Of a DNA stretch of 64,000 nucleotides, positions 1 to 64,000 are shown piece after piece. Within the stretch, counting starts at the first letter, position 1. Each line of letters opens with the position of its first letter. The translations under genes were made by a program, and so were the position numbers. Under the pieces are notes generated by a model, which worked only from the letters and a program-made list of their open reading frames with translations, did no database searches and was not told where the DNA came from. Source of the stretch: Pedobacter puniceum (GTDB lineage Bacteria > Bacteroidota > Bacteroidia > Sphingobacteriales > Sphingobacteriaceae); contig NZ_WKJI01000001.1 of the NCBI RefSeq assembly GCF_009674685.1, positions 1,488,001 to 1,552,000 on the forward strand, read 5' to 3'.

Positions 1-2538
1 CAGCATAGCATATTCATAAGCTTCACTTTTGGGTGCAAAACCATGTTGTAAAACTAAGCTTGCAAAATTACCCTGCGTGTTTTGTGTATCTTTTTGGTCT
101 CTAGATTGCTGCTGATTTTTACTTAAAGCCATTTTACTATTGGCAGTTAAATAATAGCCTATCCCTCGGTTATCCAATACGAAAGCTGGCTTTGTTAAAG
201 CTTTAGATACTTGTGTAGGAAAATCAATTGGCTGATGATCAAGCAATACAGCTTCGCTAGGGTTGTTTAAATAGTTTTGAAAAATGGTTGTTTCTGTTGG
301 ATATTCCTTGATGTTATTTTCAATATCAGAACCTAAACACACTACCAAGCTATCAAACATAAACCAAGATTTTATCGCCTTAAAGCTTCCCAAATTGTAT
401 TTATCATGCCCTCTAAGCTTCATAGCAAAAAGCCCTTGTTGGTTTAAAGAAATACCTCCGGCAAAAACTTCATCTGTTAAAAGCATTTCTTCTACACCGC
501 TAAAATCATCCACATTAAGAATATGAGCTCTTAATTTATCAAGCGGAACATGTAAAGTAGTTGCTCCGGGTATGCGGTTCCAATCCCAACCTTTATCGGC
601 AAAATTACTTCCTGTATAGCCTGGCGTTTCTGGAAACAAAACTTCCAAATGCCCGTAATTTAGATACCTGCCAAAAACATTGGCTTTAGGGTAAGCTTCA
701 TGACTTACCATATATCTGTTATGACCTTTAACCGTTAGCAACCAGTTATTTCTTCTGTGGATAGCCAGTAAGCCATAGTTTAAATTCCAATGTCCGTTTG
801 GGTATTTTGCAACTTGTACATCTGCTTGCTTAAATCTTTTCTCCCAAGCCAAGCTTTTCTTTTTAGATACCAACAAATAAACAGCAGCCATTTCTTTATC
901 TATGGCTTCTTTACCATCAGGAGTACCGGCAAGCGCTAGGTAAGCATAAGGTTTGTCTGGTATGCTCCAAGTTCCTGTTGGATGCCTTCCCGAAATACTG
1001 ATTGGCCATTTATAAGGATTGGTGTAATAATGCATCATCAATAAATTTTCTTTAAATTTTTGATGCGCTTCCTGCTCTACTTGATAACTTGTTTTACTCA
1101 GCACATAAACAATCGGAGCTAGACCATTATAGCCTCCAACACCATAAGCCGGATACAAAGTTGCATGATGAAAAACTGCTCCATCGGGTTTAAAAGCACC
1201 TGTTATGGCTACATTGGGTTTCATGTTAAAAGACAACCAACGCGAGTAATATTGTAGAAAGCGCATTTTTTCTGGAGTATCATCTAAAATTAAAATACTA
1301 CTCAACATTCCTTGTAAAAGCGTATTTAAAACATCAATATTAGATTCTGGCATTTTTTCTGGCACTTCCATAGCTCGGCCCAAGCCGCTAAACCAAAACA
1401 TACTTTTAAAAGTTTGTTCTAACTTTCCGGATGCCTTAATAACGTCTTTCATGAGTAGGCAGGCGGTATAATAATTTTCTAAATTATAGCCTAAATGATG
1501 CAAAGCGCCCATACCACTACCAAAAGACCAACCTTGATTTTCTGCATGGTCTAGCAGATTTATAAACATTGTTGCTAGCTTATCTTTATGGGTTTGGCTG
1601 GTACTAAAGTAATGAGCTTCTGCTACAGCTAGCATCAGATTACTATATTTACTAATATTTGTTGTAGCGTTAATTTTCTTTGCAGAGTCTAAATCATTTT
1701 CATTAAACAGTTCAATATCATTAGTAGAAAAAATGGTTCTTCCTGTAATAAATTGGCCGCTTCTCTTGATTGTCCAGAAGGCATAATCTTTTTCTAGTTT
1801 CCTGATAATAGTATCTGTTATAACTTTTTTTGAAGGAAGAATTACCTCTAAGAAACGTTTATAAATTTGGCTAACTTCTTTTTTGTCTTGTGTAGTTATA
1901 GCCGCTTTTAGAGGCAAGTTATCTGGCGTTGTGCTAAATTTATAGAGTGCATTCCAATGGGCATTTGCAGCATAGTCAGCATCTAAATTCACAAAAGGCA
2001 CTTGAAAATCTCGCATAGGCGACCGTGGATTGATGTTTACCTGATACATCACTTGGTCTAGGTATAAGGTTCCCTTTTTTACTGTTGAAGGCGCTTTAAT
2101 TTCTAAGCGATTCATATTGGGCTGTGGCATACCTTGCATATCGCGGTGGTACATCACCCAAGCTGTTCGCCAACCTTTAAAATTGAGGTTAAAATCAAAT
2201 TTACAGGCTTCTTTATCTGCATTATAAAATGTAAAACTTAGTTTATCTGCAACAGGGTTTTCATTATAAATCCAAAAAACAAAAGTGCTGCGTTTGTCTG
2301 CAACTACCTTTTTAAACTCATCTGAAACTATATTTAAAGTACTTTCATTTCCTTTTGCCCAAGTCCATGCAACAGAACTTTCGCCCATTTTCTGATGTTG
2401 CGTACTGATGGCTAACTTACCGGCTTTAGCTTGCCATTGTTTAGGCACTTCTTTTTCACAAATATCTTTTTGTAGTTGCGCTAAAGCCTGATGCTGTAAT
2501 GCAATAAACAAACAAAGTATAAATACTATTTTTTTCAT
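1..2538 (-). CDS. Polysaccharide lyase family 8, chondroitin sulfate ABC lyase-like (3' end outside window)
   Basis: My translation of this minus-strand frame is open for 846 codons and runs off the window, so the C-terminal part (about 150 residues judging by ~1000-residue chondroitinase ABC) is missing. It begins with a signal peptide (hydrophobic stretch, cleavage near ALA-Q at residue 21). The N-terminal third is a jelly-roll-like carbohydrate-binding part (AWTWAKGNESTLNI, DQVMYQVN). It is followed by a helical lyase domain with the segment FHHATLYPAYGVGGYNG, which fits the His/Tyr catalytic region of PL8 chondroitin lyases, and then the beta-rich C-terminal region. These enzymes cleave uronic-acid-containing glycosaminoglycans by beta-elimination, acting in the periplasm or at the surface. 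A sulfatase gene lies 15 bp upstream in the same direction, with a hybrid regulator beyond it, which supports sulfated glycosaminoglycan as substrate. Hyaluronan or another PL8 substrate remains possible. Confidence 0.82.
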   Translation of the reverse strand, partial: MKKIVFILCLFIALQHQALAQLQKDICEKEVPKQWQAKAGKLAISTQHQKMGESSVAWTWAKGNESTLNIVSDEFKKVVADKRSTFVFWIYNENPVADKLSFTFYNADKEACKFDFNLNFKGWRTAWVMYHRDMQGMPQPNMNRLEIKAPSTVKKGTLYLDQVMYQVNINPRSPMRDFQVPFVNLDADYAANAHWNALYKFSTTPDNLPLKAAITTQDKKEVSQIYKRFLEVILPSKKVITDTIIRKLEKDYAFWTIKRSGQFITGRTIFSTNDIELFNENDLDSAKKINATTNISKYSNLMLAVAEAHYFSTSQTHKDKLATMFINLLDHAENQGWSFGSGMGALHHLGYNLENYYTACLLMKDVIKASGKLEQTFKSMFWFSGLGRAMEVPEKMPESNIDVLNTLLQGMLSSILILDDTPEKMRFLQYYSRWLSFNMKPNVAITGAFKPDGAVFHHATLYPAYGVGGYNGLAPIVYVLSKTSYQVEQEAHQKFKENLLMMHYYTNPYKWPISISGRHPTGTWSIPDKPYAYLALAGTPDGKEAIDKEMAAVYLLVSKKKSLAWEKRFKQADVQVAKYPNGHWNLNYGLLAIHRRNNWLLTVKGHNRYMVSHEAYPKANVFGRYLNYGHLEVLFPETPGYTGSNFADKGWDWNRIPGATTLHVPLDKLRAHILNVDDFSGVEEMLLTDEVFAGGISLNQQGLFAMKLRGHDKYNLGSFKAIKSWFMFDSLVVCLGSDIENNIKEYPTETTIFQNYLNNPSEAVLLDHQPIDFPTQVSKALTKPAFVLDNRGIGYYLTANSKMALSKNQQQSRDQKDTQNTQGNFASLVLQHGFAPKSEAYEYAML

Positions 2539-2553
2539 GTTTGGGATGCTGAT

Positions 2554-4074
2554 TTATTTGCTTAATCTGGTAACCTGATTTTCTTTAATACGCTTAAGCT
2601 CTTTAGCCAGCTTTAAGGCTTTTTTAGGTTTTTGGGTAAGTAAATCTTCCCGCTCTGATGGGTCTTGTTTCAGATTATAAAGCAAACCATTTGCTGAGTT
2701 ACCACTTTCTATATTGGTTACCGGATATACCTCCGGACCTTTACCAGGTTCTATATATTTCCAATTGTTTTTAATAAGTGATAAAGTACCATTTACCGCA
2801 TGTTGAACAATATAAGGCCTACTTTTAGCAGATTTTCCTAAAAGTGCATCCAACATATTAAAGCTGTCTGGAGCTTCGCTTACTGCTAAAGATTGCTTAG
2901 TAAGTGCTGCTAAAGAAGCATATAAATCAACCTGACTGATAGCCGCAGAAGAAACAGCTGGCTTTATGTTTTTTGGCCAGTAAGCTATAAAAGGAACTTT
3001 TGTTCCGGCATCAAAAGCGCTGTATTTACCTCCACGCAAATGAGCTGCTGGAGTGTGCCCGTTTAGCATTTCATTGGCAAAATCGGCATAGCCATCATCT
3101 AAAACAGGGCCATTATCGCTACTAAAAATAATTAATGTATTATCGGTCAGTTTTAAGCTATCCAAAGCTCTTACAACTTCACCAACAGTCCAATCGAGCT
3201 GTAAAATAACATCCCCTCTTGGCCCTAAACCACTTTTACCCACAAATTTCTGGTTAGGCGCTCTAGGTACATGAATATCATTGGTAGCCAGATATAAAAA
3301 GAATGGATTGTTCTTATTCTGAGCGATAAACTTTACAGATTGTGTTACGATATGAGCAGCCAATTCTTCATCTTTCCAGAGTGCTTTTTTGCCACCGCTC
3401 ATATAACCAATCCTACTGATACCGTTTACAATGGTTTGCGCATGACCCTCGCTCAATTTCATTTTCAAAAGCTCGGGATTCTCTTCTCCTGTAGGCTCGT
3501 TTCCTACTTTTTTATTGTAATCAACTTCTATAGGGTCTTTAGGATCTAAGTTAATGATATGGCGATTTTCCATAAAAACGGTTGGCACACGATCTGCCGT
3601 CGCCGGGATAAGAAAACAATAATCAAAACCTATTTCTAGCGGGCCAGGCTTAATAGTACCATTCCAGTTGGGGCCACCATCTGGCCCTAAACCCAAATGC
3701 CACTTACCTACTGCACCAGTTTTATAACCTGCTTTTTGCAGCATGGCAGGTAAAGTTGGTGTTTCGGTTGGGATGATTAATCCTGCATTTCCGGGAGCAA
3801 TATTTGTTCCTGATTTTCGCCAAGCATATTTACCCGTTAACAAAGAAAACCTAGAGGGTGTACAAGTTGCCGATGTAGCAAAGCCATTGGTGAAACGTAG
3901 GCCTTGTGCTGCAAGTTTATCTATATGTGGTGTTTTTATTTTGGCGGCACCATAACAACTTAAATCACCATAGCCTAAATCATCGGTATAAATAAGTACA
4001 ATATTAGGCCGTTTTTGAGCAAAGGAAGTAGCACTAAAAATGATTAAGAAAAGTAAAAATTGGAATCTTAGCAT
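2554..4074 (-). CDS. Secreted arylsulfatase (family S1, formylglycine-dependent)
   Basis: Type I sulfatase that hydrolyses sulfate esters, here probably on glycosaminoglycan fragments made by the adjacent lyase. The first residues after the signal peptide contain NIVLIYTDDLGYGD, the usual metal-binding DD pair. Shortly after comes C-T-P-S-R, in which the Cys is converted to formylglycine, and then LLTGKYAWR, completing the S1 signature. Further metal and substrate residues are in GKWHLG and SSDNGP. The frame is open to an ATG at 4125, but the ATG at 4074 is preferred because it places a clean signal peptide (MLRFQFLLFLIIFSATSFAQ) at the N-terminus. Length of 506 residues is normal for the family. 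The stop is 15 bp from the start of the PL8 lyase gene, so the two are almost certainly co-transcribed. Whether it removes 4-O- or 6-O-sulfate cannot be told from sequence. Confidence 0.88.
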   Translation of the reverse strand: MLRFQFLLFLIIFSATSFAQKRPNIVLIYTDDLGYGDLSCYGAAKIKTPHIDKLAAQGLRFTNGFATSATCTPSRFSLLTGKYAWRKSGTNIAPGNAGLIIPTETPTLPAMLQKAGYKTGAVGKWHLGLGPDGGPNWNGTIKPGPLEIGFDYCFLIPATADRVPTVFMENRHIINLDPKDPIEVDYNKKVGNEPTGEENPELLKMKLSEGHAQTIVNGISRIGYMSGGKKALWKDEELAAHIVTQSVKFIAQNKNNPFFLYLATNDIHVPRAPNQKFVGKSGLGPRGDVILQLDWTVGEVVRALDSLKLTDNTLIIFSSDNGPVLDDGYADFANEMLNGHTPAAHLRGGKYSAFDAGTKVPFIAYWPKNIKPAVSSAAISQVDLYASLAALTKQSLAVSEAPDSFNMLDALLGKSAKSRPYIVQHAVNGTLSLIKNNWKYIEPGKGPEVYPVTNIESGNSANGLLYNLKQDPSEREDLLTQKPKKALKLAKELKRIKENQVTRLSK

Positions 4075-4189
4075 GGTTATTTGTAAAAATTGGTTTAATC
4101 TGAATATCCCTTTAGGTTTATTCATTTATCCAAATATTCTACAAATTGATTACTCTTTAGGATAAAAATCGGTTATAATAGGGGTAAAA

Positions 4190-4385
4190 AATGGTTTGAG
4201 ATATAAGTTGAAAGTTAAAGGTTGAAAGTAAAAAGTACCTCAATTACGGAAAGCTTAAAGCGGAATGCTTATAATAGTCAGAAGACCGAAGTTAGAGGAC
4301 AAAAGAGGCTAAAGGCTTACAGAACTCATGGCTGATAACTGGTAACCCACAACTGGAAACTGAAAACTGATTACCTGCAACCTAT
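4190..4385. repeat. Iterated-word intergenic spacer
   Basis: The spacer between the regulator and the sulfatase contains short degenerate words: AAGTTGAAAGTTAAAGGTTG followed by GAAAGTAAAAAGT near 4206-4235, then TGATAACTGG, CAACTGGAAACTG and AAAACTGATTACC near 4331-4375. I see no open frame. The same word families recur in other spacers of the window (22746-22775, 34206-34350, inside hisD). Confidence 0.55.
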
Positions 4386-4388
4386 AAA

Positions 4389-7300
4389 TTAACGTTCTCC
4401 TTCAGCATAATCAGATGGGGATTTGCCGAATTGTTTTTTAAATTCTTTACTGAAGTATTTACGATCATTGAAACCTACAGAATAAGCAATTTCTGCAATG
4501 CTAAGTTGGTTATCTTCTAAAAGCTGAGCTGCTCTTTTCAATCTCACAGATTTGATAAAATCTGTGATGGATAAATCTGTTAAAGCCTTAATTTTTTTGT
4601 ATAAAACGGTTTGGCTCATTCCTATTTCTACCACCAAACTGGTTACATTAAACTCTGGATTTTCTAGGTTATCTTCTACCAATTTCATTAGCTTATTTAA
4701 GAATTTTTCATCCGGAGATTCAAGCTCTAACTTCCTTGGCATCAGCATCACTTGCTTGCTATATCTCTCTTTTAAAGCTTCTCTGCCTGCTAATAAGTTT
4801 TTAACACTTAGCTCTAAAACATGGATACTAAATGGCTTAGTGAGGTAAATATCTGCACCAGCCTCTAAACCACCTATTTGATGCATATTGGCAGCCATAG
4901 CGGTAAGTAAAATCACTGGAATATGGCTAGTTCTTTCTTCCTGTTTAAGTTTCGAGCAAAGTTCAAAACCATCCATTACAGGCATATTTACATCACTGAT
5001 GATGATATCTGGTAGTTGCTCTGTAGCCAGTTCCCAAGCTTGCAAACCGTTTACACTTTCTAAAATATGGTAATATTTATCTAAAGATTGCCTAATAAAA
5101 GATCTCAATTCATCATTGTCCTCTACAATTAAAATGGTGTATTTTTTCTCTTGTGATGATAGTGCTTCTTCTTCTACAAAAGGCTGCGGGTATAAATCAA
5201 TCTCGGGCAACCAAACGCGTTGGTTTTCTAGAACATCGCTTTCTTGGGCAAATTCTTCTTTTGTAAAATGTGCCTGACCTTTTTTAAGGCTTACTTTAAA
5301 GGATGTTTTGCCGGTAGCCTGTTCTGTTTCTGGCTGACTCATCAAGCTAATACTACCATGATGCTGCTCAACAATGTTTTTTGATAAAGCTAAACCAATT
5401 CCCCACCCTTCTTTTTTATGAGTACTTTGCTTGGCTTGATAAAAATTGGTAAATATCTTTTTTTGGTCTGCCAATGATATACCTATCCCGTTATCTTCAA
5501 CGGTTATATGTACCTCGTTTTCATCATCAGCTAAAGCTAAAACAATAGTTCCACCGTCTGGGGTGTATTTAAAAGCATTAGATAAAATGTTATACAACAC
5601 TTTCTCCATCTGGTTAACATCAAAAAATACAGGTAATTGCTCTTGAGGGCTTTTAAAAATAAAATCTATTTGCCTACTTTCTGCAATACTGGTAAAAGAG
5701 TTAAAAACATTCTGGCAAAAAGCTACCATATTATGCTGCTGAACCAAAATTTTCATGTTACCAGTTTCTATTTTCCTAAAATCTAATAACTCGGTAATAA
5801 GCCTTAATAAACGCTCTGCATTGTTTTTAATATGAACTATTTGCTTATTAACCCCTTCTTGTGCTGTAGTTTGTTTAATTAAATTCTCTAAAGGTGCAAA
5901 TATGAGGGTTAAAGGCGTTCTAATTTCATGAGAGATGCGGGTAAAAAAATCAAGCTTTAATTGGTAAAGCTCTTCTATTTTTTGCGAGTTTAAATGCTCA
6001 TAATATAATTGCGTTTCTAGTCTGGCTTGTCTTCTAAAAAATCTAATCACCAAAAACAATAGCCCAGAAGCCATCATAAAATATAATAAATAAGCCCACC
6101 AAGTTCTCCATAGTGGAGGTTTAATGATGATGATTAATTTTGATGCTTGCGGATTCCATAAACCATCGTTATTGCTAGCTTTAACAAGAAAATCGTATTT
6201 TCCTGGAGGCAAGTTGGTATAAGTTGCTGATGGAGTGCTTACATAATTCCAGTCTTTTTCAAAGCCTTCTAGCTTGTAGGCATATTTATTACGCTCTGGG
6301 TTAATGTAGCTTAAGGCTAAAAAGTCAATTGTAAAAATATTCTGGCTAGCACTAAAAACTATCTCTTCTGTAAAAGAAATATCTTTCTCTAAAAGCCCGT
6401 CAGGACCGTTGATACCTACTGGCTTGTTAAATAATTTCAAACCAGAAAATACTACTTTAGGAATACTCTTGTTTTCTTCTATTTCTTTAGGCTGAAAACT
6501 CACCAAGCCATTATAGCTACCAAAATAAAGTTTCCCGTTCTTATCTTTAAAAGCCGAGTTATAATTAAACTCATTAGCCGGTAAGCCATCTGCTACGGTA
6601 TAGTTTTTAAATATTTTCCCGTGGGTATCAAATTTTGATAGGCCTCTATCAGTACTAAGCCACAAGTAACCTTCTTTATCTTCTAAAATAGAGATAACAT
6701 TATTGCTATTTAAACCGCTTTCAGTAGAATAGGTAATAAAACCTCTAGTTTTAGGAATATACAAACTTAAACCTCCGTGATGAGAGCCTATCCAAATACG
6801 GCCTTTACTATCTTCCATAATTTCATTAATATGACCAGATTGCAAAGCACTTTTAGATGCTGTATTCTTTAAAAAATAGATGGCTTTTGTACTTCTATAT
6901 GGAATTAGATTAAGACCTTTTGCAGTGCCAACCCATAAATTACCTTTAGAGTCGCAATATACTTTTCTGATGTAACTACTACTTAATTTTATTTTAGAGT
7001 TCTTACTGGTATCGTAAACACTAAATGTTTCGCTTTCGCGGTTAAAAAGATTAATACCTTTAGATGATGTGGCTACCCATAAACGGCCATCTTTATCTTC
7101 GGTAATACTACTTACGTAGCCATAACTTATAGCTTTAGGATTATTAGGATCTGGATTATAATGCTTAAAAACACCAGTTTGCGGATTGTAAACATCTAAA
7201 CCTCCTTGAAAAAGACCAATCCAGATATTCCCTCTACTATCTGCAAAAATATCTTTAACGGTATTATGCCCTAAACTATTTGTATTGAGTGGATTATTTA

Positions 7301-8495
7301 AAAACTGGGTATAACGTTGGCTTGCTTTGTCATAATAGTTTAAGCCCTGTCCTTCTGTTCCTATCCATAAATTACCACTTCTATCCGCAGTAATTACACT
7401 AATAATATCACTACTAATACTATTTCTGTATTTACTATGCTTTTCTACTGTAAAAGGTATAGTGTTAGGATGCTTTACATTTACGCCCCCAAACATGGTT
7501 CCTAACCAGATAGAACCCTGGTTGTCTTCATAAATTTCTTTGATAGAATTATCGCTTAAACTATTAGGATTTTCAGAATCATGACGATAGATGGTAAACT
7601 TCATATCCTTGGTATTCAAGATATTTAGTCCTGTCATGGTGGCTATCCATAAGTTCCCCTTTTTATCCTTAATAATCTTACGGATGTTATTGCTGCTAAT
7701 GCTATTTTTTACTAAAGGATTTACTTGATAACGAATAAATTTTTGTGTGGCTTCCACAAACATATTTAAACCACTCGTTTCTGTACCTATCCAGATATTT
7801 CCATTATTATCTTCTGCAAAAGTTTTAATAGAATTACCGCTTAAGCTGTTTTTATCGTTCTTATCGTGATAATAAGATTTTAGATAAGGTCTATTATTTT
7901 TAAAGCTTAAAACAGTTAAACCTGTTGTAGTACCAATCCAAACACGTTTTTTACTATCCTCAAATACACTATAAATTTGATTTCCGGCTAAACCATTTTT
8001 CTGATAAAGTTTTATAAAATTTCTATCTGTAGGTTTATGAAGAATACTAAGTCCGTCATTTGTTCCGAAGAATAATTTACCATCTCTAGTTTGATGTATG
8101 GCTAATACAATTCTATCACTAATACTACCTTTATCATCCAGATTATACTTGATACGCTCAAAAGAATCGCTCTCTGGGATGTAACGATTTAAACCATCTT
8201 GTGTGCCTATCCATAAGTTTTTACTTCTGTCTTCATATATGCTATAGATATAATCATTGGTACTGATAGAAGAAGTGTCTTTTGGATTGTTTTTATAGAT
8301 TTTGATGCTTCTACCATCATAGCGGTTTAAGCAATCTCTAGTACCAAACCACATGTAGCCCCTACTATCTTTATAGATAGAAAGTACTGTACTTTGCGAC
8401 AAACCACTACTTATAGACAAGTGATCAAAAGATAGCTGTCCATAACAAATGGATGAGAAAAACAATAATACAATAAAAAGGCTACGTTTGGACAT
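4389..8495 (-). CDS. Hybrid two-component system regulator (sensor kinase, receiver and AraC output in one protein)
   Basis: A 1368-residue one-protein two-component system typical of Bacteroidota polysaccharide utilisation loci. Order of parts: signal peptide (1-19); two seven-bladed propellers of Reg_prop repeats (repeated WIGT, LWVGT and NIWIG motifs, about 25-720); Y_Y_Y domain (about 735-800, ending KYDFLVKASNNDG); one membrane helix (about 805-825); HisKA with the phospho-acceptor in RISHEIRTPL near residue 855; HATPase with N-box NILSNAFKYTPDGG and DNGIGI; receiver with the phospho-Asp in IISDVNMPVMDG near 1167 and the conserved KPF; and a C-terminal AraC helix-turn-helix (GFNDRKYFSKEFKKQFGKSPSDY). 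The periplasmic propellers would bind oligosaccharide products and switch on the adjoining enzymes. The sulfatase and PL8 lyase directly downstream point to glycosaminoglycan disaccharides as the signal. All key residues are present. Confidence 0.95.
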   Translation of the reverse strand: MSKRSLFIVLLFFSSICYGQLSFDHLSISSGLSQSTVLSIYKDSRGYMWFGTRDCLNRYDGRSIKIYKNNPKDTSSISTNDYIYSIYEDRSKNLWIGTQDGLNRYIPESDSFERIKYNLDDKGSISDRIVLAIHQTRDGKLFFGTNDGLSILHKPTDRNFIKLYQKNGLAGNQIYSVFEDSKKRVWIGTTTGLTVLSFKNNRPYLKSYYHDKNDKNSLSGNSIKTFAEDNNGNIWIGTETSGLNMFVEATQKFIRYQVNPLVKNSISSNNIRKIIKDKKGNLWIATMTGLNILNTKDMKFTIYRHDSENPNSLSDNSIKEIYEDNQGSIWLGTMFGGVNVKHPNTIPFTVEKHSKYRNSISSDIISVITADRSGNLWIGTEGQGLNYYDKASQRYTQFLNNPLNTNSLGHNTVKDIFADSRGNIWIGLFQGGLDVYNPQTGVFKHYNPDPNNPKAISYGYVSSITEDKDGRLWVATSSKGINLFNRESETFSVYDTSKNSKIKLSSSYIRKVYCDSKGNLWVGTAKGLNLIPYRSTKAIYFLKNTASKSALQSGHINEIMEDSKGRIWIGSHHGGLSLYIPKTRGFITYSTESGLNSNNVISILEDKEGYLWLSTDRGLSKFDTHGKIFKNYTVADGLPANEFNYNSAFKDKNGKLYFGSYNGLVSFQPKEIEENKSIPKVVFSGLKLFNKPVGINGPDGLLEKDISFTEEIVFSASQNIFTIDFLALSYINPERNKYAYKLEGFEKDWNYVSTPSATYTNLPPGKYDFLVKASNNDGLWNPQASKLIIIIKPPLWRTWWAYLLYFMMASGLLFLVIRFFRRQARLETQLYYEHLNSQKIEELYQLKLDFFTRISHEIRTPLTLIFAPLENLIKQTTAQEGVNKQIVHIKNNAERLLRLITELLDFRKIETGNMKILVQQHNMVAFCQNVFNSFTSIAESRQIDFIFKSPQEQLPVFFDVNQMEKVLYNILSNAFKYTPDGGTIVLALADDENEVHITVEDNGIGISLADQKKIFTNFYQAKQSTHKKEGWGIGLALSKNIVEQHHGSISLMSQPETEQATGKTSFKVSLKKGQAHFTKEEFAQESDVLENQRVWLPEIDLYPQPFVEEEALSSQEKKYTILIVEDNDELRSFIRQSLDKYYHILESVNGLQAWELATEQLPDIIISDVNMPVMDGFELCSKLKQEERTSHIPVILLTAMAANMHQIGGLEAGADIYLTKPFSIHVLELSVKNLLAGREALKERYSKQVMLMPRKLELESPDEKFLNKLMKLVEDNLENPEFNVTSLVVEIGMSQTVLYKKIKALTDLSITDFIKSVRLKRAAQLLEDNQLSIAEIAYSVGFNDRKYFSKEFKKQFGKSPSDYAEGER

Positions 8496-8656
8496 AAAAT
8501 CAGGTTTAGCAGTTTTGCGCCTAACTGTAAACTAATTTATGGATAAAAATGAGTACCCATCAATTTTACAACAATTAAACTATAATTTAAATCCTAATCC
8601 TAAATTTAAGAAAGCTTTGTTGCTTTTTTGAGTTCTATTTTACAAAATCAAATGAA

Positions 8657-9676
8657 TTAATGATTAAGGCTGTTTTCCCAAGCCCAAGAAGACTGTATCA
8701 TGTCCTTTAAATTTAAAGTTGCCTTCCATAAAAGCTCCTTTTCTGCTTTACTGCAATCTGCATAAACAGCTTCAGCATCTCCTGGCCTTCTTGCTCCAAT
8801 CTGATGAGTTAAAGATTTCCCAGTTGTTGCTTCAAACTGTTTGATGATTTCTAAAACGGTTGTTCCTTTACCTGTTCCAATATTGTAAACTTCAGAAGAA
8901 CTTTGGCATTCCTGATTAATAATTCTTCTGCATGCCGCTAAATGTGCTTTGGCTAAATCTACCACATGAATATAATCTCTTACACAAGTACCATCAACTG
9001 TATTATAATCATCACCAAAAACAGTTAACATAGCCAATTTCCCTTTTGCAGTTTGTGTAACATAAGGGAATAAATTATTAGGAATACCTTTTGGTAACTC
9101 GCCAATTAAAGCGGTTTCATGTGCACCAACAGGATTAAAATATCTTAAAGAAATAGCATGAAATGAAGCAGCATCACATACTTTTTCTAAAATCTCCTCG
9201 CCCATTTGCTTAGTACTTCCATAGGCAGATAAAGCTTTCTTAAACGGCGTTTCTTCTGTAGCAGGTAACTCATCTGGCTCGCCATATACCGTTGCTGATG
9301 ATGAAAAAACCAAACCTTTTACGCTATTTTCCTGAATCAGTTGTAAGATATTGAGTAGAGATATTAAATTATTTTGATAATAAAGCAGTGGTTTTTCTAC
9401 CGATTCGCCAACAGATTTAAAGGCTGCAAAATGAATAACTACATCTACCTGATGTTTCTTAAAAATTTTGCTCATGGCAGCTAAATCGCAAACATCATCC
9501 TGATAAAATATAGGCTCTTTTTGTGTAATTCTGATGATTCTATCTAAAATAAAATGTTCAGAATTACTTAAATTATCTACTACAATTACCTGATAGCCTG
9601 CCTTAAGCAACTCTACCACAGTATGCGAACCTATATAGCCTAATCCGCCTGTTACTAAAACCGTTTCTTGTTTCAT
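8657..9676 (-). CDS. galE: UDP-glucose 4-epimerase
   Basis: Extended short-chain dehydrogenase that interconverts UDP-glucose and UDP-galactose, and in many bacteria UDP-GlcNAc and UDP-GalNAc, using tightly bound NAD. Seen: N-terminal Rossmann motif VTGGLGYIGSH; SSSATVYG containing the catalytic Ser; the catalytic pair Y152-x-x-x-K156 in AYGSTKQ; a C-terminal substrate region (RRPGDAEAVYAD). Length of 339 residues is normal. It is the last gene of a six-gene same-strand run that starts with a LacI regulator; the gap to the upstream mutase gene is 2 bp. In an amino-sugar operon, conversion of GalNAc to GlcNAc nucleotides is a sensible role, but the sugar preference cannot be fixed here. Confidence 0.93.
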   Translation of the reverse strand: MKQETVLVTGGLGYIGSHTVVELLKAGYQVIVVDNLSNSEHFILDRIIRITQKEPIFYQDDVCDLAAMSKIFKKHQVDVVIHFAAFKSVGESVEKPLLYYQNNLISLLNILQLIQENSVKGLVFSSSATVYGEPDELPATEETPFKKALSAYGSTKQMGEEILEKVCDAASFHAISLRYFNPVGAHETALIGELPKGIPNNLFPYVTQTAKGKLAMLTVFGDDYNTVDGTCVRDYIHVVDLAKAHLAACRRIINQECQSSSEVYNIGTGKGTTVLEIIKQFEATTGKSLTHQIGARRPGDAEAVYADCSKAEKELLWKATLNLKDMIQSSWAWENSLNH

Positions 9677-9678
9677 GT

Positions 9679-11055
9679 TTATGATAATGCTTTTACATCC
9701 TCTATAATTTGATTGGCAATTGCAACAGCCGCAGCTTCAGATTTTGCCTCTGCATAAACCCTAATGATAGGTTCTGTATTAGATTTCCTCAATTGCACCC
9801 ATTGGTCTTCAAAATCTATTTTTAAACCATCTATAGTATTACAATCCTCATGCAGATACTTATTTTTCAATTGCTCCAAAATATCATCAATAGATTGTGA
9901 TGCACTTAACGTGATTTTATTTTTAGACATGTAATACGCCGGATAGCTTTTTCTCAACGCAGAAACAGACTGCTTTTTCTTAGCTAGGTATGTTAAAAAT
10001 AAAGCAATGCCTACCAAAGCATCTCTACCATAATGTAACTCTGGATAAATGATACCACCATTACCTTCGCCACCTACAACAGCGTTATTGGCTTTCATTA
10101 AGTTAACCACATTAACCTCGCCAACGGCAGAAGCAGCATAAGTTTCGCCTGCTTTTCTCGTGATATCCCTTAATGCCCTAGTTGATGATAAGTTAGAAAC
10201 CGTAGCTCCTGGTTGGTGTTGTAATATATAATCGGCAACAGCCACTAAAGTATATTCTTCACCAAACATCTCTCCATTTTCACAAACGAAACATAATCGA
10301 TCTACATCTGGATCAACCGCTATTCCTAAATGTGCTTTTTCCTTTATCACTAAAGCCGAAAGTTCTGTTAAATGCTCTGCTAAAGGTTCTGGATTATGAG
10401 GAAAATGACCATCAGGTTCGCAAAACAGTTCGTAAACCTGATTTACTCCTAAAGCTTTTAATAGCTGAGGTACAAATATGCCACCACTAGAGTTTACTGC
10501 ATCTACAACAATGCTAAAATTAGCTGCTTTAATAGCTTCTCTATCTACCAAAGGTAAATCTAAAATCATAGCTATATGCTGCTGCACATAATGGGTTTTA
10601 TGGTAAACTTTGCCCAAATGGTCTACACTTACATAATCAAACTCTTGTTCTGCCAATTGCAATACTTCTTTACCATCAGCATCGCTAATAAACTCACCTT
10701 TATGGTTTAACAATTTTAGGGCATTCCATTCTTTAGGATTATGACTAGCAGTTAAAATAATACCACCGCCAGCTTCTTCTAGCGGAACTGCAATTTCTAC
10801 CGTTGGTGTAGTAGACAAGCCAATATCAACAACATCTATACCCAAACTTTGCAAAGTACCAGTAACTAAATTGTTTACCATAGCACCAGAAATTCGAGCA
10901 TCTCTGCCTATCACAATTTTAGGATTATTTGTTTTAGATATTACCCATTTGCCAAAAGCTGCTGTAAATTTCAATATATCTGGTGGTGTTAAACTCTCAC
11001 CTGCTTTACCGCCAATAGTCCCTCTTATTCCTGATATAGATTTGATTAAAGTCAT
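9679..11055 (-). CDS. glmM: Phosphoglucosamine mutase / phosphohexomutase
   Basis: Alpha-D-phosphohexomutase superfamily enzyme moving phosphate between the 1 and 6 positions of a hexosamine. Domain 1 carries GIRGTIGG at the N-terminus and the phosphoserine loop TASHNPKEW (Ser104). Domain 3 has the metal loop DPDVDR, and domain 4 the phosphate-binding motif RKSNTEPIIRVYAE. The 458-residue length and GIRG start fit the GlmM-like enzymes of Bacteroidota. GlmM is needed for UDP-GlcNAc and peptidoglycan synthesis. In this operon it could also act catabolically by turning a hexosamine 1-phosphate made by the NahK-like kinase into the 6-phosphate used by the NagB fusion. The start lies 10 bp after the stop of the NagB gene. 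Other phosphohexomutase specificities (mannose, glucose) are less likely but not excluded. Confidence 0.85.
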   Translation of the reverse strand: MTLIKSISGIRGTIGGKAGESLTPPDILKFTAAFGKWVISKTNNPKIVIGRDARISGAMVNNLVTGTLQSLGIDVVDIGLSTTPTVEIAVPLEEAGGGIILTASHNPKEWNALKLLNHKGEFISDADGKEVLQLAEQEFDYVSVDHLGKVYHKTHYVQQHIAMILDLPLVDREAIKAANFSIVVDAVNSSGGIFVPQLLKALGVNQVYELFCEPDGHFPHNPEPLAEHLTELSALVIKEKAHLGIAVDPDVDRLCFVCENGEMFGEEYTLVAVADYILQHQPGATVSNLSSTRALRDITRKAGETYAASAVGEVNVVNLMKANNAVVGGEGNGGIIYPELHYGRDALVGIALFLTYLAKKKQSVSALRKSYPAYYMSKNKITLSASQSIDDILEQLKNKYLHEDCNTIDGLKIDFEDQWVQLRKSNTEPIIRVYAEAKSEAAAVAIANQIIEDVKALS

Positions 11056-11064
11056 CTTAACTCA

Positions 11065-12990
11065 TTAAAATTTAAAACGTACAAAAGCCTCAATAGCTTC
11101 ATATTCTGCCAAGCCTAATTGATTGTAGCGATGTGCTGTTTCGCTGGTTCTTTCTTCTGCCCTCACCCAAAATTCACGAGCATCATCACCCGGGAAAACC
11201 GGAATATCTTTTTGAGATTGATGCTTAAATATAGCCATACGCTTACGAGCTACCTCTTGCGGAGAAAGTGGAACAGCCATTTCTATATCATGAATCTCAA
11301 ACTCATGCCAAGCACCACGATATAGCCATAACCAACAATCTTTAACCCAATCTTCGGTTGCTTTCAATCTTTTTAAAGCTTCATAAATGATATCAAAACA
11401 AACTTTATGTGTACCATGTGGGTCGGCAAAATCTCCGGCAGCAAAAACCTGATGAGGTTTTATTTTTTGTAACAGAGCCATTGTTTCTTGAATATCATCC
11501 TCATAATTAGCTTGCTTTGTGCTTTTATTTCTGTCGTAAAAAGGAAGGTTCTGGAAATGGATGTTTTCATCGGGCAAACCTGCATATCTAGCACCTGCAA
11601 TAGCTTCTCCTTTTCTGATTAAGCCCTTAATTGTTCTTAAAGGAATGGTATCTGCCTGGTTAGGTTTTTTCTTATTGATAAAATCTCGCATCTCCTGATA
11701 TTGCTTAGCCAACTGCTCGCTATTGCCATCAAAACCTTGAGACTTTAAGAAATCTATCGTAAACTCCACAAAACGTAGAGCATCATCATCCCAAACGGCT
11801 GTATTTCCAGATGTTTGATAAGCTACATGAACTTCATGCCCTTGGTCTGCCAAGCGGATAAAAGTACCACCCATAGAAATCACATCATCATCTGGATGTG
11901 GTGAAAATACGATGGCCCTCTTTTTAGCTGGCAAAGCTCTTTCTGGTCGTTGCGAATCATCAGCCTCTGGTTTACCACCCGGCCACCCAGTAATGGTATG
12001 TTGTATTTGGTTAAAAACATCAATATTGATATTGTAAACCGGCCCCATCTCTGTTGCCAATTGTGCCATACCATTATTGTTATAATCTTCTTCTGTGAGC
12101 TTTAAAATTGGTTTTTTAAGTGTAGAAGCTAGCCAAACAACTGCTTTTTTGATTAGCGTTTTATCCCAAACACAATCTTTTACCAACCAAGGCAAATGGA
12201 AACGGGTTAATGCCGAAGCTGCATCTTTATCTAAAATAAAAGTAACCTGGTCTGACAGTTGTAGATAGGTTGCTGGTACTTCAGAAGAAATTTCGCCCTC
12301 AACAGCTTTCTTTACAATAGCGGCTTTCTTCTCGTTCCAAGCCATTAAGACAATCTCACGAGCTTTAAAAATGGTACCAATTCCCATCGTAATGGCTTTA
12401 CGAGGCACATTATCTTTACCACCAAAATCTCTGGAAGCATCTCTTCTAGTTAAATCATCTAAAGTAACTAAACGCGTCCCCGAGTTTGGTGCCGAACCTG
12501 GCTCGTTAAAACCAATATGCCCGGTTCTACCAATACCTAAAATTTGTAAATCTAAACCTCCAGCATCGTTAATTTTCTTCTCATAACTTAAACAAAATTC
12601 TGCAATTTCATCCTCTGGCAAAGTACCATCAGGGATATGCACATTATTCATATCAATATCGATATGATTAAAAAGCTGCTGTTTCATGAAATGAACATAG
12701 CTTTGTGCAGCATCTGGCTGCATGGGATAATATTCATCTAAATTGAAAGTAATAACATTTTTAAAGCTTAAACCCTCTTGCTGATGCAGCCTTATCAATT
12801 CCTGATAAACTAAAACTGGTGTTGCACCTGTAGCTAAACCTAAAACAACTTTTTCTCCCTGGGCGCTTTTCTTTTTAATCAACTGAGCAATTTTATGAGC
12901 CACATCTATAGATGCGGTTTCAGGATTATCAAAAACCTGTACGGGTAATTTTTCGAAACGAGTTTCTTCTAATAAATTAAGTCTAAGCAT
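11065..12990 (-). CDS. nagB: Glucosamine-6-phosphate deaminase fused to a PIG-L/LmbE-type deacetylase
   Basis: A 641-residue two-domain protein. Residues 1-270 form a NagB domain: LATGATP phosphate loop (52-58), NLDEYYP with catalytic Asp85, and GIGRTGHIGFNEP (152-164) with catalytic His158 and Glu163. The position of the second catalytic Asp of E. coli NagB is Thr here. A linker leads to a LmbE/PIG-L domain from about 355, with the zinc motif HPDDD at 365-369 and a later DPHGTH that supplies the third ligand. NagB turns glucosamine 6-phosphate into fructose 6-phosphate and ammonia. LmbE proteins remove N-acetyl groups from GlcNAc derivatives, so the fusion could do both NagA- and NagB-like steps; no nagA lies in this window. 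The gene is 2 bp from the transporter stop and inside the LacI-controlled operon. Deaminase assignment is solid; deacetylase substrate is inference. Confidence 0.9.
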   Translation of the reverse strand: MLRLNLLEETRFEKLPVQVFDNPETASIDVAHKIAQLIKKKSAQGEKVVLGLATGATPVLVYQELIRLHQQEGLSFKNVITFNLDEYYPMQPDAAQSYVHFMKQQLFNHIDIDMNNVHIPDGTLPEDEIAEFCLSYEKKINDAGGLDLQILGIGRTGHIGFNEPGSAPNSGTRLVTLDDLTRRDASRDFGGKDNVPRKAITMGIGTIFKAREIVLMAWNEKKAAIVKKAVEGEISSEVPATYLQLSDQVTFILDKDAASALTRFHLPWLVKDCVWDKTLIKKAVVWLASTLKKPILKLTEEDYNNNGMAQLATEMGPVYNINIDVFNQIQHTITGWPGGKPEADDSQRPERALPAKKRAIVFSPHPDDDVISMGGTFIRLADQGHEVHVAYQTSGNTAVWDDDALRFVEFTIDFLKSQGFDGNSEQLAKQYQEMRDFINKKKPNQADTIPLRTIKGLIRKGEAIAGARYAGLPDENIHFQNLPFYDRNKSTKQANYEDDIQETMALLQKIKPHQVFAAGDFADPHGTHKVCFDIIYEALKRLKATEDWVKDCWLWLYRGAWHEFEIHDIEMAVPLSPQEVARKRMAIFKHQSQKDIPVFPGDDAREFWVRAEERTSETAHRYNQLGLAEYEAIEAFVRFKF

Positions 12991-12991
12991 G

Positions 12992-14269
12992 TTATAATGA
13001 TTTTTTATGAGACGATTTTAATTGATAGCCATATACCCCAAAATAACCTATGAAAAGATAACAAGGTATCAGGATAATATAAGCTTGTTGAGTGTTTAAA
13101 ACATCGGCTAGGTAGCCGTATAAAAGTGGTAAAATAGCTCCACCGGCTATGCCCATAATCAGTAAGGATGCTCCATCTTTTGTAAAGCGTCCTAATCCGG
13201 CCATAGCTAAAGGCCATATTGCTGGCCATATCAGCGCATTTGCTAAGCCTAATAAGGAAATAAAAACTACCGATAAAAAACCTGTAGTAAAGATAGCAGC
13301 AGCAGAAAAAACCAAACCTAATAGCGCACAAATACTTAATGCTTGCTGCTGATTAATATACTTAGGTATACAAATAACACCTATTAAATAACCAACAATC
13401 ATACTCACTAAAGTGGTTGTTGTAAAATATTTTGCTGTTGATAATGCAATGCCCTGTGAAGCACCATAGCTGATTACCGTATCACCGGCAATAACTTCTG
13501 CTCCTACATATAGAAATAAAGCAATCGCACCAACTATTAAATGCGGGAATTGTAAAATTGACTTTTTACCTTCATTAGCTGCTGATGTTTGTGCATCTTC
13601 TTCATCGGTATTAATTTCTGGTAAACTAGAACGATAAACCCAAAAAGCTAGTAGCAGTAATGCAGTTACGATTAATAAATAAGGGATAATTACCCTTGTA
13701 GATAATTCGTTTAAAATAGTTTCTTTTTGGATAACCGACATGTTAAGCAATTGCTGTTCTATAGCATCGGTATTTTTTAAAGTAACAGCCCCTAAAACTA
13801 TAGGTGCCAAAGCACCTGCAAGCTTATTACAAATACCCATAATACTAATTCTTTTTGCCGCACTCTCTGCCGGACCTAACACCGTAATGTATGGATTAGA
13901 TGCTGTTTGTAAAATAGCCAAACCTGTACCTTGTATAAACAAGCCTAAAAGAAATACACTGTAAGTTCTGCTTAGCGCTGCCGGGATAAATATTAGAGCA
14001 CCTAAAGCTATCACCATCAAACCTATACTCATCCCCTTTTTATAGCCCGTATATTTTAGCAATTTCCCTGACGGTACGGCCATCACCAAATAGGAAATGT
14101 AAAAAGAAAAGGCTACCAAATACGACTCAAAATTATCTAACTCACAAGCAATTTTAAGATAAGGTATTAATACCGAGTTTAACCAAGTGATAAACCCAAA
14201 AACAAAAAATAAGGCTCCTATCATGATGATAGGATTCACACCTTTCTGAACATTTTTTTGATGCTGCAT
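12992..14269 (-). CDS. FHS-family sugar MFS transporter (NagP/GluP/FucP type)
   Basis: Integral inner-membrane sugar:proton symporter of about 12 helices. The N-terminus GALFFVFGFITWLNSVLIPY matches the first helix of fucose/glucose-galactose permeases. The loop ILQTASNPYITVLGP is characteristic of this FHS group in Bacteroidota, including NagP, which imports N-acetylglucosamine. Length of 425 residues is normal. It sits between the kinase gene (1 bp gap) and the nagB fusion gene (1 bp gap), so the imported substrate is most likely an N-acetylhexosamine, but glucose, galactose or fucose cannot be ruled out from sequence alone. Confidence 0.88.
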   Translation of the reverse strand: MQHQKNVQKGVNPIIMIGALFFVFGFITWLNSVLIPYLKIACELDNFESYLVAFSFYISYLVMAVPSGKLLKYTGYKKGMSIGLMVIALGALIFIPAALSRTYSVFLLGLFIQGTGLAILQTASNPYITVLGPAESAAKRISIMGICNKLAGALAPIVLGAVTLKNTDAIEQQLLNMSVIQKETILNELSTRVIIPYLLIVTALLLLAFWVYRSSLPEINTDEEDAQTSAANEGKKSILQFPHLIVGAIALFLYVGAEVIAGDTVISYGASQGIALSTAKYFTTTTLVSMIVGYLIGVICIPKYINQQQALSICALLGLVFSAAAIFTTGFLSVVFISLLGLANALIWPAIWPLAMAGLGRFTKDGASLLIMGIAGGAILPLLYGYLADVLNTQQAYIILIPCYLFIGYFGVYGYQLKSSHKKSL

Positions 14270-14270
14270 A

Positions 14271-15392
14271 TTATTTTAGCTTGTAAATACTGTAAGTAGA
14301 TATGATTTCTTGTAGCTCTGCTTCATGCTCTTCTAGCTGTTTTAGCAAATGCAATTGTGCTTTGGTACGCACCAAATTATGCTCTGGATAAGCAATTTTA
14401 AAGTAATGATCTCCTTCAAGATAGTCTGTAAGAAACCTTACTGCCTGCATATAAGGAAGTAGAAAAACACCTAGAAGTAAAGATTTTACCTCATTAGCAG
14501 TTAAAAATTTTCCGGCTTCCGCTAGATAGCCTTTAGTGTAAGCTTCAAATAATGGTATGTTTAATTTAATCTTGCTTAAATCCGCCTCATCTTCTGCGGC
14601 AGTATTGATAATGGTACGGATAGCATCTCCAAAATCATAAGCTACGTAACCCGGCATTACGGTATCTAAATCAATTACACAAATAGCTTTATCTTGCTGA
14701 TTAAAAAGGATATTATTGAATTTAGTATCATTATGGGTAATTCTTTTAGGTAAAAGACCTTGTTGCCCCATATCATATATCCTTCGCATTTGGGTAACTC
14801 GGGCTAAAATAAAATCAATTTCTTCTTGTACGTTTGCAGCTCTATTTGCTTTATTTTCCTTCAAAGCTTTATTAAAATTATCTAACCTGAATAAGATATT
14901 ATGAAAATCTACAATGGTTTCAGACAAAAGTGAAGCATTCATATCAGACAGTAAAGCCTGAAATTGCCCAAAAGCTCTTCCACCCTCTTCTGCCTGCTGC
15001 TCTGTTTCAACAATATCAAAGCTTTTAGAATCTTTTATAAAAACATACATCCGCCAGTAGTTGCCATCCTCATCTTTATGATAAAGCATTTTGTTTTTTG
15101 CAGGAATAAGCTCTAAAACCTGTAAATCGCTCTGTTGCAAAAGCTGCATCTTTTTCTTTAGATAATTTAATACCAAATAAATATTATCTGTTAAAGCCGA
15201 TACATCCTTAAAAACATGATGATTGATGCGTTGTAACAAATAATTGGGCTCATGAGGCTGCTTATTGTACAAGCAATAAGTATCATTAATATGCCCCGAA
15301 CCATAATTTAAACCTGAAGTTTCAACCTCACCAGAGATAAGGAAGTTCTCTACTATTTTTTGGATGTCTGCTGCCTTTGCTTTAGCTTTCAT
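14271..15392 (-). CDS. APH-fold kinase, N-acetylhexosamine 1-kinase (NahK)-like
   Basis: Aminoglycoside-phosphotransferase-fold small-molecule kinase. The N-terminal lobe has SGHINDTYCLYN and NYLLQRINHHVFKDV, a pattern shared with NahK, which phosphorylates GlcNAc/GalNAc at C1. The catalytic loop is THNDTKFNNILF (HxDxxxxN) and the metal-binding Asp is in VIDLDTVMPG. The frame is open to an ATG at 15458, but that start would overlap an operator-like palindrome (15444-15457). The ATG at 15392 (MKAKAKAADI) gives a product of 373 residues close to NahK length. It is the first structural gene of the operon and abuts the transporter gene by 1 bp. A hexosamine-1-phosphate product would feed GlmM and GalE further down. 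The exact sugar is inferred. Confidence 0.78.
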   Translation of the reverse strand: MKAKAKAADIQKIVENFLISGEVETSGLNYGSGHINDTYCLYNKQPHEPNYLLQRINHHVFKDVSALTDNIYLVLNYLKKKMQLLQQSDLQVLELIPAKNKMLYHKDEDGNYWRMYVFIKDSKSFDIVETEQQAEEGGRAFGQFQALLSDMNASLLSETIVDFHNILFRLDNFNKALKENKANRAANVQEEIDFILARVTQMRRIYDMGQQGLLPKRITHNDTKFNNILFNQQDKAICVIDLDTVMPGYVAYDFGDAIRTIINTAAEDEADLSKIKLNIPLFEAYTKGYLAEAGKFLTANEVKSLLLGVFLLPYMQAVRFLTDYLEGDHYFKIAYPEHNLVRTKAQLHLLKQLEEHEAELQEIISTYSIYKLK

Positions 15393-15443
15393 ATTTAACA
15401 AGCATGTATTGTTATACATGTAATATTTATAAAGTAAATATAA

Positions 15444-15457
15444 TGTGTTCGCACACA
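15444..15457. promoter_or_regulatory. Candidate LacI-family operator O1
   Basis: TGTGTTCGCACACA is an almost perfect dyad centred on CG at 15450-15451 (one mismatched pair), the usual form of LacI-family operators. It lies about 50 bp upstream of the kinase start, so a bound repressor could block the operon promoter. Related sites lie at 15549 and 16663. Confidence 0.55.
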
Positions 15458-15548
15458 CAAAAGCAAATTATTTTTTAAACTATTATCAACACACAAAATA
15501 AAAAACACAAAAACAAGCTTTTAAAGCTTAAATACTATGCGTTTAAAA

Positions 15549-15562
15549 TGTTTACGCACACA
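15549..15562. promoter_or_regulatory. Candidate LacI-family operator O2
   Basis: TGTTTACGCACACA is a second CG-centred dyad in the spacer between the regulator gene and the kinase gene. It shares the CGCACACA half with O1. The centre-to-centre distance to O1 is 105 bp, ten helical turns, which would suit looping. Confidence 0.5.
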
Positions 15563-15581
15563 CAAAATGTGTTTAAAAAAA

Positions 15582-16652
15582 TTAATACTCGGGTTTATCT
15601 AAGAAATAATTAAGATTCTCTTTAGTTACAATATCCAAAGGTAAATACTTAAAAACGGCAACCTCTTTTTTAAAAATTAAATGATTAGCTAATTGATGTA
15701 CTCCCCAATACCCCTGCCCTTTGGGGTTTTGGTTAATGAGGAAACTAATCATCCCGTTATTTAAAAAGTGTACATTTTTAGGAAGCAAATCATAACCAAC
15801 TATTTTTATATGATGGATATGACGCTCTTTTAAATAAGCAGCAATCTCAAAAGCTTTAGATGTAGTTACGTAAATTCCTTTTAAATCGGGGTTATTTTCT
15901 ATCACCTCACTCAACTGTTGATGAAAAACAGAAAACTGAGCGCTTTTGAACTCTCCTTTAATGAATTGGTAAGTATCATTTAATTGGTTTTGTATAAAAT
16001 AGTTCCTAAAACCACTCTCCTTTTTCACCAAGTGAGCAGCATTAGTAATATCTTCATCAAAATGAGCAATTAAAATACTACTTGGTTCTGGCAAACCGTA
16101 ATGAAGCATTTTTGCAGCTAGCATACCGCTTAGATAAGAATCTTGTCCGATATAACTTAGCGGTTGGTAATCTGTAATTTCGGTATTAAAAAGTACAAAT
16201 GGAATATTTTGTGCCTTCCATTGCTCAAAAAACGGAAGTGCTTCTCGATAAAAAATCGGCGAAAGCAAAACACCATCAAGCTCGGTTTTATGAAGTTGCT
16301 GAGCTGCTTCAATAAAAGAAGCTACCTCGTAAGGATTAAAAAAGTAAAAATTAACCTCTACACCAAATTGCTTCAATTCTTTAAAAGCTTGCTCAACCCC
16401 AGCTTTAGGCCCGTACCAATAAACATCAAATTGAGCATCAGGAATTAAAGCTGCAAACCTATACACCTTTTGCGAACCTAAAGCCCTAGCCATTAAATTG
16501 GGTTCGTAATTCAACTCTTTAATGATGCTAAGTACTCTTTCCTCAACATCTTTGGCCACTCTACCACGCTTATGCAAAACCCTATCTACAGTACCGGTTG
16601 ATACATTTGCCTTAAGCGCTATATCTTTAATTCGTACTGTTTTATCTTTCAT
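15582..16652 (-). CDS. LacI-family transcriptional regulator
   Basis: DNA-binding repressor or activator of the amino-sugar operon. The N-terminus (from ATG at 16652) reads VRIKDIALKANVSTGTVDRV, a classical LacI helix-turn-helix, followed by the hinge helix NLMARALGSQ. The rest is a periplasmic-binding-protein-like sugar-sensing domain (RFAALIPDAQFDVYW, GVLLSPIFY, IKIVGYDLLPKN). It is 356 residues from the preferred start; an in-frame ATG at 16691 would add 13 residues not resembling the family and overlap a candidate operator at 16663. CG-centred operators on both sides of the gene suggest autoregulation and control of the downstream kinase-transporter-nagB-glmM-galE run. The inducer is probably a phosphorylated or free N-acetylhexosamine (inference from neighbours). 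Confidence 0.9.
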   Translation of the reverse strand: MKDKTVRIKDIALKANVSTGTVDRVLHKRGRVAKDVEERVLSIIKELNYEPNLMARALGSQKVYRFAALIPDAQFDVYWYGPKAGVEQAFKELKQFGVEVNFYFFNPYEVASFIEAAQQLHKTELDGVLLSPIFYREALPFFEQWKAQNIPFVLFNTEITDYQPLSYIGQDSYLSGMLAAKMLHYGLPEPSSILIAHFDEDITNAAHLVKKESGFRNYFIQNQLNDTYQFIKGEFKSAQFSVFHQQLSEVIENNPDLKGIYVTTSKAFEIAAYLKERHIHHIKIVGYDLLPKNVHFLNNGMISFLINQNPKGQGYWGVHQLANHLIFKKEVAVFKYLPLDIVTKENLNYFLDKPEY

Positions 16653-16662
16653 GTTACTTTGC

Positions 16663-16674
16663 GTTTGCGCACAA
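16663..16674. promoter_or_regulatory. Candidate LacI-family operator O3 (autoregulation)
   Basis: GTTTGCGCACAA is a CG-centred imperfect dyad 10 bp upstream of the lacI start, sharing the CGCACA half with the two sites on the other side of the gene. Its position fits autorepression. Confidence 0.4.
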
Positions 16675-16754
16675 AAATAATAGAAAAACAAAATACATTA
16701 TCTTTTATTTTTGAAGTAAGATATATGTGACATCATTGGATGATACAGAAAACA

Positions 16755-16786
16755 ACACAGCCTCAGGTTTAAACTTGAGGCTGTGT
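16755..16786. terminator. Long near-palindromic hairpin, probable terminator
   Basis: A 32-base near-perfect palindrome (arms ACACAGCCTCA and TGAGGCTGTGT around GGTTTAAACT). It sits between the stop of the phosphodiester glycosidase gene and the lacI start, so it can end the upstream transcript. The T-rich tail on the minus strand (GTTGTTTT) is short. Confidence 0.6.
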
Positions 16787-16809
16787 AAAAATTCTACCTT
16801 ATTAACCTA

Positions 16810-18381
16810 TCAATCCGTTTTGCGCATTAAAAATAAAGCATTAGATACTGCTCTCTCTGAACCATCAGAAGGTAAATTTTTTCTTTGATAAGTTCCATTA
16901 GATGCTCTTACAATAAAAGTGCTGGATCCTCCACCGTCTAAATTAATAGCATCTGTTACCCCTAATGCTTTCATTACCTGTGCTAATTCTTGTAAGGTAT
17001 ACCCTATTGAATGACTTTGTCTTCCATCTACTACTAACATAATCACTCGTTTATTATTTATCAGACCAATGGAAGTCCTTGGGCTTACAGTATTATCTGT
17101 CACACCAGATACCACCACGCCATTCTGAACTAGAATATATTTACCTCCAAGCCCTTCTTGTATCTTTAGCTTTAACCGATCGTATTCAAGCTTTGGCCCA
17201 ATAGCATAAGTCTTATTATCTAGTTGCGCAAAGAAATTATGGGTACTATTGATCGTCTCTTTTATCCTAATACCATCTTTAATAACTGGACCACTAGGTA
17301 TACCTGTGGCAAGTTCATAATAATCGCCATTAATAGCTCCAATCACTTGCTTTTCAAAAGAATTGGCATTTTTATAAGGAATCATATTCATGACTCTTTG
17401 TGTTCCACTAGCAATCGCTGCGTCGTTTGGCGTCCCTACCTCAATGGATAGTTTTGGATCTATCAAATCAATCTCAAGAATATATAAAGCTATATTATTT
17501 TGAGCCGGATTAACATAACTTATATAAGCCTCTTTTACACCTGGATAATTATTTACGATAGATTCTGAAGTAATAGAAGCCACCAAATTGGTATTATCTT
17601 TTATTTTTTGCGCTAAAGATTCTGTATTAACACTAGGTTCAACATATACAGGAGGTGCTTTGTCTTTACTAATACCTGTTACAGTAGCAAAATCTGTAAC
17701 ACTCTTATTATCAGATTTTGCATATAAATAAGCTCCTTTTGCAGGAGTACTTAAAGTATGTAATTTAGGTGAAGTAATTCCGTTATAATGACTAGAACTG
17801 CTTAAATCGCCATAAGCAAAAGCGTGTACTGGATTGGCAGCATCCATACCCTCTCCAAAACCATCATCCCATCTTAATAAAACCACTTCTTTTAAATCAC
17901 CAAGCATAAAAGTTCTATCAATATAGGATGAAGCATTAATATCAGAGGGGCTAGCAAGCGTTCTTAAATAATTGGTATTTCTGATGTTGATATCAATAGT
18001 AAAATCTGATGCATCTATATCTTCTACGTAATTAGGATCTGGCGAAGGATTTGCCGTGAAAGTTGCGCCTGGTTGTCTTAAGACAATTGTTGTACCAGAA
18101 CGTAAGTCTTTCCATAAAGCAACATCTTTAAAACGAAATTTCCCTCCAGCATCTCCAGACAAGCCTGTTACAACTGCATTTGCATAATCCTTAATAATCC
18201 AGTTTCTCATGTCTACATGATCTTCAACTACTAATAATTCAATAGCATCATACCTGCCCCTAGTAGTAGTTCCCTCTCCCTCTGTCCCCTTAAAAACTCT
18301 ATTGATGACTACACTTTGAGATTGTCCATTTAGAGATGATAATAAGCATAAAACTCCTATCAAAAGCTTCTTCATGTTCAT
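16810..18381 (-). CDS. Secreted phosphodiester glycosidase (NAGPA domain) with N-terminal lamin-tail-like domain
   Basis: Signal peptide (MKKLLIGVLCLLSSLNGQSQ, starting at the ATG at 18375 or two residues earlier). Residues ~25-160 look like a lamin-tail/LTD-like domain (VVINRVFKGTEGEG, YDAIELLVVEDHVDMRNW). Residues ~310-520 form a phosphodiester glycosidase domain, recognisable from GAINGDYYELATGIPSGPVI, PRTSIGLINNKRVIMLVVDG and NLDGGGSSTF. This fold is named after the human enzyme that uncovers mannose 6-phosphate by removing GlcNAc from a phosphodiester. Bacterial members act on sugar phosphodiesters in the envelope, but their substrates are mostly unknown. It is third in a same-strand run with two other secreted proteins (gaps 23 and 18 bp), so the three probably form one surface or periplasmic module. 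No T9SS tail is visible on this protein. Confidence 0.8.
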   Translation of the reverse strand: MNMKKLLIGVLCLLSSLNGQSQSVVINRVFKGTEGEGTTTRGRYDAIELLVVEDHVDMRNWIIKDYANAVVTGLSGDAGGKFRFKDVALWKDLRSGTTIVLRQPGATFTANPSPDPNYVEDIDASDFTIDINIRNTNYLRTLASPSDINASSYIDRTFMLGDLKEVVLLRWDDGFGEGMDAANPVHAFAYGDLSSSSHYNGITSPKLHTLSTPAKGAYLYAKSDNKSVTDFATVTGISKDKAPPVYVEPSVNTESLAQKIKDNTNLVASITSESIVNNYPGVKEAYISYVNPAQNNIALYILEIDLIDPKLSIEVGTPNDAAIASGTQRVMNMIPYKNANSFEKQVIGAINGDYYELATGIPSGPVIKDGIRIKETINSTHNFFAQLDNKTYAIGPKLEYDRLKLKIQEGLGGKYILVQNGVVVSGVTDNTVSPRTSIGLINNKRVIMLVVDGRQSHSIGYTLQELAQVMKALGVTDAINLDGGGSSTFIVRASNGTYQRKNLPSDGSERAVSNALFLMRKTD

Positions 18382-18404
18382 AATAAATGTTTTCTAGCTT
18401 AGAT

Positions 18405-19118
18405 TTATTTAATAATTTTTTGAGTAATGATTTGGCCTTCAAAAGCAAAAGATATAAGATACAATCCTTTATTTAGGATTAAATCATTGAATTGATAATG
18501 AATATCTTCTGCAATATTTACTTTTTTAAATGCTACTATTTGTCCATTTAAATTAAAGACAGTTATTTCTACAAAGCCTTCTTGTTTTGGGATATCAACA
18601 ACTGTATTTAAGAAACCTCTATCAGAGAAATATGCAAACATCTTTTGATTCTTAAGATGGTAAGCAGTAGTAATGATATCAGACAAGGTCCTTGTTCCAT
18701 CAGCATCAACCTGCTCTAACTTATAATAATTTTGACCGATTAGAGGAAACCGGTCAAAATATTGATAATGAGTAGTGGAGGAAGACTCTTTAACAGCCTT
18801 AATCTCAGCAATAGCCTTAAAAACTTTATCATCTCCTGCCCTTTTCAAAATAAAATGAGAGCTATTTTTTTCATTAGCCGTTTTCCATTCTACCTTAATG
18901 TAATTATCTGCAACTTTTAGTTCAAAACTCATCAACGAAACTGGCAGAACTACATTTCTTAATTGCTGAATATAAGCTGCATTATTTCCAGCATGCCCTT
19001 TTCCAAAATTTCTATCAGCCTCATTAGATATTACGGATGTTACCCCCACTTTATCCTGAGCATAAAGAACTGAAATCAGCATCGAGAACAACAAAGTGAA
19101 TAATCTCATTTTAAACAT
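18405..19118 (-). CDS. Secreted protein with a T9SS-like C-terminal domain
   Basis: Signal peptide (MRLFTLLFSMLISVLYAQ, preceded by three extra residues if the first ATG is used). The middle contains LPVSLMSFELKVADNYIKVEW and FDRFPLIGQNYYKLEQVDADG, a fibronectin-like stretch that commonly precedes the sorting tail in Bacteroidota surface proteins. The end (FLNTVVDIPKQEGFVEITVF, then KGLYLISFAFEGQIITQKIIK) resembles a type IX secretion type A tail, but the usual YPNP motif is replaced by FSDRGFLNT. At 237 residues it is almost all linker and tail, so no enzymatic role is apparent. It lies between a larger T9SS protein (18 bp gap) and the phosphodiester glycosidase (23 bp gap). Function unknown; perhaps a structural partner. 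Confidence 0.7.
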   Translation of the reverse strand: MFKMRLFTLLFSMLISVLYAQDKVGVTSVISNEADRNFGKGHAGNNAAYIQQLRNVVLPVSLMSFELKVADNYIKVEWKTANEKNSSHFILKRAGDDKVFKAIAEIKAVKESSSTTHYQYFDRFPLIGQNYYKLEQVDADGTRTLSDIITTAYHLKNQKMFAYFSDRGFLNTVVDIPKQEGFVEITVFNLNGQIVAFKKVNIAEDIHYQFNDLILNKGLYLISFAFEGQIITQKIIK

Positions 19119-19136
19119 TTAAGACTCTTGTAAAAA

Positions 19137-20798
19137 TTAGCGTTTAATCACTTTAGTATGATGTAATAATTTCCCGTTTTTAGATACATTAAGAATATAA
19201 ACTCCCGCCTCTAAATCTTTCAATACAACTTTATTACCCTCTACTAAACCTTTAGTAGAGATTTGTTTTCCTTGGACATCAAATAAAGTGATAGTGCTAC
19301 CTATTGTATCCAATCCGTTTAAAATGATAAAATCTTCTGTTGGGTTTGGATAAACTGATATACCATCTGTAACAGAAAGTTGATTAGTGATAAATTTCAC
19401 TTCAGAGTAACTGAATTTACCATCAAGATCTACTTGTTTTAATCTGTAATAAGTTGTACCAGGTTTAGCTAACTTATCAATAAAAGAATAGTTTAAAATG
19501 CTGTTACTGTTTGTTGCTTGTGAAGCTACAAAGCCAATCTTATTAAAAGAAACACCATCCTGACTGCTTTCAATTTCAAAACCTGCGTTATTAGATTCTG
19601 AGGCCGTAGACCAGTTTAGCTGACTTTGATTATTTAACAAAGATGCTGTAAATGAAGTTAAAGAAACCGGTAAAGTACCATCTGCAGCAAAGGTAATGGT
19701 ATGTGATGCGAAGCCATTTTTACTTACTACTTGAAAAAACTGCATGGTTACAGTTCCATCAGCATTATTAGTTCTTTTAAAATCTACAGCTGCCATACCT
19801 GCTGTATTGGCCACACCAACACCACTCATGGCAACACCGGCCACAAAAGAAACATTAGCGCTACCCTCAGCCGTAACTCCGGTTACATCATAAATATGTA
19901 AAGACAAATCTTCTCCTGGATAAGTACTTGATGTTGTGGTTGTTGCTATGGCACCACCATTAACTGCCACAAATTTCTTTGCACCTATTTCAAAATATTT
20001 CAACCCTATAAAGTTTTTACTTATAGCGTTAGCAGTAGGACCAGTTGCTGTTAAAGCCGTATTTACTGGTGTACCCAAACGTGTACCATCTGCTGCATAT
20101 TTTCTTTTTCCATAGTTAGAACCGCTAATCCAAAAATCAGATGTTAAACCAGTTGTAACAGCAGAAATAGCAGCTCCTCCAATACCCGCAGCATTTAAAG
20201 TGATATCTCTCTTTTTCACAAAAACACCATTTTCTTTCGCTAAGACTCTAATAGTCGTACTTAAAGAAGCACCACCCGTATATAGAACTACATTATCTCC
20301 TGTACCCGTTAATCCAAAAGAATCACCCATCCTTTCTGTTGTTGCAGTTATAGTATAGGAATAGACTTTAACAGGAGTGGCAGATTCATTACTCCAATAG
20401 TATATTTCAAACACAGAGGCAGTAGTAGTATTAACCGCTGCTGTGGTAGCATATATTTCCCCATCCGTGGTGACAGCTACTTTACTAAAAGTATATTCAG
20501 TAGTTGTGGTAGTTCCTACAATAGATGATCTTTTTATACCTGTACTAATTAAAGAATCGGGGCCTGTAGTAGGCGCAACACCAGTAGCTGGATCTATAAT
20601 CGAAATTTTTAGTCCCCTTTGTGCTAAATAAAGCTTTTGGGTTACTGGATTATAAGCGATACCTGAGGCAAAACCTATAGTAGATCCATTACCACTGTAA
20701 CTATCTGCTCTATTTTGCCAATTTGTAATGAAATTTTGTGCTTTACTAGAAACGGCTAAAAACAATAGTGTAGAAAAAAGTAAAAGTTTAATGTTCAT
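19137..20798 (-). CDS. T9SS type A sorting-domain surface protein
   Basis: 553 residues with a signal peptide (MNIKLLLFSTLLFLAVSSKAQ). Residues 25-375 are a Thr/Ser/Gly-rich beta-structured part with propeller-like repeats (KLYLAQRGLKISIIDPATG, GDNVVLYTGGASL), possibly a DUF4623-type domain. Then comes LPVSLTSFTASLLNNQSQLNW and FSYSEVKF, a fibronectin-like spacer. It ends with a canonical type A tail: VYPNPTEDFIILNG, GKQISTKG, LEAGVYILNVSKNGK and terminal KVIKR. Such proteins cross the outer membrane by the type IX system and are attached to the surface or released. It is the first gene of the three-gene secreted operon ending with the phosphodiester glycosidase. Role of the N-terminal part is unknown. 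Confidence 0.8.
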   Translation of the reverse strand: MNIKLLLFSTLLFLAVSSKAQNFITNWQNRADSYSGNGSTIGFASGIAYNPVTQKLYLAQRGLKISIIDPATGVAPTTGPDSLISTGIKRSSIVGTTTTTEYTFSKVAVTTDGEIYATTAAVNTTTASVFEIYYWSNESATPVKVYSYTITATTERMGDSFGLTGTGDNVVLYTGGASLSTTIRVLAKENGVFVKKRDITLNAAGIGGAAISAVTTGLTSDFWISGSNYGKRKYAADGTRLGTPVNTALTATGPTANAISKNFIGLKYFEIGAKKFVAVNGGAIATTTTSSTYPGEDLSLHIYDVTGVTAEGSANVSFVAGVAMSGVGVANTAGMAAVDFKRTNNADGTVTMQFFQVVSKNGFASHTITFAADGTLPVSLTSFTASLLNNQSQLNWSTASESNNAGFEIESSQDGVSFNKIGFVASQATNSNSILNYSFIDKLAKPGTTYYRLKQVDLDGKFSYSEVKFITNQLSVTDGISVYPNPTEDFIILNGLDTIGSTITLFDVQGKQISTKGLVEGNKVVLKDLEAGVYILNVSKNGKLLHHTKVIKR

Positions 20799-21124
20799 AA
20801 TCTTAGTTTAATGGTTAGTGATGATTTATTTATGATTTATGTCTATTCTCTGTTCAATATTTCTCTTGAGCAACGACAGCTTATTTATTAATTCATAATA
20901 TTTCAAAACATATTTTATTAAGTACTAGGCCTAAATGGTCAAGAGAATTCTTGTATATGTATTAAAAACAGTTACCTAGAACAGAAGGGTGAGTGGAAAT
21001 TGAAATTTTCTAAGATGTTTTAGAAAACAGTTACTTATCTATCTAGTTAATAATATATTTAAATATACATTATTAACTTTTTAATATTTTAATTAACTTT
21101 CGAAAAACAAAAATCACCTTTATC
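20799..21124. promoter_or_regulatory. Divergent regulatory region with direct repeats and a 32-bp palindrome
   Basis: A 326-base gap between divergent secreted-protein genes, with no open frame. It holds a direct repeat AAAACAGTTAC at 20965-20975 and 21024-21034, and a near-palindrome at 21046-21077 with arms GTTAATAAT/ATTATTAAC around an ATATTTAAATAT core. A weak Bacteroidota -7-like box TAACTTTC is at 21094-21101, about 25 bases before the plus-strand start. Which gene these sites serve is not known. Confidence 0.4.
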
Positions 21125-22033
21125 ATGAAACTTTATACCAAAACCAAACTGAAGATTATCTTATTTATTTGTTTATTCTTTTGCTTTTCTATTGGGAGTT
21201 CAGCTTCATTAATAAAAAAAGATTATATATCAAAGAAAGATAGCATTGTAAGGATTTTGGCTATCGGAAATAGCTTTTCTGAGGATGCTATGGAACATTT
21301 CCTGTTTGATTTAGCTAAAGCTGATGGTAAAAAAGTTATTATAGCTAATCTATTTATTGGTGCCTCAGATTTAGATTTGCATTGGAAAAATGCTTCTGGC
21401 GATATTGGTAAATACAATTACCGAAAAATTGAAGTAGACGGACAAAAAACTAAAACACCTGGTGTCTCTATTTCTACAGCTTTGGCTGATGAAAAATGGG
21501 ATTATATAAGTTTCCAACAAGTAAGTACAAAATCTGGTTTATATGATACTTATGTAAGCCCCTTAACTAACTTATTAGCTTATGTAAAAAGCAAAAGCCA
21601 TCCGAAAACGAAATATATCCTCCATCAAACTTGGGCTTACAGAAAATCTTCTCCAGTAAAAAGATTTGAAAAATATGACAATAATCAAGAAGGTATGTAT
21701 AAAGCTATAGTAGAAACTACTCGCAAAATAAAGAGAGACTATCATTTTGATTTACTTATTCCTTCTGGTACTGCTATACAAAATGCAAGAACATCTTTTA
21801 TAGGAGACAACCTAAACCGAGATGACCTTCACCTAAGTCTTTTTTTAGGAAGATATATAGCTTCTTGTGCTTGGTACGAGATGATTTTCAAAACAAAAGT
21901 TATTTGTAATAAATTTTTCCCAGAAAATATAACAGCCTACCAAGCAGAAATGGCACAATACGCTGCGCATTATGCATGTATAGAGCCTTACAAAGTTACA
22001 AAACTTAAAAAATTTAAAACTGATAAACCATAA
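21125..22033 (+). CDS. DUF4886 SGNH-like secreted protein
   Basis: A 302-residue protein with an N-terminal hydrophobic signal segment (about 9-27). The mature part starts VRILAIGNSFSEDAMEHFLF; GNSFS is a block I nucleophile motif of SGNH hydrolases in the DUF4886 family. Later come WDYISFQQVS (block III-like, Q-rich) and LNRDDLHLS, which holds the DxxH catalytic pair of block V. This places it among esterase/acetylesterase-like proteins acting on carbohydrates outside the cytoplasm, but no substrate is known for the family in general. It stands alone on the plus strand, with a strong terminator 20 bp downstream, divergent from the T9SS operon. The C-terminus is Lys-rich (VTKLKKFKTDKP). Confidence 0.78.
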   Translation: MKLYTKTKLKIILFICLFFCFSIGSSASLIKKDYISKKDSIVRILAIGNSFSEDAMEHFLFDLAKADGKKVIIANLFIGASDLDLHWKNASGDIGKYNYRKIEVDGQKTKTPGVSISTALADEKWDYISFQQVSTKSGLYDTYVSPLTNLLAYVKSKSHPKTKYILHQTWAYRKSSPVKRFEKYDNNQEGMYKAIVETTRKIKRDYHFDLLIPSGTAIQNARTSFIGDNLNRDDLHLSLFLGRYIASCAWYEMIFKTKVICNKFFPENITAYQAEMAQYAAHYACIEPYKVTKLKKFKTDKP

Positions 22034-22053
22034 GTCTTTAAATAGTTAAAAAC

Positions 22054-22087
22054 AAAAAAGGGCTGCTTTATAAAGCAACCCTTTTTT
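22054..22087. terminator. Bidirectional intrinsic terminator
   Basis: AAAAAAGGGCTGCTTTA/TAAAGCAACCCTTTTTT hairpin with an A-tract before and a T-tract after it. It ends the DUF4886 transcript on the plus strand and could end the tRNA-Leu transcript on the minus strand. Confidence 0.85.
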
Positions 22088-22109
22088 ATTCAGGTAAAAC
22101 CCGGTTTTG

Positions 22110-22191
22110 TACCCAGAGCCGGGGTCGAACCGGCACATCCGAAGATATTGGTGTTTGAGACCAACGCGTCTACCAATTCCGCCATCTGGGC
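22110..22191 (-). tRNA. tRNA-Leu (anticodon CAA)
   Basis: The reverse complement begins GCCCAGATGGCGGAATTGG and ends GGTTCGACCCCGGCTCTGGG-T-A. Acceptor stem GCCCAGA pairs with TCTGGGT (G-T at the first pair). The D-arm, the anticodon stem TTGGT/ACCAA with loop CTCAAAC (anticodon CAA), a short class II variable arm and the T-arm are all present. CCA is not encoded. It lies 19 bp after the hscB stop on the same strand, so it may be read through from that gene. Confidence 0.96.
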
Positions 22192-22210
22192 ATTTTGGCA
22201 ATCCCTATCT

Positions 22211-22744
22211 TTAAGACGGGGTTGCAAATCTATTAATTGATTCCCGTATTCGCAACAAATATTTTTTACGGTAATAGATGTCTTTGATTTGCAGCAATAA
22301 AGCTTTTCTTTCTTCTTCCTTTTGCTCATCAAACTGATGAGTAAGTGAGGCTAATTCTGTATCTAAACTCTCTTCTATTTCTGCTACTTGTGCCTTTAAT
22401 TGTTCTACTTTGGCTAAATCTTCATCAAATTCTAACTCCATCAAAGCCTCGTTTACATCCATCATTTCCATCAAGAAATCTTGTGGCAAAGCATATTTCT
22501 CTCCTTCTTCTAAAGCACCAAATAATTCTAAAACGTAGTTTAAACGCTTCTGCTCATGAGATAATACTTGATAAGCTTTATTATTTAAGGTAGATAAATC
22601 AAGAATTTCCTGCTGTTTCTCCTCCGACTCATTTACATAAAAATCAGGATGAAATTGTTTACTTAAAGTATAAAACTTCCTCTTTACTACCTCTGCATCA
22701 GGGTGAAAAGAAACTGGTATTTCATAAAACTCAAAGTAATTCAT
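22211..22744 (-). CDS. hscB: Fe-S cluster co-chaperone HscB
   Basis: J-domain co-chaperone that delivers the scaffold protein IscU/SufU to an Hsp70 for iron-sulfur cluster transfer. The J-domain starts at residue 1 (NYFEFYEIPVSFHPDAEVVK) with the diagnostic HPD in SKQFHPDFY (32-34) and the HscB-like second half LSTLNNKAYQVLSHEQKRLNYVLEL. The C-terminal part (about 85-177) is the three-helix scaffold-binding domain, rich in Glu and Leu. 177 residues is a typical length. No isc or suf gene lies nearby. The spacer upstream (22745-22809) contains the word GTTGAAAGTAAAAAGT also present at 4217-4235. Confidence 0.9.
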   Translation of the reverse strand: MNYFEFYEIPVSFHPDAEVVKRKFYTLSKQFHPDFYVNESEEKQQEILDLSTLNNKAYQVLSHEQKRLNYVLELFGALEEGEKYALPQDFLMEMMDVNEALMELEFDEDLAKVEQLKAQVAEIEESLDTELASLTHQFDEQKEEERKALLLQIKDIYYRKKYLLRIRESINRFATPS

Positions 22745-22745
22745 T

Positions 22746-22776
22746 TTTTAAGTAAAAAGTTGAAAGTAAAAAGTTA
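22746..22776. repeat. Iterated-word spacer (AAGTTGAAAGT family)
   Basis: AAGTAAAAAGTTGAAAGTAA followed by AAAGTTAAAA in the gap between rseP and hscB. It repeats the wording of the spacer at 4206-4235, 18 kb away, and carries no open frame. Confidence 0.5.
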
Positions 22777-22809
22777 AAACTGCTTTGTATAATGCTTTGC
22801 GCTTTTAGC

Positions 22810-24135
22810 TTATTTGGTGAATGCTTTAAAAATATCGTTACCTAAAACAAAAACCATTAAGGTAGCTAATAAAACAAAACCTACAATTTGTGCTCTTTCC
22901 ATAAACTTGTCGCTTAATGGTTTGCCTTTAATCATTTCTATCAATAAGAAAACGGCATGCCCACCATCTAAAGCTGGTATAGGTAATAAATTCATTAAAG
23001 CCAATGCCATAGAAAGTAAACCTGTAATACTCCAAAATTTAACCCAATCCCAAGTACCGCCATATAGTTTACGGGCAATTTCAACGGGACCAGAAAAAGC
23101 TTTATTGGCTTTAACCTCACCTTTAACTACCTTACCTAAACCTTTTGCGTTATCAGTTAAACTTCCCCAAGCTTTAGCTGCACCAACAGGAAGTGCTTCA
23201 AAGAAACCATATTTCTGCGTTTCTAACTTTAAATCTTCAATTTTAGGTGCAAAACCTATTGTACCTTCAGCAGTAACTAAAACTGGCAAAGAAAGCGTAT
23301 CGGTTCCTCGTCTTATTGCGGCGGTTACTGTTTTACCTTTATTATCTTTTAAAACAGTTTGCAATTCATCAAAAAACACTGTCGATTTACCATTAATAGC
23401 ATATATTAAATCGCCTTTTTTAACCCCTGCTTTAGCGGCATTGCTACCATCAACAACAGAGTCTACGGCAAATTTCAGTCTTGGTGCAACAAATTCATCT
23501 ACACCATAATCTGCAACAGTATTTAAAATATTAGCAGGTACTAAAACATCTGTTTCTTTACCATTTCTGATAACAGTGATGGTAGAATTCCCCATCAAAA
23601 CCTCAGAGCTGCTTAACTCGCTAAATTTTATAATTTCTTTTCCATTGATGGCAACAACCTTATCACCAGTTTGTAAGCCTATTTCTTTACCAATAATACC
23701 TGGTGCTATCCCATTTCTAATTTCCTTATTAGGGATATAAGTTTCACCATAAGTAAAGGTTAGCATCCAAAAAATAAGAATACCTAAAATAACATTCACC
23801 GTAACCCCACCAAGCATCACAATTAAGCGCTGCCATGCTGGTTTTGCTCTAAACTCCCAAGGTTGTACAGGTGCTGCCATAGCCTCGGTATCCATAGATT
23901 CATCTATCATACCCGCTATTTTCACATATCCGCCTAAAGGCAACCAACCTATACCGTATTCTACATCTTTATATTTAACGCTAAATAATTTTACGCCCCA
24001 AGCATCAAAAAACAAATAAAATTTCTCTACTTTAATTCCAAATGCTCTTGCAGCCCAAAAATGCCCCAACTCGTGTAAAACTATTAAAATTGATAATCCC
24101 AGCAACAGCTGGCCAATCATAACTAAAACATCCAT
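22810..24135 (-). CDS. rseP: RIP site-2 zinc metalloprotease RseP
   Basis: Inner-membrane protease that cuts membrane-bound anti-sigma factors and remnant signal peptides. Helix 1 carries the zinc site IVLHELGHFWAARAF (HExxH). The protein has two PDZ segments, about 140-215 (APGIIGKEIGLQTGDKVVAI) and about 225-300 (NAAKAGVKKGDLIYAINGKS). The last helices hold MNLLPIPALDGGHAVFL, which contains the third zinc ligand (LDG). At 441 residues with two PDZ domains it matches the E. coli-type enzyme. It is 23 bp downstream of dxr, a widespread linkage in bacteria. Confidence 0.95.
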   Translation of the reverse strand: MDVLVMIGQLLLGLSILIVLHELGHFWAARAFGIKVEKFYLFFDAWGVKLFSVKYKDVEYGIGWLPLGGYVKIAGMIDESMDTEAMAAPVQPWEFRAKPAWQRLIVMLGGVTVNVILGILIFWMLTFTYGETYIPNKEIRNGIAPGIIGKEIGLQTGDKVVAINGKEIIKFSELSSSEVLMGNSTITVIRNGKETDVLVPANILNTVADYGVDEFVAPRLKFAVDSVVDGSNAAKAGVKKGDLIYAINGKSTVFFDELQTVLKDNKGKTVTAAIRRGTDTLSLPVLVTAEGTIGFAPKIEDLKLETQKYGFFEALPVGAAKAWGSLTDNAKGLGKVVKGEVKANKAFSGPVEIARKLYGGTWDWVKFWSITGLLSMALALMNLLPIPALDGGHAVFLLIEMIKGKPLSDKFMERAQIVGFVLLATLMVFVLGNDIFKAFTK

Positions 24136-24158
24136 CTAATTTTCTTTTCTATTTTTAT

Positions 24159-25301
24159 TTATATCAATTCTTCTGCAAATATTCTTGTTTGTTTATCTGT
24201 CTCAAAGTAATCGTCTAATATAGGGTTTTCTACAAAGCTTACCCTATCCATACAACGTTCTATGATATCACTCATTTGTAAAAATCCGATACGTTCTTTC
24301 AAAAATGCCGCAACCACTACTTCATTAGCAGCATTGATGATGCAAGACATATTACCACCTTTTCTTAAAGCATCATAAGCTAAAGCTAAATTTCTAAAAG
24401 TTTGGGTATCAGCTTGCTCAAAACTAAGTTGAGGATAATCTAGAAAGTTAAATCGAGGAAAATCACTTATAATCCTATCGGGATGTGTGAAAGCATACTG
24501 AATAGGTAATTTCATATCGGGCAAACCCATTTGTGCTTTCATCGAGCCATCCTCAAATTGAACGATAGAGTGAATGATAGATTGTGGATGCACAATAACA
24601 TCTATTTGCTCTACAGCTAAATTAAATAGCCATTTTGCTTCTATTACTTCTAAACCTTTGTTCATTAAAGAAGCAGAATCTATCGTGATTTTTGCTCCCA
24701 TAACCCAATTAGGATGCTTTAAGGCTTCTTTAAAACTTACATGAGCTAAATCTGCTTTACTTTTACCTCTAAAAGGACCGCCAGATGCGGTAAGATAAAT
24801 CTTTTCTATTGGCGATTGCTCTCCCACTAAACATTGGAAAATAGCCGAGTGTTCTGAGTCTACAGGTAAAATTTTAACATCATTTTCTTTTGCCAAAGCG
24901 GTTACTAAATCGCCAGCAACTACCATGGTTTCTTTATTAGCTAAAGCAATATCCTTTTTAGCTTTGATAGCCGCAATAGTAGGTTTTAAACCTGCAAAGC
25001 CAACTAAAGCCGTTAAAACAATATTTAATTGAGGTAAAACTACGGCCTCGCATAAAGCATCATGACCAGCCTTTACTTCGATATTTGTATGTGCTAGTGC
25101 TTTTTTTACTTCTGGATATTTACTTTCATCTGCAATAACAACCAACTGAGGCTGAAATAGCAAAGCCTGTTCTATCAATAAAGAAGCATTAGACTGAGCG
25201 GTTAACACTTCTGCTTTAAATAAGGTTGGATTTGCCTTGATAACGTCTAAAGCTTGCGTACCAATACTGCCTGTAGAGCCTAAAATGGCTATATGCTTCA
25301 T
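24159..25301 (-). CDS. dxr: 1-deoxy-D-xylulose 5-phosphate reductoisomerase
   Basis: Second enzyme of the MEP isoprenoid pathway (NADPH-dependent). From the ATG at 25301 it starts MKHIAILGSTGSIGTQALDV, the NADPH-binding motif (GSTGSIG); an upstream in-frame ATG at 25325 would add eight residues and is less likely. Catalytic and metal residues lie in LPVDSEHSAIFQ (D-S-E-H), TASGGPFRG and SLMNKGLEVIEA. Length 380 is normal. It is followed by rseP, and the GH3-family ligase gene lies about 30 bp upstream. Confidence 0.96.
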   Translation of the reverse strand: MKHIAILGSTGSIGTQALDVIKANPTLFKAEVLTAQSNASLLIEQALLFQPQLVVIADESKYPEVKKALAHTNIEVKAGHDALCEAVVLPQLNIVLTALVGFAGLKPTIAAIKAKKDIALANKETMVVAGDLVTALAKENDVKILPVDSEHSAIFQCLVGEQSPIEKIYLTASGGPFRGKSKADLAHVSFKEALKHPNWVMGAKITIDSASLMNKGLEVIEAKWLFNLAVEQIDVIVHPQSIIHSIVQFEDGSMKAQMGLPDMKLPIQYAFTHPDRIISDFPRFNFLDYPQLSFEQADTQTFRNLALAYDALRKGGNMSCIINAANEVVVAAFLKERIGFLQMSDIIERCMDRVSFVENPILDDYFETDKQTRIFAEELI

Positions 25302-25331
25302 ATTTTTTGAAAACGTATTTGTCAATTTATT

Positions 25332-26834
25332 TTATGATAATTGGTAAGGAACAAGTTTATCTGCCAAAGCTCTATCGTTTGCTAAACGAGGGACTTTATT
25401 TTGCCCACCTAGCTTACCTTCTGCTCTCATCAAGTTCACGAAAGCCTTTACTTGTAAAGGTCTGATAATTAAAGGCTGTAACACCTTACCTTGGATTAAA
25501 TCCTTATAATAAATATTTTTCAACTGTAATTGTTCGTCTACTTTGGCACTAAAAACAGCCAAATCTGCAGGTTGTTTTACGAATTCTACAAACCATTCGT
25601 GATATGGTAGCTCTCCAATGGGCGGATTCACCTGTGGTGCAACTGTAAACTCGGTAATTTCTAAACCTTCTTCTTTAGCTACATGAAGCAAAGCATGTTC
25701 TACCTCCTCGCCTATCACATGCTCGCCAAAAGCAGAAATATAATGCTTTATTCTGCCTGTTACCAATATTTTATAAGGATTTTTAGAAATAAACTTCACC
25801 GTATCGCCAATGGCATATCCCCACAAACCAGCATTGGTGCTCATGATTAAAGCATAATTTTTGTTGAGCTCTACCTCGGCTAAGCTTAAGCGAGTTGGAT
25901 TTTCATTAAAATATTCATCCGTAGGGATAAATTCATAAAATATACCAGCATCAGCTAAAAGCAACAAACCTTTATCTTGCTGAGAATCTTGAAAAGCAAT
26001 AAAACCTTCTGAAGCCGGGTAAGTTTCTATGGTAGAAATTTTCTTTCCTATACTTTCTTCTATTCTTGCTCGGTAAGGCTCAAAATTAACCCCTCCGTAA
26101 ACAAATAAGCTAAAATTTTTGAAGATATCTTTTATCTTTTTACCATTGGCTTTCGCCGATAAACGATCGAAATACATTTGGCACCAAGGCGGTATACCCG
26201 ATATCAATCGCATATCTTCATGGAAAGTTTCTTCTACTATAGCATCTACTTTTTCTTCCCAATCTGCAATACAATTTACCTGATAACTTGGTAACCTATT
26301 TTTTTGCAAGTACTGCGGAACATGATGTGCGACAATGCCAGAAAGCCTTCCGAAAGAAATTCCGGCTTTTTTATCCATCTCTGGGCTACCTTGTAAAAAA
26401 ATCATTTTACCATCTACAAAACTAGCATCACCAGTTTCATGGATATAACATAATAAAGCATTTCTGGCTGCTTTAATATGCTCTGGCATAGATTCTTTAG
26501 AAAGCGGAATGTATTTAACACCCGAAGTAGTTCCGGATGTTTTAGCAAAATAAAGAGGTTTTCCTTTCCATAATATATCAGACTCGCCTTTTACAACACG
26601 CTCTATATAAGGCTTTAAATCTTCATAATCCCTAACAGGAACATGCTTTTTAAAATCCTGATAGTTTTTAATATCCTGAAAGTTATGGTCTTTACCAAAT
26701 AAGGTATGTTTTGCTGTATTAATTAGGTTTGCTAATACTTGCTCTTGAGCCGCAATTGCATTAAATTTCCATTTATTTATGCCCCGCACTGCCCAAGCTG
26801 CAAATGGCTTACTTAACGCTGCTTTTAATCCCAT
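25332..26834 (-). CDS. GH3-family acyl-adenylate ligase-like protein
   Basis: 500 residues of the GH3/JAR1 family, the ANL-fold enzymes known in plants for joining amino acids to jasmonate or auxin. Motifs: the ATP-binding loop YFAKTSGTTSGVKYIPLS, VYGGVNFEPYRARIE, TYPASEGFIAFQD, and ALIMSTNAGLWGYAIGDTVKF followed by VTGRIKHYISAFGEH near the C-terminal domain, as in adenylating enzymes. Bacterial homologues are common in Bacteroidota, but their substrates are not established. Here it sits between dxr and a membrane protein gene, all on the minus strand with short gaps. No signal peptide, so cytoplasmic. An acyl-amino-acid or acyl-CoA-like ligase role is inference. Confidence 0.85.
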   Translation of the reverse strand: MGLKAALSKPFAAWAVRGINKWKFNAIAAQEQVLANLINTAKHTLFGKDHNFQDIKNYQDFKKHVPVRDYEDLKPYIERVVKGESDILWKGKPLYFAKTSGTTSGVKYIPLSKESMPEHIKAARNALLCYIHETGDASFVDGKMIFLQGSPEMDKKAGISFGRLSGIVAHHVPQYLQKNRLPSYQVNCIADWEEKVDAIVEETFHEDMRLISGIPPWCQMYFDRLSAKANGKKIKDIFKNFSLFVYGGVNFEPYRARIEESIGKKISTIETYPASEGFIAFQDSQQDKGLLLLADAGIFYEFIPTDEYFNENPTRLSLAEVELNKNYALIMSTNAGLWGYAIGDTVKFISKNPYKILVTGRIKHYISAFGEHVIGEEVEHALLHVAKEEGLEITEFTVAPQVNPPIGELPYHEWFVEFVKQPADLAVFSAKVDEQLQLKNIYYKDLIQGKVLQPLIIRPLQVKAFVNLMRAEGKLGGQNKVPRLANDRALADKLVPYQLS

Positions 26835-26842
26835 AGTATTGT

Positions 26843-27592
26843 TTATTCGGCTGATGGTAATTGGCCATCATGCTCTTGTACATAAGAGTTTACCAATTTA
26901 CGATATGTTACAACCAATATCACATTTGTAAACGGATAAGTTACAATAATACCTACTCCTAATGCCAAAAAGCCTAGTACTATAAAACCAACTACGATGA
27001 GTAAAACGGTAACAATCCTCAATAAATTATCTTGAGTAAGTGCTCTACTCTGTCTTAAAGATTCTATTGAACCGGAATCGTCATCAACAATAAAACATGG
27101 AAAAAACATAAACCTCATGGTAACCATCATCAATAAAATAAAAGCAACAACAGCTAAAAGCTCTAGAGCTATTGGGGTTTCTTTTATTTGATTTATGAAA
27201 TTGCTAAAAGAACTTATGGTTAGTAACTTTAGATAAATAAGATTAAAGGTGGCTACAATAAAGCCCAAGAAAAGAGTTAAAGTAATGAAGCTAGAAATAT
27301 TTTTCCATGTGGGGATAACTGATTTCACCTCAATATCTTCATGCTCTTTATCAATAAGATGGAAAGTAAGTTTATAAAAACCTAAAGTTGCCATACTATT
27401 GAGAATTAATACCAAGAAAAGGATAATGAAACTAAGAAAGCCTCCATCACCAATTAAAAACATGGAGGTAAATTGCATTAAAGCCAGTACGATAAAAGCA
27501 GTTACAGAATAGCCAATAATCACTAAAAAGTTTTTCTTGGTGATTTCCCATGAGGTTTCTAAAACTTCTATTACTGAAAAAGATTTCTCCAT
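26843..27592 (-). CDS. Polytopic membrane protein of unknown function
   Basis: 249 residues with about six hydrophobic helices: NFLVIIGYSVTAFIVLALMQ, the next GFLSFIILFLVLILN, one in ISSFITLTLFLGFIVATFN, one in LLAVVAFILLMMVTMRFMFF, and two near the C-terminus (IVTVLLIVVGFIVLGFLALG and VGIIVTYPFTNVILVV). The pattern of an N-terminal E-x-S-W-x-I-x-K-K-N helix and a central FFPCFIVDDDSGSIESLRQS loop resembles bacterial DUF975 or glycerophosphoryl-diesterase membrane-domain proteins, but I do not assign it. It is 8 bp upstream of the GH3 gene and 19 bp downstream of a glycosyltransferase gene. Confidence 0.65.
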   Translation of the reverse strand: MEKSFSVIEVLETSWEITKKNFLVIIGYSVTAFIVLALMQFTSMFLIGDGGFLSFIILFLVLILNSMATLGFYKLTFHLIDKEHEDIEVKSVIPTWKNISSFITLTLFLGFIVATFNLIYLKLLTISSFSNFINQIKETPIALELLAVVAFILLMMVTMRFMFFPCFIVDDDSGSIESLRQSRALTQDNLLRIVTVLLIVVGFIVLGFLALGVGIIVTYPFTNVILVVTYRKLVNSYVQEHDGQLPSAE

Positions 27593-27611
27593 TTAAGATT
27601 TAAGGTATAAA

Positions 27612-28598
27612 CTAATATTGATTGTTAATGTCTTGCTTTAATAATACACGTTTGCAATAATCTTGCACAAAACCAAAGCCATAAGCTGTTAGCTGTATGA
27701 AAGACGCAATAATGCTCAAAAATGCAACATTTAATGACTTATTTTTAAACAATGAGTCAAAAAATATCAACATTATGTAAAGCAGGAGCAATAAGTTGCC
27801 TAAAGCGGCCAAACTTATAGAAAAAAGATTAAGTATGAAGACTAAAATTAAGAAAGCTGTAAAGGCTACAGGTAGTAAATGAACCGCTTTTAGGGTATCC
27901 GGATAACGGAGAAATAAATCCACCCGAGTGCGCCCAAATGAGTGAATTTGTTTCCAAAATTGTTTAAAACTAGTTCTTCTTTTATGGTAAACTTTTGCTT
28001 CTGGCACCAAAGCTATTTTAAAGCCCATTTGATGTATACGGATAGATAAATCCATATCTTCTCCCATACGAGTTAACTTAAAACCTCCAGTTTTTTCCCA
28101 AACTTCTCTAGAAATACCCATGTTAAAGCTTCTAGGATGAAACTTACCTCCTGCATTTTTTTGCTTGCTTCTAATACCTCCGGTAGTTAAAAAGGAAGTC
28201 ATACCATAACTGATGGCTTTTTGTACTGCTGTAAAAGAAGAATGCGCTTCATCCGGACCACCGTAAGCGTCTAAATATTCTTGATAAAAATGATCTCTTA
28301 AAAGTTCTAAATAGTTATGGGGGATGATACAATCTGAATCAAAAAAGATAAAATAATCTCCTTTCGCTCGCTCAAAACCATAATTACGAGCAAAGCCTTG
28401 TCCGGCATTTTCTTTATAAAAATAATGGATATCTAACTGATTTTTAAACCCTTCTACAATAGCTTTAGCATCATGTTTAGAGCCATCTTCTACTACTAAA
28501 ACCTCAAAAGAAGTATAAGTTTGCTGCGTTAAACTTTCTAGCAGCTCTTTTATCTCTTGCGGCCTGTTGTATAAAGGAATAATGATGGAGAAAAACAT
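27612..28598 (-). CDS. Family 2 glycosyltransferase, membrane-anchored
   Basis: GT-A fold enzyme transferring sugar from an activated donor. N-terminal FSIIIPLYNRPQEIKELLES is the donor-binding start, VVEDGSKHDA is the first Asp motif, and FFDSDCIIP holds the metal-binding DxD. The acceptor-side segment is GGFKLTRMGEDMDLSIRIHQ (ED catalytic pair), and KAKVYHKRRTSFKQFWKQ-like text with a basic patch follows (EAKVYHKRRTSF). Two or three C-terminal helices (about 230-310) anchor it. 328 residues. The product is probably a cell-surface glycan or glycolipid. A second GT2 gene lies 66 bp upstream on the same strand. Acceptor unknown. Confidence 0.85.
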   Translation of the reverse strand: MFFSIIIPLYNRPQEIKELLESLTQQTYTSFEVLVVEDGSKHDAKAIVEGFKNQLDIHYFYKENAGQGFARNYGFERAKGDYFIFFDSDCIIPHNYLELLRDHFYQEYLDAYGGPDEAHSSFTAVQKAISYGMTSFLTTGGIRSKQKNAGGKFHPRSFNMGISREVWEKTGGFKLTRMGEDMDLSIRIHQMGFKIALVPEAKVYHKRRTSFKQFWKQIHSFGRTRVDLFLRYPDTLKAVHLLPVAFTAFLILVFILNLFSISLAALGNLLLLLYIMLIFFDSLFKNKSLNVAFLSIIASFIQLTAYGFGFVQDYCKRVLLKQDINNQY

Positions 28599-28664
28599 TT
28601 AAGATGAAAAGGGTTAATGAGTTAATCCAGAATTTTTGATAATATCATGAAAATGAACCAAAAA

Positions 28665-29618
28665 CTATATTTCTTTTTCTATTTGATACTGATTTCTGTT
28701 GACAGAACTTCTTGAAACTAGCTCGGCAACAAACCCTGTTAAAAATAACTGTGCCCCTAATACTACTGCAACTAAAGCGATATAAAATAAAGGTTGCTCT
28801 GTTACTTCTCTTTGATAAGGAGTGTGCATAGCAATATGGTAAAGTTTTTCGCCAATAATCCATAAAGCCATAATACTACCGAAAAAGAAGCTTAAAACCC
28901 CCATCGTACCAAAAAAGTGCATGGGTCTTTTACCAAATTTACCTACAAAGAAGATAGAAAGTAAATCTAGAAAACCATTGATAAATCTGCTAAAACCAAA
29001 TTTAGTTGTACCGTATTTTCTGGCTCTGTGTTCTACAACTTGTTCTTCTATTTTATTAAAACCAGCCCATTTTGCAATTACAGGTATGTAACGGTGCATT
29101 TCGCCATAAACCTCAATATTTTTTACTACTTCTTTGCGGTAAGCTTTTAATCCGCAATTAAAATCATGTAGGTTATAAATACCAGACATACTTCTGGTAG
29201 CAGCATTAAATAATTTTGTTGGGATGGTTTTACTTAGCGGGTCGTAACGTTTTTTCTTCCAGCCAGAAATTAAATCTAACTTTTCTTCTTTTATACGACG
29301 GTAAAGCGCTGGAATTTCGTCTGGCGAATCTTGTAAATCAGCATCCATGGTGATAACAACATCACCCTTTACACTGTTAAAACCAACGTTTAAAGCCGCA
29401 GATTTGCCGTAATTTCTTCTAAATTTAATAGCTTTTATTTGCTCATGCTCTTGTTGTAACTCCTCTATCTTTTCCCAAGAACCATCATTACTACCATCAT
29501 CAATTAAGATAATTTCATAACTGAATGCGTTTTTATCCATCACCTGCCTTATCCATTGGGTAAGTTCTGGTAATGATTCTACTTCATTATATAAGGGTAT
29601 TACAACTGAAATATCCAT
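28665..29618 (-). CDS. Family 2 glycosyltransferase, DPM1/GtrB-like with two C-terminal helices
   Basis: 317 residues. The catalytic domain begins DISVVIPLYNEVESLPELTQ, with IDDGSNDGSW and the DxD in ITMDADLQDSP, all typical of dolichol/undecaprenyl-phosphate sugar transferases. FNCGLKAYRKEV and EMHRYIPVIAKWAGF are also family hallmarks. Two helices at about 230-255 and 275-300 anchor the protein. Such enzymes make undecaprenyl-phosphate-linked sugars that are flipped for envelope glycan or lipid A modification. The neighbouring GT2 and membrane genes suggest an envelope role. The exact sugar is unknown. Confidence 0.87.
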   Translation of the reverse strand: MDISVVIPLYNEVESLPELTQWIRQVMDKNAFSYEIILIDDGSNDGSWEKIEELQQEHEQIKAIKFRRNYGKSAALNVGFNSVKGDVVITMDADLQDSPDEIPALYRRIKEEKLDLISGWKKKRYDPLSKTIPTKLFNAATRSMSGIYNLHDFNCGLKAYRKEVVKNIEVYGEMHRYIPVIAKWAGFNKIEEQVVEHRARKYGTTKFGFSRFINGFLDLLSIFFVGKFGKRPMHFFGTMGVLSFFFGSIMALWIIGEKLYHIAMHTPYQREVTEQPLFYIALVAVVLGAQLFLTGFVAELVSRSSVNRNQYQIEKEI

Positions 29619-29684
29619 TTCTTAACATGAGCTTTGTATGGCAGCCAACCTATTTTATTGATGATTTATATTGATAACGAATAT

Positions 29685-30215
29685 TTATGCTTCGCTTTCC
29701 TCAAACATTGGCGCTTCTTTTTTAAAGATAGCTGCAAATACTAAACTTAAAGCTGCCCCTGTTAAAGTGTACATAATGGCTGTGGTAACAGCAGCTAAAT
29801 ATGGTCCCCAACTTCTGGCAATACTCATAGCAGCATCTATTTGTTTAGATGATTGTCCTTGGTCTAGCATTTGATTTTCTGCTTCAACCAAGCCAAGCTC
29901 TAAAACATCAGGATTTAACCATTTCAAATAAATCAGCATAAATAAACCCATCATTAAAGAAAGTAATGAACTAAATCTAAAGCCTGTATTAAATGCTCTA
30001 CCAAAAGTGATATAACCATCTAATTCTTTTTCTTTATGATTTTTGATGGCTAAAGCCAAGCAAGCTATAAAAGGAATGTAAGTTATATAGTTTAATGCCG
30101 ATTTTTGATCAACCTCTGCAAAGTAAAACACATAGGTTAAAATAACAATCATCACAAAAGCCAATAAAGCCCAGTAGCTTGCTGTTTTTGTTGGTCTAAC
30201 TTCTAATTCTTTCAT
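29685..30215 (-). CDS. DUF4199 membrane protein
   Basis: 176 residues with four hydrophobic helices (around 12-33, 41-57, 75-98 and 133-160), matching DUF4199, a Bacteroidota membrane family of unknown function. The polar loop between helices 3 and 4 (PDVLELGLVEAENQMLDQGQ) is acidic. The start is 1 bp from the stop of the hypothetical gene upstream, suggesting co-translation, and a GT2 gene follows after 66 bp. Confidence 0.75.
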   Translation of the reverse strand: MKELEVRPTKTASYWALLAFVMIVILTYVFYFAEVDQKSALNYITYIPFIACLALAIKNHKEKELDGYITFGRAFNTGFRFSSLLSLMMGLFMLIYLKWLNPDVLELGLVEAENQMLDQGQSSKQIDAAMSIARSWGPYLAAVTTAIMYTLTGAALSLVFAAIFKKEAPMFEESEA

Positions 30216-30216
30216 G

Positions 30217-30888
30217 TTATGCTTGGTTATAGTTTACTATTAAATCTAAAACAGCGGCATCAAAAGCCGGATCTTCACTCAAAGTTTTAAACTCTTTCAT
30301 ATATTGAGCGTCTGGATTGATATTATAGAAAAATGCCATCAACGGGAAAAACAATTCTCTAATTTCTGAATCTGGAGAAAGTTTTTTAGATATTCTGGCT
30401 ATTTCTACTAAAGAACTTTCCATTAATACTTGGTTGGCAATAACATCTTCATAAATACGATGCTCGTCTTGAAACTCATCCTCATCAACCAACAAAAACT
30501 CTTTTAGATAGTCGTCTAAAGATGGGTCAATATCTTCATCATCACACTCTTTTAAGTATAATAAAAGATTTAAAAGCTCTGTACCTCTATCAATGGTTTC
30601 TTCTTCAATTTTTTCCCATTCTGGAGATTCTAAATAATCTTCATCTAGCTTTTTAGCGTCTTCGGCAAAAAAGTTAATCAACAACAAATCAAAAGTTAGT
30701 TCTCTTACCGGATCTAAAGCTGCTGAAGTATCAAAAACTTCGTCCATAGCAGACACTTTATCCATAAAATGTTGGTCTGAACCAAATATGGCTGTTAACT
30801 TATTAAGTTCTTGTTGAGCCGATACACCTTCTAATGCAGAAAATGTATTAAAAAGGCTTTCTAATGCTGCTTTTACTTTCTTATCCAT
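30217..30888 (-). CDS. Acidic helical protein of unknown function
   Basis: 223 residues, no signal peptide or membrane segment, strongly acidic (runs such as CDDEDIDPSLDDYLKEF and LVDEDEFQDEHRIYED), predicted mostly helical. I do not recognise a family. It lies between the dihydroorotase-like gene (12 bp gap) and the DUF4199 gene (1 bp gap) on the same strand, so it is probably part of this operon. Codon use looks like its neighbours. Confidence 0.65.
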   Translation of the reverse strand: MDKKVKAALESLFNTFSALEGVSAQQELNKLTAIFGSDQHFMDKVSAMDEVFDTSAALDPVRELTFDLLLINFFAEDAKKLDEDYLESPEWEKIEEETIDRGTELLNLLLYLKECDDEDIDPSLDDYLKEFLLVDEDEFQDEHRIYEDVIANQVLMESSLVEIARISKKLSPDSEIRELFFPLMAFFYNINPDAQYMKEFKTLSEDPAFDAAVLDLIVNYNQA

Positions 30889-30900
30889 AAGCTTTTGATT

Positions 30901-32157
30901 TTATTTAGCTTCGTAAAGCTGATGATTATTAATGGTTAACCAAACTTTTCCTTTTAATTTTTCTCCTATAAAAGGCGAGTTTTTGGATTTTGAATAATTA
31001 TTTTCGGTTGTATAATCCCACTCGCTTTCATCAAACAGAGTTAAATTAGCCTGTGCCCCTTCTTTAATTTCTGGCTGCGGTAAGCCTAAAATATCTCTTG
31101 GACCAATCACTAATTTTTCTACAATTTCTTGCGCATTTAAACCCGCTTTAAATAGTAATGGCAAAGCTGTTTGTAAGCCTGTGATTCCATAAGCAGCTGT
31201 TTCAAACTCTACTTCTTTAAACTCTATCTCGTGTGGCGTATGCTGAGAAACAATAGCATCAATAGTGCCGTCTTTTATACCTGCTAGTAAAGCCTCAACA
31301 TCAGCATTAGTTCTTAAAGGAGGTTTAACTTTGTAATGCGTATCAAAATCATGTAAAGCTTGTTCCGTTAAAACTAAATGATGCGCCGTAACATCGCAAG
31401 TAACCTGTAAACCTTTGGCTTTAGCAGCCTTGATAAGCGCCACACTATGTGCTGTAGAAATACTGGTGAAATGTATTTTAGATTGGGTATATTCTGCTAA
31501 ATATAAATCCCTTACAATCATTAATTCTTCGGCTATGTTAGGAATACCTTTCATTCCTAAATAAGTACTCATTTCGCCTTCATTCATTTTAGCTTTTCCG
31601 GCTATAGAGCTATCTTCAGGATAAGAAATCACCAAAGCATCAAAACCTTTTGCATATAACAAGGCTCTTTCCATTAAACCAGCGTCTTGTACGGGTGCTG
31701 TACCATCCGTAAAAGCTACAGCGCCAGATTGGGTCATATCATACATTTCTGCAAGGTCTTTACCTTCTTTCTTTTGCGAAATGGTGCCATAAGGATAAAT
31801 ATCAACTAATAATCCTTTAGCTCTGTTTTTTAAATACTCTACCTGTGCTTTTGCATCAACAGGTGGCTGCGTATTAGGCATAACACCAACCCCTGTAAAA
31901 CCACCGGCAGCAGCAGCAGCACTACCACTTATAAATTCTTCCTTATTTTCTAACCCTAACTCACCTAAATTGGCATTCAAATCAAAAAAACCTACTGATA
32001 AGTATTTACCTTTTGCATCAATAGTTTTTGTTTCTGATGGCTTAATATCAGCAGCTATTTTACTAATGATACCATTTTCTATAAGCACATCAACTACTTT
32101 TAAATGATGCGAAGAGGCAGGACTTACAAGCGTACAGGATTTTATAAGGATATTCAT
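30901..32157 (-). CDS. Dihydroorotase-family protein lacking the metal ligands (pseudoenzyme candidate)
   Basis: 418 residues of the amidohydrolase fold closest to class I dihydroorotase (PyrC). Conserved framework: AAAAGGFTGVGVMPNTQPP, VTAHHLVLTE, YKVKPPLRTNADVEAL and KDGTIDAIVS. The catalytic parts are altered. The first metal site, normally D-x-H-x-H, reads F-D-L-N61-A-N63. The HCED-like segment reads SYPED. The paired His of H-x-x-H-x-S-T reads HFTSIST. The catalytic Asp of T-D-H-A-P-H is Gln305 in SQHTPH. With both His of the first site and the Asp gone, hydrolysis of dihydroorotate is unlikely. Inactive PyrC-like proteins that pair with aspartate transcarbamoylase are known in other bacteria. 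The BatA-like gene lies immediately upstream (2 bp). An active PyrC is expected elsewhere. Confidence 0.85.
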   Translation of the reverse strand: MNILIKSCTLVSPASSHHLKVVDVLIENGIISKIAADIKPSETKTIDAKGKYLSVGFFDLNANLGELGLENKEEFISGSAAAAAGGFTGVGVMPNTQPPVDAKAQVEYLKNRAKGLLVDIYPYGTISQKKEGKDLAEMYDMTQSGAVAFTDGTAPVQDAGLMERALLYAKGFDALVISYPEDSSIAGKAKMNEGEMSTYLGMKGIPNIAEELMIVRDLYLAEYTQSKIHFTSISTAHSVALIKAAKAKGLQVTCDVTAHHLVLTEQALHDFDTHYKVKPPLRTNADVEALLAGIKDGTIDAIVSQHTPHEIEFKEVEFETAAYGITGLQTALPLLFKAGLNAQEIVEKLVIGPRDILGLPQPEIKEGAQANLTLFDESEWDYTTENNYSKSKNSPFIGEKLKGKVWLTINNHQLYEAK

Positions 32158-32159
32158 GA

Positions 32160-34205
32160 TTAATTTATTGCAGTTTTATTTGCCTGGATTTTGAAATACT
32201 TAACAAGAAGCATCTCAATAGCCAAAAATATCAAAACCAAAATTATACAAAGTTTCCATAAAGAAGCACCTAATTTCACTTCTTTTATCTGATTAGCTAT
32301 GGATGATGTGCCTGCTTCAATAATTTCAGTGTTTTTTCCAAAACTATTATTCAAATCAGTGTCGCTAGCATAACTTAAATCAGACTCATTTCTGCTTTGG
32401 TTAAAAGCCAGCATAGCAATTAGTTTATCTTGTTTATAAAGATCATAAAAACCTTGCTCTTTAACTTGGTCTGCAAAGAAAATAACTGTTCCTAAACTTG
32501 TATTTCTAAGTTCGGGAATGATTTCTTGTTGTGCCGATTTTAATGTCAAAACCTCACTAGCGGCTAAATCCACATTATCTATTAAAGCAGTTTCCTGCAT
32601 CCCTAAAATGTAAAACAGCTTTTGCTCTTGCCTTTTTAGCAATGCCATTTTAAATAAAAGTGGCAAAAACAAACCATGGTTAGTGAAATTAGAAATCTGT
32701 GGTTCAAGCGGTATAGCGCTCAAGTAAAGATTGCCTTTCCCTATCTGATAAGCTTGCAGAAGAGGCAAACTAGCATCTACCTCCATTAAATTTTGCTTAT
32801 TAGTTTTAGTAATGTTACTTAATTGGTAATAAGCAGATGTTCTAGGTAAATCTATTTGCTGAGGGATGTTTTCAAACACGTTTTCAAAAACCGGATGCTT
32901 TAAATTTAAACTAGCTGCCATTACGCTATCTTTTTGATAACGGATGGGATAATTTGCACCAGCAGCTTTTAAAAAATTGGTGTAAGAAGCTAAATCAGCC
33001 TCTAGAGGCAAGAAGACACTTAAATTACTACCATTTTTTAGGTATGCTATCAATTGCTGACTTAAGCCCTCAGAAATATGCTTCAGATTATGTAGTACAA
33101 TTAATTGTTGCTGTTTTAAATCGCTGTAGTTTATTTGGCTTTCGCCGATACTTTGCACTTTGAAAAAGCTATCAGTATCAAAAGCTGATGTTATCGCATT
33201 AGCTTCGACAGTTGAATTGATGATGGTTATAGGTAGCTCTTTTTTAACCTGAAAAGTAAAAAATAAAGCATCATCAAAAATCATTGGATAATCTTTAACC
33301 TTCAACTCTCCTTTTTGCCAACCGGTGTTTAAACCAGAAAAAGTAAGGGTATCTAAACTGCTTTCTCGTGGTGCTATAGCTACTTTACCAATGGCTTTTA
33401 TTTGGTTGTTAATTTTTAAATTAAGTGATACATCTTCCAGGCTTTTATCAGAATAATTCTTTACCCTTACAACCAATTGTTCTTTACTTTGCGGACGATG
33501 CAAAGGAGAAATAAACCAAACGCTATCTACCGCAACGTTGGGTAAGCTATTGGCTTTTAGTTTGATAAGATGATATTTTGCTGTACTATCTTTTTGTAAC
33601 TGAAGATTACCTTGCTGTTGAAAATCAGACAACAAATAAGCATGTTTTTGATAACCATTATTTGTTTTAAAAAAGCGCTCTTGCTGATTTAAAATTTGCT
33701 GATAATCATTTGTTCTGGCACTAATTTCTAAAGCATCTAAAGCTTCAAGAAAAGCTTCTTTATCTAACAGTCGGTTTTGCGAGCCGTTAAAATCATTACT
33801 CAAAAGCTGAAATTTATCGGTTAAACCATAAGTAGCAACAATTTCTTTGGCTTTACGTTTGGCTTCGTCTAACAAACGACCATCTTGGTTTACAGCTTCC
33901 ATAGAGAAAGAATTATCTATATAAATGCTTACCAAGTGGCTTTGGTTGGCAGAAACTGTATTTTCTTGCGGGATATAAGGTTTGGCAAAAGCTAAAACCA
34001 AAAAAGTGATGGCTAAAATCCTACTCAATAAAATTAACCGCTCTTTTATATTCCTTCTAGATGAAGTTTGCTGTTGTATATCCTTTAAAAAGCTGGTATT
34101 TGAGAAATAAACTTTCTTGAACTTCCTGAAATTAAAAAGATGAATAATTACCGGAATGGCAATTAATAATAATCCGAAAAGAAATTCAGGATAATAAAAC
34201 TTCAT
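32160..34205 (-). CDS. BatA-domain membrane protein with VWA-like region
   Basis: 681 residues. The N-terminus FYYPEFLFGLLLIAIPVIIH followed by LFNFRKFKKVYFSNTSFLKDI is the BatA N-terminal domain of aerotolerance-type proteins, with a second helix at about 60-78. Residues 90-230 form a von Willebrand A-like region with the metal motif DNSFSMEA (DxSxS), and a long periplasmic part follows. A last helix lies near the C-terminus (LWKLCIILVLIFLAIEMLLV). Proteins of this kind are common in Bacteroidota. The bat operon genes (moxR, batB-D) are not nearby, so this is a free-standing paralogue. Function is unknown, probably envelope protein assembly or stress. Confidence 0.8.
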   Translation of the reverse strand: MKFYYPEFLFGLLLIAIPVIIHLFNFRKFKKVYFSNTSFLKDIQQQTSSRRNIKERLILLSRILAITFLVLAFAKPYIPQENTVSANQSHLVSIYIDNSFSMEAVNQDGRLLDEAKRKAKEIVATYGLTDKFQLLSNDFNGSQNRLLDKEAFLEALDALEISARTNDYQQILNQQERFFKTNNGYQKHAYLLSDFQQQGNLQLQKDSTAKYHLIKLKANSLPNVAVDSVWFISPLHRPQSKEQLVVRVKNYSDKSLEDVSLNLKINNQIKAIGKVAIAPRESSLDTLTFSGLNTGWQKGELKVKDYPMIFDDALFFTFQVKKELPITIINSTVEANAITSAFDTDSFFKVQSIGESQINYSDLKQQQLIVLHNLKHISEGLSQQLIAYLKNGSNLSVFLPLEADLASYTNFLKAAGANYPIRYQKDSVMAASLNLKHPVFENVFENIPQQIDLPRTSAYYQLSNITKTNKQNLMEVDASLPLLQAYQIGKGNLYLSAIPLEPQISNFTNHGLFLPLLFKMALLKRQEQKLFYILGMQETALIDNVDLAASEVLTLKSAQQEIIPELRNTSLGTVIFFADQVKEQGFYDLYKQDKLIAMLAFNQSRNESDLSYASDTDLNNSFGKNTEIIEAGTSSIANQIKEVKLGASLWKLCIILVLIFLAIEMLLVKYFKIQANKTAIN

Positions 34206-34350
34206 TAAGAATCAAAGATATTAATTTTTATCAGTTGATGGTAATCAGTTGTCGGTTATCAGTTGACAGTTTTAAGTTGTAAGTTGCAAGTTAACAGTTT
34301 TAAACTATAGACCATAGACCATCAACCATGGACTATTAACCATCAACCAG
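34206..34350. repeat. Iterated-word spacer (CAGTTG / AAGTTG / GACCAT words)
   Basis: The spacer upstream of the BatA-like gene is almost entirely iterated words: ATCAGTTGATGGTAATCAGT, TATCAGTTGACAGT, AAGTTGTAAGTTGCAAGTTA, ATAGACCATAGACCATCAAC and similar. No open frame or terminator is visible. It resembles the spacers at 4206 and 22746 and the array inside hisD. Confidence 0.6.
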
Positions 34351-34351
34351 C

Positions 34352-35836
34352 CTATTCCGGCAAATATTTAGACAAATAAGGCTTAAGCTTAGCATCGTAA
34401 CCATAAACATCATCTGCGATGATTAATTTTCCGCTGTCATTTGTCCAAGCGGTATAATAAGCAATAAAAACTTTTACAGGCTCTTTAATTTTAACCCATC
34501 TTGAAGCTATCTCCTCTCCTTTGGCTGCAGCCTGAGTTTCTTTTTCTATACGTTGAGCCTCCCTATCATTATTCAATAAGAAAGCAGCCAATTTCATGGG
34601 TTGTTCTACACGTACGCAACCATGACTAACAGCTCTGTTTTTCTCCTGAAACATGGCTTTAGCAGGTGTATCATGTAAATATATCGCATAGGGATTTTGG
34701 AATATAAACTTGATTTGCCCTAAAGAATTATCAGCACCAGGGTTTTGTTTAAAAGCATAATCGGCAACAGAAGCTGTGCTCCAATCTATACTTCTTGCAT
34801 CTACCAACTCGCCTACCTTATTGTAAGCTACCATATTATTCTCCTCCAAATAATTTGGATTAGATTGTAAGCTTACCATAATTTCTTTACCAGCAATGCT
34901 TTTAGGAATATTCCAAACAGGGTTCACCTGCATCCTATCTATATTGCCGCTTAAAATTGGTGTTTCATGGTTTTTACCATCTTTAGAAAACGGAGCATAA
35001 GCCGTTTCGCCAACGCAAACCTTCATTTCTAAATCGGTAGTATTGTTTTCTATCATCCTGAGCTTAAATTCCGGGATATTTACCAATAAATACTTACCGC
35101 TGTACTCTTTTGTTGGCCATCTTAAACGCTCTAAAGAAAAGTAAATTTTTTGTTTATCGCTGGCACTTAAAGCTTGTTCTGGTGTTTCATTAATCAATAA
35201 ATTTTGAAGCCTTTGGTAATAGCCGTTTTTAGGCTGAATATCCTTTAAAAAGCTAGCCAGCTGTAATTGGTCTAATGTTTTATGAGAATCAATAAAATCT
35301 GGTCTTTTTACGCTCACATAATATCGTCCAAAAATACTTTTTGGATTTACAGCACCATACTTCAAGATATTAGAATAATTAATCAAAGCATCGGCACTTA
35401 AAATTTCTAAACTTGCTAATAATGGATAACTCTCCTCAACCTTTTTAAACTTTTTGGTTTTCACCTGATGTAATAAATCATTAATCTCCTTGGTATGAAA
35501 ATAAGATGGATTTAGCCCATGAAAAACACTCAATTTTAAATACCTAGATAAGGTGTCAAGCTCTCCATTAATTAAAAAATCGCCAATAAGGGTTAAACCT
35601 TTCTCCTCTTCTTCGTACATTTTACTTATCCATTTTGGGTTATGGATACGTTCTTTTTCTTTTACTAACTGCTTCTTAAAAACCTGATAATAGGCAGTGG
35701 TATCAAAATCTTTGTATTTTTTACTTTTAAAAGTCTTGGCTAAATCTCTTCCAAACTCTTCGTGTTTGTATTTTTTGCAAGACACTAACAAGAATAAACA
35801 AACAATAAATAGGTTGATGGTATACTTTAAACTCAT
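34352..35836 (-). CDS. L,D-transpeptidase lipoprotein (YcbB-like)
   Basis: 494 residues. The N-terminus INLFIVCLFLLVSCKKYKHE is a lipoprotein signal with lipobox LVSC. The N-terminal half is a helical region, ending in a peptidoglycan-binding-like or substrate-capping part. The C-terminal YkuD catalytic domain has VNIPEFKLRMIEN, VNPVWNIPKSIA and the active-site signature SHGCVRVEQP with the nucleophile Cys near residue 406; an upstream IYLHDTPAK contributes the catalytic His. Such enzymes form 3-3 peptidoglycan cross-links or attach proteins in the periplasm. It stands alone between two long spacers. The start at 35836 is divergent from the his leader by about 175 bp. Confidence 0.88.
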   Translation of the reverse strand: MSLKYTINLFIVCLFLLVSCKKYKHEEFGRDLAKTFKSKKYKDFDTTAYYQVFKKQLVKEKERIHNPKWISKMYEEEEKGLTLIGDFLINGELDTLSRYLKLSVFHGLNPSYFHTKEINDLLHQVKTKKFKKVEESYPLLASLEILSADALINYSNILKYGAVNPKSIFGRYYVSVKRPDFIDSHKTLDQLQLASFLKDIQPKNGYYQRLQNLLINETPEQALSASDKQKIYFSLERLRWPTKEYSGKYLLVNIPEFKLRMIENNTTDLEMKVCVGETAYAPFSKDGKNHETPILSGNIDRMQVNPVWNIPKSIAGKEIMVSLQSNPNYLEENNMVAYNKVGELVDARSIDWSTASVADYAFKQNPGADNSLGQIKFIFQNPYAIYLHDTPAKAMFQEKNRAVSHGCVRVEQPMKLAAFLLNNDREAQRIEKETQAAAKGEEIASRWVKIKEPVKVFIAYYTAWTNDSGKLIIADDVYGYDAKLKPYLSKYLPE

Positions 35837-35934
35837 ATATGTTTTTTGCTTTGTGCTTAGGCAATTGTTATGCCCTTATGTAAATCACCAAATTTCAATC
35901 TATCTCCAAAGACTAAAATAAATATCATATTACC

Positions 35935-35964
35935 TTGTAATTTAAGCAATGCTTTATATATTTG
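35935..35964 (+). promoter_or_regulatory. Bacteroidota-type promoter of the his operon
   Basis: TTG at 35935-35937, a 19-base spacer and TATATTTG at 35957-35964, an exact match to the Bacteroidota primary-sigma consensus (TTG-N19-TAnnTTTG). The implied start of transcription is near 35970, about 40 bases before the leader peptide ATG. Confidence 0.65.
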
Positions 35965-36008
35965 CAGCATTCTAATATTTCTCTTCACGTAGAAATTATT
36001 AAAAAGAC

Positions 36009-36104
36009 AAAATGAAAAAGTTTTTAACCACTGTACATCATCACATTCATCACCACTTAGGTGGTGCGCTATAGTATGTTTTGTACGTCAAAACTTTTCA
36101 TTTT
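36009..36104 (+). promoter_or_regulatory. His attenuator: pairing arms and terminator-like hairpin
   Basis: Three alternatives can be read. First, CACCAC (36051-36056) pairs with GTGGTG (36061-36066), using the last His codons. Second, GTTTTG (36078-36083) pairs with CAAAAC (36089-36094) and is followed by TTTTCATTTT, a terminator-like hairpin. Third, AAAATGAAAAAGTTTT (36009-36024, one bulged A) and GTAC (36033-36036) pair with GTAC (36083-36086) and AAAACTTTTCATTTT (36090-36104); this long stem excludes the terminator hairpin. Mutually exclusive folds around His codons are what attenuation needs. The precise order of events is inference. Confidence 0.75.
36012..36074 (+). CDS. hisL: His operon leader peptide
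   Basis: A 20-codon open frame MKKFLTTVHHHIHHHLGGAL then TAG. Six of its 20 residues are histidine, in the arrangement HHHIHHH. It starts about 40 bases after the predicted transcription start and ends 68 bases before hisG. Ribosome stalling at His codons when charged tRNA-His is scarce would control folding of the RNA downstream. Such peptides are the classical attenuator of enteric his operons. Confidence 0.9.
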   Translation: MKKFLTTVHHHIHHHLGGAL

Positions 36105-36141
36105 AAATAATCAATTAGTCTTTTAATAATAAATAATCATC

Positions 36142-36993
36142 TTGAAAACTTTAAAAATTGCTATCCAAAAGTCGGGCAGACTTAACGAAAAATCTGTAGA
36201 ACTATTAAAAAACTGCGGCTTAAGCTTCGAAAATTATAAAAGCTCCTTAATATCATCGGTTTCAAATTTCCCTTTAGAAATTTTATTCTTAAGAGATGAT
36301 GATATTCCAGAATATGTACAAGACGGCATTGCTGATATTGGTATCGTTGGCGAAAACGTTATTGCAGAAACCAAAGTAGAAGTTGCTTATTTACAACGTT
36401 TAGGCTTTGGTAAATGCAAATTAAAACTGGCAGTTCCGGTTAATAGTACCCTAAGTAATATACAAGATTTAAACGGTAAAGCTGTTGCAACTTCTTACCC
36501 AGTTATCTTAGAAAAATTCTTTAACGATAACAACATCAAGGCTGATATTAAGATGATTTCTGGTTCGGTAGAAATTGCACCAGGTTTAGGTCTTAGCGAT
36601 GCTATTTTTGATATTGTTTCTACAGGCGGAACTTTAAAAAGTAATGGTTTAAAACCTTTTGCCGATGTTATGTCTTCAGAAGCCATTTTAATTGGTAGAA
36701 ACGGCGAAGAAGAAAATCCGCTTATACAAGAACTTATACAAAGAATACAATCTGTTTTAAGAGCAAAAGAAACCAAATATGTGGTTTTAAATGTAGAAAA
36801 GAAAAACCTTGAAACCGTTATTTCGTTACTTCCAGGAGTAAAAAGTCCTTCTGTGGTATCTTTAGCCGAAGAAGGCTGGGTAGCCATACACACCGTTATT
36901 CCTGAGCAGGATTTTTGGGAGAAAATAAACTCTTTAAGAGCTGCCGGAGCACAAGGTATTGTGGTAATGCCTATTGAGAAGATAATACTTTAG
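36142..36993 (+). CDS. hisG: ATP phosphoribosyltransferase (long form)
   Basis: First committed step of histidine synthesis: ATP + PRPP to phosphoribosyl-ATP. TTG start (KTLKIAIQKSGRLNEKSVEL); no better start is nearby. The catalytic periplasmic-binding-like fold has DIGIVGENVIAET and the PRPP-binding stretch FDIVSTGGTLKSNGL. The C-terminal part (about 205-283, LNVEKKNLETVISLLPGVKS and the end GAQGIVVMPIEKII) is the ACT-like regulatory domain of the long HisG form, so feedback inhibition by histidine is expected. It begins 68 bp after the His-rich leader peptide and is followed by hisD. Confidence 0.96.
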   Translation: MKTLKIAIQKSGRLNEKSVELLKNCGLSFENYKSSLISSVSNFPLEILFLRDDDIPEYVQDGIADIGIVGENVIAETKVEVAYLQRLGFGKCKLKLAVPVNSTLSNIQDLNGKAVATSYPVILEKFFNDNNIKADIKMISGSVEIAPGLGLSDAIFDIVSTGGTLKSNGLKPFADVMSSEAILIGRNGEEENPLIQELIQRIQSVLRAKETKYVVLNVEKKNLETVISLLPGVKSPSVVSLAEEGWVAIHTVIPEQDFWEKINSLRAAGAQGIVVMPIEKIIL

Positions 36994-37071
36994 ATGTGCG
37001 ATTTGAGTATTGAGTATTGACATAACAAATACGAGATATTAGACTTAGCAGTATAAATATTTGATTAAGAA
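36994..37071. repeat. Short spacer with tandem word GAGTATT
   Basis: The hisG-hisD gap has TTTGAGTATTGAGTATTGAC and AATACGAGATATTAGACTTA, an AT-rich repetitive stretch without an open frame. It is one of several iterated-word spacers in the his operon. Confidence 0.4.
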
Positions 37072-37086
37072 ATGAAGGATACGATA

Positions 37087-38376
37087 ATGAGGCAATACAA
37101 TTTTAAAGCTTTAAGCAAAGCGGATGTAAATCAACTTATTTTACGTAATACTGATAGTGGTAATGCGATTAGAGAAAGTGTACTAAACATTATTGAAGAA
37201 GTAAAAACTCATGGCGATGATGCTTTAAAAAACTTTGCTCAAAAATTTGATCAGGTAGATTTAAAGCAACTATACATCGGTAAAGAGGCATTAACAAAAC
37301 TGGCTAATGAAATTCCGCAACAGGTTAAACATGCTATTACTACCGCTTTTCAAAATATCAAGAAATTTCACGAAAGCCAAACGTCAAGCAAACAAGTTAT
37401 AGAAACCAGCATTGGTGTAAACTGCTGGAGAGAATCTAGAGCTATAGAACGTGTGGGTTTATACATACCAGGCGGTTCTGCCGTTTTACCAAGTACTTTT
37501 TTAATGTTGGGTGTTCCTGCAAAAATTGCTGGCTGTAAAGAAATTGTGGTATGCTCTCCGCCTCAAAAAAATGGTTCTGTTAATGGTTATATAGCCTTTG
37601 TAGCTCAACTACTCGGGATAGAAAAAATATATTTAGCTGGTGGTGCACAAGCTGTTGCTGCTATGGCTTATGGTACAGCAAGCATCCCTAAAGTGGATAA
37701 AATTTTTGGCCCAGGAAATCAGTTTGTAACCATGGCTAAAACCATTGTACAATCTACTACCAATACCGCCATTGATATGCCTGCCGGACCATCAGAAGTA
37801 CTGGTGATTGCTGATGAAACGGCAAATCCGGTTTATGTAGCTGCTGATTTATTAGCGCAAGCAGAACACGGAGCAGATAGTCAGGCAGTTTTAGTAAGTA
37901 CATCGGCTAGTTTAATTGAAAAATCATTAGAAGAAGTGAGCAAGCAATTAGCTGTTTTACCAAGAAAAGAAGTTGCGGCTAAAGCCCTTACCAATTCTTA
38001 TACAGTTTTGGTTGATGATTTAGAAGTGGCTATGGATTTTAGTAATGAATACGCCCCAGAACATTTGATACTGGCAACTGATAACTGGCAACTGATAACC
38101 GATAAAATCACGAATGCAGGTTCTGTTTTCTTGGGTAATCTTACTCCAGAAAGTGCAGGTGATTATGCTAGTGGCACCAACCATACTTTGCCAACCAGCG
38201 CTTATGCCCGTTCTTACTCTGGTGTTTCTTTAGATTCTTTTGTTAAGAAAATTACGTTCCAGCACATCAGCGAAAGCGGCATAAAAAACTTAGGCCCTAC
38301 AGTAGAAATTTTAGCAGAAATTGAAGGCTTGCATGCGCATAAAAATGCGGTAACTGTAAGATTAGAAAATATTTAA
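37087..38376 (+). CDS. hisD: Histidinol dehydrogenase
   Basis: Last enzyme of histidine synthesis (histidinol to histidine, NAD and zinc dependent). Starts MRQYNFKALSKADVNQLILR at 37087; an ATG five codons upstream (37072) is less likely. Motifs: VGLYIPGGSAVLPSTFLMLG, the zinc/catalytic GPGNQFVTMAKTIVQ and PAGPSEVLVIAD, LLAQAEHGADSQAVLVS, and the C-terminal YAPEHLILATDNWQLITDKI leading to NAGSVFLGNLTPESAGDYAS. The DNA for LATDNWQLITDKI (38068-38106) is built of iterated CTGGCAACTGATAAC words otherwise found in spacers. It still encodes a continuous reading frame. Confidence 0.96.
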   Translation: MRQYNFKALSKADVNQLILRNTDSGNAIRESVLNIIEEVKTHGDDALKNFAQKFDQVDLKQLYIGKEALTKLANEIPQQVKHAITTAFQNIKKFHESQTSSKQVIETSIGVNCWRESRAIERVGLYIPGGSAVLPSTFLMLGVPAKIAGCKEIVVCSPPQKNGSVNGYIAFVAQLLGIEKIYLAGGAQAVAAMAYGTASIPKVDKIFGPGNQFVTMAKTIVQSTTNTAIDMPAGPSEVLVIADETANPVYVAADLLAQAEHGADSQAVLVSTSASLIEKSLEEVSKQLAVLPRKEVAAKALTNSYTVLVDDLEVAMDFSNEYAPEHLILATDNWQLITDKITNAGSVFLGNLTPESAGDYASGTNHTLPTSAYARSYSGVSLDSFVKKITFQHISESGIKNLGPTVEILAEIEGLHAHKNAVTVRLENI

Positions 38377-38381
38377 GAATG

Positions 38382-38419
38382 ACGATTTTAGATTTACGAA
38401 TTTACTAATCTAAAATCGT
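38382..38419. repeat. Perfect 13-bp hairpin between hisD and the lipoprotein gene
   Basis: ACGATTTTAGATT at 38382-38394 is the exact reverse complement of AATCTAAAATCGT at 38407-38419 with a 12-base loop. No T-run follows, so a classical terminator is unlikely. It could stop degradation or be a palindromic mobile word. Confidence 0.55.
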
Positions 38420-38472
38420 TCCTTGTAAATTAATTAAAATCATGTTAAGTCTAATTATTTTAATAATCTAAA

Positions 38473-39135
38473 ATGATGAGAAACTTTTTATATTTTTTGC
38501 TTCTTAGTCATGTCTTAACATCATGCTCTTCTAATTCTGCTCAAAAAGCTTTAAAAGAAGATAAAGTTTTAACAATCCAAAAAGATGATAAAAGAGAATC
38601 ATTATACAGCATCAAAGACTCTGGCTATTTTTGGAATGAATTAGACGAAGGCAAATTTCTTATTCTAGAATTTAAAGATAAAACCATAGACTCCATTGAC
38701 ACATATTTTGGAGTTTATTCATTAAAAAATAAAGATATCGTATACTTAAAAGTCTCAAAAGATAAAACTGATGATTTTGATTTTAAAAAAGACACTGTTT
38801 ATGGCTCTACTGATAAGTACATTATCTTAAAAAAAGGCTCTAAAAAATCACTCAAGGACCTAACATTATACTTTGATGATTATTTTTCATCTCCAATTTT
38901 TAAAAATGACAAAATTTATTTTTGGGGTATTGATTATAATGAAAAAACTAATCTAGGAAAAATTTATGCTACGGAATACAACTTACTAACTAGTAAGACA
39001 AAGCAAAAATTTTTAATTGAAGACGACTTAGCTACAGACTTTAGAGGTTATTTTAAAGAACCTTATGAAAATAATGATAAAATTATTTTCGAACACCAGA
39101 ATAAAAAATGGGTATTTAATAAAGAATTCCAATAA
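38473..39135 (+). CDS. Putative lipoprotein inserted between hisD and hisC, unknown function
   Basis: 220 residues. The N-terminus NFLYFLLLSHVLTSCSSNSA is a lipoprotein signal with lipobox LTSC. The mature part is rich in Lys, Asp and Phe/Tyr, consistent with a beta-structured envelope protein (KFLILEFKDKTIDSIDTYFG, DDFDFKKDTVYGS, ITYFDDYFSS-like segments). I do not recognise a family. It has no link to histidine synthesis and splits the hisD-hisC pair. The hisC start (39140) lies 4 bp after its stop, so it is presumably expressed with the operon. Very AT-rich. Confidence 0.75.
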   Translation: MMRNFLYFLLLSHVLTSCSSNSAQKALKEDKVLTIQKDDKRESLYSIKDSGYFWNELDEGKFLILEFKDKTIDSIDTYFGVYSLKNKDIVYLKVSKDKTDDFDFKKDTVYGSTDKYIILKKGSKKSLKDLTLYFDDYFSSPIFKNDKIYFWGIDYNEKTNLGKIYATEYNLLTSKTKQKFLIEDDLATDFRGYFKEPYENNDKIIFEHQNKKWVFNKEFQ

Positions 39136-39139
39136 AATA

Positions 39140-40192
39140 ATGAACTTTGACATCAATAATATCATCAGAACCAATATTAAAAATCTTAAACCCTACTCTT
39201 CTGCAAGAGATGAGTTTAAAGGCGAAGCTTCTGTTTACTTAGATGCTAATGAGAATGCTTTTGGTTCTCCTTTAGCAACTTCATATAACCGTTATCCAGA
39301 CCCTATGGCTTATGCTGTAAAAACTCGTTTAAGTCAGATAAAAGGTGTTCCTCCTAAAAATATCTTTTTAGGAAATGGTAGCGATGAAGCTATTGACATC
39401 CTATTTAGAAGCTTTTGCAACCCAGGTGTAGATAATGTGATTATCGTTCCTCCTACTTATGGGATGTATGAAGTTTCTGCCAACATTAACGATGTTGAGC
39501 TTAAAAGAGTTAACCTTACGGCAGATTATCAACTTAACCTAGAGGGAATAGCAGAAGCTATTGACAAAAACACCAAGCTGATTTTTATTTGCTCGCCCAA
39601 TAACCCAACAGGAAACAGCATTCACAGAGAAGATATTGAAACCTTATTAGCCAATTTCAATGGCATTGTGGTGATAGATGAAGCCTATATCAACTTCTCG
39701 CGTCAAAAATCCTTTATTCAAGAACTTACAGAATATGCTAATCTGGTAGTTTTACAAACCTTATCTAAAGCTTGGGGATTAGCTGCTTTACGTGTTGGGA
39801 TGGCCTTTGCTAGCGAAGAAATTATTGAGGTATTTAATAAAGTTAAGCCTCCTTACAACATCAATGAAGCATCGCAACAATTGGCTTTAGAAGCTTTACA
39901 AAACACCAATCAGGTTAACGATTGGATAAAAGAAACGCTTAAAGAAAGAGACCAATTGGTTATCAATCTAAAAAATTTAGACTTTGTATTAGATATTTAT
40001 CCGTCTGATGCGAATTTCATTTTAGTAAAAACCACTGCTGCTGATGCTATTTATAATTTTTTAGTAGAAAATGGCATCATCATCAGAAATAGAAATAAAG
40101 TTGAACTTTGCGAGGGTTGCTTAAGAATTACCATTGGTACACCACAAGAAAATCAAACATTAATAGAAACTTTAAAATCCTATAAAGGATGA
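39140..40192 (+). CDS. hisC: Histidinol-phosphate aminotransferase
   Basis: PLP aminotransferase converting imidazole acetol phosphate to histidinol phosphate. The ATG at 39140 ([20 protein letters not shown]) is chosen although the frame is open further upstream into the lipoprotein gene. Motifs: [32 protein letters not shown] and the PLP-Lys in [16 protein letters not shown]; the end [18 protein letters not shown] holds the substrate Arg. 350 residues, as expected. The stop overlaps the hisB start by 4 bases (ATGA). Confidence 0.96.
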
Positions 40193-41325
40193 AAAAAATA
40201 CTTTTTTTAGACCGAGACGGAACTTTAATTCTAGAGCCAGCCGACGAACAGATAGATTCTTTTGAAAAATTAGTGTTCTATCCTGGAGCTATCACTAACC
40301 TTGCTAAAATTGTAAAAGAATTAGATTATGATTTGGTGATGGTTACCAATCAGGATGGTTTAGGCACAGCATCACACCCTGAAGAAAATTTTTGGCCAGT
40401 ACACAATTTTATTATCAAAACTTTAGAAAACGAGGGTATTTCTTTTTCTGAGGTTATTATTGATAAAACTTTTGCTAAAGATAATGCCCCTACCCGTAAA
40501 CCAGGTACTGCTTTGTTGCAGCATTATTTTAATGCAGAGGAATATAACCTAAAAGAATCTTTTGTAATTGGCGATAGATTAAACGATGTTGTTTTAGCTA
40601 AAAACTTAGGTGCTAAAGCTATTTGGTTAAATAATAATCCGGATTTAGGAGCCTCAGAAGCTCAAAATAAAATTGATAATGCTCAAGAAATTATTGCTTT
40701 AGAAACCAGCGACTGGAATAAGATTTACGAGTTCTTAAAAGTTGGCAAACGCGAAGTTTCTCATGTAAGAAAAACCAAAGAAACAGACATCCAAATTAAA
40801 TTGAATTTGGATGGTAAAGGTGATACTAACATATCAACCGGATTACATTTCTTCGACCATATGCTTGACCAAATTGGTAGACATGGTGGTTTTGATTTAA
40901 CTGTGATTACTAAAGGCGATTTACATATTGACGAGCACCACACCATTGAAGATACTGGCATTGCACTAGGCGAAGCCTTTTTAGAAGCTTTGGCAGATAA
41001 AAAAGGAATTGAAAGGTATGGCTTTTGCTTACCTATGGATGATTGTTTAGCACAAGTAGCCATAGATTTTGGTGGTAGAAACTGGATTGTTTGGGATGCT
41101 GACTTTAAAAGAGAAAAAGTTGGCGATATGCCAACAGAAATGTTCTTCCACTTCTTTAAATCATTCTCTGATGCTTCAAAATCAAATTTAAATATCAAAG
41201 CCGAAGGTGATAATGAGCATCATAAAATTGAAGCTATTTTTAAAGCCTTCGCAAAAGCTATTAAAATGGCCATTAAAAGAGATGTAAATAACATGCGTTT
41301 GCCAAGTACAAAGGGCTTATTATAA
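40189..41325 (+). CDS. hisB: Bifunctional histidinol phosphatase / imidazoleglycerol-phosphate dehydratase
   Basis: 378-residue fusion. Residues 1-165 form a HAD phosphatase: FLDRDGTLI (D8/D10), [10 protein letters not shown] and [10 protein letters not shown]. Residues ~185-378 are IGP dehydratase: [33 protein letters not shown] and [15 protein letters not shown], with paired His metal ligands. The fusion is the same arrangement as in E. coli HisB. Start overlaps the hisC stop (ATGA), implying coupled translation. A repetitive spacer separates it from hisH. Confidence 0.96.
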
Positions 41326-41427
41326 TTAGATTAAAGAGTACAAAACAAAGAGTAAATAATTGGATTAAAGAATAAGGGCGGGCATTAGTCTTTTTCTCCT
41401 TATTGCTTACTCCTTCATCATCAAATA
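41326..41427. repeat. AT-rich repetitive spacer with weak hairpin
   Basis: The hisB-hisH gap carries the words AAAGAGTACAAAACAAAGAG and TAAATAATTGGATTAAAGAA. AATAAGG and CCTTATT can pair around GCGGGCATTAG. Another iterated-word spacer inside the his operon; no open frame. Confidence 0.4.
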
Positions 41428-42018
41428 ATGATTGGAATAGTTAACTACGGTGCCGGAAACATATTTTCTCTAACCTCTGCTTTAGAAAGGTTAAACATCC
41501 AATACGGAATGATTAACCAAGAAAGTGATTTCGATTTATACGAAAAAATTATCATTCCTGGAGTTGGCCATGCCGGTGCTGCTATGCAAAAACTTACCGA
41601 ATCTGGTTTGGTTCCTGCAATAAAAGCCCTAAAAAAACCAGTTTTAGGTATTTGTGTAGGGATGCAATTAATAACCTCATATTCCGAAGAAGGAGATTCT
41701 AATTTATTAGATATAATTCCTGTAAAAACACTCAGGTTTAAGGAAGAAATATCGCATAAAGTCCCACATATGGGCTGGAACCAAATTTATCCAGAAAACG
41801 ATAGTCCTATTTTCTCTAAAATTGCCCCAGGAACCTACTTTTATTTTGTTCACTCTTATTTTATAGAATTTAATCCTAAATTTACCGCTGCTACCTGCAA
41901 TTACGGAATTAAATTTTCTGCGGGTATTCAAAAAGATAACTTTTATGCAGTTCAGTTTCATCCAGAAAAATCTGGAGAAGCTGGCGAACAACTGCTTAAA
42001 AATTTTGCTAACTTATAA
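41428..42018 (+). CDS. hisH: Imidazole glycerol phosphate synthase glutaminase subunit
   Basis: Class I glutamine amidotransferase supplying ammonia to HisF. Nucleophile Cys in LGICVGMQLITSYSEEG; His/Glu of the triad in AVQFHPEKSG; start MIGIVNYGAGNIFSLTSALE. 196 residues. It is followed 10 bp later by hisA. Confidence 0.96.
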   Translation: MIGIVNYGAGNIFSLTSALERLNIQYGMINQESDFDLYEKIIIPGVGHAGAAMQKLTESGLVPAIKALKKPVLGICVGMQLITSYSEEGDSNLLDIIPVKTLRFKEEISHKVPHMGWNQIYPENDSPIFSKIAPGTYFYFVHSYFIEFNPKFTAATCNYGIKFSAGIQKDNFYAVQFHPEKSGEAGEQLLKNFANL

Positions 42019-42027
42019 TTTCAAGAG

Positions 42028-42777
42028 ATGTATATCATTCCTGCAGTAGACGTTTTAAATCAAAAAGTAGTTAGACTTCGCGAAGGCGATTATAACCAGG
42101 TAACTCAGTATGAAGTATCCTTAGAAGAACAAATAGAAACTTACCAATCTAACGGTACTGAGTTTGTTCATATCATAGATTTAAATGGCGCAAAAGGCGA
42201 TTTCTCTAATCAGCAATACCTCTTTGATATCATTAAAAAAACCGATATGAAGGTGCAATACGGCGGTGGTGTTAGAAGTATCGATAAAGTAAAAGAATTA
42301 ATAGACTCTGGTATTCATCGTGTTATAGTAGGTACCCAAGCTATTACAAACCCAACTTTTTTAGAAGAGCTAAGCAAAGAAGTTTGTAATAAAACCAAAT
42401 GTTCTGACCAAGTTGTAGTTGCTATAGATGTATTGGATGAAGTTATCAAATACTCTGGTTGGATGGAAAGCTCGCCTATTAAATTGATGGATTATGTGGA
42501 CAGATGCTTACAACTAGGTTTCTTTAGATTTTTATGTACCGATATTAATAAAGACGGAAAACTAGGTGGCGCCGGAGTAGATTTATACAAAAAACTATTA
42601 GCCCACTCTCCCTTCATTAAATTAATTGCTTCTGGCGGTATTAGCTCTATGGCTGATATTGAAGAATTAAATGAATTTAAGATTGAGTCTTGCGTTGTAG
42701 GTAAAGCCATTTATGAAGGAAGAATTTCTATAGAAGAAATTAAAAACTGGAATTTACAAATGCTTACTTCGCTTTAA
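42028..42777 (+). CDS. hisA: ProFAR isomerase (phosphoribosylformimino-5-aminoimidazole carboxamide ribotide isomerase)
   Basis: TIM-barrel isomerase. Start MYIIPAVDVLNQKVVRLREG with the first catalytic Asp; VQYGGGVRS is the phosphate site, followed by VVAIDVLDEV and GGAGVDLYKKL, then the second phosphate loop LIASGGISSMADIEE. 249 residues. hisF begins 12 bp after the stop. Confidence 0.96.
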   Translation: MYIIPAVDVLNQKVVRLREGDYNQVTQYEVSLEEQIETYQSNGTEFVHIIDLNGAKGDFSNQQYLFDIIKKTDMKVQYGGGVRSIDKVKELIDSGIHRVIVGTQAITNPTFLEELSKEVCNKTKCSDQVVVAIDVLDEVIKYSGWMESSPIKLMDYVDRCLQLGFFRFLCTDINKDGKLGGAGVDLYKKLLAHSPFIKLIASGGISSMADIEELNEFKIESCVVGKAIYEGRISIEEIKNWNLQMLTSL

Positions 42778-42789
42778 GCCTAAAATATA

Positions 42790-43545
42790 GTGTTAAGTAA
42801 AAGAATTATTCCTTGTTTAGACGTTAAAGACGGAAGAACAGTTAAAGGTGTAAATTTTGTTGATTTAAGAGATGCCGGAGACCCTGTAGAATTGGCTTGG
42901 CAATACTCTCAACAAGGTGCAGATGAGTTGGTTTTCTTAGATATAGCCGCTACTCACGAAAAGCGAAAAACCACTTTAGATATGGTTAAAGCGGTTGCCC
43001 GTCAAGTTAATATTCCCTTTACTATAGGTGGTGGTATTAGTGAATTAAAAGACGCTGAAGCCCTTTTAAATGCTGGTGCAGATAAAATATCTATCAATTC
43101 TGCCGCTGTAAGAAGACCAGAATTAATTAATGAATTAGCCAATGCTTTCGGCGTACAATTTGTAGTTTTAGCTGTTGATACTAAGCATTTGCCTCAGGGA
43201 GATTTTGTTCATTTAAATGGAGGTAGAATTCCTACAGAAATACAAACACAACACTGGATAAAGGAAGCAGAAAGTAGAGGGGCTGGCGAAATATTATTAA
43301 CATCAATGGATAAAGATGGCACAAAATCTGGCTTTGATAATATCCTCCTAAAAGAAATTAATGATATGGTTACCATACCTGTTATAGCTTCTGGTGGTGC
43401 CGGTAATGAACAAGATTTTATAGATGTTTTTCAAAAATCTGATGTTGATGCCGCTTTAGCTGCTTCTGTTTTTCATTACGGCGAGATATTAATTCCAGAA
43501 TTGAAGGCTTTATTAAAACAAAATAACATAGCGGTAAGAATATAA
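42790..43545 (+). CDS. hisF: Imidazole glycerol phosphate synthase cyclase subunit
   Basis: TIM-barrel synthase partner of HisH. GTG start; N-terminus [20 protein letters not shown] with catalytic Asp11; [25 protein letters not shown] (second catalytic Asp) and [13 protein letters not shown]. 251 residues. After the stop the operon continues with a toxin-antitoxin pair before hisIE. Confidence 0.97.
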
Positions 43546-43571
43546 GAGCTAATTTTTAGTAATTTTAAGTA

Positions 43572-43811
43572 ATGGAATCCATCACAATAGAAATATTAAA
43601 TCCAAAAGTTAAAAGGCTATTACAAAATTTAGCAGACTTAAATCTAATTGCTATTTCGCAAAATGAAGCAACTTCTGAAGATCTTAAACAATGGGATTTG
43701 CTAACAAAAGAGCAACAAGAGGGGATTTTTGATGCCATAGAATCTATAAAATCAGGTAAAGGGAAACCGCATAATGAAGTAATGGATAAACTAAAAAAAA
43801 TCTATAAATGA
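43572..43811 (+). CDS. Putative antitoxin of a RelE/ParE-type pair
   Basis: 79 residues, begins 26 bp after hisF. Sequence MESITIEILNPKVKRLLQNL, then acidic EATSEDLKQWDLLTKEQQEG and a C-terminal Lys-rich tail. It looks like the small partner that usually sits before ParE/RelE toxins in Bacteroidota, with a structured N-terminal half and a toxin-binding C-terminal half, but no DNA-binding fold is obvious. Its stop overlaps the toxin start by 4 bases (ATGA), the normal coupling of such modules. Family assignment rests on context. Confidence 0.72.
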   Translation: MESITIEILNPKVKRLLQNLADLNLIAISQNEATSEDLKQWDLLTKEQQEGIFDAIESIKSGKGKPHNEVMDKLKKIYK

Positions 43812-44107
43812 TTAATGAGATAGTTTGGTCTCCTGAATCTGAAAATGATTTATCCATTATCCTAGAATACCTTGTATCAAAATGGAATATTAAAGTTGCT
43901 ACCCATTTTTTAGATGAAATTGAGCATCAAATACAACTCATAGACAGTAACCCTAAATTGTATCCTATCATTCATAAAGAACAGCGATTTAGACAATGTG
44001 TCATCACAAAACATAATAGTTTGATATACGTCCATGAAAACACACAGATTATTATCCTAAGAATTTTTGACACGAGACAAAATCCAAAAAAATTAAAATT
44101 TCAATAG
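43808..44107 (+). CDS. Type II toxin, RelE/ParE family
   Basis: 99 residues: INEIVWSPESENDLSIILEY followed by LVSKWNIKVATHFLDEIEHQ and LIDSNPKLYPIIHKEQRFRQ. This is the typical ParE/RelE pattern (W-S-x-x-A/S-x-x-D-L, then I-x-x-N-P, then R at the core strand, then IIILRIFDTRQNPKKL at the end). Toxins of this fold cut mRNA on the ribosome or block gyrase; which one applies here is unknown. Translation is coupled to the antitoxin. It is located between hisF and hisIE and ends 2 bp before the hisIE start. Confidence 0.85.
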   Translation: MINEIVWSPESENDLSIILEYLVSKWNIKVATHFLDEIEHQIQLIDSNPKLYPIIHKEQRFRQCVITKHNSLIYVHENTQIIILRIFDTRQNPKKLKFQ

Positions 44108-44109
44108 TA

Positions 44110-44697
44110 GTGAAAATAGATTTCCAAAAAAGCGATGGCTTAGTGCCAGTAATTATTCAGGATGAGCAAACATTAGAAGTTTTAATGTTAGGCTACATGA
44201 ATGAAGAAGCTTATTTAAAAACAGAGCAAGAAGGAAAAGTTACTTTCTTTTCTCGTTCTAAAAATAGGTTATGGACAAAAGGTGAAGAAAGCGGAAATTT
44301 TCTTTTTGTAAAATCTATCAGTATAGATTGTGATAAAGATACCATTTTAATAAAAGCTAACCCTGTTGGACCAACCTGCCATACAGGTTCTAGAAGTTGC
44401 TTTTTTACTGATTATAATCAAAACTTTATCTTTAAACTAGAAGCTATCATTAAAGATAGATATGATAATCCTAGTCAAGAATCATACGTTAATAAACTAC
44501 GTCAAAAAGGTCTAAATAAAATTGCACAAAAAGTTGGCGAAGAAGGTGTAGAAACTGTTATTGCTGCGTTAGCAGAAACAGACACCGATTTTATAAATGA
44601 ATCTTCTGATTTAATTTTCCACCTTTTGGTTCTTTTAAAAGAGAAAGGCTTTACCCTAGAAGATATTGCTAAAAATCTGGAAGCTAGACATAAATAG
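44110..44697 (+). CDS. hisIE: Bifunctional phosphoribosyl-AMP cyclohydrolase / phosphoribosyl-ATP pyrophosphatase
   Basis: 195-residue fusion; GTG start. HisI half: MLGYMNEEAYLKTEQEGKVT, FFSRSKNRLWTKGEESGNFL and the metal Cys in IDCDKDTILIKANPVGPTCH. HisE half from about 110: LEAIIKDRYDNPSQESYVNK, KVGEEGVETVIAA and LIFHLLVLLKEKGFTLEDIA. These are the second and third steps after HisG. It is the last his gene of the operon, separated from hisF by the toxin-antitoxin pair. Confidence 0.96.
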   Translation: MKIDFQKSDGLVPVIIQDEQTLEVLMLGYMNEEAYLKTEQEGKVTFFSRSKNRLWTKGEESGNFLFVKSISIDCDKDTILIKANPVGPTCHTGSRSCFFTDYNQNFIFKLEAIIKDRYDNPSQESYVNKLRQKGLNKIAQKVGEEGVETVIAALAETDTDFINESSDLIFHLLVLLKEKGFTLEDIAKNLEARHK

Positions 44698-44742
44698 AAG
44701 TGAGACATTAAATTTGAAATACTAGATTTTAGTTTTTAATTG

Positions 44743-45639
44743 ATGAGAGTAGATACTTTAGAAGGTCATAATAACCCAGTTTATGCCGTTGTCAGTCATC
44801 CAGAACTTTCATTAGCCTATACAGCGGGTAATGATAAAGGAATTGTTGAGTGGGATTTAGTTAACCAAAAGCATCTTCGTATTTTCAATCAGGTTAGAAG
44901 CACTATTTATGCCTTAGAAATTGTTATCCCTCAGCAACTATTAATTGCTGGTTGTAATGATGGTACACTTTTATTCTTTGACCTATCAAGCACCAAACTT
45001 TTAAAAGTAATTCCATTAGCATCTGCTATTTTCCATATCAAATATCATCCTGTTAAAGAAGAACTCATCGTTTCTACAGATAATGGAAGTATTTTTATCA
45101 TTTCTCTTACAGATAAAAGTATCTTACATCAGTTTAAATCAGGTAACGAAAAAATAAGAGCTTTTGATTTTAGCGATGTTTTAAATTATCTGGTAACAGC
45201 TTCTAATGATAATTTAGTAAGGGTTTATAACCTTCAGGATTATACTTTTATACATGAGTTTGAGGCGCATAGCATGGGGGTTGGTGCAGTAAAATTCTCT
45301 CCAGACCATCGCTTTTTGCTAACAGGTTCTAGAGATGCTCATTTAAGAAGCTGGCACACCCAGAATTGGGCTTGCGAACATAATTTTCCGGCTCATTTAT
45401 TTGCTATATATAAAATTGCTTACCATCCTACCCTACCTTATTTCATAACTTGTAGCAGAGATAAATCCATAAAAATTTGGAGAACAGAAGACTCAAGTTT
45501 ATTTAAAAATTTAAGTATTGATAAGGGCTTACCCGGCCACCGCCTTTCTGTAAACGATATTTGCTGGTCTGCAGATGGGAAGTCTATCATTTCTGTAAGT
45601 GATGATAAACAAGTAAAAGTTTGGGATTTTACAGCTTAA
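44743..45639 (+). CDS. WD40-repeat protein
   Basis: About 298 residues (ATG at 44743, one codon after a TTG). It consists of WD40 blades: LEGHNNPVYAVVSHPELSLA, IVEWDLVNQKHLRIF, HEFEAHSMGVGAVKFSPDHR, LLTGSRDAHLRSWHTQNW, KIAYHPTLPYFITCSRDKSI and the end KVWDFTA, forming one seven-bladed propeller. No signal peptide, so cytoplasmic. It lies 45 bp after hisIE and may be read with it. WD40 proteins are scaffolds; partner and role are unknown. Confidence 0.85.
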   Translation: MRVDTLEGHNNPVYAVVSHPELSLAYTAGNDKGIVEWDLVNQKHLRIFNQVRSTIYALEIVIPQQLLIAGCNDGTLLFFDLSSTKLLKVIPLASAIFHIKYHPVKEELIVSTDNGSIFIISLTDKSILHQFKSGNEKIRAFDFSDVLNYLVTASNDNLVRVYNLQDYTFIHEFEAHSMGVGAVKFSPDHRFLLTGSRDAHLRSWHTQNWACEHNFPAHLFAIYKIAYHPTLPYFITCSRDKSIKIWRTEDSSLFKNLSIDKGLPGHRLSVNDICWSADGKSIISVSDDKQVKVWDFTA

Positions 45640-45641
45640 AT

Positions 45642-48062
45642 CTATCCAACCTTAGATAATTCTGTAGTGATTTTCTCGTATAAGAGGTTTTGGTCTACTG
45701 GCTTGGTCATGTAATCATTCACACCTAATTCAAAGACACGTTGTTTAGTACTCTCCATCACATCTGCAGTTAATACGATGATAGGAATATCTTTATTATG
45801 AGTACCAGCCCTACCATTTCTTATAGCCTCAGTAGCTTCATAACCATCCATCACGGGCATTTGTAAATCCATTAAAATAACATCTACTTCATTATTTTTA
45901 AGAACTTCTAAGCTCTCTGCACCATCAGCCGCAAATAAGGCATTAGTATTAGCCCATTTCTTTAAAATCATCTTCACAACCATTTGGTTTAGCTGATTAT
46001 CCTCAACCACTAAAACTGTTTTACCTAATAAATCTCGGTTATCTGTAGGGAATAAATTTATCACTTTAGCCTCTTGAGGTGCTAATTGATAACTTAACAA
46101 CACTTTACAAGTTGTCCCTTCATTTAAGGTACTTTCTAAACTCACTTCACCCTCATGCAAATCAACCAAAGCTTTTACAATACATAAGCCTATACCAAAG
46201 CCGCCAAATTTTCGCTTGTTATCAATATCTACCTGGGTAAACATATCAAAAACGGTATTCATCTTCTCCTGACTTATACCTATTCCAGTATCTGTTATTG
46301 AGATTGAGAGATTCAATTTCTCATCTACAACCTCATGCTCTATAATGAACTTTATCCCCCCTTTAATGGTAAATTTTATGGCATTATTAAGAATATTATT
46401 AATAATTTGACTTAATCGAGCTTCATCTCCTATTACTTCTAAATCAGTAACTTCAGGCTTTACAAACTCAAACCTCAAGCCTTTATCTTTTGCTTGTATA
46501 ATTACATTAAAGGTTAGTTTTTCTAAGGTTTTAATAGGTTCAAACTTCGTCTTTTGCAGTTGCAGTTCGCCTTTTTCAATTTTAGAAAAATCCAAAATAT
46601 CGTTAACAGATGATATCAAACTATCAGAAACGTATTTGATAGTTTCCATCTTTTCTTTTACTTTCTCATCCTTTATTTCGGCTTCTAACGAATTTGCAAT
46701 ACCCAAAATAGCGTTTAAAGGCGTTCTTAATTCGTGGCTCATGTTAGATAAGAAATAAGATTTTACCTCATTCATTTCTTGCGAACGTTGTAAAGCGATA
46801 GTTTGTAATTTCTCTCTATCTGTTTTCAATAATCTAATACGATTAGACATAGATAAGGAAAGAGCTATCACCTCTAAACCTATCCCAAGTTTGGTAACAT
46901 TATCAATCCCCAGAGATAAAACTCCAAAATTTAATAAAATAGCAACTGTAAAACTCAAAAATAATATGGCTATACCCGAAGTAAAAAATACATCAATAGG
47001 TTGTTTTTTAACATTTAAACTTATTACAGATGCTAAAATCAACAACATCCCTATTAAGGTTAAAATATTAACTATAGGGTATGAAAACTCTAAAAAAGAA
47101 GGAATTAATAAAACACCAAGTAAAACCATGCCTAAGGCTATATAAATGATTTTGAAAAACTGATGTAGTAGCGGATTGTACTTCTTAATATTGAGAAACT
47201 CTTCGGTATATTTTCCAAAAAAGAATGAACCTAAAATGGCAAATATGATAACAGCATGTAGCGAGAACCAAGAGTTTGTTGTACTTATATATTGATGATA
47301 ATAGCCGTCTAAAGAAAAGTGGCAAAACGCAACAAATATCACATATACAGAATAATATAAGAAAGATCTATCTTGAAGAGCAAAATAAAAAAAGAGATAA
47401 AAAATAGAAACTAGTAATAGTATACCGTAAAAAACACCAAAAACGATTTGCTCATGGTAAACCTTTTGTAACAAACTTTCCTGACTTATAAGTATCAGCG
47501 GTAGATTATTCTTTTCGCCATCATTAATAACCTCTAAATAAGCTATTTTCTCCTCATGAGGCATCAATTCTATCTTAAATAAAGTTGCCCTATTTTTAAC
47601 ACTTTTTTCAGAAAAATCTATATTATCTCCGCTCTTTTGTAAAGTATATTTTTGAGTATTAGCCCCTTTAAACATGTAAAGATTTACATTATCTGTAACA
47701 GGTTCAGCAGTTTCTAAATAATACATTAATTCATGTTCTGTATTATTTTTTATGGCAAACTTTACCCAATAAATGTCTTTGGTAAAACCTAAACTAGCTT
47801 CGTTATTTTTTATCTGTTGAAAGAGGAGCTTACTTTCTTGATTTCTTATTTGATTAATGGTATACTGCTGACTACCGACATTAACAATGCTAGCATACTT
47901 GGTAATATAAGCTTTTTCAGGTAATTTATTCGGCTGTAAAACTACCTGAGCCTGAAGCACAACAATATTAAAGAATAAGAAAATGAGAGATAACAATCGC
48001 AATTGTTTAAAGTTTATAAATGAGCTTATGTACAATTTACCCTTTATAAACTTAGAAAGCAA
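45642..48062 (-). CDS. Hybrid sensor histidine kinase with 7TMR-DISM sensor
   Basis: 806 residues. A signal-like helix (about 22-40) precedes a 7TMR-DISM extracellular region (YWVKFAIKNNTEHELMYYLE) and seven membrane helices (about 205-400). HisKA has the phospho-acceptor in YFLSNMSHELRTPLNAILGI (about 442); HATPase has NNILNNAIKFTIKGGI and DTGIGIS; a C-terminal receiver has VILMDLQMPVMDGYEA with the phospho-Asp near 730 and the Lys in DYMTKPVDQN. No DNA-binding domain follows, so output goes through phosphotransfer to another protein or a downstream Hpt. Signal unknown, possibly a sugar or other small molecule. Convergent with the WD40 gene (gap 2 bp); the NlpC/P60 gene is upstream on the same strand. 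Confidence 0.92.
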   Translation of the reverse strand: MLSKFIKGKLYISSFINFKQLRLLSLIFLFFNIVVLQAQVVLQPNKLPEKAYITKYASIVNVGSQQYTINQIRNQESKLLFQQIKNNEASLGFTKDIYWVKFAIKNNTEHELMYYLETAEPVTDNVNLYMFKGANTQKYTLQKSGDNIDFSEKSVKNRATLFKIELMPHEEKIAYLEVINDGEKNNLPLILISQESLLQKVYHEQIVFGVFYGILLLVSIFYLFFYFALQDRSFLYYSVYVIFVAFCHFSLDGYYHQYISTTNSWFSLHAVIIFAILGSFFFGKYTEEFLNIKKYNPLLHQFFKIIYIALGMVLLGVLLIPSFLEFSYPIVNILTLIGMLLILASVISLNVKKQPIDVFFTSGIAILFLSFTVAILLNFGVLSLGIDNVTKLGIGLEVIALSLSMSNRIRLLKTDREKLQTIALQRSQEMNEVKSYFLSNMSHELRTPLNAILGIANSLEAEIKDEKVKEKMETIKYVSDSLISSVNDILDFSKIEKGELQLQKTKFEPIKTLEKLTFNVIIQAKDKGLRFEFVKPEVTDLEVIGDEARLSQIINNILNNAIKFTIKGGIKFIIEHEVVDEKLNLSISITDTGIGISQEKMNTVFDMFTQVDIDNKRKFGGFGIGLCIVKALVDLHEGEVSLESTLNEGTTCKVLLSYQLAPQEAKVINLFPTDNRDLLGKTVLVVEDNQLNQMVVKMILKKWANTNALFAADGAESLEVLKNNEVDVILMDLQMPVMDGYEATEAIRNGRAGTHNKDIPIIVLTADVMESTKQRVFELGVNDYMTKPVDQNLLYEKITTELSKVG

Positions 48063-48065
48063 TTT

Positions 48066-48857
48066 TTAGTTTTGATATCTTTTAATTATTCTGAGTTTAT
48101 GTGAATATTTCTTTAAATCAGAAGAGAATATCCCTTGATTATCTATAAAATCAATTTTAACTCTTCCGGATGCATGTATAATCTGACTGTTATTGAGCAT
48201 GATGCCAACATGCGTAATTCTTCCTTCCTCATTATCAAAAAATGCTAAATCACCAGCTTTAGCTTCTGTAAGAAAATTAACTAAAGTACCTTGTTCTGCT
48301 TGTTGCGAGGCATCTCTCTTGATTTTTTTTCCTAACATTTTAAAAACCGTTTGGGTAAAGCCAGAACAATCTATACCAAAATGCGTTCTTCCACCCCATA
48401 AATAAGGAACATTTAAAAACCGCTTTGCTATTTCTTCTACATCACCAGCAAAATCATCAGCATTAGGCATCATTACATTGCTACTTATAATTTGATAATA
48501 TTCATCATCCAAAGTACATTTACCATCATCAAAAAAAGGTAATAAACTACCTGCACATAAATAAACTGGCTCTTTATGCGCTCCTTTTAAAGCTAGTGTG
48601 TTAACATCTAAAGTTAAAAACTGCATATGCTGATTGAGTTTTTCAAACTGATGATTATCCAAAAACTTCACCTGCTTTTCATCAATCCAACCCTCATAAT
48701 CATCAAAAGAAGTTTTTACTCTTAGCCAATGGTCTTCCTGCTCAAGCACATGCATGGTCTCGCCAAATAAAACTTGTGAAACCATTTCCGAAGAATGAGA
48801 AGCATTTGCCCTTAATGGCACAACGGATAAAAAAGCAATAGCGAATTGTTTGTTCAT
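48066..48857 (-). CDS. NlpC/P60 peptidase with SH3 domains
   Basis: Cleaves peptidoglycan peptides, typically the gamma-D-Glu-L-diaminoacyl bond. From the ATG at 48857 (MNKQFAIAFLSVVPLRANAS) residues 1-75 form an SH3-like domain (MVSQVLFGETMHVLEQEDHW). The NlpC domain starts near 140: PYLWGGRTHFGIDCSGFTQT with the nucleophile Cys, then GRITHVGIMLNNSQIIHASG with the His. The open frame extends 13 codons upstream to 48896, but that extension shows nothing conserved. 263 residues. No clear signal peptide, as often seen in this Bacteroidota group. Divergent from the universal stress protein gene with about 40 bp between starts. Confidence 0.88.
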   Translation of the reverse strand: MNKQFAIAFLSVVPLRANASHSSEMVSQVLFGETMHVLEQEDHWLRVKTSFDDYEGWIDEKQVKFLDNHQFEKLNQHMQFLTLDVNTLALKGAHKEPVYLCAGSLLPFFDDGKCTLDDEYYQIISSNVMMPNADDFAGDVEEIAKRFLNVPYLWGGRTHFGIDCSGFTQTVFKMLGKKIKRDASQQAEQGTLVNFLTEAKAGDLAFFDNEEGRITHVGIMLNNSQIIHASGRVKIDFIDNQGIFSSDLKKYSHKLRIIKRYQN

Positions 48858-48898
48858 AAAATTATAATGTAGAAATAATTTTATGTAAATTAACACAA

Positions 48899-49378
48899 AT
48901 GAATGATATCATGGAAAATTTCACAACTTTTCAAAAAATTTTAATCGCAGTAGACGATAGCAAATATTCTTATAACGCTGCAAAATATGGTTTTGGCCTA
49001 GCAAAAAAGCTGGGTGCAGAGGTTGGTTTAATACACGTAAATGAGTTTCCGGTAACTGCAAATATTGCTGCCGACCCTTTATTAGGTGATCCAGGTATTT
49101 CTATCCCAAATATTTTAGATATACAAAAAGAAAGTGCTGTAAACCTAGTAAACAAAATTAAAGAAGAATTTGCAGAGGATTTAGCTGTAAGCGAGTTTAT
49201 TCTGGAAGGTAATATCACAGATGAAGTTATTAATACTGCTAAAAGCTTTAACGCAAGTTTAATAGTTTTAGGCACACATAGTAGAACGGGATTAAGCCAT
49301 TTTATTGCGGGTTCAGTGGCAGAAAATATTAGCAGACATTCTGTATGCCCAGTCTTAATTGTTCCTACTAAATCATAA
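48899..49378 (+). CDS. Universal stress protein (UspA family)
   Basis: 159 residues, single Usp domain: KILIAVDDSKYSYNAAKYGF, ANLVHVNEF-type strand (GLIHVNEFPVT), and the nucleotide-binding end GTHSRTGLSHFIAGSVAENI followed by CPVLIVPTK (G-x-x-R/S-x-G motif). ATG at 48899, with another at 48911. ATP-binding type. Stress role general; not specific. Confidence 0.88.
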   Translation: MNDIMENFTTFQKILIAVDDSKYSYNAAKYGFGLAKKLGAEVGLIHVNEFPVTANIAADPLLGDPGISIPNILDIQKESAVNLVNKIKEEFAEDLAVSEFILEGNITDEVINTAKSFNASLIVLGTHSRTGLSHFIAGSVAENISRHSVCPVLIVPTKS

Positions 49379-49380
49379 AA

Positions 49381-49408
49381 AAATCCGGCATTTTTAATGC
49401 CGGATTTT
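49381..49408. terminator. Bidirectional intrinsic terminator
   Basis: AAATCCGGCATT and AATGCCGGATTT form a perfect 12-bp stem with a TTT loop. T-rich tails on both strands serve the convergent stress-protein and ferredoxin genes. Confidence 0.9.
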
Positions 49409-49414
49409 CATTTC

Positions 49415-49768
49415 TTAACCTTCTTGGTGTAACCAAGCCTTTTTAGCCAAAAGTTCTTCTTCGGTTTCTCTAACGTCTTCATCATCAACACAGCAATCTA
49501 CCGGGCAAACTGCAGCACACTGTGGCTCATCATGAAAACCTTTACATTCTGTACATTTATCAGAAACTATATAGTAAACTTCATCAGAAATTGCACTTTG
49601 TACCTCATCAGCGTCAAGCGTTTCCCCTCCGCCAAAATCAATAATACCTTTTAAACTGGTTCCTTCAGAAAATTTCCATGGTTGTCCGGCATCGTAAATA
49701 GCATTATTAGGGCATTCAGGCTCACATGCTCCGCAATTTATACACTCATCTGTAATTTTAATAGCCAT
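49415..49768 (-). CDS. Ferredoxin with two 4Fe-4S clusters
   Basis: 117 residues. First cluster CINCGACEPECPNN; second CTECKGFHDEPQCAAVCPVDCC with the 4Fe-4S ligand spacing CxxCx(8)CxxxCP seen in 2[4Fe-4S] ferredoxins that carry an insertion in the second binding site. Acidic C-terminus (DDEDVRETEEELLAKK). Small electron carrier; partner unknown. A -7-like box TATATTTG lies on the minus strand at 49824-49831, about 55 bases upstream, sharing the bases TATATTTGCAGC with the his promoter. Confidence 0.9.
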   Translation of the reverse strand: MAIKITDECINCGACEPECPNNAIYDAGQPWKFSEGTSLKGIIDFGGGETLDADEVQSAISDEVYYIVSDKCTECKGFHDEPQCAAVCPVDCCVDDEDVRETEEELLAKKAWLHQEG

Positions 49769-49862
49769 ATCTTATAATATCTTCAGTCTTAAACGTAGTT
49801 TTGTGTCTTCCAAAATTAAGCTGCAAATATAACACATTTACAGTATTAGAGTTTTAAAATCT

Positions 49863-50885
49863 ATGTCTAATTTTAATAAAGAGAAAAAAGCTGAGGCTTT
49901 GGTGACATTAGGAGCTTACATGCTTCAACCAGATGAGCAATTACAACAGCTTATTTTACAAGCCAAAAATAAAAATGGCTGGTTTACAGAACATGAAGTT
50001 AGTAATGCTGTAAAAGCTGTTGCGAGTTCTTTAAACACCAAAGACCTAACTTATTGGCTTAATGATTATGAATTTCATACAAGTGCAAAAAAAATCGGGT
50101 TGGTTCTAGCGGGAAATATCCCAATGGTTGGTTTTCACGATATTATTTGTGTTCTATTGGCAGGGCATCATGCACTTATTAAATTATCTTCTCAGGATGA
50201 TATGCTGATTCCTTACATCTTAAACAAATTGATTGAGATTGAATCTGAATTTAAATCCCAAATCAGTTTCGTAAATAGGTTAGAAAATTTTGATGCCATT
50301 ATTGCCACAGGAAGTAATAATACTTCCCGGTATTTCGAATATTATTTCTCTAAAGTACCACACATCATCAGAAAAAATAGAAATAGCATTGCTGTATTAT
50401 CTGGGCAAGAATCTGAAACAGAACTTAAAGCCCTAGGAAAAGATATTTTAGATTATTATGGTTTAGGATGCCGTAACGTTTCTAAAGTTTTAGTTCCTAA
50501 AGGCTACAATTTTATTCCATTTTTTGAAGCGATAGAAGAATATAACACCATTATCAACCATCACAAATATCAAAACAATTACGACTACAACAAGTCTATA
50601 TATCTGGTAAATAAGGTAGAACATTTAGATAATGGATTTTTATTACTAACCAGAAATGAGCAATTAAGTTCTCCTCTTTCTGTTTTATACTTTGAGGAAT
50701 ATGATGATTTAAAAACCGCCGAAACTTACATTACAGAAAGAAGCGAACAAATACAGGTTGTTATAACTCATTTAAATTTAGATATTCAGAATGCTAAAGC
50801 TAGCTTTGGAGAAAGCCAGCAACCAAAGCTTTGGGATTATGCCGATGGTATTGATACCATGAAGTTTTTGGCCGCTTTAAATTGA
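49863..50885 (+). CDS. Acyl-CoA reductase (LuxC-like)
   Basis: 340 residues of the LuxC-type aldehyde-dehydrogenase-fold family. Seen: GLVLAGNIPMVGFHDIICVL, HALIKLSSQDDMLIPYI, ATGSNNTSRYFEYYFSKVPH, and the region around LDYYGLGCRNVSKVLVPKGY, in which the Cys is the expected acyl-thioester residue (CRNVSK). In light-emitting bacteria LuxC reduces acyl groups to aldehyde together with LuxD and LuxE; none of these is nearby. In Bacteroidota such single LuxC homologues are widespread and their substrate is not established. Divergent from the ferredoxin gene, whose product could supply electrons, but this is only proximity. Confidence 0.85.
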   Translation: MSNFNKEKKAEALVTLGAYMLQPDEQLQQLILQAKNKNGWFTEHEVSNAVKAVASSLNTKDLTYWLNDYEFHTSAKKIGLVLAGNIPMVGFHDIICVLLAGHHALIKLSSQDDMLIPYILNKLIEIESEFKSQISFVNRLENFDAIIATGSNNTSRYFEYYFSKVPHIIRKNRNSIAVLSGQESETELKALGKDILDYYGLGCRNVSKVLVPKGYNFIPFFEAIEEYNTIINHHKYQNNYDYNKSIYLVNKVEHLDNGFLLLTRNEQLSSPLSVLYFEEYDDLKTAETYITERSEQIQVVITHLNLDIQNAKASFGESQQPKLWDYADGIDTMKFLAALN

Positions 50886-50933
50886 TTTAAAAATAACCAT
50901 CATCAGCAAACAAAAAATTTTAACTTTGAAACT

Positions 50934-51137
50934 ATGTATGTAATCAAAGTAAAAGGAGTGGCAAAAATACCGGATTACGTACAACTACGTGACGAGAAAT
51001 TTACGCTTCTTGCATATTTTAGAATAGATAGGCCAGATAAATCTTTAGAAAAAATAGGTTTAGGCGATAAGGCAGAATATATAATGAATATGGTAAAGGA
51101 TTTGCCTTTTGGGCAGATTCTTAAATTAGATATCTAA
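50934..51137 (+). CDS. Small conserved-looking protein upstream of ftsE
   Basis: 67 residues, MYVIKVKGVAKIPDYVQLRD then EKFTLLAYFRIDRPDKSLEK and ending LPFGQILKLDI. Good codon use and a stop 4 bp before the ftsE start, so it is probably co-translated with it. No family or motif recognised; no signal peptide or membrane segment. Confidence 0.7.
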   Translation: MYVIKVKGVAKIPDYVQLRDEKFTLLAYFRIDRPDKSLEKIGLGDKAEYIMNMVKDLPFGQILKLDI

Positions 51138-51141
51138 CAAA

Positions 51142-51822
51142 ATGATTGGGAATACGGTAATACAACTTAATAATATTGATATTTTTCAGCAAAAACACTT
51201 AGTGCTTTCTGGTGTAAATCTGGAAGTTAAAAGAGGTGAATTTGTTTACCTTATTGGACAAACCGGTTCTGGAAAAAGTAGCCTGCTTAAGATTATTTAT
51301 GGCGATTTACACATTGCTAGCGGAGATGGGCATGCTGTAGGTTTTGAATTAAAGACTTTAAAAGAACAAGATGTACCTTTTTTAAGAAGAAAACTGGGTA
51401 TTGTTTTTCAGGATTTTCAGTTATTAACAGACCGTACCATAGAAGAAAACCTCCAATTTGTACTTAAAGCTACTGGCTGGAAAGACAAAAACTTAATTGC
51501 AGAAAGAATTAAGGATGTTTTAGAAAAAGTTGGTTTACGTAGTAAAATGAAGAAAATGCCACATGAAATTTCTGGTGGTGAGCAGCAAAGAGTAGTGATA
51601 GCTAGAGCCTTGTTAAACGATCCAGAATTGATTTTAGCTGATGAACCAACAGGTAACCTAGACCCGGAAACATCAGAAGAAATTATGATATTATTAAGGC
51701 AAATTAGCCAGTCTGGAACCGCCGTTTTAATGGCTACTCATGATTATCATATCATTAGAACCTTCCCTTCAAGAATTATCAAATGCGAAAGCGGTAAAGT
51801 AGTTGAAGACGCTACCGTATAA
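51142..51822 (+). CDS. ftsE: Cell division ATP-binding protein FtsE
   Basis: 226-residue ABC ATPase: Walker [17 protein letters not shown], signature [20 protein letters not shown], Walker [16 protein letters not shown]. The D-loop and switch His (MATHDYH) fit FtsE, which with FtsX regulates cell-wall hydrolases at the septum. ftsX is not adjacent; the gene is followed by a terminator hairpin and grpE. LolD-type or other small ABC ATPases are alternatives, but the sequence [20 protein letters not shown] is FtsE-like. Confidence 0.85.
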
Positions 51823-51840
51823 ACATTAGAAACATACCTA

Positions 51841-51897
51841 AAACAGTCAAAATGTAATTCTGCTAAAAACAGAACTGACAGCTTGACTGTTTTTTTG
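51841..51897 (+). terminator. Composite terminator hairpin after ftsE
   Basis: Outer stem AAACAGTCAA with TTGACTGTTT, an inner stem TTCTG with CAGAA and a TTTTTTT tail at 51891-51897. It separates ftsE from grpE. A short region between the tail and the grpE ATG (51898-51943) must hold the grpE promoter; no clear Bacteroidota -7 box was seen there. Confidence 0.75.
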
Positions 51898-51943
51898 CAT
51901 CTGGCAAAGTTTTGGTAATTCTTTAAAATATTAGAATTATAAT

Positions 51944-52552
51944 ATGTTTAAGAAAAAGAAGACTGTGGAAAATCAAGATACTAACAAAATGACAGACAAT
52001 ACACAAGAATCTCAGGCAGAGAAAGAAGTAAGAGAAGAAATTGAGCAAGTAAACGAGGCAAGACAAAACCAAGTTGAAGAAACAATTGAAAACGAAGAAA
52101 TCTCTGAAGTAGACAAGTTAAAAGATGAAGTAGCTTCTTTAAACGATAAATATATTAGACTTTATGCTGAGTTTGACAATTACAAACGCAGAACCACTAA
52201 AGAACGCATAGATTTACTACAAACTGCGGGTAAAGATGTAATTGTATCTCTATTATCTGTTCTTGATGATTTTGAAAGAGCTGCAAAAGCAATGGAAAAT
52301 GCACAAGAAATAGAACCTGTTAAAGAAGGTGTTAATTTAGTTCATCATAAACTAAAATCTTTATTAACACAAAAGGGCTTAAAAGAAATGGAATCTAAAG
52401 GTCAACCTTTTGATGCAGAAATACATGAAGCTATCACCAATATCCCTGCTCCTTCTGATGATTTAAAAGGAAAAGTGATTGATGAGGTAGAAAAAGGATA
52501 TTATTTAAATGACAAAGTAATACGCTTCGCTAAAGTAGTAGTTGGAGCATAA
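51944..52552 (+). CDS. grpE: Nucleotide exchange factor GrpE
   Basis: 202 residues. An acidic, flexible N-terminal 60 residues (TQESQAEKEVREEIEQVNEA) leads into the coiled coil (KDEVASLNDKYIRLYAEFDN), then YKRRTTKERIDLLQTAGKDV, and the beta domain HEAITNIPAPSDDLKGKVID ending GYYLNDKVIRFAKVVVG. Exchanges ADP on DnaK. It is followed by dnaJ after an 87-base spacer with iterated words; dnaK is not in the window. Confidence 0.96.
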   Translation: MFKKKKTVENQDTNKMTDNTQESQAEKEVREEIEQVNEARQNQVEETIENEEISEVDKLKDEVASLNDKYIRLYAEFDNYKRRTTKERIDLLQTAGKDVIVSLLSVLDDFERAAKAMENAQEIEPVKEGVNLVHHKLKSLLTQKGLKEMESKGQPFDAEIHEAITNIPAPSDDLKGKVIDEVEKGYYLNDKVIRFAKVVVGA

Positions 52553-52639
52553 GTTAAATTTTGAAGGATTGATTTTTAAGTGAATGAACAATTTTCAAGA
52601 ATTTAAAATCTATCGTTCAATCATTCAACAAATAAATAC
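52553..52639. repeat. AT-rich spacer with inverted words between grpE and dnaJ
   Basis: GAATGAAC near 52581 and GTTCAATCATTC near 52614 face each other around TTTCAAGAATTTAAAATC. This belongs to the iterated-word spacer class. Confidence 0.35.
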
Positions 52640-53797
52640 ATGAGTAAAAGAGATTATTACGATATACTTGGTGTTTCAAAAGGCGCATCTGCTGATGAGA
52701 TTAAAAAAGCCTACAGAAAGTTGGCTATTAAATATCATCCAGATAAAAACCCGGATGATAAAGCAGCTGAAGACAAGTTTAAAGAAGCAGCAGAGGCTTA
52801 CGAGGTATTAAGTAATCCAGAGAAACGCCAGCGTTATGACCAATTTGGGCATGCCGGGGCACAAGGTGGCTTTGGTGGGGGCTACGGCGGAGGTGGCATG
52901 AATATGGAAGACATATTTAGCCAATTTGGAGATGTATTTGGCGGTGGTAATCCTTTTGATAGTTTCTTTGGTGGCGGAGGGCAGTCTCGTGGCGGTAGAA
53001 GGGTACAACGTGGCAGTAACCTACGCATTAAAGTAAAACTCACCTTAGAAGAAATTGCTAATGGCGTAGAAAAGAAGGTTAAGGTTAATAAACAAGTTGT
53101 TTGTAATACTTGCGACGGAACTGGTGCTAAAGATAAAAGCTCTTTTAGTACTTGTAAAACTTGTGGTGGAAGTGGCGCTGTAAGAAGAGTTACTAATACT
53201 ATTTTAGGGCAAATGCAAACAACCAGCACCTGCCCTACTTGTAATGGCGAGGGCTCTACAATTTCTTCTAAATGTAACACTTGCCATGGCGATGGTGTAA
53301 CCAGAGGCGAGGAAACCATCAGCATCAATATTCCTGCTGGTGTAAGTGAAGGTATGCAACTAAGTATGAGTGGCAAAGGTAATGCTGCCCCACGTGGCGG
53401 CGTTCCAGGAGATTTAATCATCTTAATTGAAGAAGTGCCTCATGAAACACTAAAAAGAGAAGGCATTAATATCATTTATGATTTACATGTAAGCTTTGTT
53501 GATGCTGCTTTAGGTACAAGTGTAGAAATACCAACTATAGACGGTAAAGCAAGAATTAAATTAGAACCAGGCACACAAGGCGGAAAAATCCTCAGACTAA
53601 AAGGCAAAGGTATACCAGAAGTAAACTCTTACCACAAAGGAGACCAGTTGATACAAGTAAACATCTGGACACCAAAAAATATTAATCATGAAGAAAGAGA
53701 GCTTCTAGAAAAATTAAGAACATCTGAAAACTTTAAACCAAATCCTGGTAAGAATGAAAAAAGCTTCTTTGACAGGATGAAAGAATACTTTGAGTAA
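52640..53797 (+). CDS. dnaJ: Chaperone protein DnaJ
   Basis: 385 residues. J-domain [20 protein letters not shown] with the HPD in [10 protein letters not shown]; Gly/Phe-rich linker ([20 protein letters not shown]); four zinc motifs [37 protein letters not shown]-terminal substrate-binding domain ending with FFDRMKEYF. Works with DnaK and GrpE in folding. A terminator hairpin lies 13 bp after the stop. Confidence 0.97.
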
Positions 53798-53809
53798 GAT
53801 AAAGATTCG

Positions 53810-53840
53810 AAAGGCGAAATATTAAGTTTCGCCTTTTTTT
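53810..53840 (+). terminator. Intrinsic terminator after dnaJ
   Basis: AAAGGCGAAA (53810-53819) pairs with TTTCGCCTTT (53827-53836), followed by a T-run. Confidence 0.85.
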
Positions 53841-53940
53841 CTGTGTTTATTTTGATAAATTAGATTTTAGAAATCGATTTATTTTAAAAATAAAGCACTT
53901 TTTTGGGTTTTTGTATCTAAAATAATAGATTATACAAACA

Positions 53941-53961
53941 ACAATTTTTAATCAAAATTGT
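53941..53961. promoter_or_regulatory. Inverted repeat upstream of the sugar dehydrogenase gene
   Basis: ACAATTTT-TAATC-AAAATTGT, a perfect 8-bp inverted repeat 38 bases upstream of the start. It could be an operator or a weak hairpin. The rest of the 53840-53999 gap is AT-rich without a clear promoter motif. Confidence 0.4.
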
Positions 53962-53999
53962 AATTTCATAAAATAAAACTTTAAGAAACCACTCAAACT

Positions 54000-55439
54000 A
54001 TGCTTAAACCTATTATTACTGTTATAAGTGCCGTAGCGATATCTGCCGCCTTATATCAAAACCAACAAGAAACAAAACCAACTATTACTCCTATTAAATT
54101 ACAAGAAAACAAAAATTTTGGTCAAGCTGCTTTGCATTATAAAACTTATTGCGGTGGTTGCCATGGCGAGAATTTAAACACCTTTATTGACAGAAAATGG
54201 AAGTATGGAAACACCAGAGCAGACATTTTTAAAGCCATTAAAAATGGTTACCCTGATGGTGGAATGCCGTCTTTTGCAGCCGCTTTTAAAGATCATGAAA
54301 TCTATAATTTAGCAGATTACATTTTAGACAGACTTAAAAATGCTGATAAATATGCAGTATCAACTAAGCCAAAATCTAATGTTTTTAAAACAGAGAAACT
54401 TACCATTAGGTTAGATACAATTTATGCTGGCGGACAATCTCCTTGGGCAATTGCATTTTTACCGGATGGAGATTTATTGGTTACTTACAAAGAAGCTAGC
54501 TTAAAAAGAATCTCTAAGAATAAGATAGCGACTGAAATTTCGGGTTTGCCAGAAATTTTATCAGAAGGACAAGGCGGTTTAATGGATATTTTATTACACC
54601 CAGAATTTGAGAAAAATCAAACGCTTTATTTGTCTTACAATAAATTTAAAAAAGTTGACGGTAAAACGGTTTCTACCACCGCTATTATGATGGCTAAATT
54701 AAGTGGAAACCAGCTTACAGAACAAAAAGACATTTTTGTTGCAGAGCCTTATCAATCAACAAGAAGGCATTATGGCGCTAGAATGATATTTGCAAACGAC
54801 GGTTATTTATATTTTTCTGTAGGAGAGCGTGGCGATCATGAAAAAAATCCTCAAAGCTTAGATAATAATAGTTTAGGTAAAATTCACCGCATTAATGCTG
54901 ATGGGTCTATCCCTAAAGACAATCCTTTTTTAAGCGATAAAAAGGTTGTTCCATCAACTTATTCTTACGGACATAGAAACCCTCAAGGCTTAGCTGTGAA
55001 CCCTAAAAATGGCCAAATTATTTCTCATGAACATGGCCCTCGTGGTGGTGATGAGTTAAATCTTATTTTACCTAAAAAGAATTATGGCTGGCCTGTCATA
55101 TCTTACGGAATCAATTACAATGGCACTATTCTTACCAACAGAACAGCTAAAGAAGGTATGGAACAACCTTTACATTATTGGGTACCTTCTATTGCACCAA
55201 GTGGTTTAGCATTTGCAAATGGTAATATTTATAAAGGCTGGGATAATAATGTGATGATAGGTTCTCTTAAATATTCATACCTAAACCGTTGTGAGCTAGT
55301 TAATAACAAAGTAGTTAAAGAAGAATTGCTTTTCCAAAACATTGGCAGAGTGAGAGAAGTAAGAACAAGTCCGGATGGTTATTTATATATGACAGTTGAA
55401 AATCCAGGGATTATTTATAAACTTGTTCCAGTCAATTAA
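54000..55439 (+). CDS. Cytochrome c fused to PQQ-type sugar dehydrogenase (glucose/sorbosone dehydrogenase family)
   Basis: 479 residues. N-terminal hydrophobic signal-like segment (LKPIITVISAVAISAALYQN) followed by a cytochrome c domain with one haem motif YCGGCHGENL (CxxCH) and a likely axial Met in DGGMPSFA. From about 135 a six-bladed propeller of the GSDH/soluble aldose dehydrogenase type: SPWAIAFLPDGDLLVTYKEA, LPEILSEGQGGLMDILLHPE, GERGDHEKNPQSLDNNSLGK, YSYGHRNPQGLAVNPKNGQI and EHGPRGGDELNLILPKKNYG (catalytic His and Ca/PQQ region). It would oxidise sugars in the periplasm and pass electrons through its own haem. Substrate not deducible. Confidence 0.87.
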   Translation: MLKPIITVISAVAISAALYQNQQETKPTITPIKLQENKNFGQAALHYKTYCGGCHGENLNTFIDRKWKYGNTRADIFKAIKNGYPDGGMPSFAAAFKDHEIYNLADYILDRLKNADKYAVSTKPKSNVFKTEKLTIRLDTIYAGGQSPWAIAFLPDGDLLVTYKEASLKRISKNKIATEISGLPEILSEGQGGLMDILLHPEFEKNQTLYLSYNKFKKVDGKTVSTTAIMMAKLSGNQLTEQKDIFVAEPYQSTRRHYGARMIFANDGYLYFSVGERGDHEKNPQSLDNNSLGKIHRINADGSIPKDNPFLSDKKVVPSTYSYGHRNPQGLAVNPKNGQIISHEHGPRGGDELNLILPKKNYGWPVISYGINYNGTILTNRTAKEGMEQPLHYWVPSIAPSGLAFANGNIYKGWDNNVMIGSLKYSYLNRCELVNNKVVKEELLFQNIGRVREVRTSPDGYLYMTVENPGIIYKLVPVN

Positions 55440-55450
55440 AACTATACTCC

Positions 55451-56353
55451 ATGTTAAGCATTAAAAATATTGTTAAGGAATATGCAAAACACCGAGCTTT
55501 AGACGATGTAAGTTTAGAAATCGAAAAAGGTAAAATATTTGGTTTATTAGGGCCAAATGGTGCTGGTAAAACTTCCTTGATTAGAATCATTAACCAAATT
55601 ACAGCTCCAGATAGTGGTGAGGTTTATTTTAATGGTGAAAAGCTAAATCCAGAACATATTAATAAAATTGGTTACTTACCAGAAGAAAGAGGCCTTTATA
55701 AAAAAATGGAAATTGGTGAACAGATGCTTTACTTAGCCCAACTTAAAGGGCTAAGTAAAGCTGATGCCATTAAAAGAATAAAATACTGGTTCGAAAAAAT
55801 GGAGATGCAAACCTGGTGGAAGAAAAAAGTTGAAGATCTTTCTAAAGGGATGCAACAAAAAGTACAGTTTGTAGCCACCGTACTTCACGATCCAGAATTA
55901 ATCATCCTAGATGAACCTTTCTCAGGTTTTGATCCAGTTAATGCAGAAATCATTAAAGATGAAATTCTTGAACTGAACAAAAAAGGGACTACCATCATTT
56001 TCTCTACCCACAGAATGGAATCTGTTGAGCAATTATGCCATCATATTGCACTTATTCATAAATCTCACAAAATTTTAGATGGTAGTATTAAAGAAATTAA
56101 AAATGCTTATCGTAACGAGACTTATAAAATACAGTACGAAGGTATTTTAAATCTTTCCCAACATAGTAATTTCGAAGTTGTTGAAGAATCTGTTAAAGAC
56201 GAATTACAAGAAATTACCATCAAGTTACACGAAGGGATTAAAACTAACGATGTATTATTAGAACTTATTCCTAAAGTTCAAATCAAGCATGTGGAAGAAG
56301 TTATTCCTAGTATCAATGAAATTTTTATCCAAAAAGTTACTGCACTAAACTAA
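55451..56353 (+). CDS. ABC transporter ATP-binding protein (NatA-like)
   Basis: 300 residues: Walker A GLLGPNGAGKTSLIRIINQ, signature LSKGMQQKVQFVATVL, Walker B LIILDEPFSGFDP, switch His FSTHRM. C-terminal extension with regulatory-like domain. Paired with the permease gene 7 bp downstream, this makes an ABC-2 type export system. Such pairs are often Na+ or drug exporters (NatAB); the substrate is unknown. The GSDH gene ends 11 bp upstream, so the three may be co-transcribed. Confidence 0.87.
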   Translation: MLSIKNIVKEYAKHRALDDVSLEIEKGKIFGLLGPNGAGKTSLIRIINQITAPDSGEVYFNGEKLNPEHINKIGYLPEERGLYKKMEIGEQMLYLAQLKGLSKADAIKRIKYWFEKMEMQTWWKKKVEDLSKGMQQKVQFVATVLHDPELIILDEPFSGFDPVNAEIIKDEILELNKKGTTIIFSTHRMESVEQLCHHIALIHKSHKILDGSIKEIKNAYRNETYKIQYEGILNLSQHSNFEVVEESVKDELQEITIKLHEGIKTNDVLLELIPKVQIKHVEEVIPSINEIFIQKVTALN

Positions 56354-56359
56354 GCCTCC

Positions 56360-57676
56360 ATGAAAAAAGTTTTTCTAATTATTGAAAGAGAATACCTCAG
56401 CAGGGTAAAAAAGAAATCGTTCTTAATCTTAACTTTTTTAGTTCCTTCTTTATTTATTGCGATGTATGCAGCCGTATTCTTCATTTATAAAAGTGAAGGA
56501 GAAAGCAAAAAAGAGTTTTTAGTTTTAGATGAAAGCGGACTCTTTAAAAACGAATTTAAAAATTCTGAAACAACAACTTTCAAATATGCCGATGGAGATT
56601 ATGCTAGTAACAAAAGTAAAATCAAAAACGAAAAGGATTTATTGTTACTCTACATTCCAAAAGATTACGCTTCTTCAAATGATATAGAAATTTTATCAGC
56701 AAAAAAACCTGGATTTTCTTTACTTAATGATGTTGAAAAGCAAATGGAAAACATCATCGAAAACAAAAAACTTATAGCTGCAGGTATAGATACAGCTGTT
56801 CTTAAAAATTCTAAAACCCAAATAAATATAAATGCAAAACAACTAACAGATGAAGGCGAAAAAGACTCTAATATTGGTGCAACTTATGTAGTAGGTTTTA
56901 TATCTTCTTTTTTGATTTATCTCTCTCTTTTCATCTATGGGGCTCAAGTAATGCGTGGTGTTATCGAAGAAAAAACCAACAGAATTGTTGAGGTTATAGT
57001 TTCTTCTGTAAAGCCTTTTCAGTTAATGTTAGGAAAAATATTAGGTATAGGTGCTGTTGGTTTAACCCAATTTTTATTATGGATTATCTTATCTAGTACG
57101 ATATCTATAGCTGCCGGTAAATTTTTAACTCCAGACCAACAAACTGTTACAACAGAAAAAGTTGATACTAAAGCCAGTACTACAAATACAAATCCTAATA
57201 AAACACAAGAAAGTCCGGCTATAAAATTCATAAATGCTGCTAACACCATTAACTTCCCTTATATTATAGGCTCTTTCTTATTTTATTTTATTGGAGGATA
57301 TTTAATTTATAGTGCTTTATTTGCTGCTGTTGGCTCTGCTGTAGATAATGAAACAGAAACACAGCAATTTATGTTTCCTATAACGCTGCCGCTGATATTT
57401 ACTTTTATTGTAGGAATGAATGTAATCATCAACAATCCTGATGGGCCTTTAGCTTTTTGGTTATCTATGATACCACTTACCTCTCCTATCGCTATGATGA
57501 TTAGAATTCCGTTTGGTGTACCAGCTTGGGAACTCATTTTATCTATCGTTTTATTGATAGCAGGTTTTGTTTTCACTACTTGGATAGCATCAAGAATATA
57601 CAGAGTAGGCATTTTAATGTACGGCAAAAAGGTTACTTATAAAGAGCTAGCGAAATGGTTCTTTTATAAAGAATAA
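56360..57676 (+). CDS. ABC-2 type transporter permease (NatB-like)
   Basis: 438 residues. N-terminal helix at 20-42 (SFLILTFLVPSLFIAMYAAV), then a large extracytoplasmic domain (about 45-170), and six helices from about 180 to 425 (YVVGFISSFLIYLSLFIYGA; ILGIGAVGLTQFLLWIILSS; FPYIIGSFLFYFIGGYLIYS; FPITLPLIFTFIVGMNVIIN; SMIPLTSPIAMMIRIPFGVP; LILSIVLLIAGFVFTTWIAS). The segment GVIEEKTNRIVEVIVSSVKP is the ABC-2 hallmark. Partner of the upstream ATPase. Substrate unknown. Confidence 0.87.
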   Translation: MKKVFLIIEREYLSRVKKKSFLILTFLVPSLFIAMYAAVFFIYKSEGESKKEFLVLDESGLFKNEFKNSETTTFKYADGDYASNKSKIKNEKDLLLLYIPKDYASSNDIEILSAKKPGFSLLNDVEKQMENIIENKKLIAAGIDTAVLKNSKTQININAKQLTDEGEKDSNIGATYVVGFISSFLIYLSLFIYGAQVMRGVIEEKTNRIVEVIVSSVKPFQLMLGKILGIGAVGLTQFLLWIILSSTISIAAGKFLTPDQQTVTTEKVDTKASTTNTNPNKTQESPAIKFINAANTINFPYIIGSFLFYFIGGYLIYSALFAAVGSAVDNETETQQFMFPITLPLIFTFIVGMNVIINNPDGPLAFWLSMIPLTSPIAMMIRIPFGVPAWELILSIVLLIAGFVFTTWIASRIYRVGILMYGKKVTYKELAKWFFYKE

Positions 57677-57710
57677 TATGTTTCACAATTCTTGATTTAA
57701 CCACACAGAA

Positions 57711-58619
57711 ATGCTTTCTGCTGCTATAGACATTGGTACAAACACTTTTCATTTGCTTATTGGTAAAATAGAATCGGGTAAAATAAAAGTTATTTACACT
57801 AAGACTATTGCAGTTAAGCTAGGTGAAGGTGGAATTAATAAAAGAGAAATTATGCCTGCTGCCTATCAGCGAGGTTTAAAAGCCTTAGCCTATTTTGCAG
57901 AAGTAATCAAAGAATATGAAATTACAAAGGTAAAAGCCACTGCAACTGCTGCAGTAAGAGATGCCTCAAACGGATTAAATTTCATAAAAGATGTTTATGA
58001 GAAAAGTAAGATTAAGATTGAAATCATAAATGGGCATCAAGAAGCTTTATTTATTTATGAAGGTGCAAAAGCATCAGGAGCTATAAATGAAAATTGCTTG
58101 GTTATCGATATTGGTGGCGGAAGTGTAGAGTTTATTTTATGCAATAAAGATGAGGTTCTTTGGAAAAACAGCTATCGTATTGGTGCAGCCAGATTATTAG
58201 CAGATTTCTATCATCATGATCCTTTAGAAAAACAAGACATCAACAATATTAACAATCACTTAACAAATACTTTAAAAGATTTAAAAGAAGCTTGTAAAGA
58301 ATTTAAACCTACCAAACTTGTAGGTACTGCTGGTGCGTTTGACTCGTACCGAGAAATATTTACATCAAGAGGTTTTATTAAACCTCTTGATGATGTTTTT
58401 ATAACATTAGAAAACCAGAAACTAGCTGCTTTAATGGATGAAATAATAGCTTCTAATCATCAGCAAAGATCTGAAATAGAGGGTTTAATCCCTCTACGCG
58501 TAGACATGATTTTGATGGCTTCTATAATTGTTAAATACGTGATTGAAAAATTACATCTAAATAAAATTGTAGCTTGCGAGTATGCTCTTAAAGAAGGATT
58601 ATTGATTCATCAAGCTTAA
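57711..58619 (+). CDS. Ppx/GppA-type exopolyphosphatase
   Basis: 302 residues, actin-like fold with the phosphate loops AIDIGTNTFHLLIG and VIDIGGGSVEFI and the segment VKATATAAVRDASNGL. The C-terminal HD domain of long Ppx enzymes is absent, as in many Bacteroidota short forms. Would hydrolyse polyphosphate or pppGpp. It is convergent with the E1 gene (gap 4 bp). Confidence 0.85.
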   Translation: MLSAAIDIGTNTFHLLIGKIESGKIKVIYTKTIAVKLGEGGINKREIMPAAYQRGLKALAYFAEVIKEYEITKVKATATAAVRDASNGLNFIKDVYEKSKIKIEIINGHQEALFIYEGAKASGAINENCLVIDIGGGSVEFILCNKDEVLWKNSYRIGAARLLADFYHHDPLEKQDINNINNHLTNTLKDLKEACKEFKPTKLVGTAGAFDSYREIFTSRGFIKPLDDVFITLENQKLAALMDEIIASNHQQRSEIEGLIPLRVDMILMASIIVKYVIEKLHLNKIVACEYALKEGLLIHQA

Positions 58620-58623
58620 TTAT

Positions 58624-61029
58624 TTAAGAGTAAAATCCTGGATACTTTTTTGGATTAGAATCCTGCATCATTCGGTAAATCTTTTCAACAATATCATCTA
58701 AGCTTGGTTTACCAAAATAATCTCCATCAGAACCATAAGATGTACGATGCTCTGCAGCAGATAAGGTTTGTGGTTGAGTATCTAATAAATAATAACCTTT
58801 TTGCCTTTCTAAAATATCTCTTAAAATATAAGCTGTTCCTCCTCCAGGTACATCTTCATCAACAACTAATAGCTTGTTAGTTTTTTCTAGAGATTTAGCG
58901 CAATCCATAGCTATATCAAAAGGCATTAAAGTTTGTGCATCAATAACTTCTACATCAATATGATAGGCTAATAGCTCTTCTGCGGCTTCCATCACCAATT
59001 TTAAAGTAGAGCCGTAAGAAACAACGGTAATATCTTTACCTGTTTTTAATATTTCTACTTGTCCTAAAGGGATAGTAAACTCTCCAACATTTTCTGGTAA
59101 TTTCTCTTTTAAACGATAACCGTTTAAACATTCTATAACTAGTGCTGGTTCATCACCTCTAAATAACGTATTATACATTCCAGCAGCTTGTGTCATGTTA
59201 CGAGGAACACAAAAATGAATTCCTTTTAAGGTATTCAAAATCATTCCAATAGGAGAACCCGCATGCCAGATACCTTCTAAACGATGACCTCTTGTACGGA
59301 TGATTAGCGGCGCTATTTGACCACCTTTGGTTCGGTAACTTAAACTAGCTAAATCATCACTTAAAATATTTAATGCAAAAATGAGATAATCTAGGTATTG
59401 TATTTCTGCAATAGGCCTAAATCCTCTTAAAGCTAAACCTATTCCTTGCCCAATAATGGTCATTTCTCTAATTCCAGTATCAGCAATTCTTAGCTCCCCA
59501 TATTTGGCTTGCAAACCAGCAAAACCTTGATTAACATCACCAATTCTTCCTAAATCTTCTCCAAATGCAATTAATAAAGGATTTTTACTGAAATTATAAT
59601 CAAAGCAGGCATTTAAAACATCTTTCCCATCAACAACCTTAGTTTGTGTTGAGTAAACTGCTTCAATAGCCCCTACATTTAATGGAGATAAGGGTGTTTG
59701 AGAAAATAATTTCGAATTATATCTTTCATGATTAATTTCCTTTTGTGCTAAAAGCCATTGCGCTAATCCTTCTTTTACAGGAGATTTTAAATTTCTAGCT
59801 ATACGTAAGGCTTTTTTTCCTGCAGAAAGAATTTCTTTTCTTAAAGGATCTATTTCTGAACGTAGTTTTAGTGCTACTTCTTCTACCAAAGGTTCCTCTT
59901 GAGCAAGCTTATCTATCAACCCTAATACTGCTTCCTTTTCTTGGTTAATATCTGCCATCACATTATTCCAAGCTTGCTTAAGCATATTCCTAACCTCTGT
60001 TTTAACAGAATTTTCTAAGCTATCTAATTCTTCATCAGTAGAAATAGCAGAAGAAATCATCCATTTACGCATCTGTGCTATACAATCATACTCCTTCTCC
60101 CACTCTAGGCGCTCTTTAGATTTATAACGCTCATGAGAACCAGAAGTAGAATGCCCCAGAGGTTGTGTTAATTCTGTAACATGAATAAGTACGGGCACAT
60201 GCTCTTCTCTACATACTTGTATTGCTCTTTCATAAGTTTCGCAAAGTGCAACATAATCCCAGCCTTTTACTTTAAAAATTTCAAATCCAGGTTTTTCATC
60301 ATCGCGTTGAAAACCTTTTAAAATTTCAGATATGTCTTCTTTAGTTGTTTGATATTTGGCCGGAACAGAAATGCCATAAGCATCATCCCAAATTGATATC
60401 GCCATCGGGATTTGTAGTACTCCAGCTGCATTTATAGCCTCAAAAAATACACCTTCTGAAGTTGACGCATTACCAATAGTACCAAACGCTACTTCGTTAC
60501 CATTGATAGAAAAATGTTCAAATTCTTTTAATTCTGGATTTTGACGATACAATTTCGATGCATAAGCCAAACCCACCAATCTAGCCATTTGAGCTGCCGT
60601 AGGCGAGATATCAGAAGAGCTATTTTTCATAGCTGTTTGGCTTTTCCAGCTACCATCTTCATTTACAAACCTTGTTGCAAAGTGAGAATTCATTTGTCTT
60701 CCGGCTGATGCTGGTTCTTTTTCTATATCAGTATGTGCATAGAGTTGAGCAAAAAGCTCCAAAATATTACTCATGCCTGATGCAAACATAAAAGTTTGGT
60801 CTCTATAATAACCAGAACGCCAATCTCCAGCCCTAAAAGCCTTAGCCATTGCCAGTTGAGCTACTTCTTTCCCATCTCCAAATATCCCAAATTTGGCCTT
60901 TCCTGTTAACACCTCTCTACGGCCTAAAATACTGGCCTGTCTGCTCTCGTATGCAATCTTATAATCATTGATTACCAACGATTTAAAATCATCAAAACTA
61001 AGTTCAGAAGTATCAAAAGGATTAGTCAT
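58624..61029 (-). CDS. Fused alpha/beta E1 of a 2-oxoacid dehydrogenase (thiamine diphosphate enzyme)
   Basis: About 801 residues with the alpha part (about 20-410) and the beta part (about 455-800) of a branched-chain-type E1. Alpha part: KFGIFGDGKEVAQLAMAKAF, SGYYRDQTFMFASGM, and the TPP region IGNASTSEGVFFEAINAAGV, in which the usual GDG reads G-N-A and the later N-N reads D-D (WDDAYGIS). Beta part: IAFGEDLGRIGDVNQGF, IREMTIIGQGIGLALRGFRP, IWHAGSPIGMILNTLKGIHF, VVDEDVPGGGTAYI. It would decarboxylate a 2-oxoacid and transfer the acyl group to a lipoyl E2 located elsewhere. Starts at 61074 (TTG), 61050 and 61029 (MTNPFDTS) are all in frame; 61029 is preferred because TATTTTTG at 61072-61079 is a likely -7 box. 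Confidence 0.85.
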   Translation of the reverse strand: MTNPFDTSELSFDDFKSLVINDYKIAYESRQASILGRREVLTGKAKFGIFGDGKEVAQLAMAKAFRAGDWRSGYYRDQTFMFASGMSNILELFAQLYAHTDIEKEPASAGRQMNSHFATRFVNEDGSWKSQTAMKNSSSDISPTAAQMARLVGLAYASKLYRQNPELKEFEHFSINGNEVAFGTIGNASTSEGVFFEAINAAGVLQIPMAISIWDDAYGISVPAKYQTTKEDISEILKGFQRDDEKPGFEIFKVKGWDYVALCETYERAIQVCREEHVPVLIHVTELTQPLGHSTSGSHERYKSKERLEWEKEYDCIAQMRKWMISSAISTDEELDSLENSVKTEVRNMLKQAWNNVMADINQEKEAVLGLIDKLAQEEPLVEEVALKLRSEIDPLRKEILSAGKKALRIARNLKSPVKEGLAQWLLAQKEINHERYNSKLFSQTPLSPLNVGAIEAVYSTQTKVVDGKDVLNACFDYNFSKNPLLIAFGEDLGRIGDVNQGFAGLQAKYGELRIADTGIREMTIIGQGIGLALRGFRPIAEIQYLDYLIFALNILSDDLASLSYRTKGGQIAPLIIRTRGHRLEGIWHAGSPIGMILNTLKGIHFCVPRNMTQAAGMYNTLFRGDEPALVIECLNGYRLKEKLPENVGEFTIPLGQVEILKTGKDITVVSYGSTLKLVMEAAEELLAYHIDVEVIDAQTLMPFDIAMDCAKSLEKTNKLLVVDEDVPGGGTAYILRDILERQKGYYLLDTQPQTLSAAEHRTSYGSDGDYFGKPSLDDIVEKIYRMMQDSNPKKYPGFYS

Positions 61030-61128
61030 TTTGTATTGTGCCTCTCTCATATCAACTGGTTTGTAAGATTTCAAAAATATGAAAATATCATTTGTATGAA
61101 GAATTTTAAAGCTTATTTCAGTAAAATG

Positions 61129-61159
61129 TTTGGAACAAAATTTGAGTTTATTACATTTG
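61129..61159 (+). promoter_or_regulatory. Bacteroidota-type promoter of the DUF1573 gene
   Basis: TTTG at 61129-61132, a 19-base spacer, then TACATTTG at 61152-61159; 17 bases later comes the ATG. Exact match to the Bacteroidota consensus. Confidence 0.65.
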
Positions 61160-61176
61160 AATAAATTTTTGAAAAA

Positions 61177-61569
61177 ATGAAAAAGATTTTAATCATTGTA
61201 GCAGTGCTTGTGGGTTTCTTAGGCTTTACTGCTATGCAAGACAATAAAGCTGAATTTAAATTTGTAGAAGAAACACATGATTTTGGTAAAATTCCTCAAG
61301 GAAAACCAGTTTCATTTACCTTCAAATACACCAATACAGGTAATGAGCCTCTAATTATTTCTGATATTGCATCATCATGTGGATGTACGGTTCCAGAGGT
61401 TTTACCTAAAGCTGGTACTCCTATTAAAAAAGGTGAATCAGGCTCAATTACCATTACTTACAATGCAGCAGTTGCAGCTCCATTTAACAAGTCAGTTACT
61501 ATTACATCTAATTCAAAAACTCCTAAAAAGATGTTATACATCAAAGGTGAAGTTGAAGCCGCCAAGTAA
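61177..61569 (+). CDS. DUF1573 secreted protein
   Basis: 130 residues: a short signal peptide (KKILIIVAVLVGFLGFTAMQ), then one DUF1573 domain of immunoglobulin-like beta type: FKFVEETHDFGKIPQGKPVS, IISDIASSCGCTVPEVLPKA and SITITYNAAVAAPFNKSVTI. The CGC pair is typical of the family. DUF1573 proteins are common in Bacteroidota envelopes; no function is established. Its own promoter is seen just upstream and a terminator follows. Confidence 0.85.
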   Translation: MKKILIIVAVLVGFLGFTAMQDNKAEFKFVEETHDFGKIPQGKPVSFTFKYTNTGNEPLIISDIASSCGCTVPEVLPKAGTPIKKGESGSITITYNAAVAAPFNKSVTITSNSKTPKKMLYIKGEVEAAK

Positions 61570-61591
61570 TTTTTGAACATATAAAATTCAG

Positions 61592-61630
61592 GAAAAGCCT
61601 TCTCTGTAATTTCAGAAAAGGCTTTTCTTT
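61592..61630 (+). terminator. Intrinsic terminator after the DUF1573 gene
   Basis: GAAAAGCCTT pairs with AAGGCTTTTC, extended by TTCT/AGAA inside, with a T-rich tail. Confidence 0.8.
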
Positions 61631-61684
61631 GTTAATGAAGATTAAACTTAAACCCTAAACAAACAACCACTAATTTTGTGGATT

Positions 61685-62917
61685 ATGCCTAAAATTTCCA
61701 ATAAAGGACAACAAATGCCAGCTTCACCAATAAGGAAGCTAACCCCTTTTGCTGAGAGAGCAAAATCTGAAGGTAAAAAAGTATATCACCTCAATATTGG
61801 TCAACCTGATATTGAAACACCAGCTGCAATGCTGGATGCAATTAAAAATATAGACTTTAAAGTTTGGGCCTATACAGCCTCTGAAGGTACTATCACTTAC
61901 AGAGATGCCTTAACAGATTATTACAACAAATTAGGATACAACATTACTCCTGAGGATATTTTGGTAACTACAGGAGGTTCTGAGGCTATTATAATAAGTT
62001 TAATGACTTGCTTAAACCAAGGCGAGGAAGTTATCATTCCTGAACCTTTTTATGCAAATTATAATGCTTATGCCTGCCAGAGTGACAGTGTTATTAAACC
62101 AATCTTGTCTGTTATAGATAATAGTTTTGCTTTGCCTCCTATTGCTGAGTTTGAAAAAGCGATAACTTCTAAAACTAGAGCTATTATGATTTGTAATCCT
62201 AATAACCCCACTGGCTATTTATACTCTAAGCAAGAATTTGAGGATTTAAAAACCTTAGCTTTAAAGCATGATTTATTTATAATAGCAGATGAAGCTTATC
62301 GCGAGTTTTGTTACGATGACAAACAGTTTTTCTCTCCTATGCATTTTGAAGGTATAGAAAATAATGTCATTATCATTGATACTGTTTCTAAACGCTATAG
62401 TGCTTGTGGAGCTAGATTGGGCTGCATGATTACTAAGAACAAAGAAGTAATTGCTACAGCGCTTAAATTTGCACAAGCAAGATTAAGCCCTGGTATGGTA
62501 GAACAAATTGCTGGTACTGCTGCAACTATTTATACTCCGGATAGTTATTTTACTGAAGTAAACCACGAATATGCTGAGCGTAGAGATATCTTAGTTAATG
62601 CTCTAAATAAAATGGAAGGCGTGTTTTGCCCTAATCCTGGAGGTGCTTTTTATGTAGTTGCTCGTTTCCCTATTGATAATGCTGATAAGTTTTGCCAATG
62701 GATGTTAGAAGAGTTTTCTTACGATAATCAAACTGTGATGTTAGCTCCTGCCTCAGGATTTTATGCTACACCAGGCGTAGGCGAAAATGAGCTCAGACTA
62801 GCTTATGTTTTAAACAAACCTGACTTAAAAAAGGCTATGATTTGTTTAGAAGAAGCTCTAAAAGTCTATCCTGGAAGAACAGTGACTTTGCAAAATGAGA
62901 TAATACACACAAATTGA
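61685..62917 (+). CDS. Class I/II PLP aminotransferase (aspartate aminotransferase-like)
   Basis: The frame is open from a TTG at 61676, but the ATG at 61685 (MPKISNKGQQMPASPIRKLT) is the natural start, giving 410 residues. Motifs: LNIGQPDIETP, GSEAIIISLM, ICNPNNPTGYLYS, IIADEAYREFCYDD and the PLP-binding Lys in IDTVSKRYSACGARLGCMI; the Arg in GVGENELRLAYVL near the end. Amino donor specificity (aspartate, aromatic or other) is not readable from sequence. It stands alone before the tmRNA gene. TAATTTTG just upstream (61671-61678) would place the transcription start at or next to the ATG, so the mRNA may be leaderless. Confidence 0.87.
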   Translation: MPKISNKGQQMPASPIRKLTPFAERAKSEGKKVYHLNIGQPDIETPAAMLDAIKNIDFKVWAYTASEGTITYRDALTDYYNKLGYNITPEDILVTTGGSEAIIISLMTCLNQGEEVIIPEPFYANYNAYACQSDSVIKPILSVIDNSFALPPIAEFEKAITSKTRAIMICNPNNPTGYLYSKQEFEDLKTLALKHDLFIIADEAYREFCYDDKQFFSPMHFEGIENNVIIIDTVSKRYSACGARLGCMITKNKEVIATALKFAQARLSPGMVEQIAGTAATIYTPDSYFTEVNHEYAERRDILVNALNKMEGVFCPNPGGAFYVVARFPIDNADKFCQWMLEEFSYDNQTVMLAPASGFYATPGVGENELRLAYVLNKPDLKKAMICLEEALKVYPGRTVTLQNEIIHTN

Positions 62918-62931
62918 TACTTTAAAATTGG

Positions 62932-62939
62932 TACTTTTG
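62932..62939 (+). promoter_or_regulatory. -7 box of the tmRNA promoter
   Basis: TACTTTTG at 62932-62939 fits TAnnTTTG, 35 bases before the mature 5' end of tmRNA. A TTG at 62914-62916 is closer than the usual spacing (15 instead of 19-21). Confidence 0.45.
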
Positions 62940-62974
62940 TTGCTACAAGTTAAACAACAACTTGCAGCTAAATT

Positions 62975-63369
62975 GGGGTCGACCGGAATTGACAGGATGG
63001 AAGATCAGTGTGTAAGCATGCAGCGAATTGAGAAAACATCGCTATAATCAGGATTCTCAAACTATAAAAGGCGAAAATAATTACGCTCTTGCTGCTTAAT
63101 TTTAACCGAGTTAAAATTAGCCTCGTCTCGCTAAAGTAGCGGAAGCAGGATGTTTCCCGGGAGTTATGTCTGGCGACACCCGATTAGGAAGCACCGAAAA
63201 GCCGGAATAAGGATAAGTTAGTTTCGAGCTTATCCCGACAACCAAAGAAACTAAGGTTAAAGCAGGCTGTTTGTGGCCAACTTTAGCTCTAAAATCAATT
63301 GCAAAATAAGCATGTAGAAAGCGCAACTCATCCCATGTTTGGACGAGGGTTCGAATCCCTCCGGCTCCA
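62975..63369 (+). ncRNA. ssrA: Transfer-messenger RNA (tmRNA, ssrA)
   Basis: The 5' end GGGGTCGACCGGAATTGACA pairs with the 3' end CGGCTCC to form the acceptor stem; the T-arm GGGTTCGAATCCCTCC precedes it. The internal open frame GGC GAA AAT AAT TAC GCT CTT GCT GCT TAA (63070-63099) encodes the degradation tag GENNYALAA. The acceptor 3' CCA is not encoded in full. About 395 nucleotides. tmRNA rescues stalled ribosomes with SmpB. A terminator follows at 63382. Confidence 0.97.
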
Positions 63370-63381
63370 CATTAACAAACT

Positions 63382-63420
63382 AAAGCCTTGTAAATAAATA
63401 ATTTACGAGGCTTTTTTTTT
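63382..63420 (+). terminator. Intrinsic terminator of tmRNA
   Basis: AAAGCCTTGTAAAT pairs with ATTTACGAGGCTTT (one G-T), followed by a run of T. Confidence 0.9.
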
Positions 63421-63505
63421 ATTTAAAATTTATAGACATCACTTCTACTAAATCCATTTGTGGATATAAAAGAGAATTCTGATAGATCCAAGCAACTTTA
63501 CCGGG
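63419..63505 (-). pseudogene. Possible C-terminal coding remnant
   Basis: On the minus strand a 28-codon frame (63505 to 63419) reads PGKVAWIYQNSLLYPQMDLV followed by EVMSINFK and a stop. It looks like protein sequence but has no start; an in-frame stop (63506-63508) lies just before it. The rest of the 63421-63731 gap shows no other gene. The origin is unknown. Confidence 0.2.
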
Positions 63506-63731
63506 TCATGCTGCAATATTAAATCCTCTTGTTTAATAAGATAAATCATATTCTGTTCTAAAAATGCTTATCTGATAAAAATGTTTTAAACTATCAGCTG
63601 TTAACGATATATTTGATTACACAAGAAAATATAACTTTCTTTTACTCTCTCTTTTAACTTATTTTTCAAATACATATAGTATTTGATTTTGCGCACTATA
63701 CTGACATTAATATTTATCATATCTAAGTATT

Positions 63732-64000
63732 ATGTTGCAAACTTTATTCAAAAGTCGTTACTCCTTATTATTAAACTTTATTGTAGGATTTATTCTTTTA
63801 TCCTTTTCATTAAGAACTACTTTTTATTTCTTATGCTTAACTAAAATAGATATTAGCTTATTAAGCTTTATTAAAATATTTAGCTTAGGTTCTTTATATG
63901 ATTTATCTGTTGCCTTAGGTATAACATTAATTTATAATATATACCTATTAATTTTACCAGATAAATGGGTAAAAACTAAAGTCAATAGTATTATTACAAA
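63732..64000 (+). CDS. LTA synthase/sulfatase-family membrane protein (N-terminal part; 3' end outside window)
   Basis: The frame runs from ATG at 63732 to the window edge (89 residues seen). MLQTLFKSRYSLLLNFIVGF begins a first helix, SFSLRTTFYFLCLTKIDIS a second, and SLGSLYDLSVALGITLIYNI leads into a third with YLLILPDKW. This is the usual N-terminal membrane part of the Bacteroidota LTA-synthase-like sulfatase family, whose catalytic domain would lie beyond 64000. Such proteins transfer phosphoglycerol or phosphoethanolamine groups to surface glycans. Confidence is limited by the missing catalytic part. Confidence 0.6.
   Translation, partial: MLQTLFKSRYSLLLNFIVGFILLSFSLRTTFYFLCLTKIDISLLSFIKIFSLGSLYDLSVALGITLIYNIYLLILPDKWVKTKVNSIIT

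Follow-up and report, generated by a model that had tools for sequence, protein, structure and literature searches.

Layout of the his leader

The his genes of the window (the whole stretch of DNA analysed, 64,000 nucleotides) extend from hisG at 36142 onward. The hisG gene is a 99% match to that of Pedobacter glucosidilyticus. An earlier note on this DNA had described a promoter, a 20-residue leader peptide with repeated His codons and several named pairings before hisG, and all of these parts are present 5′ of the gene, each where that note had placed it. The features of the region are as follows.

35935..35964, + strand: promoter, with TTG at 35935-35937, 19 nt between and TATATTTG at 35957-35964; predicted from the sequence
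35973..36001, + strand: hairpin f, a local 5′ hairpin (TAATATTTCT/AGAAATTATTA); halves-swap test
35995..36008, + strand: arm a of the long stem, 5′ of the leader start; swap tests
36009..36025, + strand: arm b of the long stem, including the leader start codon; swap tests
36012..36074, + strand: leader peptide ORF MKKFLTTVHHHIHHHLGGAL, 20 codons, 6 of them His; a His-rich ORF lies at the same place in relatives
36051..36066, + strand: hairpin d, CACCAC (36051-36056) with GTGGTG (36061-36066), within the last His codons; folding and alignments
36078..36094, + strand: hairpin e, GTTTTG-TACGT-CAAAAC, −2.9 kcal/mol; proposed hairpin of the starvation form, formerly read as a terminator
36090..36104, + strand: arm b′, pairing with b and overlapping the 3′ arm of e; swap tests
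36118..36130, + strand: arm a′, pairing with a and ending about 10 nt 5′ of hisG; swap tests
36142..36993, + strand: hisG, TTG start, first gene of the his operon; PF01634 (2.9e-51) and PF08029 (3.9e-26)

Bacteroidota promoters follow a −33/−7 pattern. The sequence TAnnTTTG has been given as the −7 box (PMC9723704), and a box similar to that of the window, as judged by eye, precedes the leader in relatives too. Transcription would start at about 35971. The leader RNA 35971-36141 folds with −29.8 kcal/mol, compared with −16.7 (sd 3.0) for shuffled sequences (z −4.36), and none of 200 shuffles equalled it.

The long stem is formed by 35995-36025 with 36090-36130, the outer helix pairing ATTATTAAAAAGAC (35995-36008) with GTCTTTTAATAAT (36118-36130). 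The version proposed previously, 36009-36024 with 36090-36104, proved real but too short, since the outer helix a:a′ extends it to within about 10 nt of hisG. Hairpin f shares part of its 3′ arm with arm a and therefore cannot coexist with the outer helix of the long stem.

Other ORFs also lie within the operon. A 79-residue ORF and a gene of the ParE toxin family (PF05016, 1.6e-10) lie between hisF and hisIE (43572-44107) and are probably a toxin-antitoxin module of the parDE type. Between hisD and hisC, a 220-residue ORF (38473-39135) appears lipoprotein-like by eye and has no Pfam match. Elsewhere, the window contains a tmRNA gene (62975-63372, + strand) and a tRNA gene (22110-22191, − strand), both assigned with Rfam.

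The leader peptide and the long stem in Sphingobacteriaceae

The conservation of the leader was studied in two sets of loci. The first set comprised the best 80 hisG loci from a contig scan of genomes plus the window, and a script located a His-rich ORF with an ATG start at the expected place in 79 of these 81. Outside the 79, locus L018 has a similar leader ORF with two His codons, found by eye, and L069 lies at a contig end and is not countable. The second set consisted of 50 hand-chosen further loci of Sphingobacteriaceae, none identical to the first set (L235 and L236 are identical to each other), and a His leader was present in 49/50; L230, counted among the 49, has one of another type, and L231 has none. 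Three other members of the family occurred in a sample of the phylum; two of them (L085, L086) have the leader and the third (L084) does not. The conservation of His codons in relatives, anticipated in the earlier note, was thus found in both sets. A frame conserved in 79/81 loci is not a chance occurrence; the His codons are retained in almost all species examined, and the sequence flanking them is divergent. These data support the assignment of the leader as a leader-peptide regulator of the his operon, and the locus has the amino-acid-rich leader peptide of a ribosome-mediated transcription attenuator. In L016 and L017, an in-frame stop shortens the leader ORF to 15 codons, and the downstream hairpin sequence is retained.

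Column-based consensus folding did not recover the outer stem in any alignment. RNAalifold recovered nothing from a column alignment of 56 sequences, and on clade alignments it found only d and e in one and d, e and part of b:b′ in another. In a 14-sequence alignment, hairpin d shows two-sided changes at two of its six pairs. The failure of the column alignments is attributed to shifts in the register of the arms between species, and because of these shifts alignment-free swap tests were used.

For the main swap test, L015 (little upstream DNA) and L050 and L059 (no regular hairpin e) were left out, leaving 76 loci, and 48 remained after dereplication. The 5′ and 3′ arms from the same locus paired with −16.25 kcal/mol, compared with −11.24 (sd 0.46) for permuted arms, and none of 10,000 shuffles was as low. 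The second set, from which L229-L231 were omitted (47 left, 32 after dereplication), gave −17.97 kcal/mol for own arms and −12.53 for swapped arms, again with 0/10,000 shuffles. Own arms therefore beat swapped ones in both sets, as expected of the compensatory change foreseen for this stem, and the tests bear out the claim that the leader start codon and the 3′ arm of e are joined in one stem. Separate tests of each helix (n = 45, with L046, L055 and L079 omitted and hairpin e of L007 and L053 set by hand after misplacement by the script) gave z values of −7.8 for b:b′, −6.1 for a:a′ and −8.4 for hairpin f. When the halves of f were swapped among the 45 species, own halves paired with −3.64 kcal/mol and swapped ones with −1.72 (0/10,000 shuffles).

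Related sequences are not independent, and disjoint pairs of relatives were used for this reason. At a similarity of 0.50-0.75, the cis combination of the long stem beat the trans combination in 31/36 pairs (p 6.5e-6); over wider ranges it was better in 28 of the 36 informative pairs (0.50-0.85) and in 24 of the 33 (0.50-0.93). The outer helix alone was better in cis in 22/35 pairs at 0.50-0.75 (p 0.09), and hairpin f in 21/28 (0.50-0.93). In the second set, cis was better in 18/21 distant pairs, and the 23 pairs of closer relatives were divided into 14 cis and 9 trans (p 0.2). Swap tests within clades were weaker and of low power, and several failed: a:a′ reached z −0.4 in Mucilaginibacter, and b:b′ and a:a′ reached z −0.6 and −1.3 in Pedobacter.

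The distance from the end of the 3′ arm to hisG is 0-21 nt in 45/48 loci of the first set and 30/32 of the second. L046, L055 and L079 retain the stem though hisG starts 65, 91 and 31 nt beyond it. In these three loci and L229, additional nucleotides separate hisG from the stem or leader, and hisG has an ATG start; in L055 the end of a 24-codon ORF overlaps the hisG ATG, and in L229, of the second set, the leader stop lies 108 nt before hisG. The start codon of hisG is otherwise distinctive, only TTG or GTG being used in 76/80 loci of the first set and 48/50 of the second. Three of the four first-set loci with ATG are those in which hisG is displaced from the stem. A weak TTG or GTG start fits control of hisG initiation by structure.

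Structures such as 5′ hairpins and long stems are able to protect mRNA, and on this general principle the stem might serve mainly mRNA stability or initiation of the leader, histidine control being exerted elsewhere. We consider this very improbable, given that nearly all species examined retain the His codons despite their differing surroundings.

Ribosome position and hairpin e

Folding was repeated with the footprint of a ribosome placed on the leader, L021 and the three displaced loci being omitted and hairpin e of L007 and L053 again placed by hand. With the footprint on the leader stop codon, the long stem is closed and e is mostly absent. In comparison with this state, a ribosome stalled at the first His codon lowers b:b′ in 41/44 loci of the first set and raises e in 39/44. 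The second set responds similarly, with b:b′ lower in 45/47 and e higher in 47/47. The computed folds thus contain mutually exclusive pairings that depend on the position of the ribosome. Since e forms on stalling, it is assigned to the starvation state, which is the reverse of the earlier assignment.

The effect on hisG itself is smaller. The stem comes within about 10 nt of hisG, yet the accessibility of hisG −18..+3 was unchanged by stalling in 45 species (again without L046, L055 and L079), a negative outcome for occlusion of this segment. The number of pairs between hisG −30..−4 and the leader, a measure chosen after that negative result, fell on stalling at the first His codon in 30/44 loci and rose in 5/44 (mean 9.87 to 6.67); in the second set it was lower in 30/47. 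Stalling at the third or last His codon had no effect on the pairs of the hisG region. A footprint on the leader start reduced the pairs between hisG and the leader in 42/44 loci when alone and in 41/44 when queued behind a stalled ribosome, and in the second set in 44/47 for each. In the window, the stall at the first His codon left these pairs unchanged (12.6 vs. 12.5), and only a ribosome at the leader start opened them.

The earlier note had interpreted 36078-36094 as a terminator. The hairpin and its tail do exist, with UUUUCAUU following the stem, but at −2.9 kcal/mol it is weak, and as a family-wide feature it is not supported. A simple scan of 35800-36300 for consensus terminators found none (mean 0.1 in shuffles), and no strong intrinsic terminator, with a stable hairpin and a U tract, was seen before hisG in the window. 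A U-rich tail follows e in 9/48 dereplicated loci of the first set and in about 21/48 of the second (48 with L229 included; the raw count of 22 includes L219, where the hairpin is another one). Eighteen of the 22 second-set tails belong to the genus group g3 (18/25 of its loci), the Pedobacter clade of the window is also among those with a tail, and L085 and L086 have U6 and U7 after e. In tailed loci e has −1.8 to −5.8 kcal/mol, mostly about −3. These energies and tails led to the rejection of e as a terminator of the whole family and leave it as a rival reading for the clade of the window and for g3, in the former of which it may still act as a weak terminator.

His leaders from other families of the phylum are different. 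The phylum sample contained 128 genomes with HisG, and the upstream region was viewed in 69 of these and in the window's own genome, the best matches first and hand-picked ones afterwards. With the count restricted to leaders that start with ATG and have 32 residues or fewer, 23/67 loci passed; two of them (L085, L086) are from the same family, leaving 21, and L091, L095, L124, L126, L127 and L130 thus fall outside this count. Of the 21, 19 (L089, L096, L099, L107, L109-L112, L114-L121, L123, L125 and L129) have a terminator with an energy between −9.8 and −20.5 kcal/mol and L102 and L150 have none; hisG starts with ATG in all 19. The same scan from leader to hisG within Sphingobacteriaceae yielded a terminator of −8 kcal/mol or below in 1/48 loci of the first set (L017, a d/c hairpin and not e) and 0/48 of the second, where five loci have hairpins between −5 and −8 kcal/mol. 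The same kind of scan detected such a terminator at 2/6 convergent gene ends in the window, so absence by scan is not proof that a terminator is missing. Four Trp leaders of the family have GC-rich hairpins with U tracts, as judged by eye, so terminators in general are still in use in the family. Daejeonella-like loci have a run of U between arms b′ and a′; its reading as a long-stem terminator was rejected, since L014, L020 and L030 lack it and complementarity to the A-rich leader start accounts for it.

Transcription attenuation, in which e would be a weak intrinsic terminator opposed by the long stem as antiterminator, would account for the tails after e in the window, in L085 and L086 and in 18/25 loci of g3, and the terminators of other families suggest it as the older state. 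Nevertheless, we regard it as unlikely, given the low stability of the window hairpin, the lack of a U-rich tail in 39/48 first-set loci and the formation of e on stalling in the folding, by which transcription would be terminated under starvation. In addition, arm a′ is transcribed after any termination point at e (36095-36104) and still pairs with a, a pairing that would be pointless if the RNA ended there.

Rho-dependent attenuation would dispense with such a hairpin. In tnaC, a Rho loading site is covered by a stalled ribosome, and the C-rich, G-poor stretch formed by the His codons could act in the same way; the loss of a strong intrinsic terminator and the C-rich patch after e in several clades, seen by eye, are compatible with this. 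We find it improbable, because the His run is similar in relatives that do have terminators, part of the run is paired in hairpin d and the conserved long stem would be unneeded.

Some sequence features of e itself should be mentioned. Its stem is TTTTG/CAAAA in the Pedobacter clade and TTTC/GAAA in most others, and the loop UACGY and the stem are near-invariant in many species, beyond the apparent need of an alternative helix. The motif has one exact match in the genome, at hisG, and five matches with one mismatch, compared with 11 for a reversed control. The C-rich patch (CCYCCG or CCCC), where present, follows soon after e and is unpaired in some predicted duplexes, again by eye.

A proposed translational switch and comparison with known leaders

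The reading to which we give close to an even chance is that the locus carries a leader-peptide switch with His codons that acts on the translation of hisG, operating without a strong terminator. With ample histidine, the leader would be finished quickly, the stem would shut off both the leader start and the approach to hisG, and little hisG would be translated. When His-tRNA is short, ribosomes would stall and queue on the leader, covering arms b and a, so that e would form instead and hisG would be translated. A contribution of queued ribosomes to the opening is favoured because, in the folding, a single stalled ribosome gives partial opening of the hisG region and none in the window. Translation as the controlled step is mildly favoured by the position of a′, by the 3′ arm lying within 21 nt of hisG and by the weak start codon of hisG; the loci with a tailed e and those in which hisG lies 31-91 nt beyond a retained stem are arguments against it.

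The wider evolutionary proposal is more tentative. The his attenuator of the family may have lost its strong terminator and turned to translational control, with the leader start codon and the approach of hisG joined by one stem and hisG opened by the crowding of ribosomes more than by the exact codon of the stall; TTG or GTG would have replaced ATG as this change took place.

A close parallel is the attenuator of the enteric his operon (Rfam his_leader, RF00514). It also has consecutive His codons before hisG and alternative pairings that reach into the leader ORF; the Sphingobacteriaceae leader differs in having no strong terminator and in that its 3′ segment pairs with the region where the leader itself starts. 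The his_leader model gave no match at the gathering threshold, nor up to E 5 for 35900-36200, and the Sphingobacteriaceae element as a whole matched nothing in the copy of Rfam searched. In translational attenuators of the erm type, the leader start is not known to take part in the sequestering stem. They share with the proposed switch the control of the next start codon by the position of a ribosome on the leader and differ in that the ribosome is stalled by a drug and not by amino-acid shortage. Attenuators of this type have been described (PMC5118997).

The actinobacterial LEU element of leuA is reported to have a leader peptide without a terminator and a base stem to the start of the structural gene (PMC1262725). 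Its Shine-Dalgarno box base-pairs with Leu codons and its authors lean towards a protein ligand (PMC1262725), whereas here the leader start pairs with the segment preceding hisG. Within the phylum of the window, Bacteroid-trp RNA (RF01692) has been described as a leader element (PMC2864571); it contains Trp codons, and the window leader has no Trp. RF01692 matched 4/61 genomes of the family at E 0.001, one of them over the cut-off; these four hold the Trp leaders with GC-rich hairpins mentioned above, and with stricter filters there was no match in the window's own genome. For Flavobacteriaceae, a structured element before hisG is described as having no Rfam hit, and strong clues for leader peptide attenuation are reported for amino-acid operons (PMC9723704). 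A literature search that covered a minority of subscription journals returned no account of the his leader form of Sphingobacteriaceae. The hisG element of Flavobacteriaceae, the clues for attenuation and leuA leaders without a terminator can be considered already known, and the his form of Sphingobacteriaceae is apparently new.

The element is present in most Sphingobacteriaceae loci examined. Bacteroidota are not known to rely on Shine-Dalgarno pairing, which leaves structure as the means of controlling access to a start site in this phylum. His-rich leaders also precede hisG in other families, where they differ in having strong terminators and an ATG start of hisG, both mostly absent in Sphingobacteriaceae. 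Terminator-bearing His leaders elsewhere in the phylum and those of Sphingobacteriaceae without strong terminators, with the start codon of hisG differing in parallel, therefore offer a natural comparison, which, if the proposal is true, would show a route from transcription attenuation to translational control.
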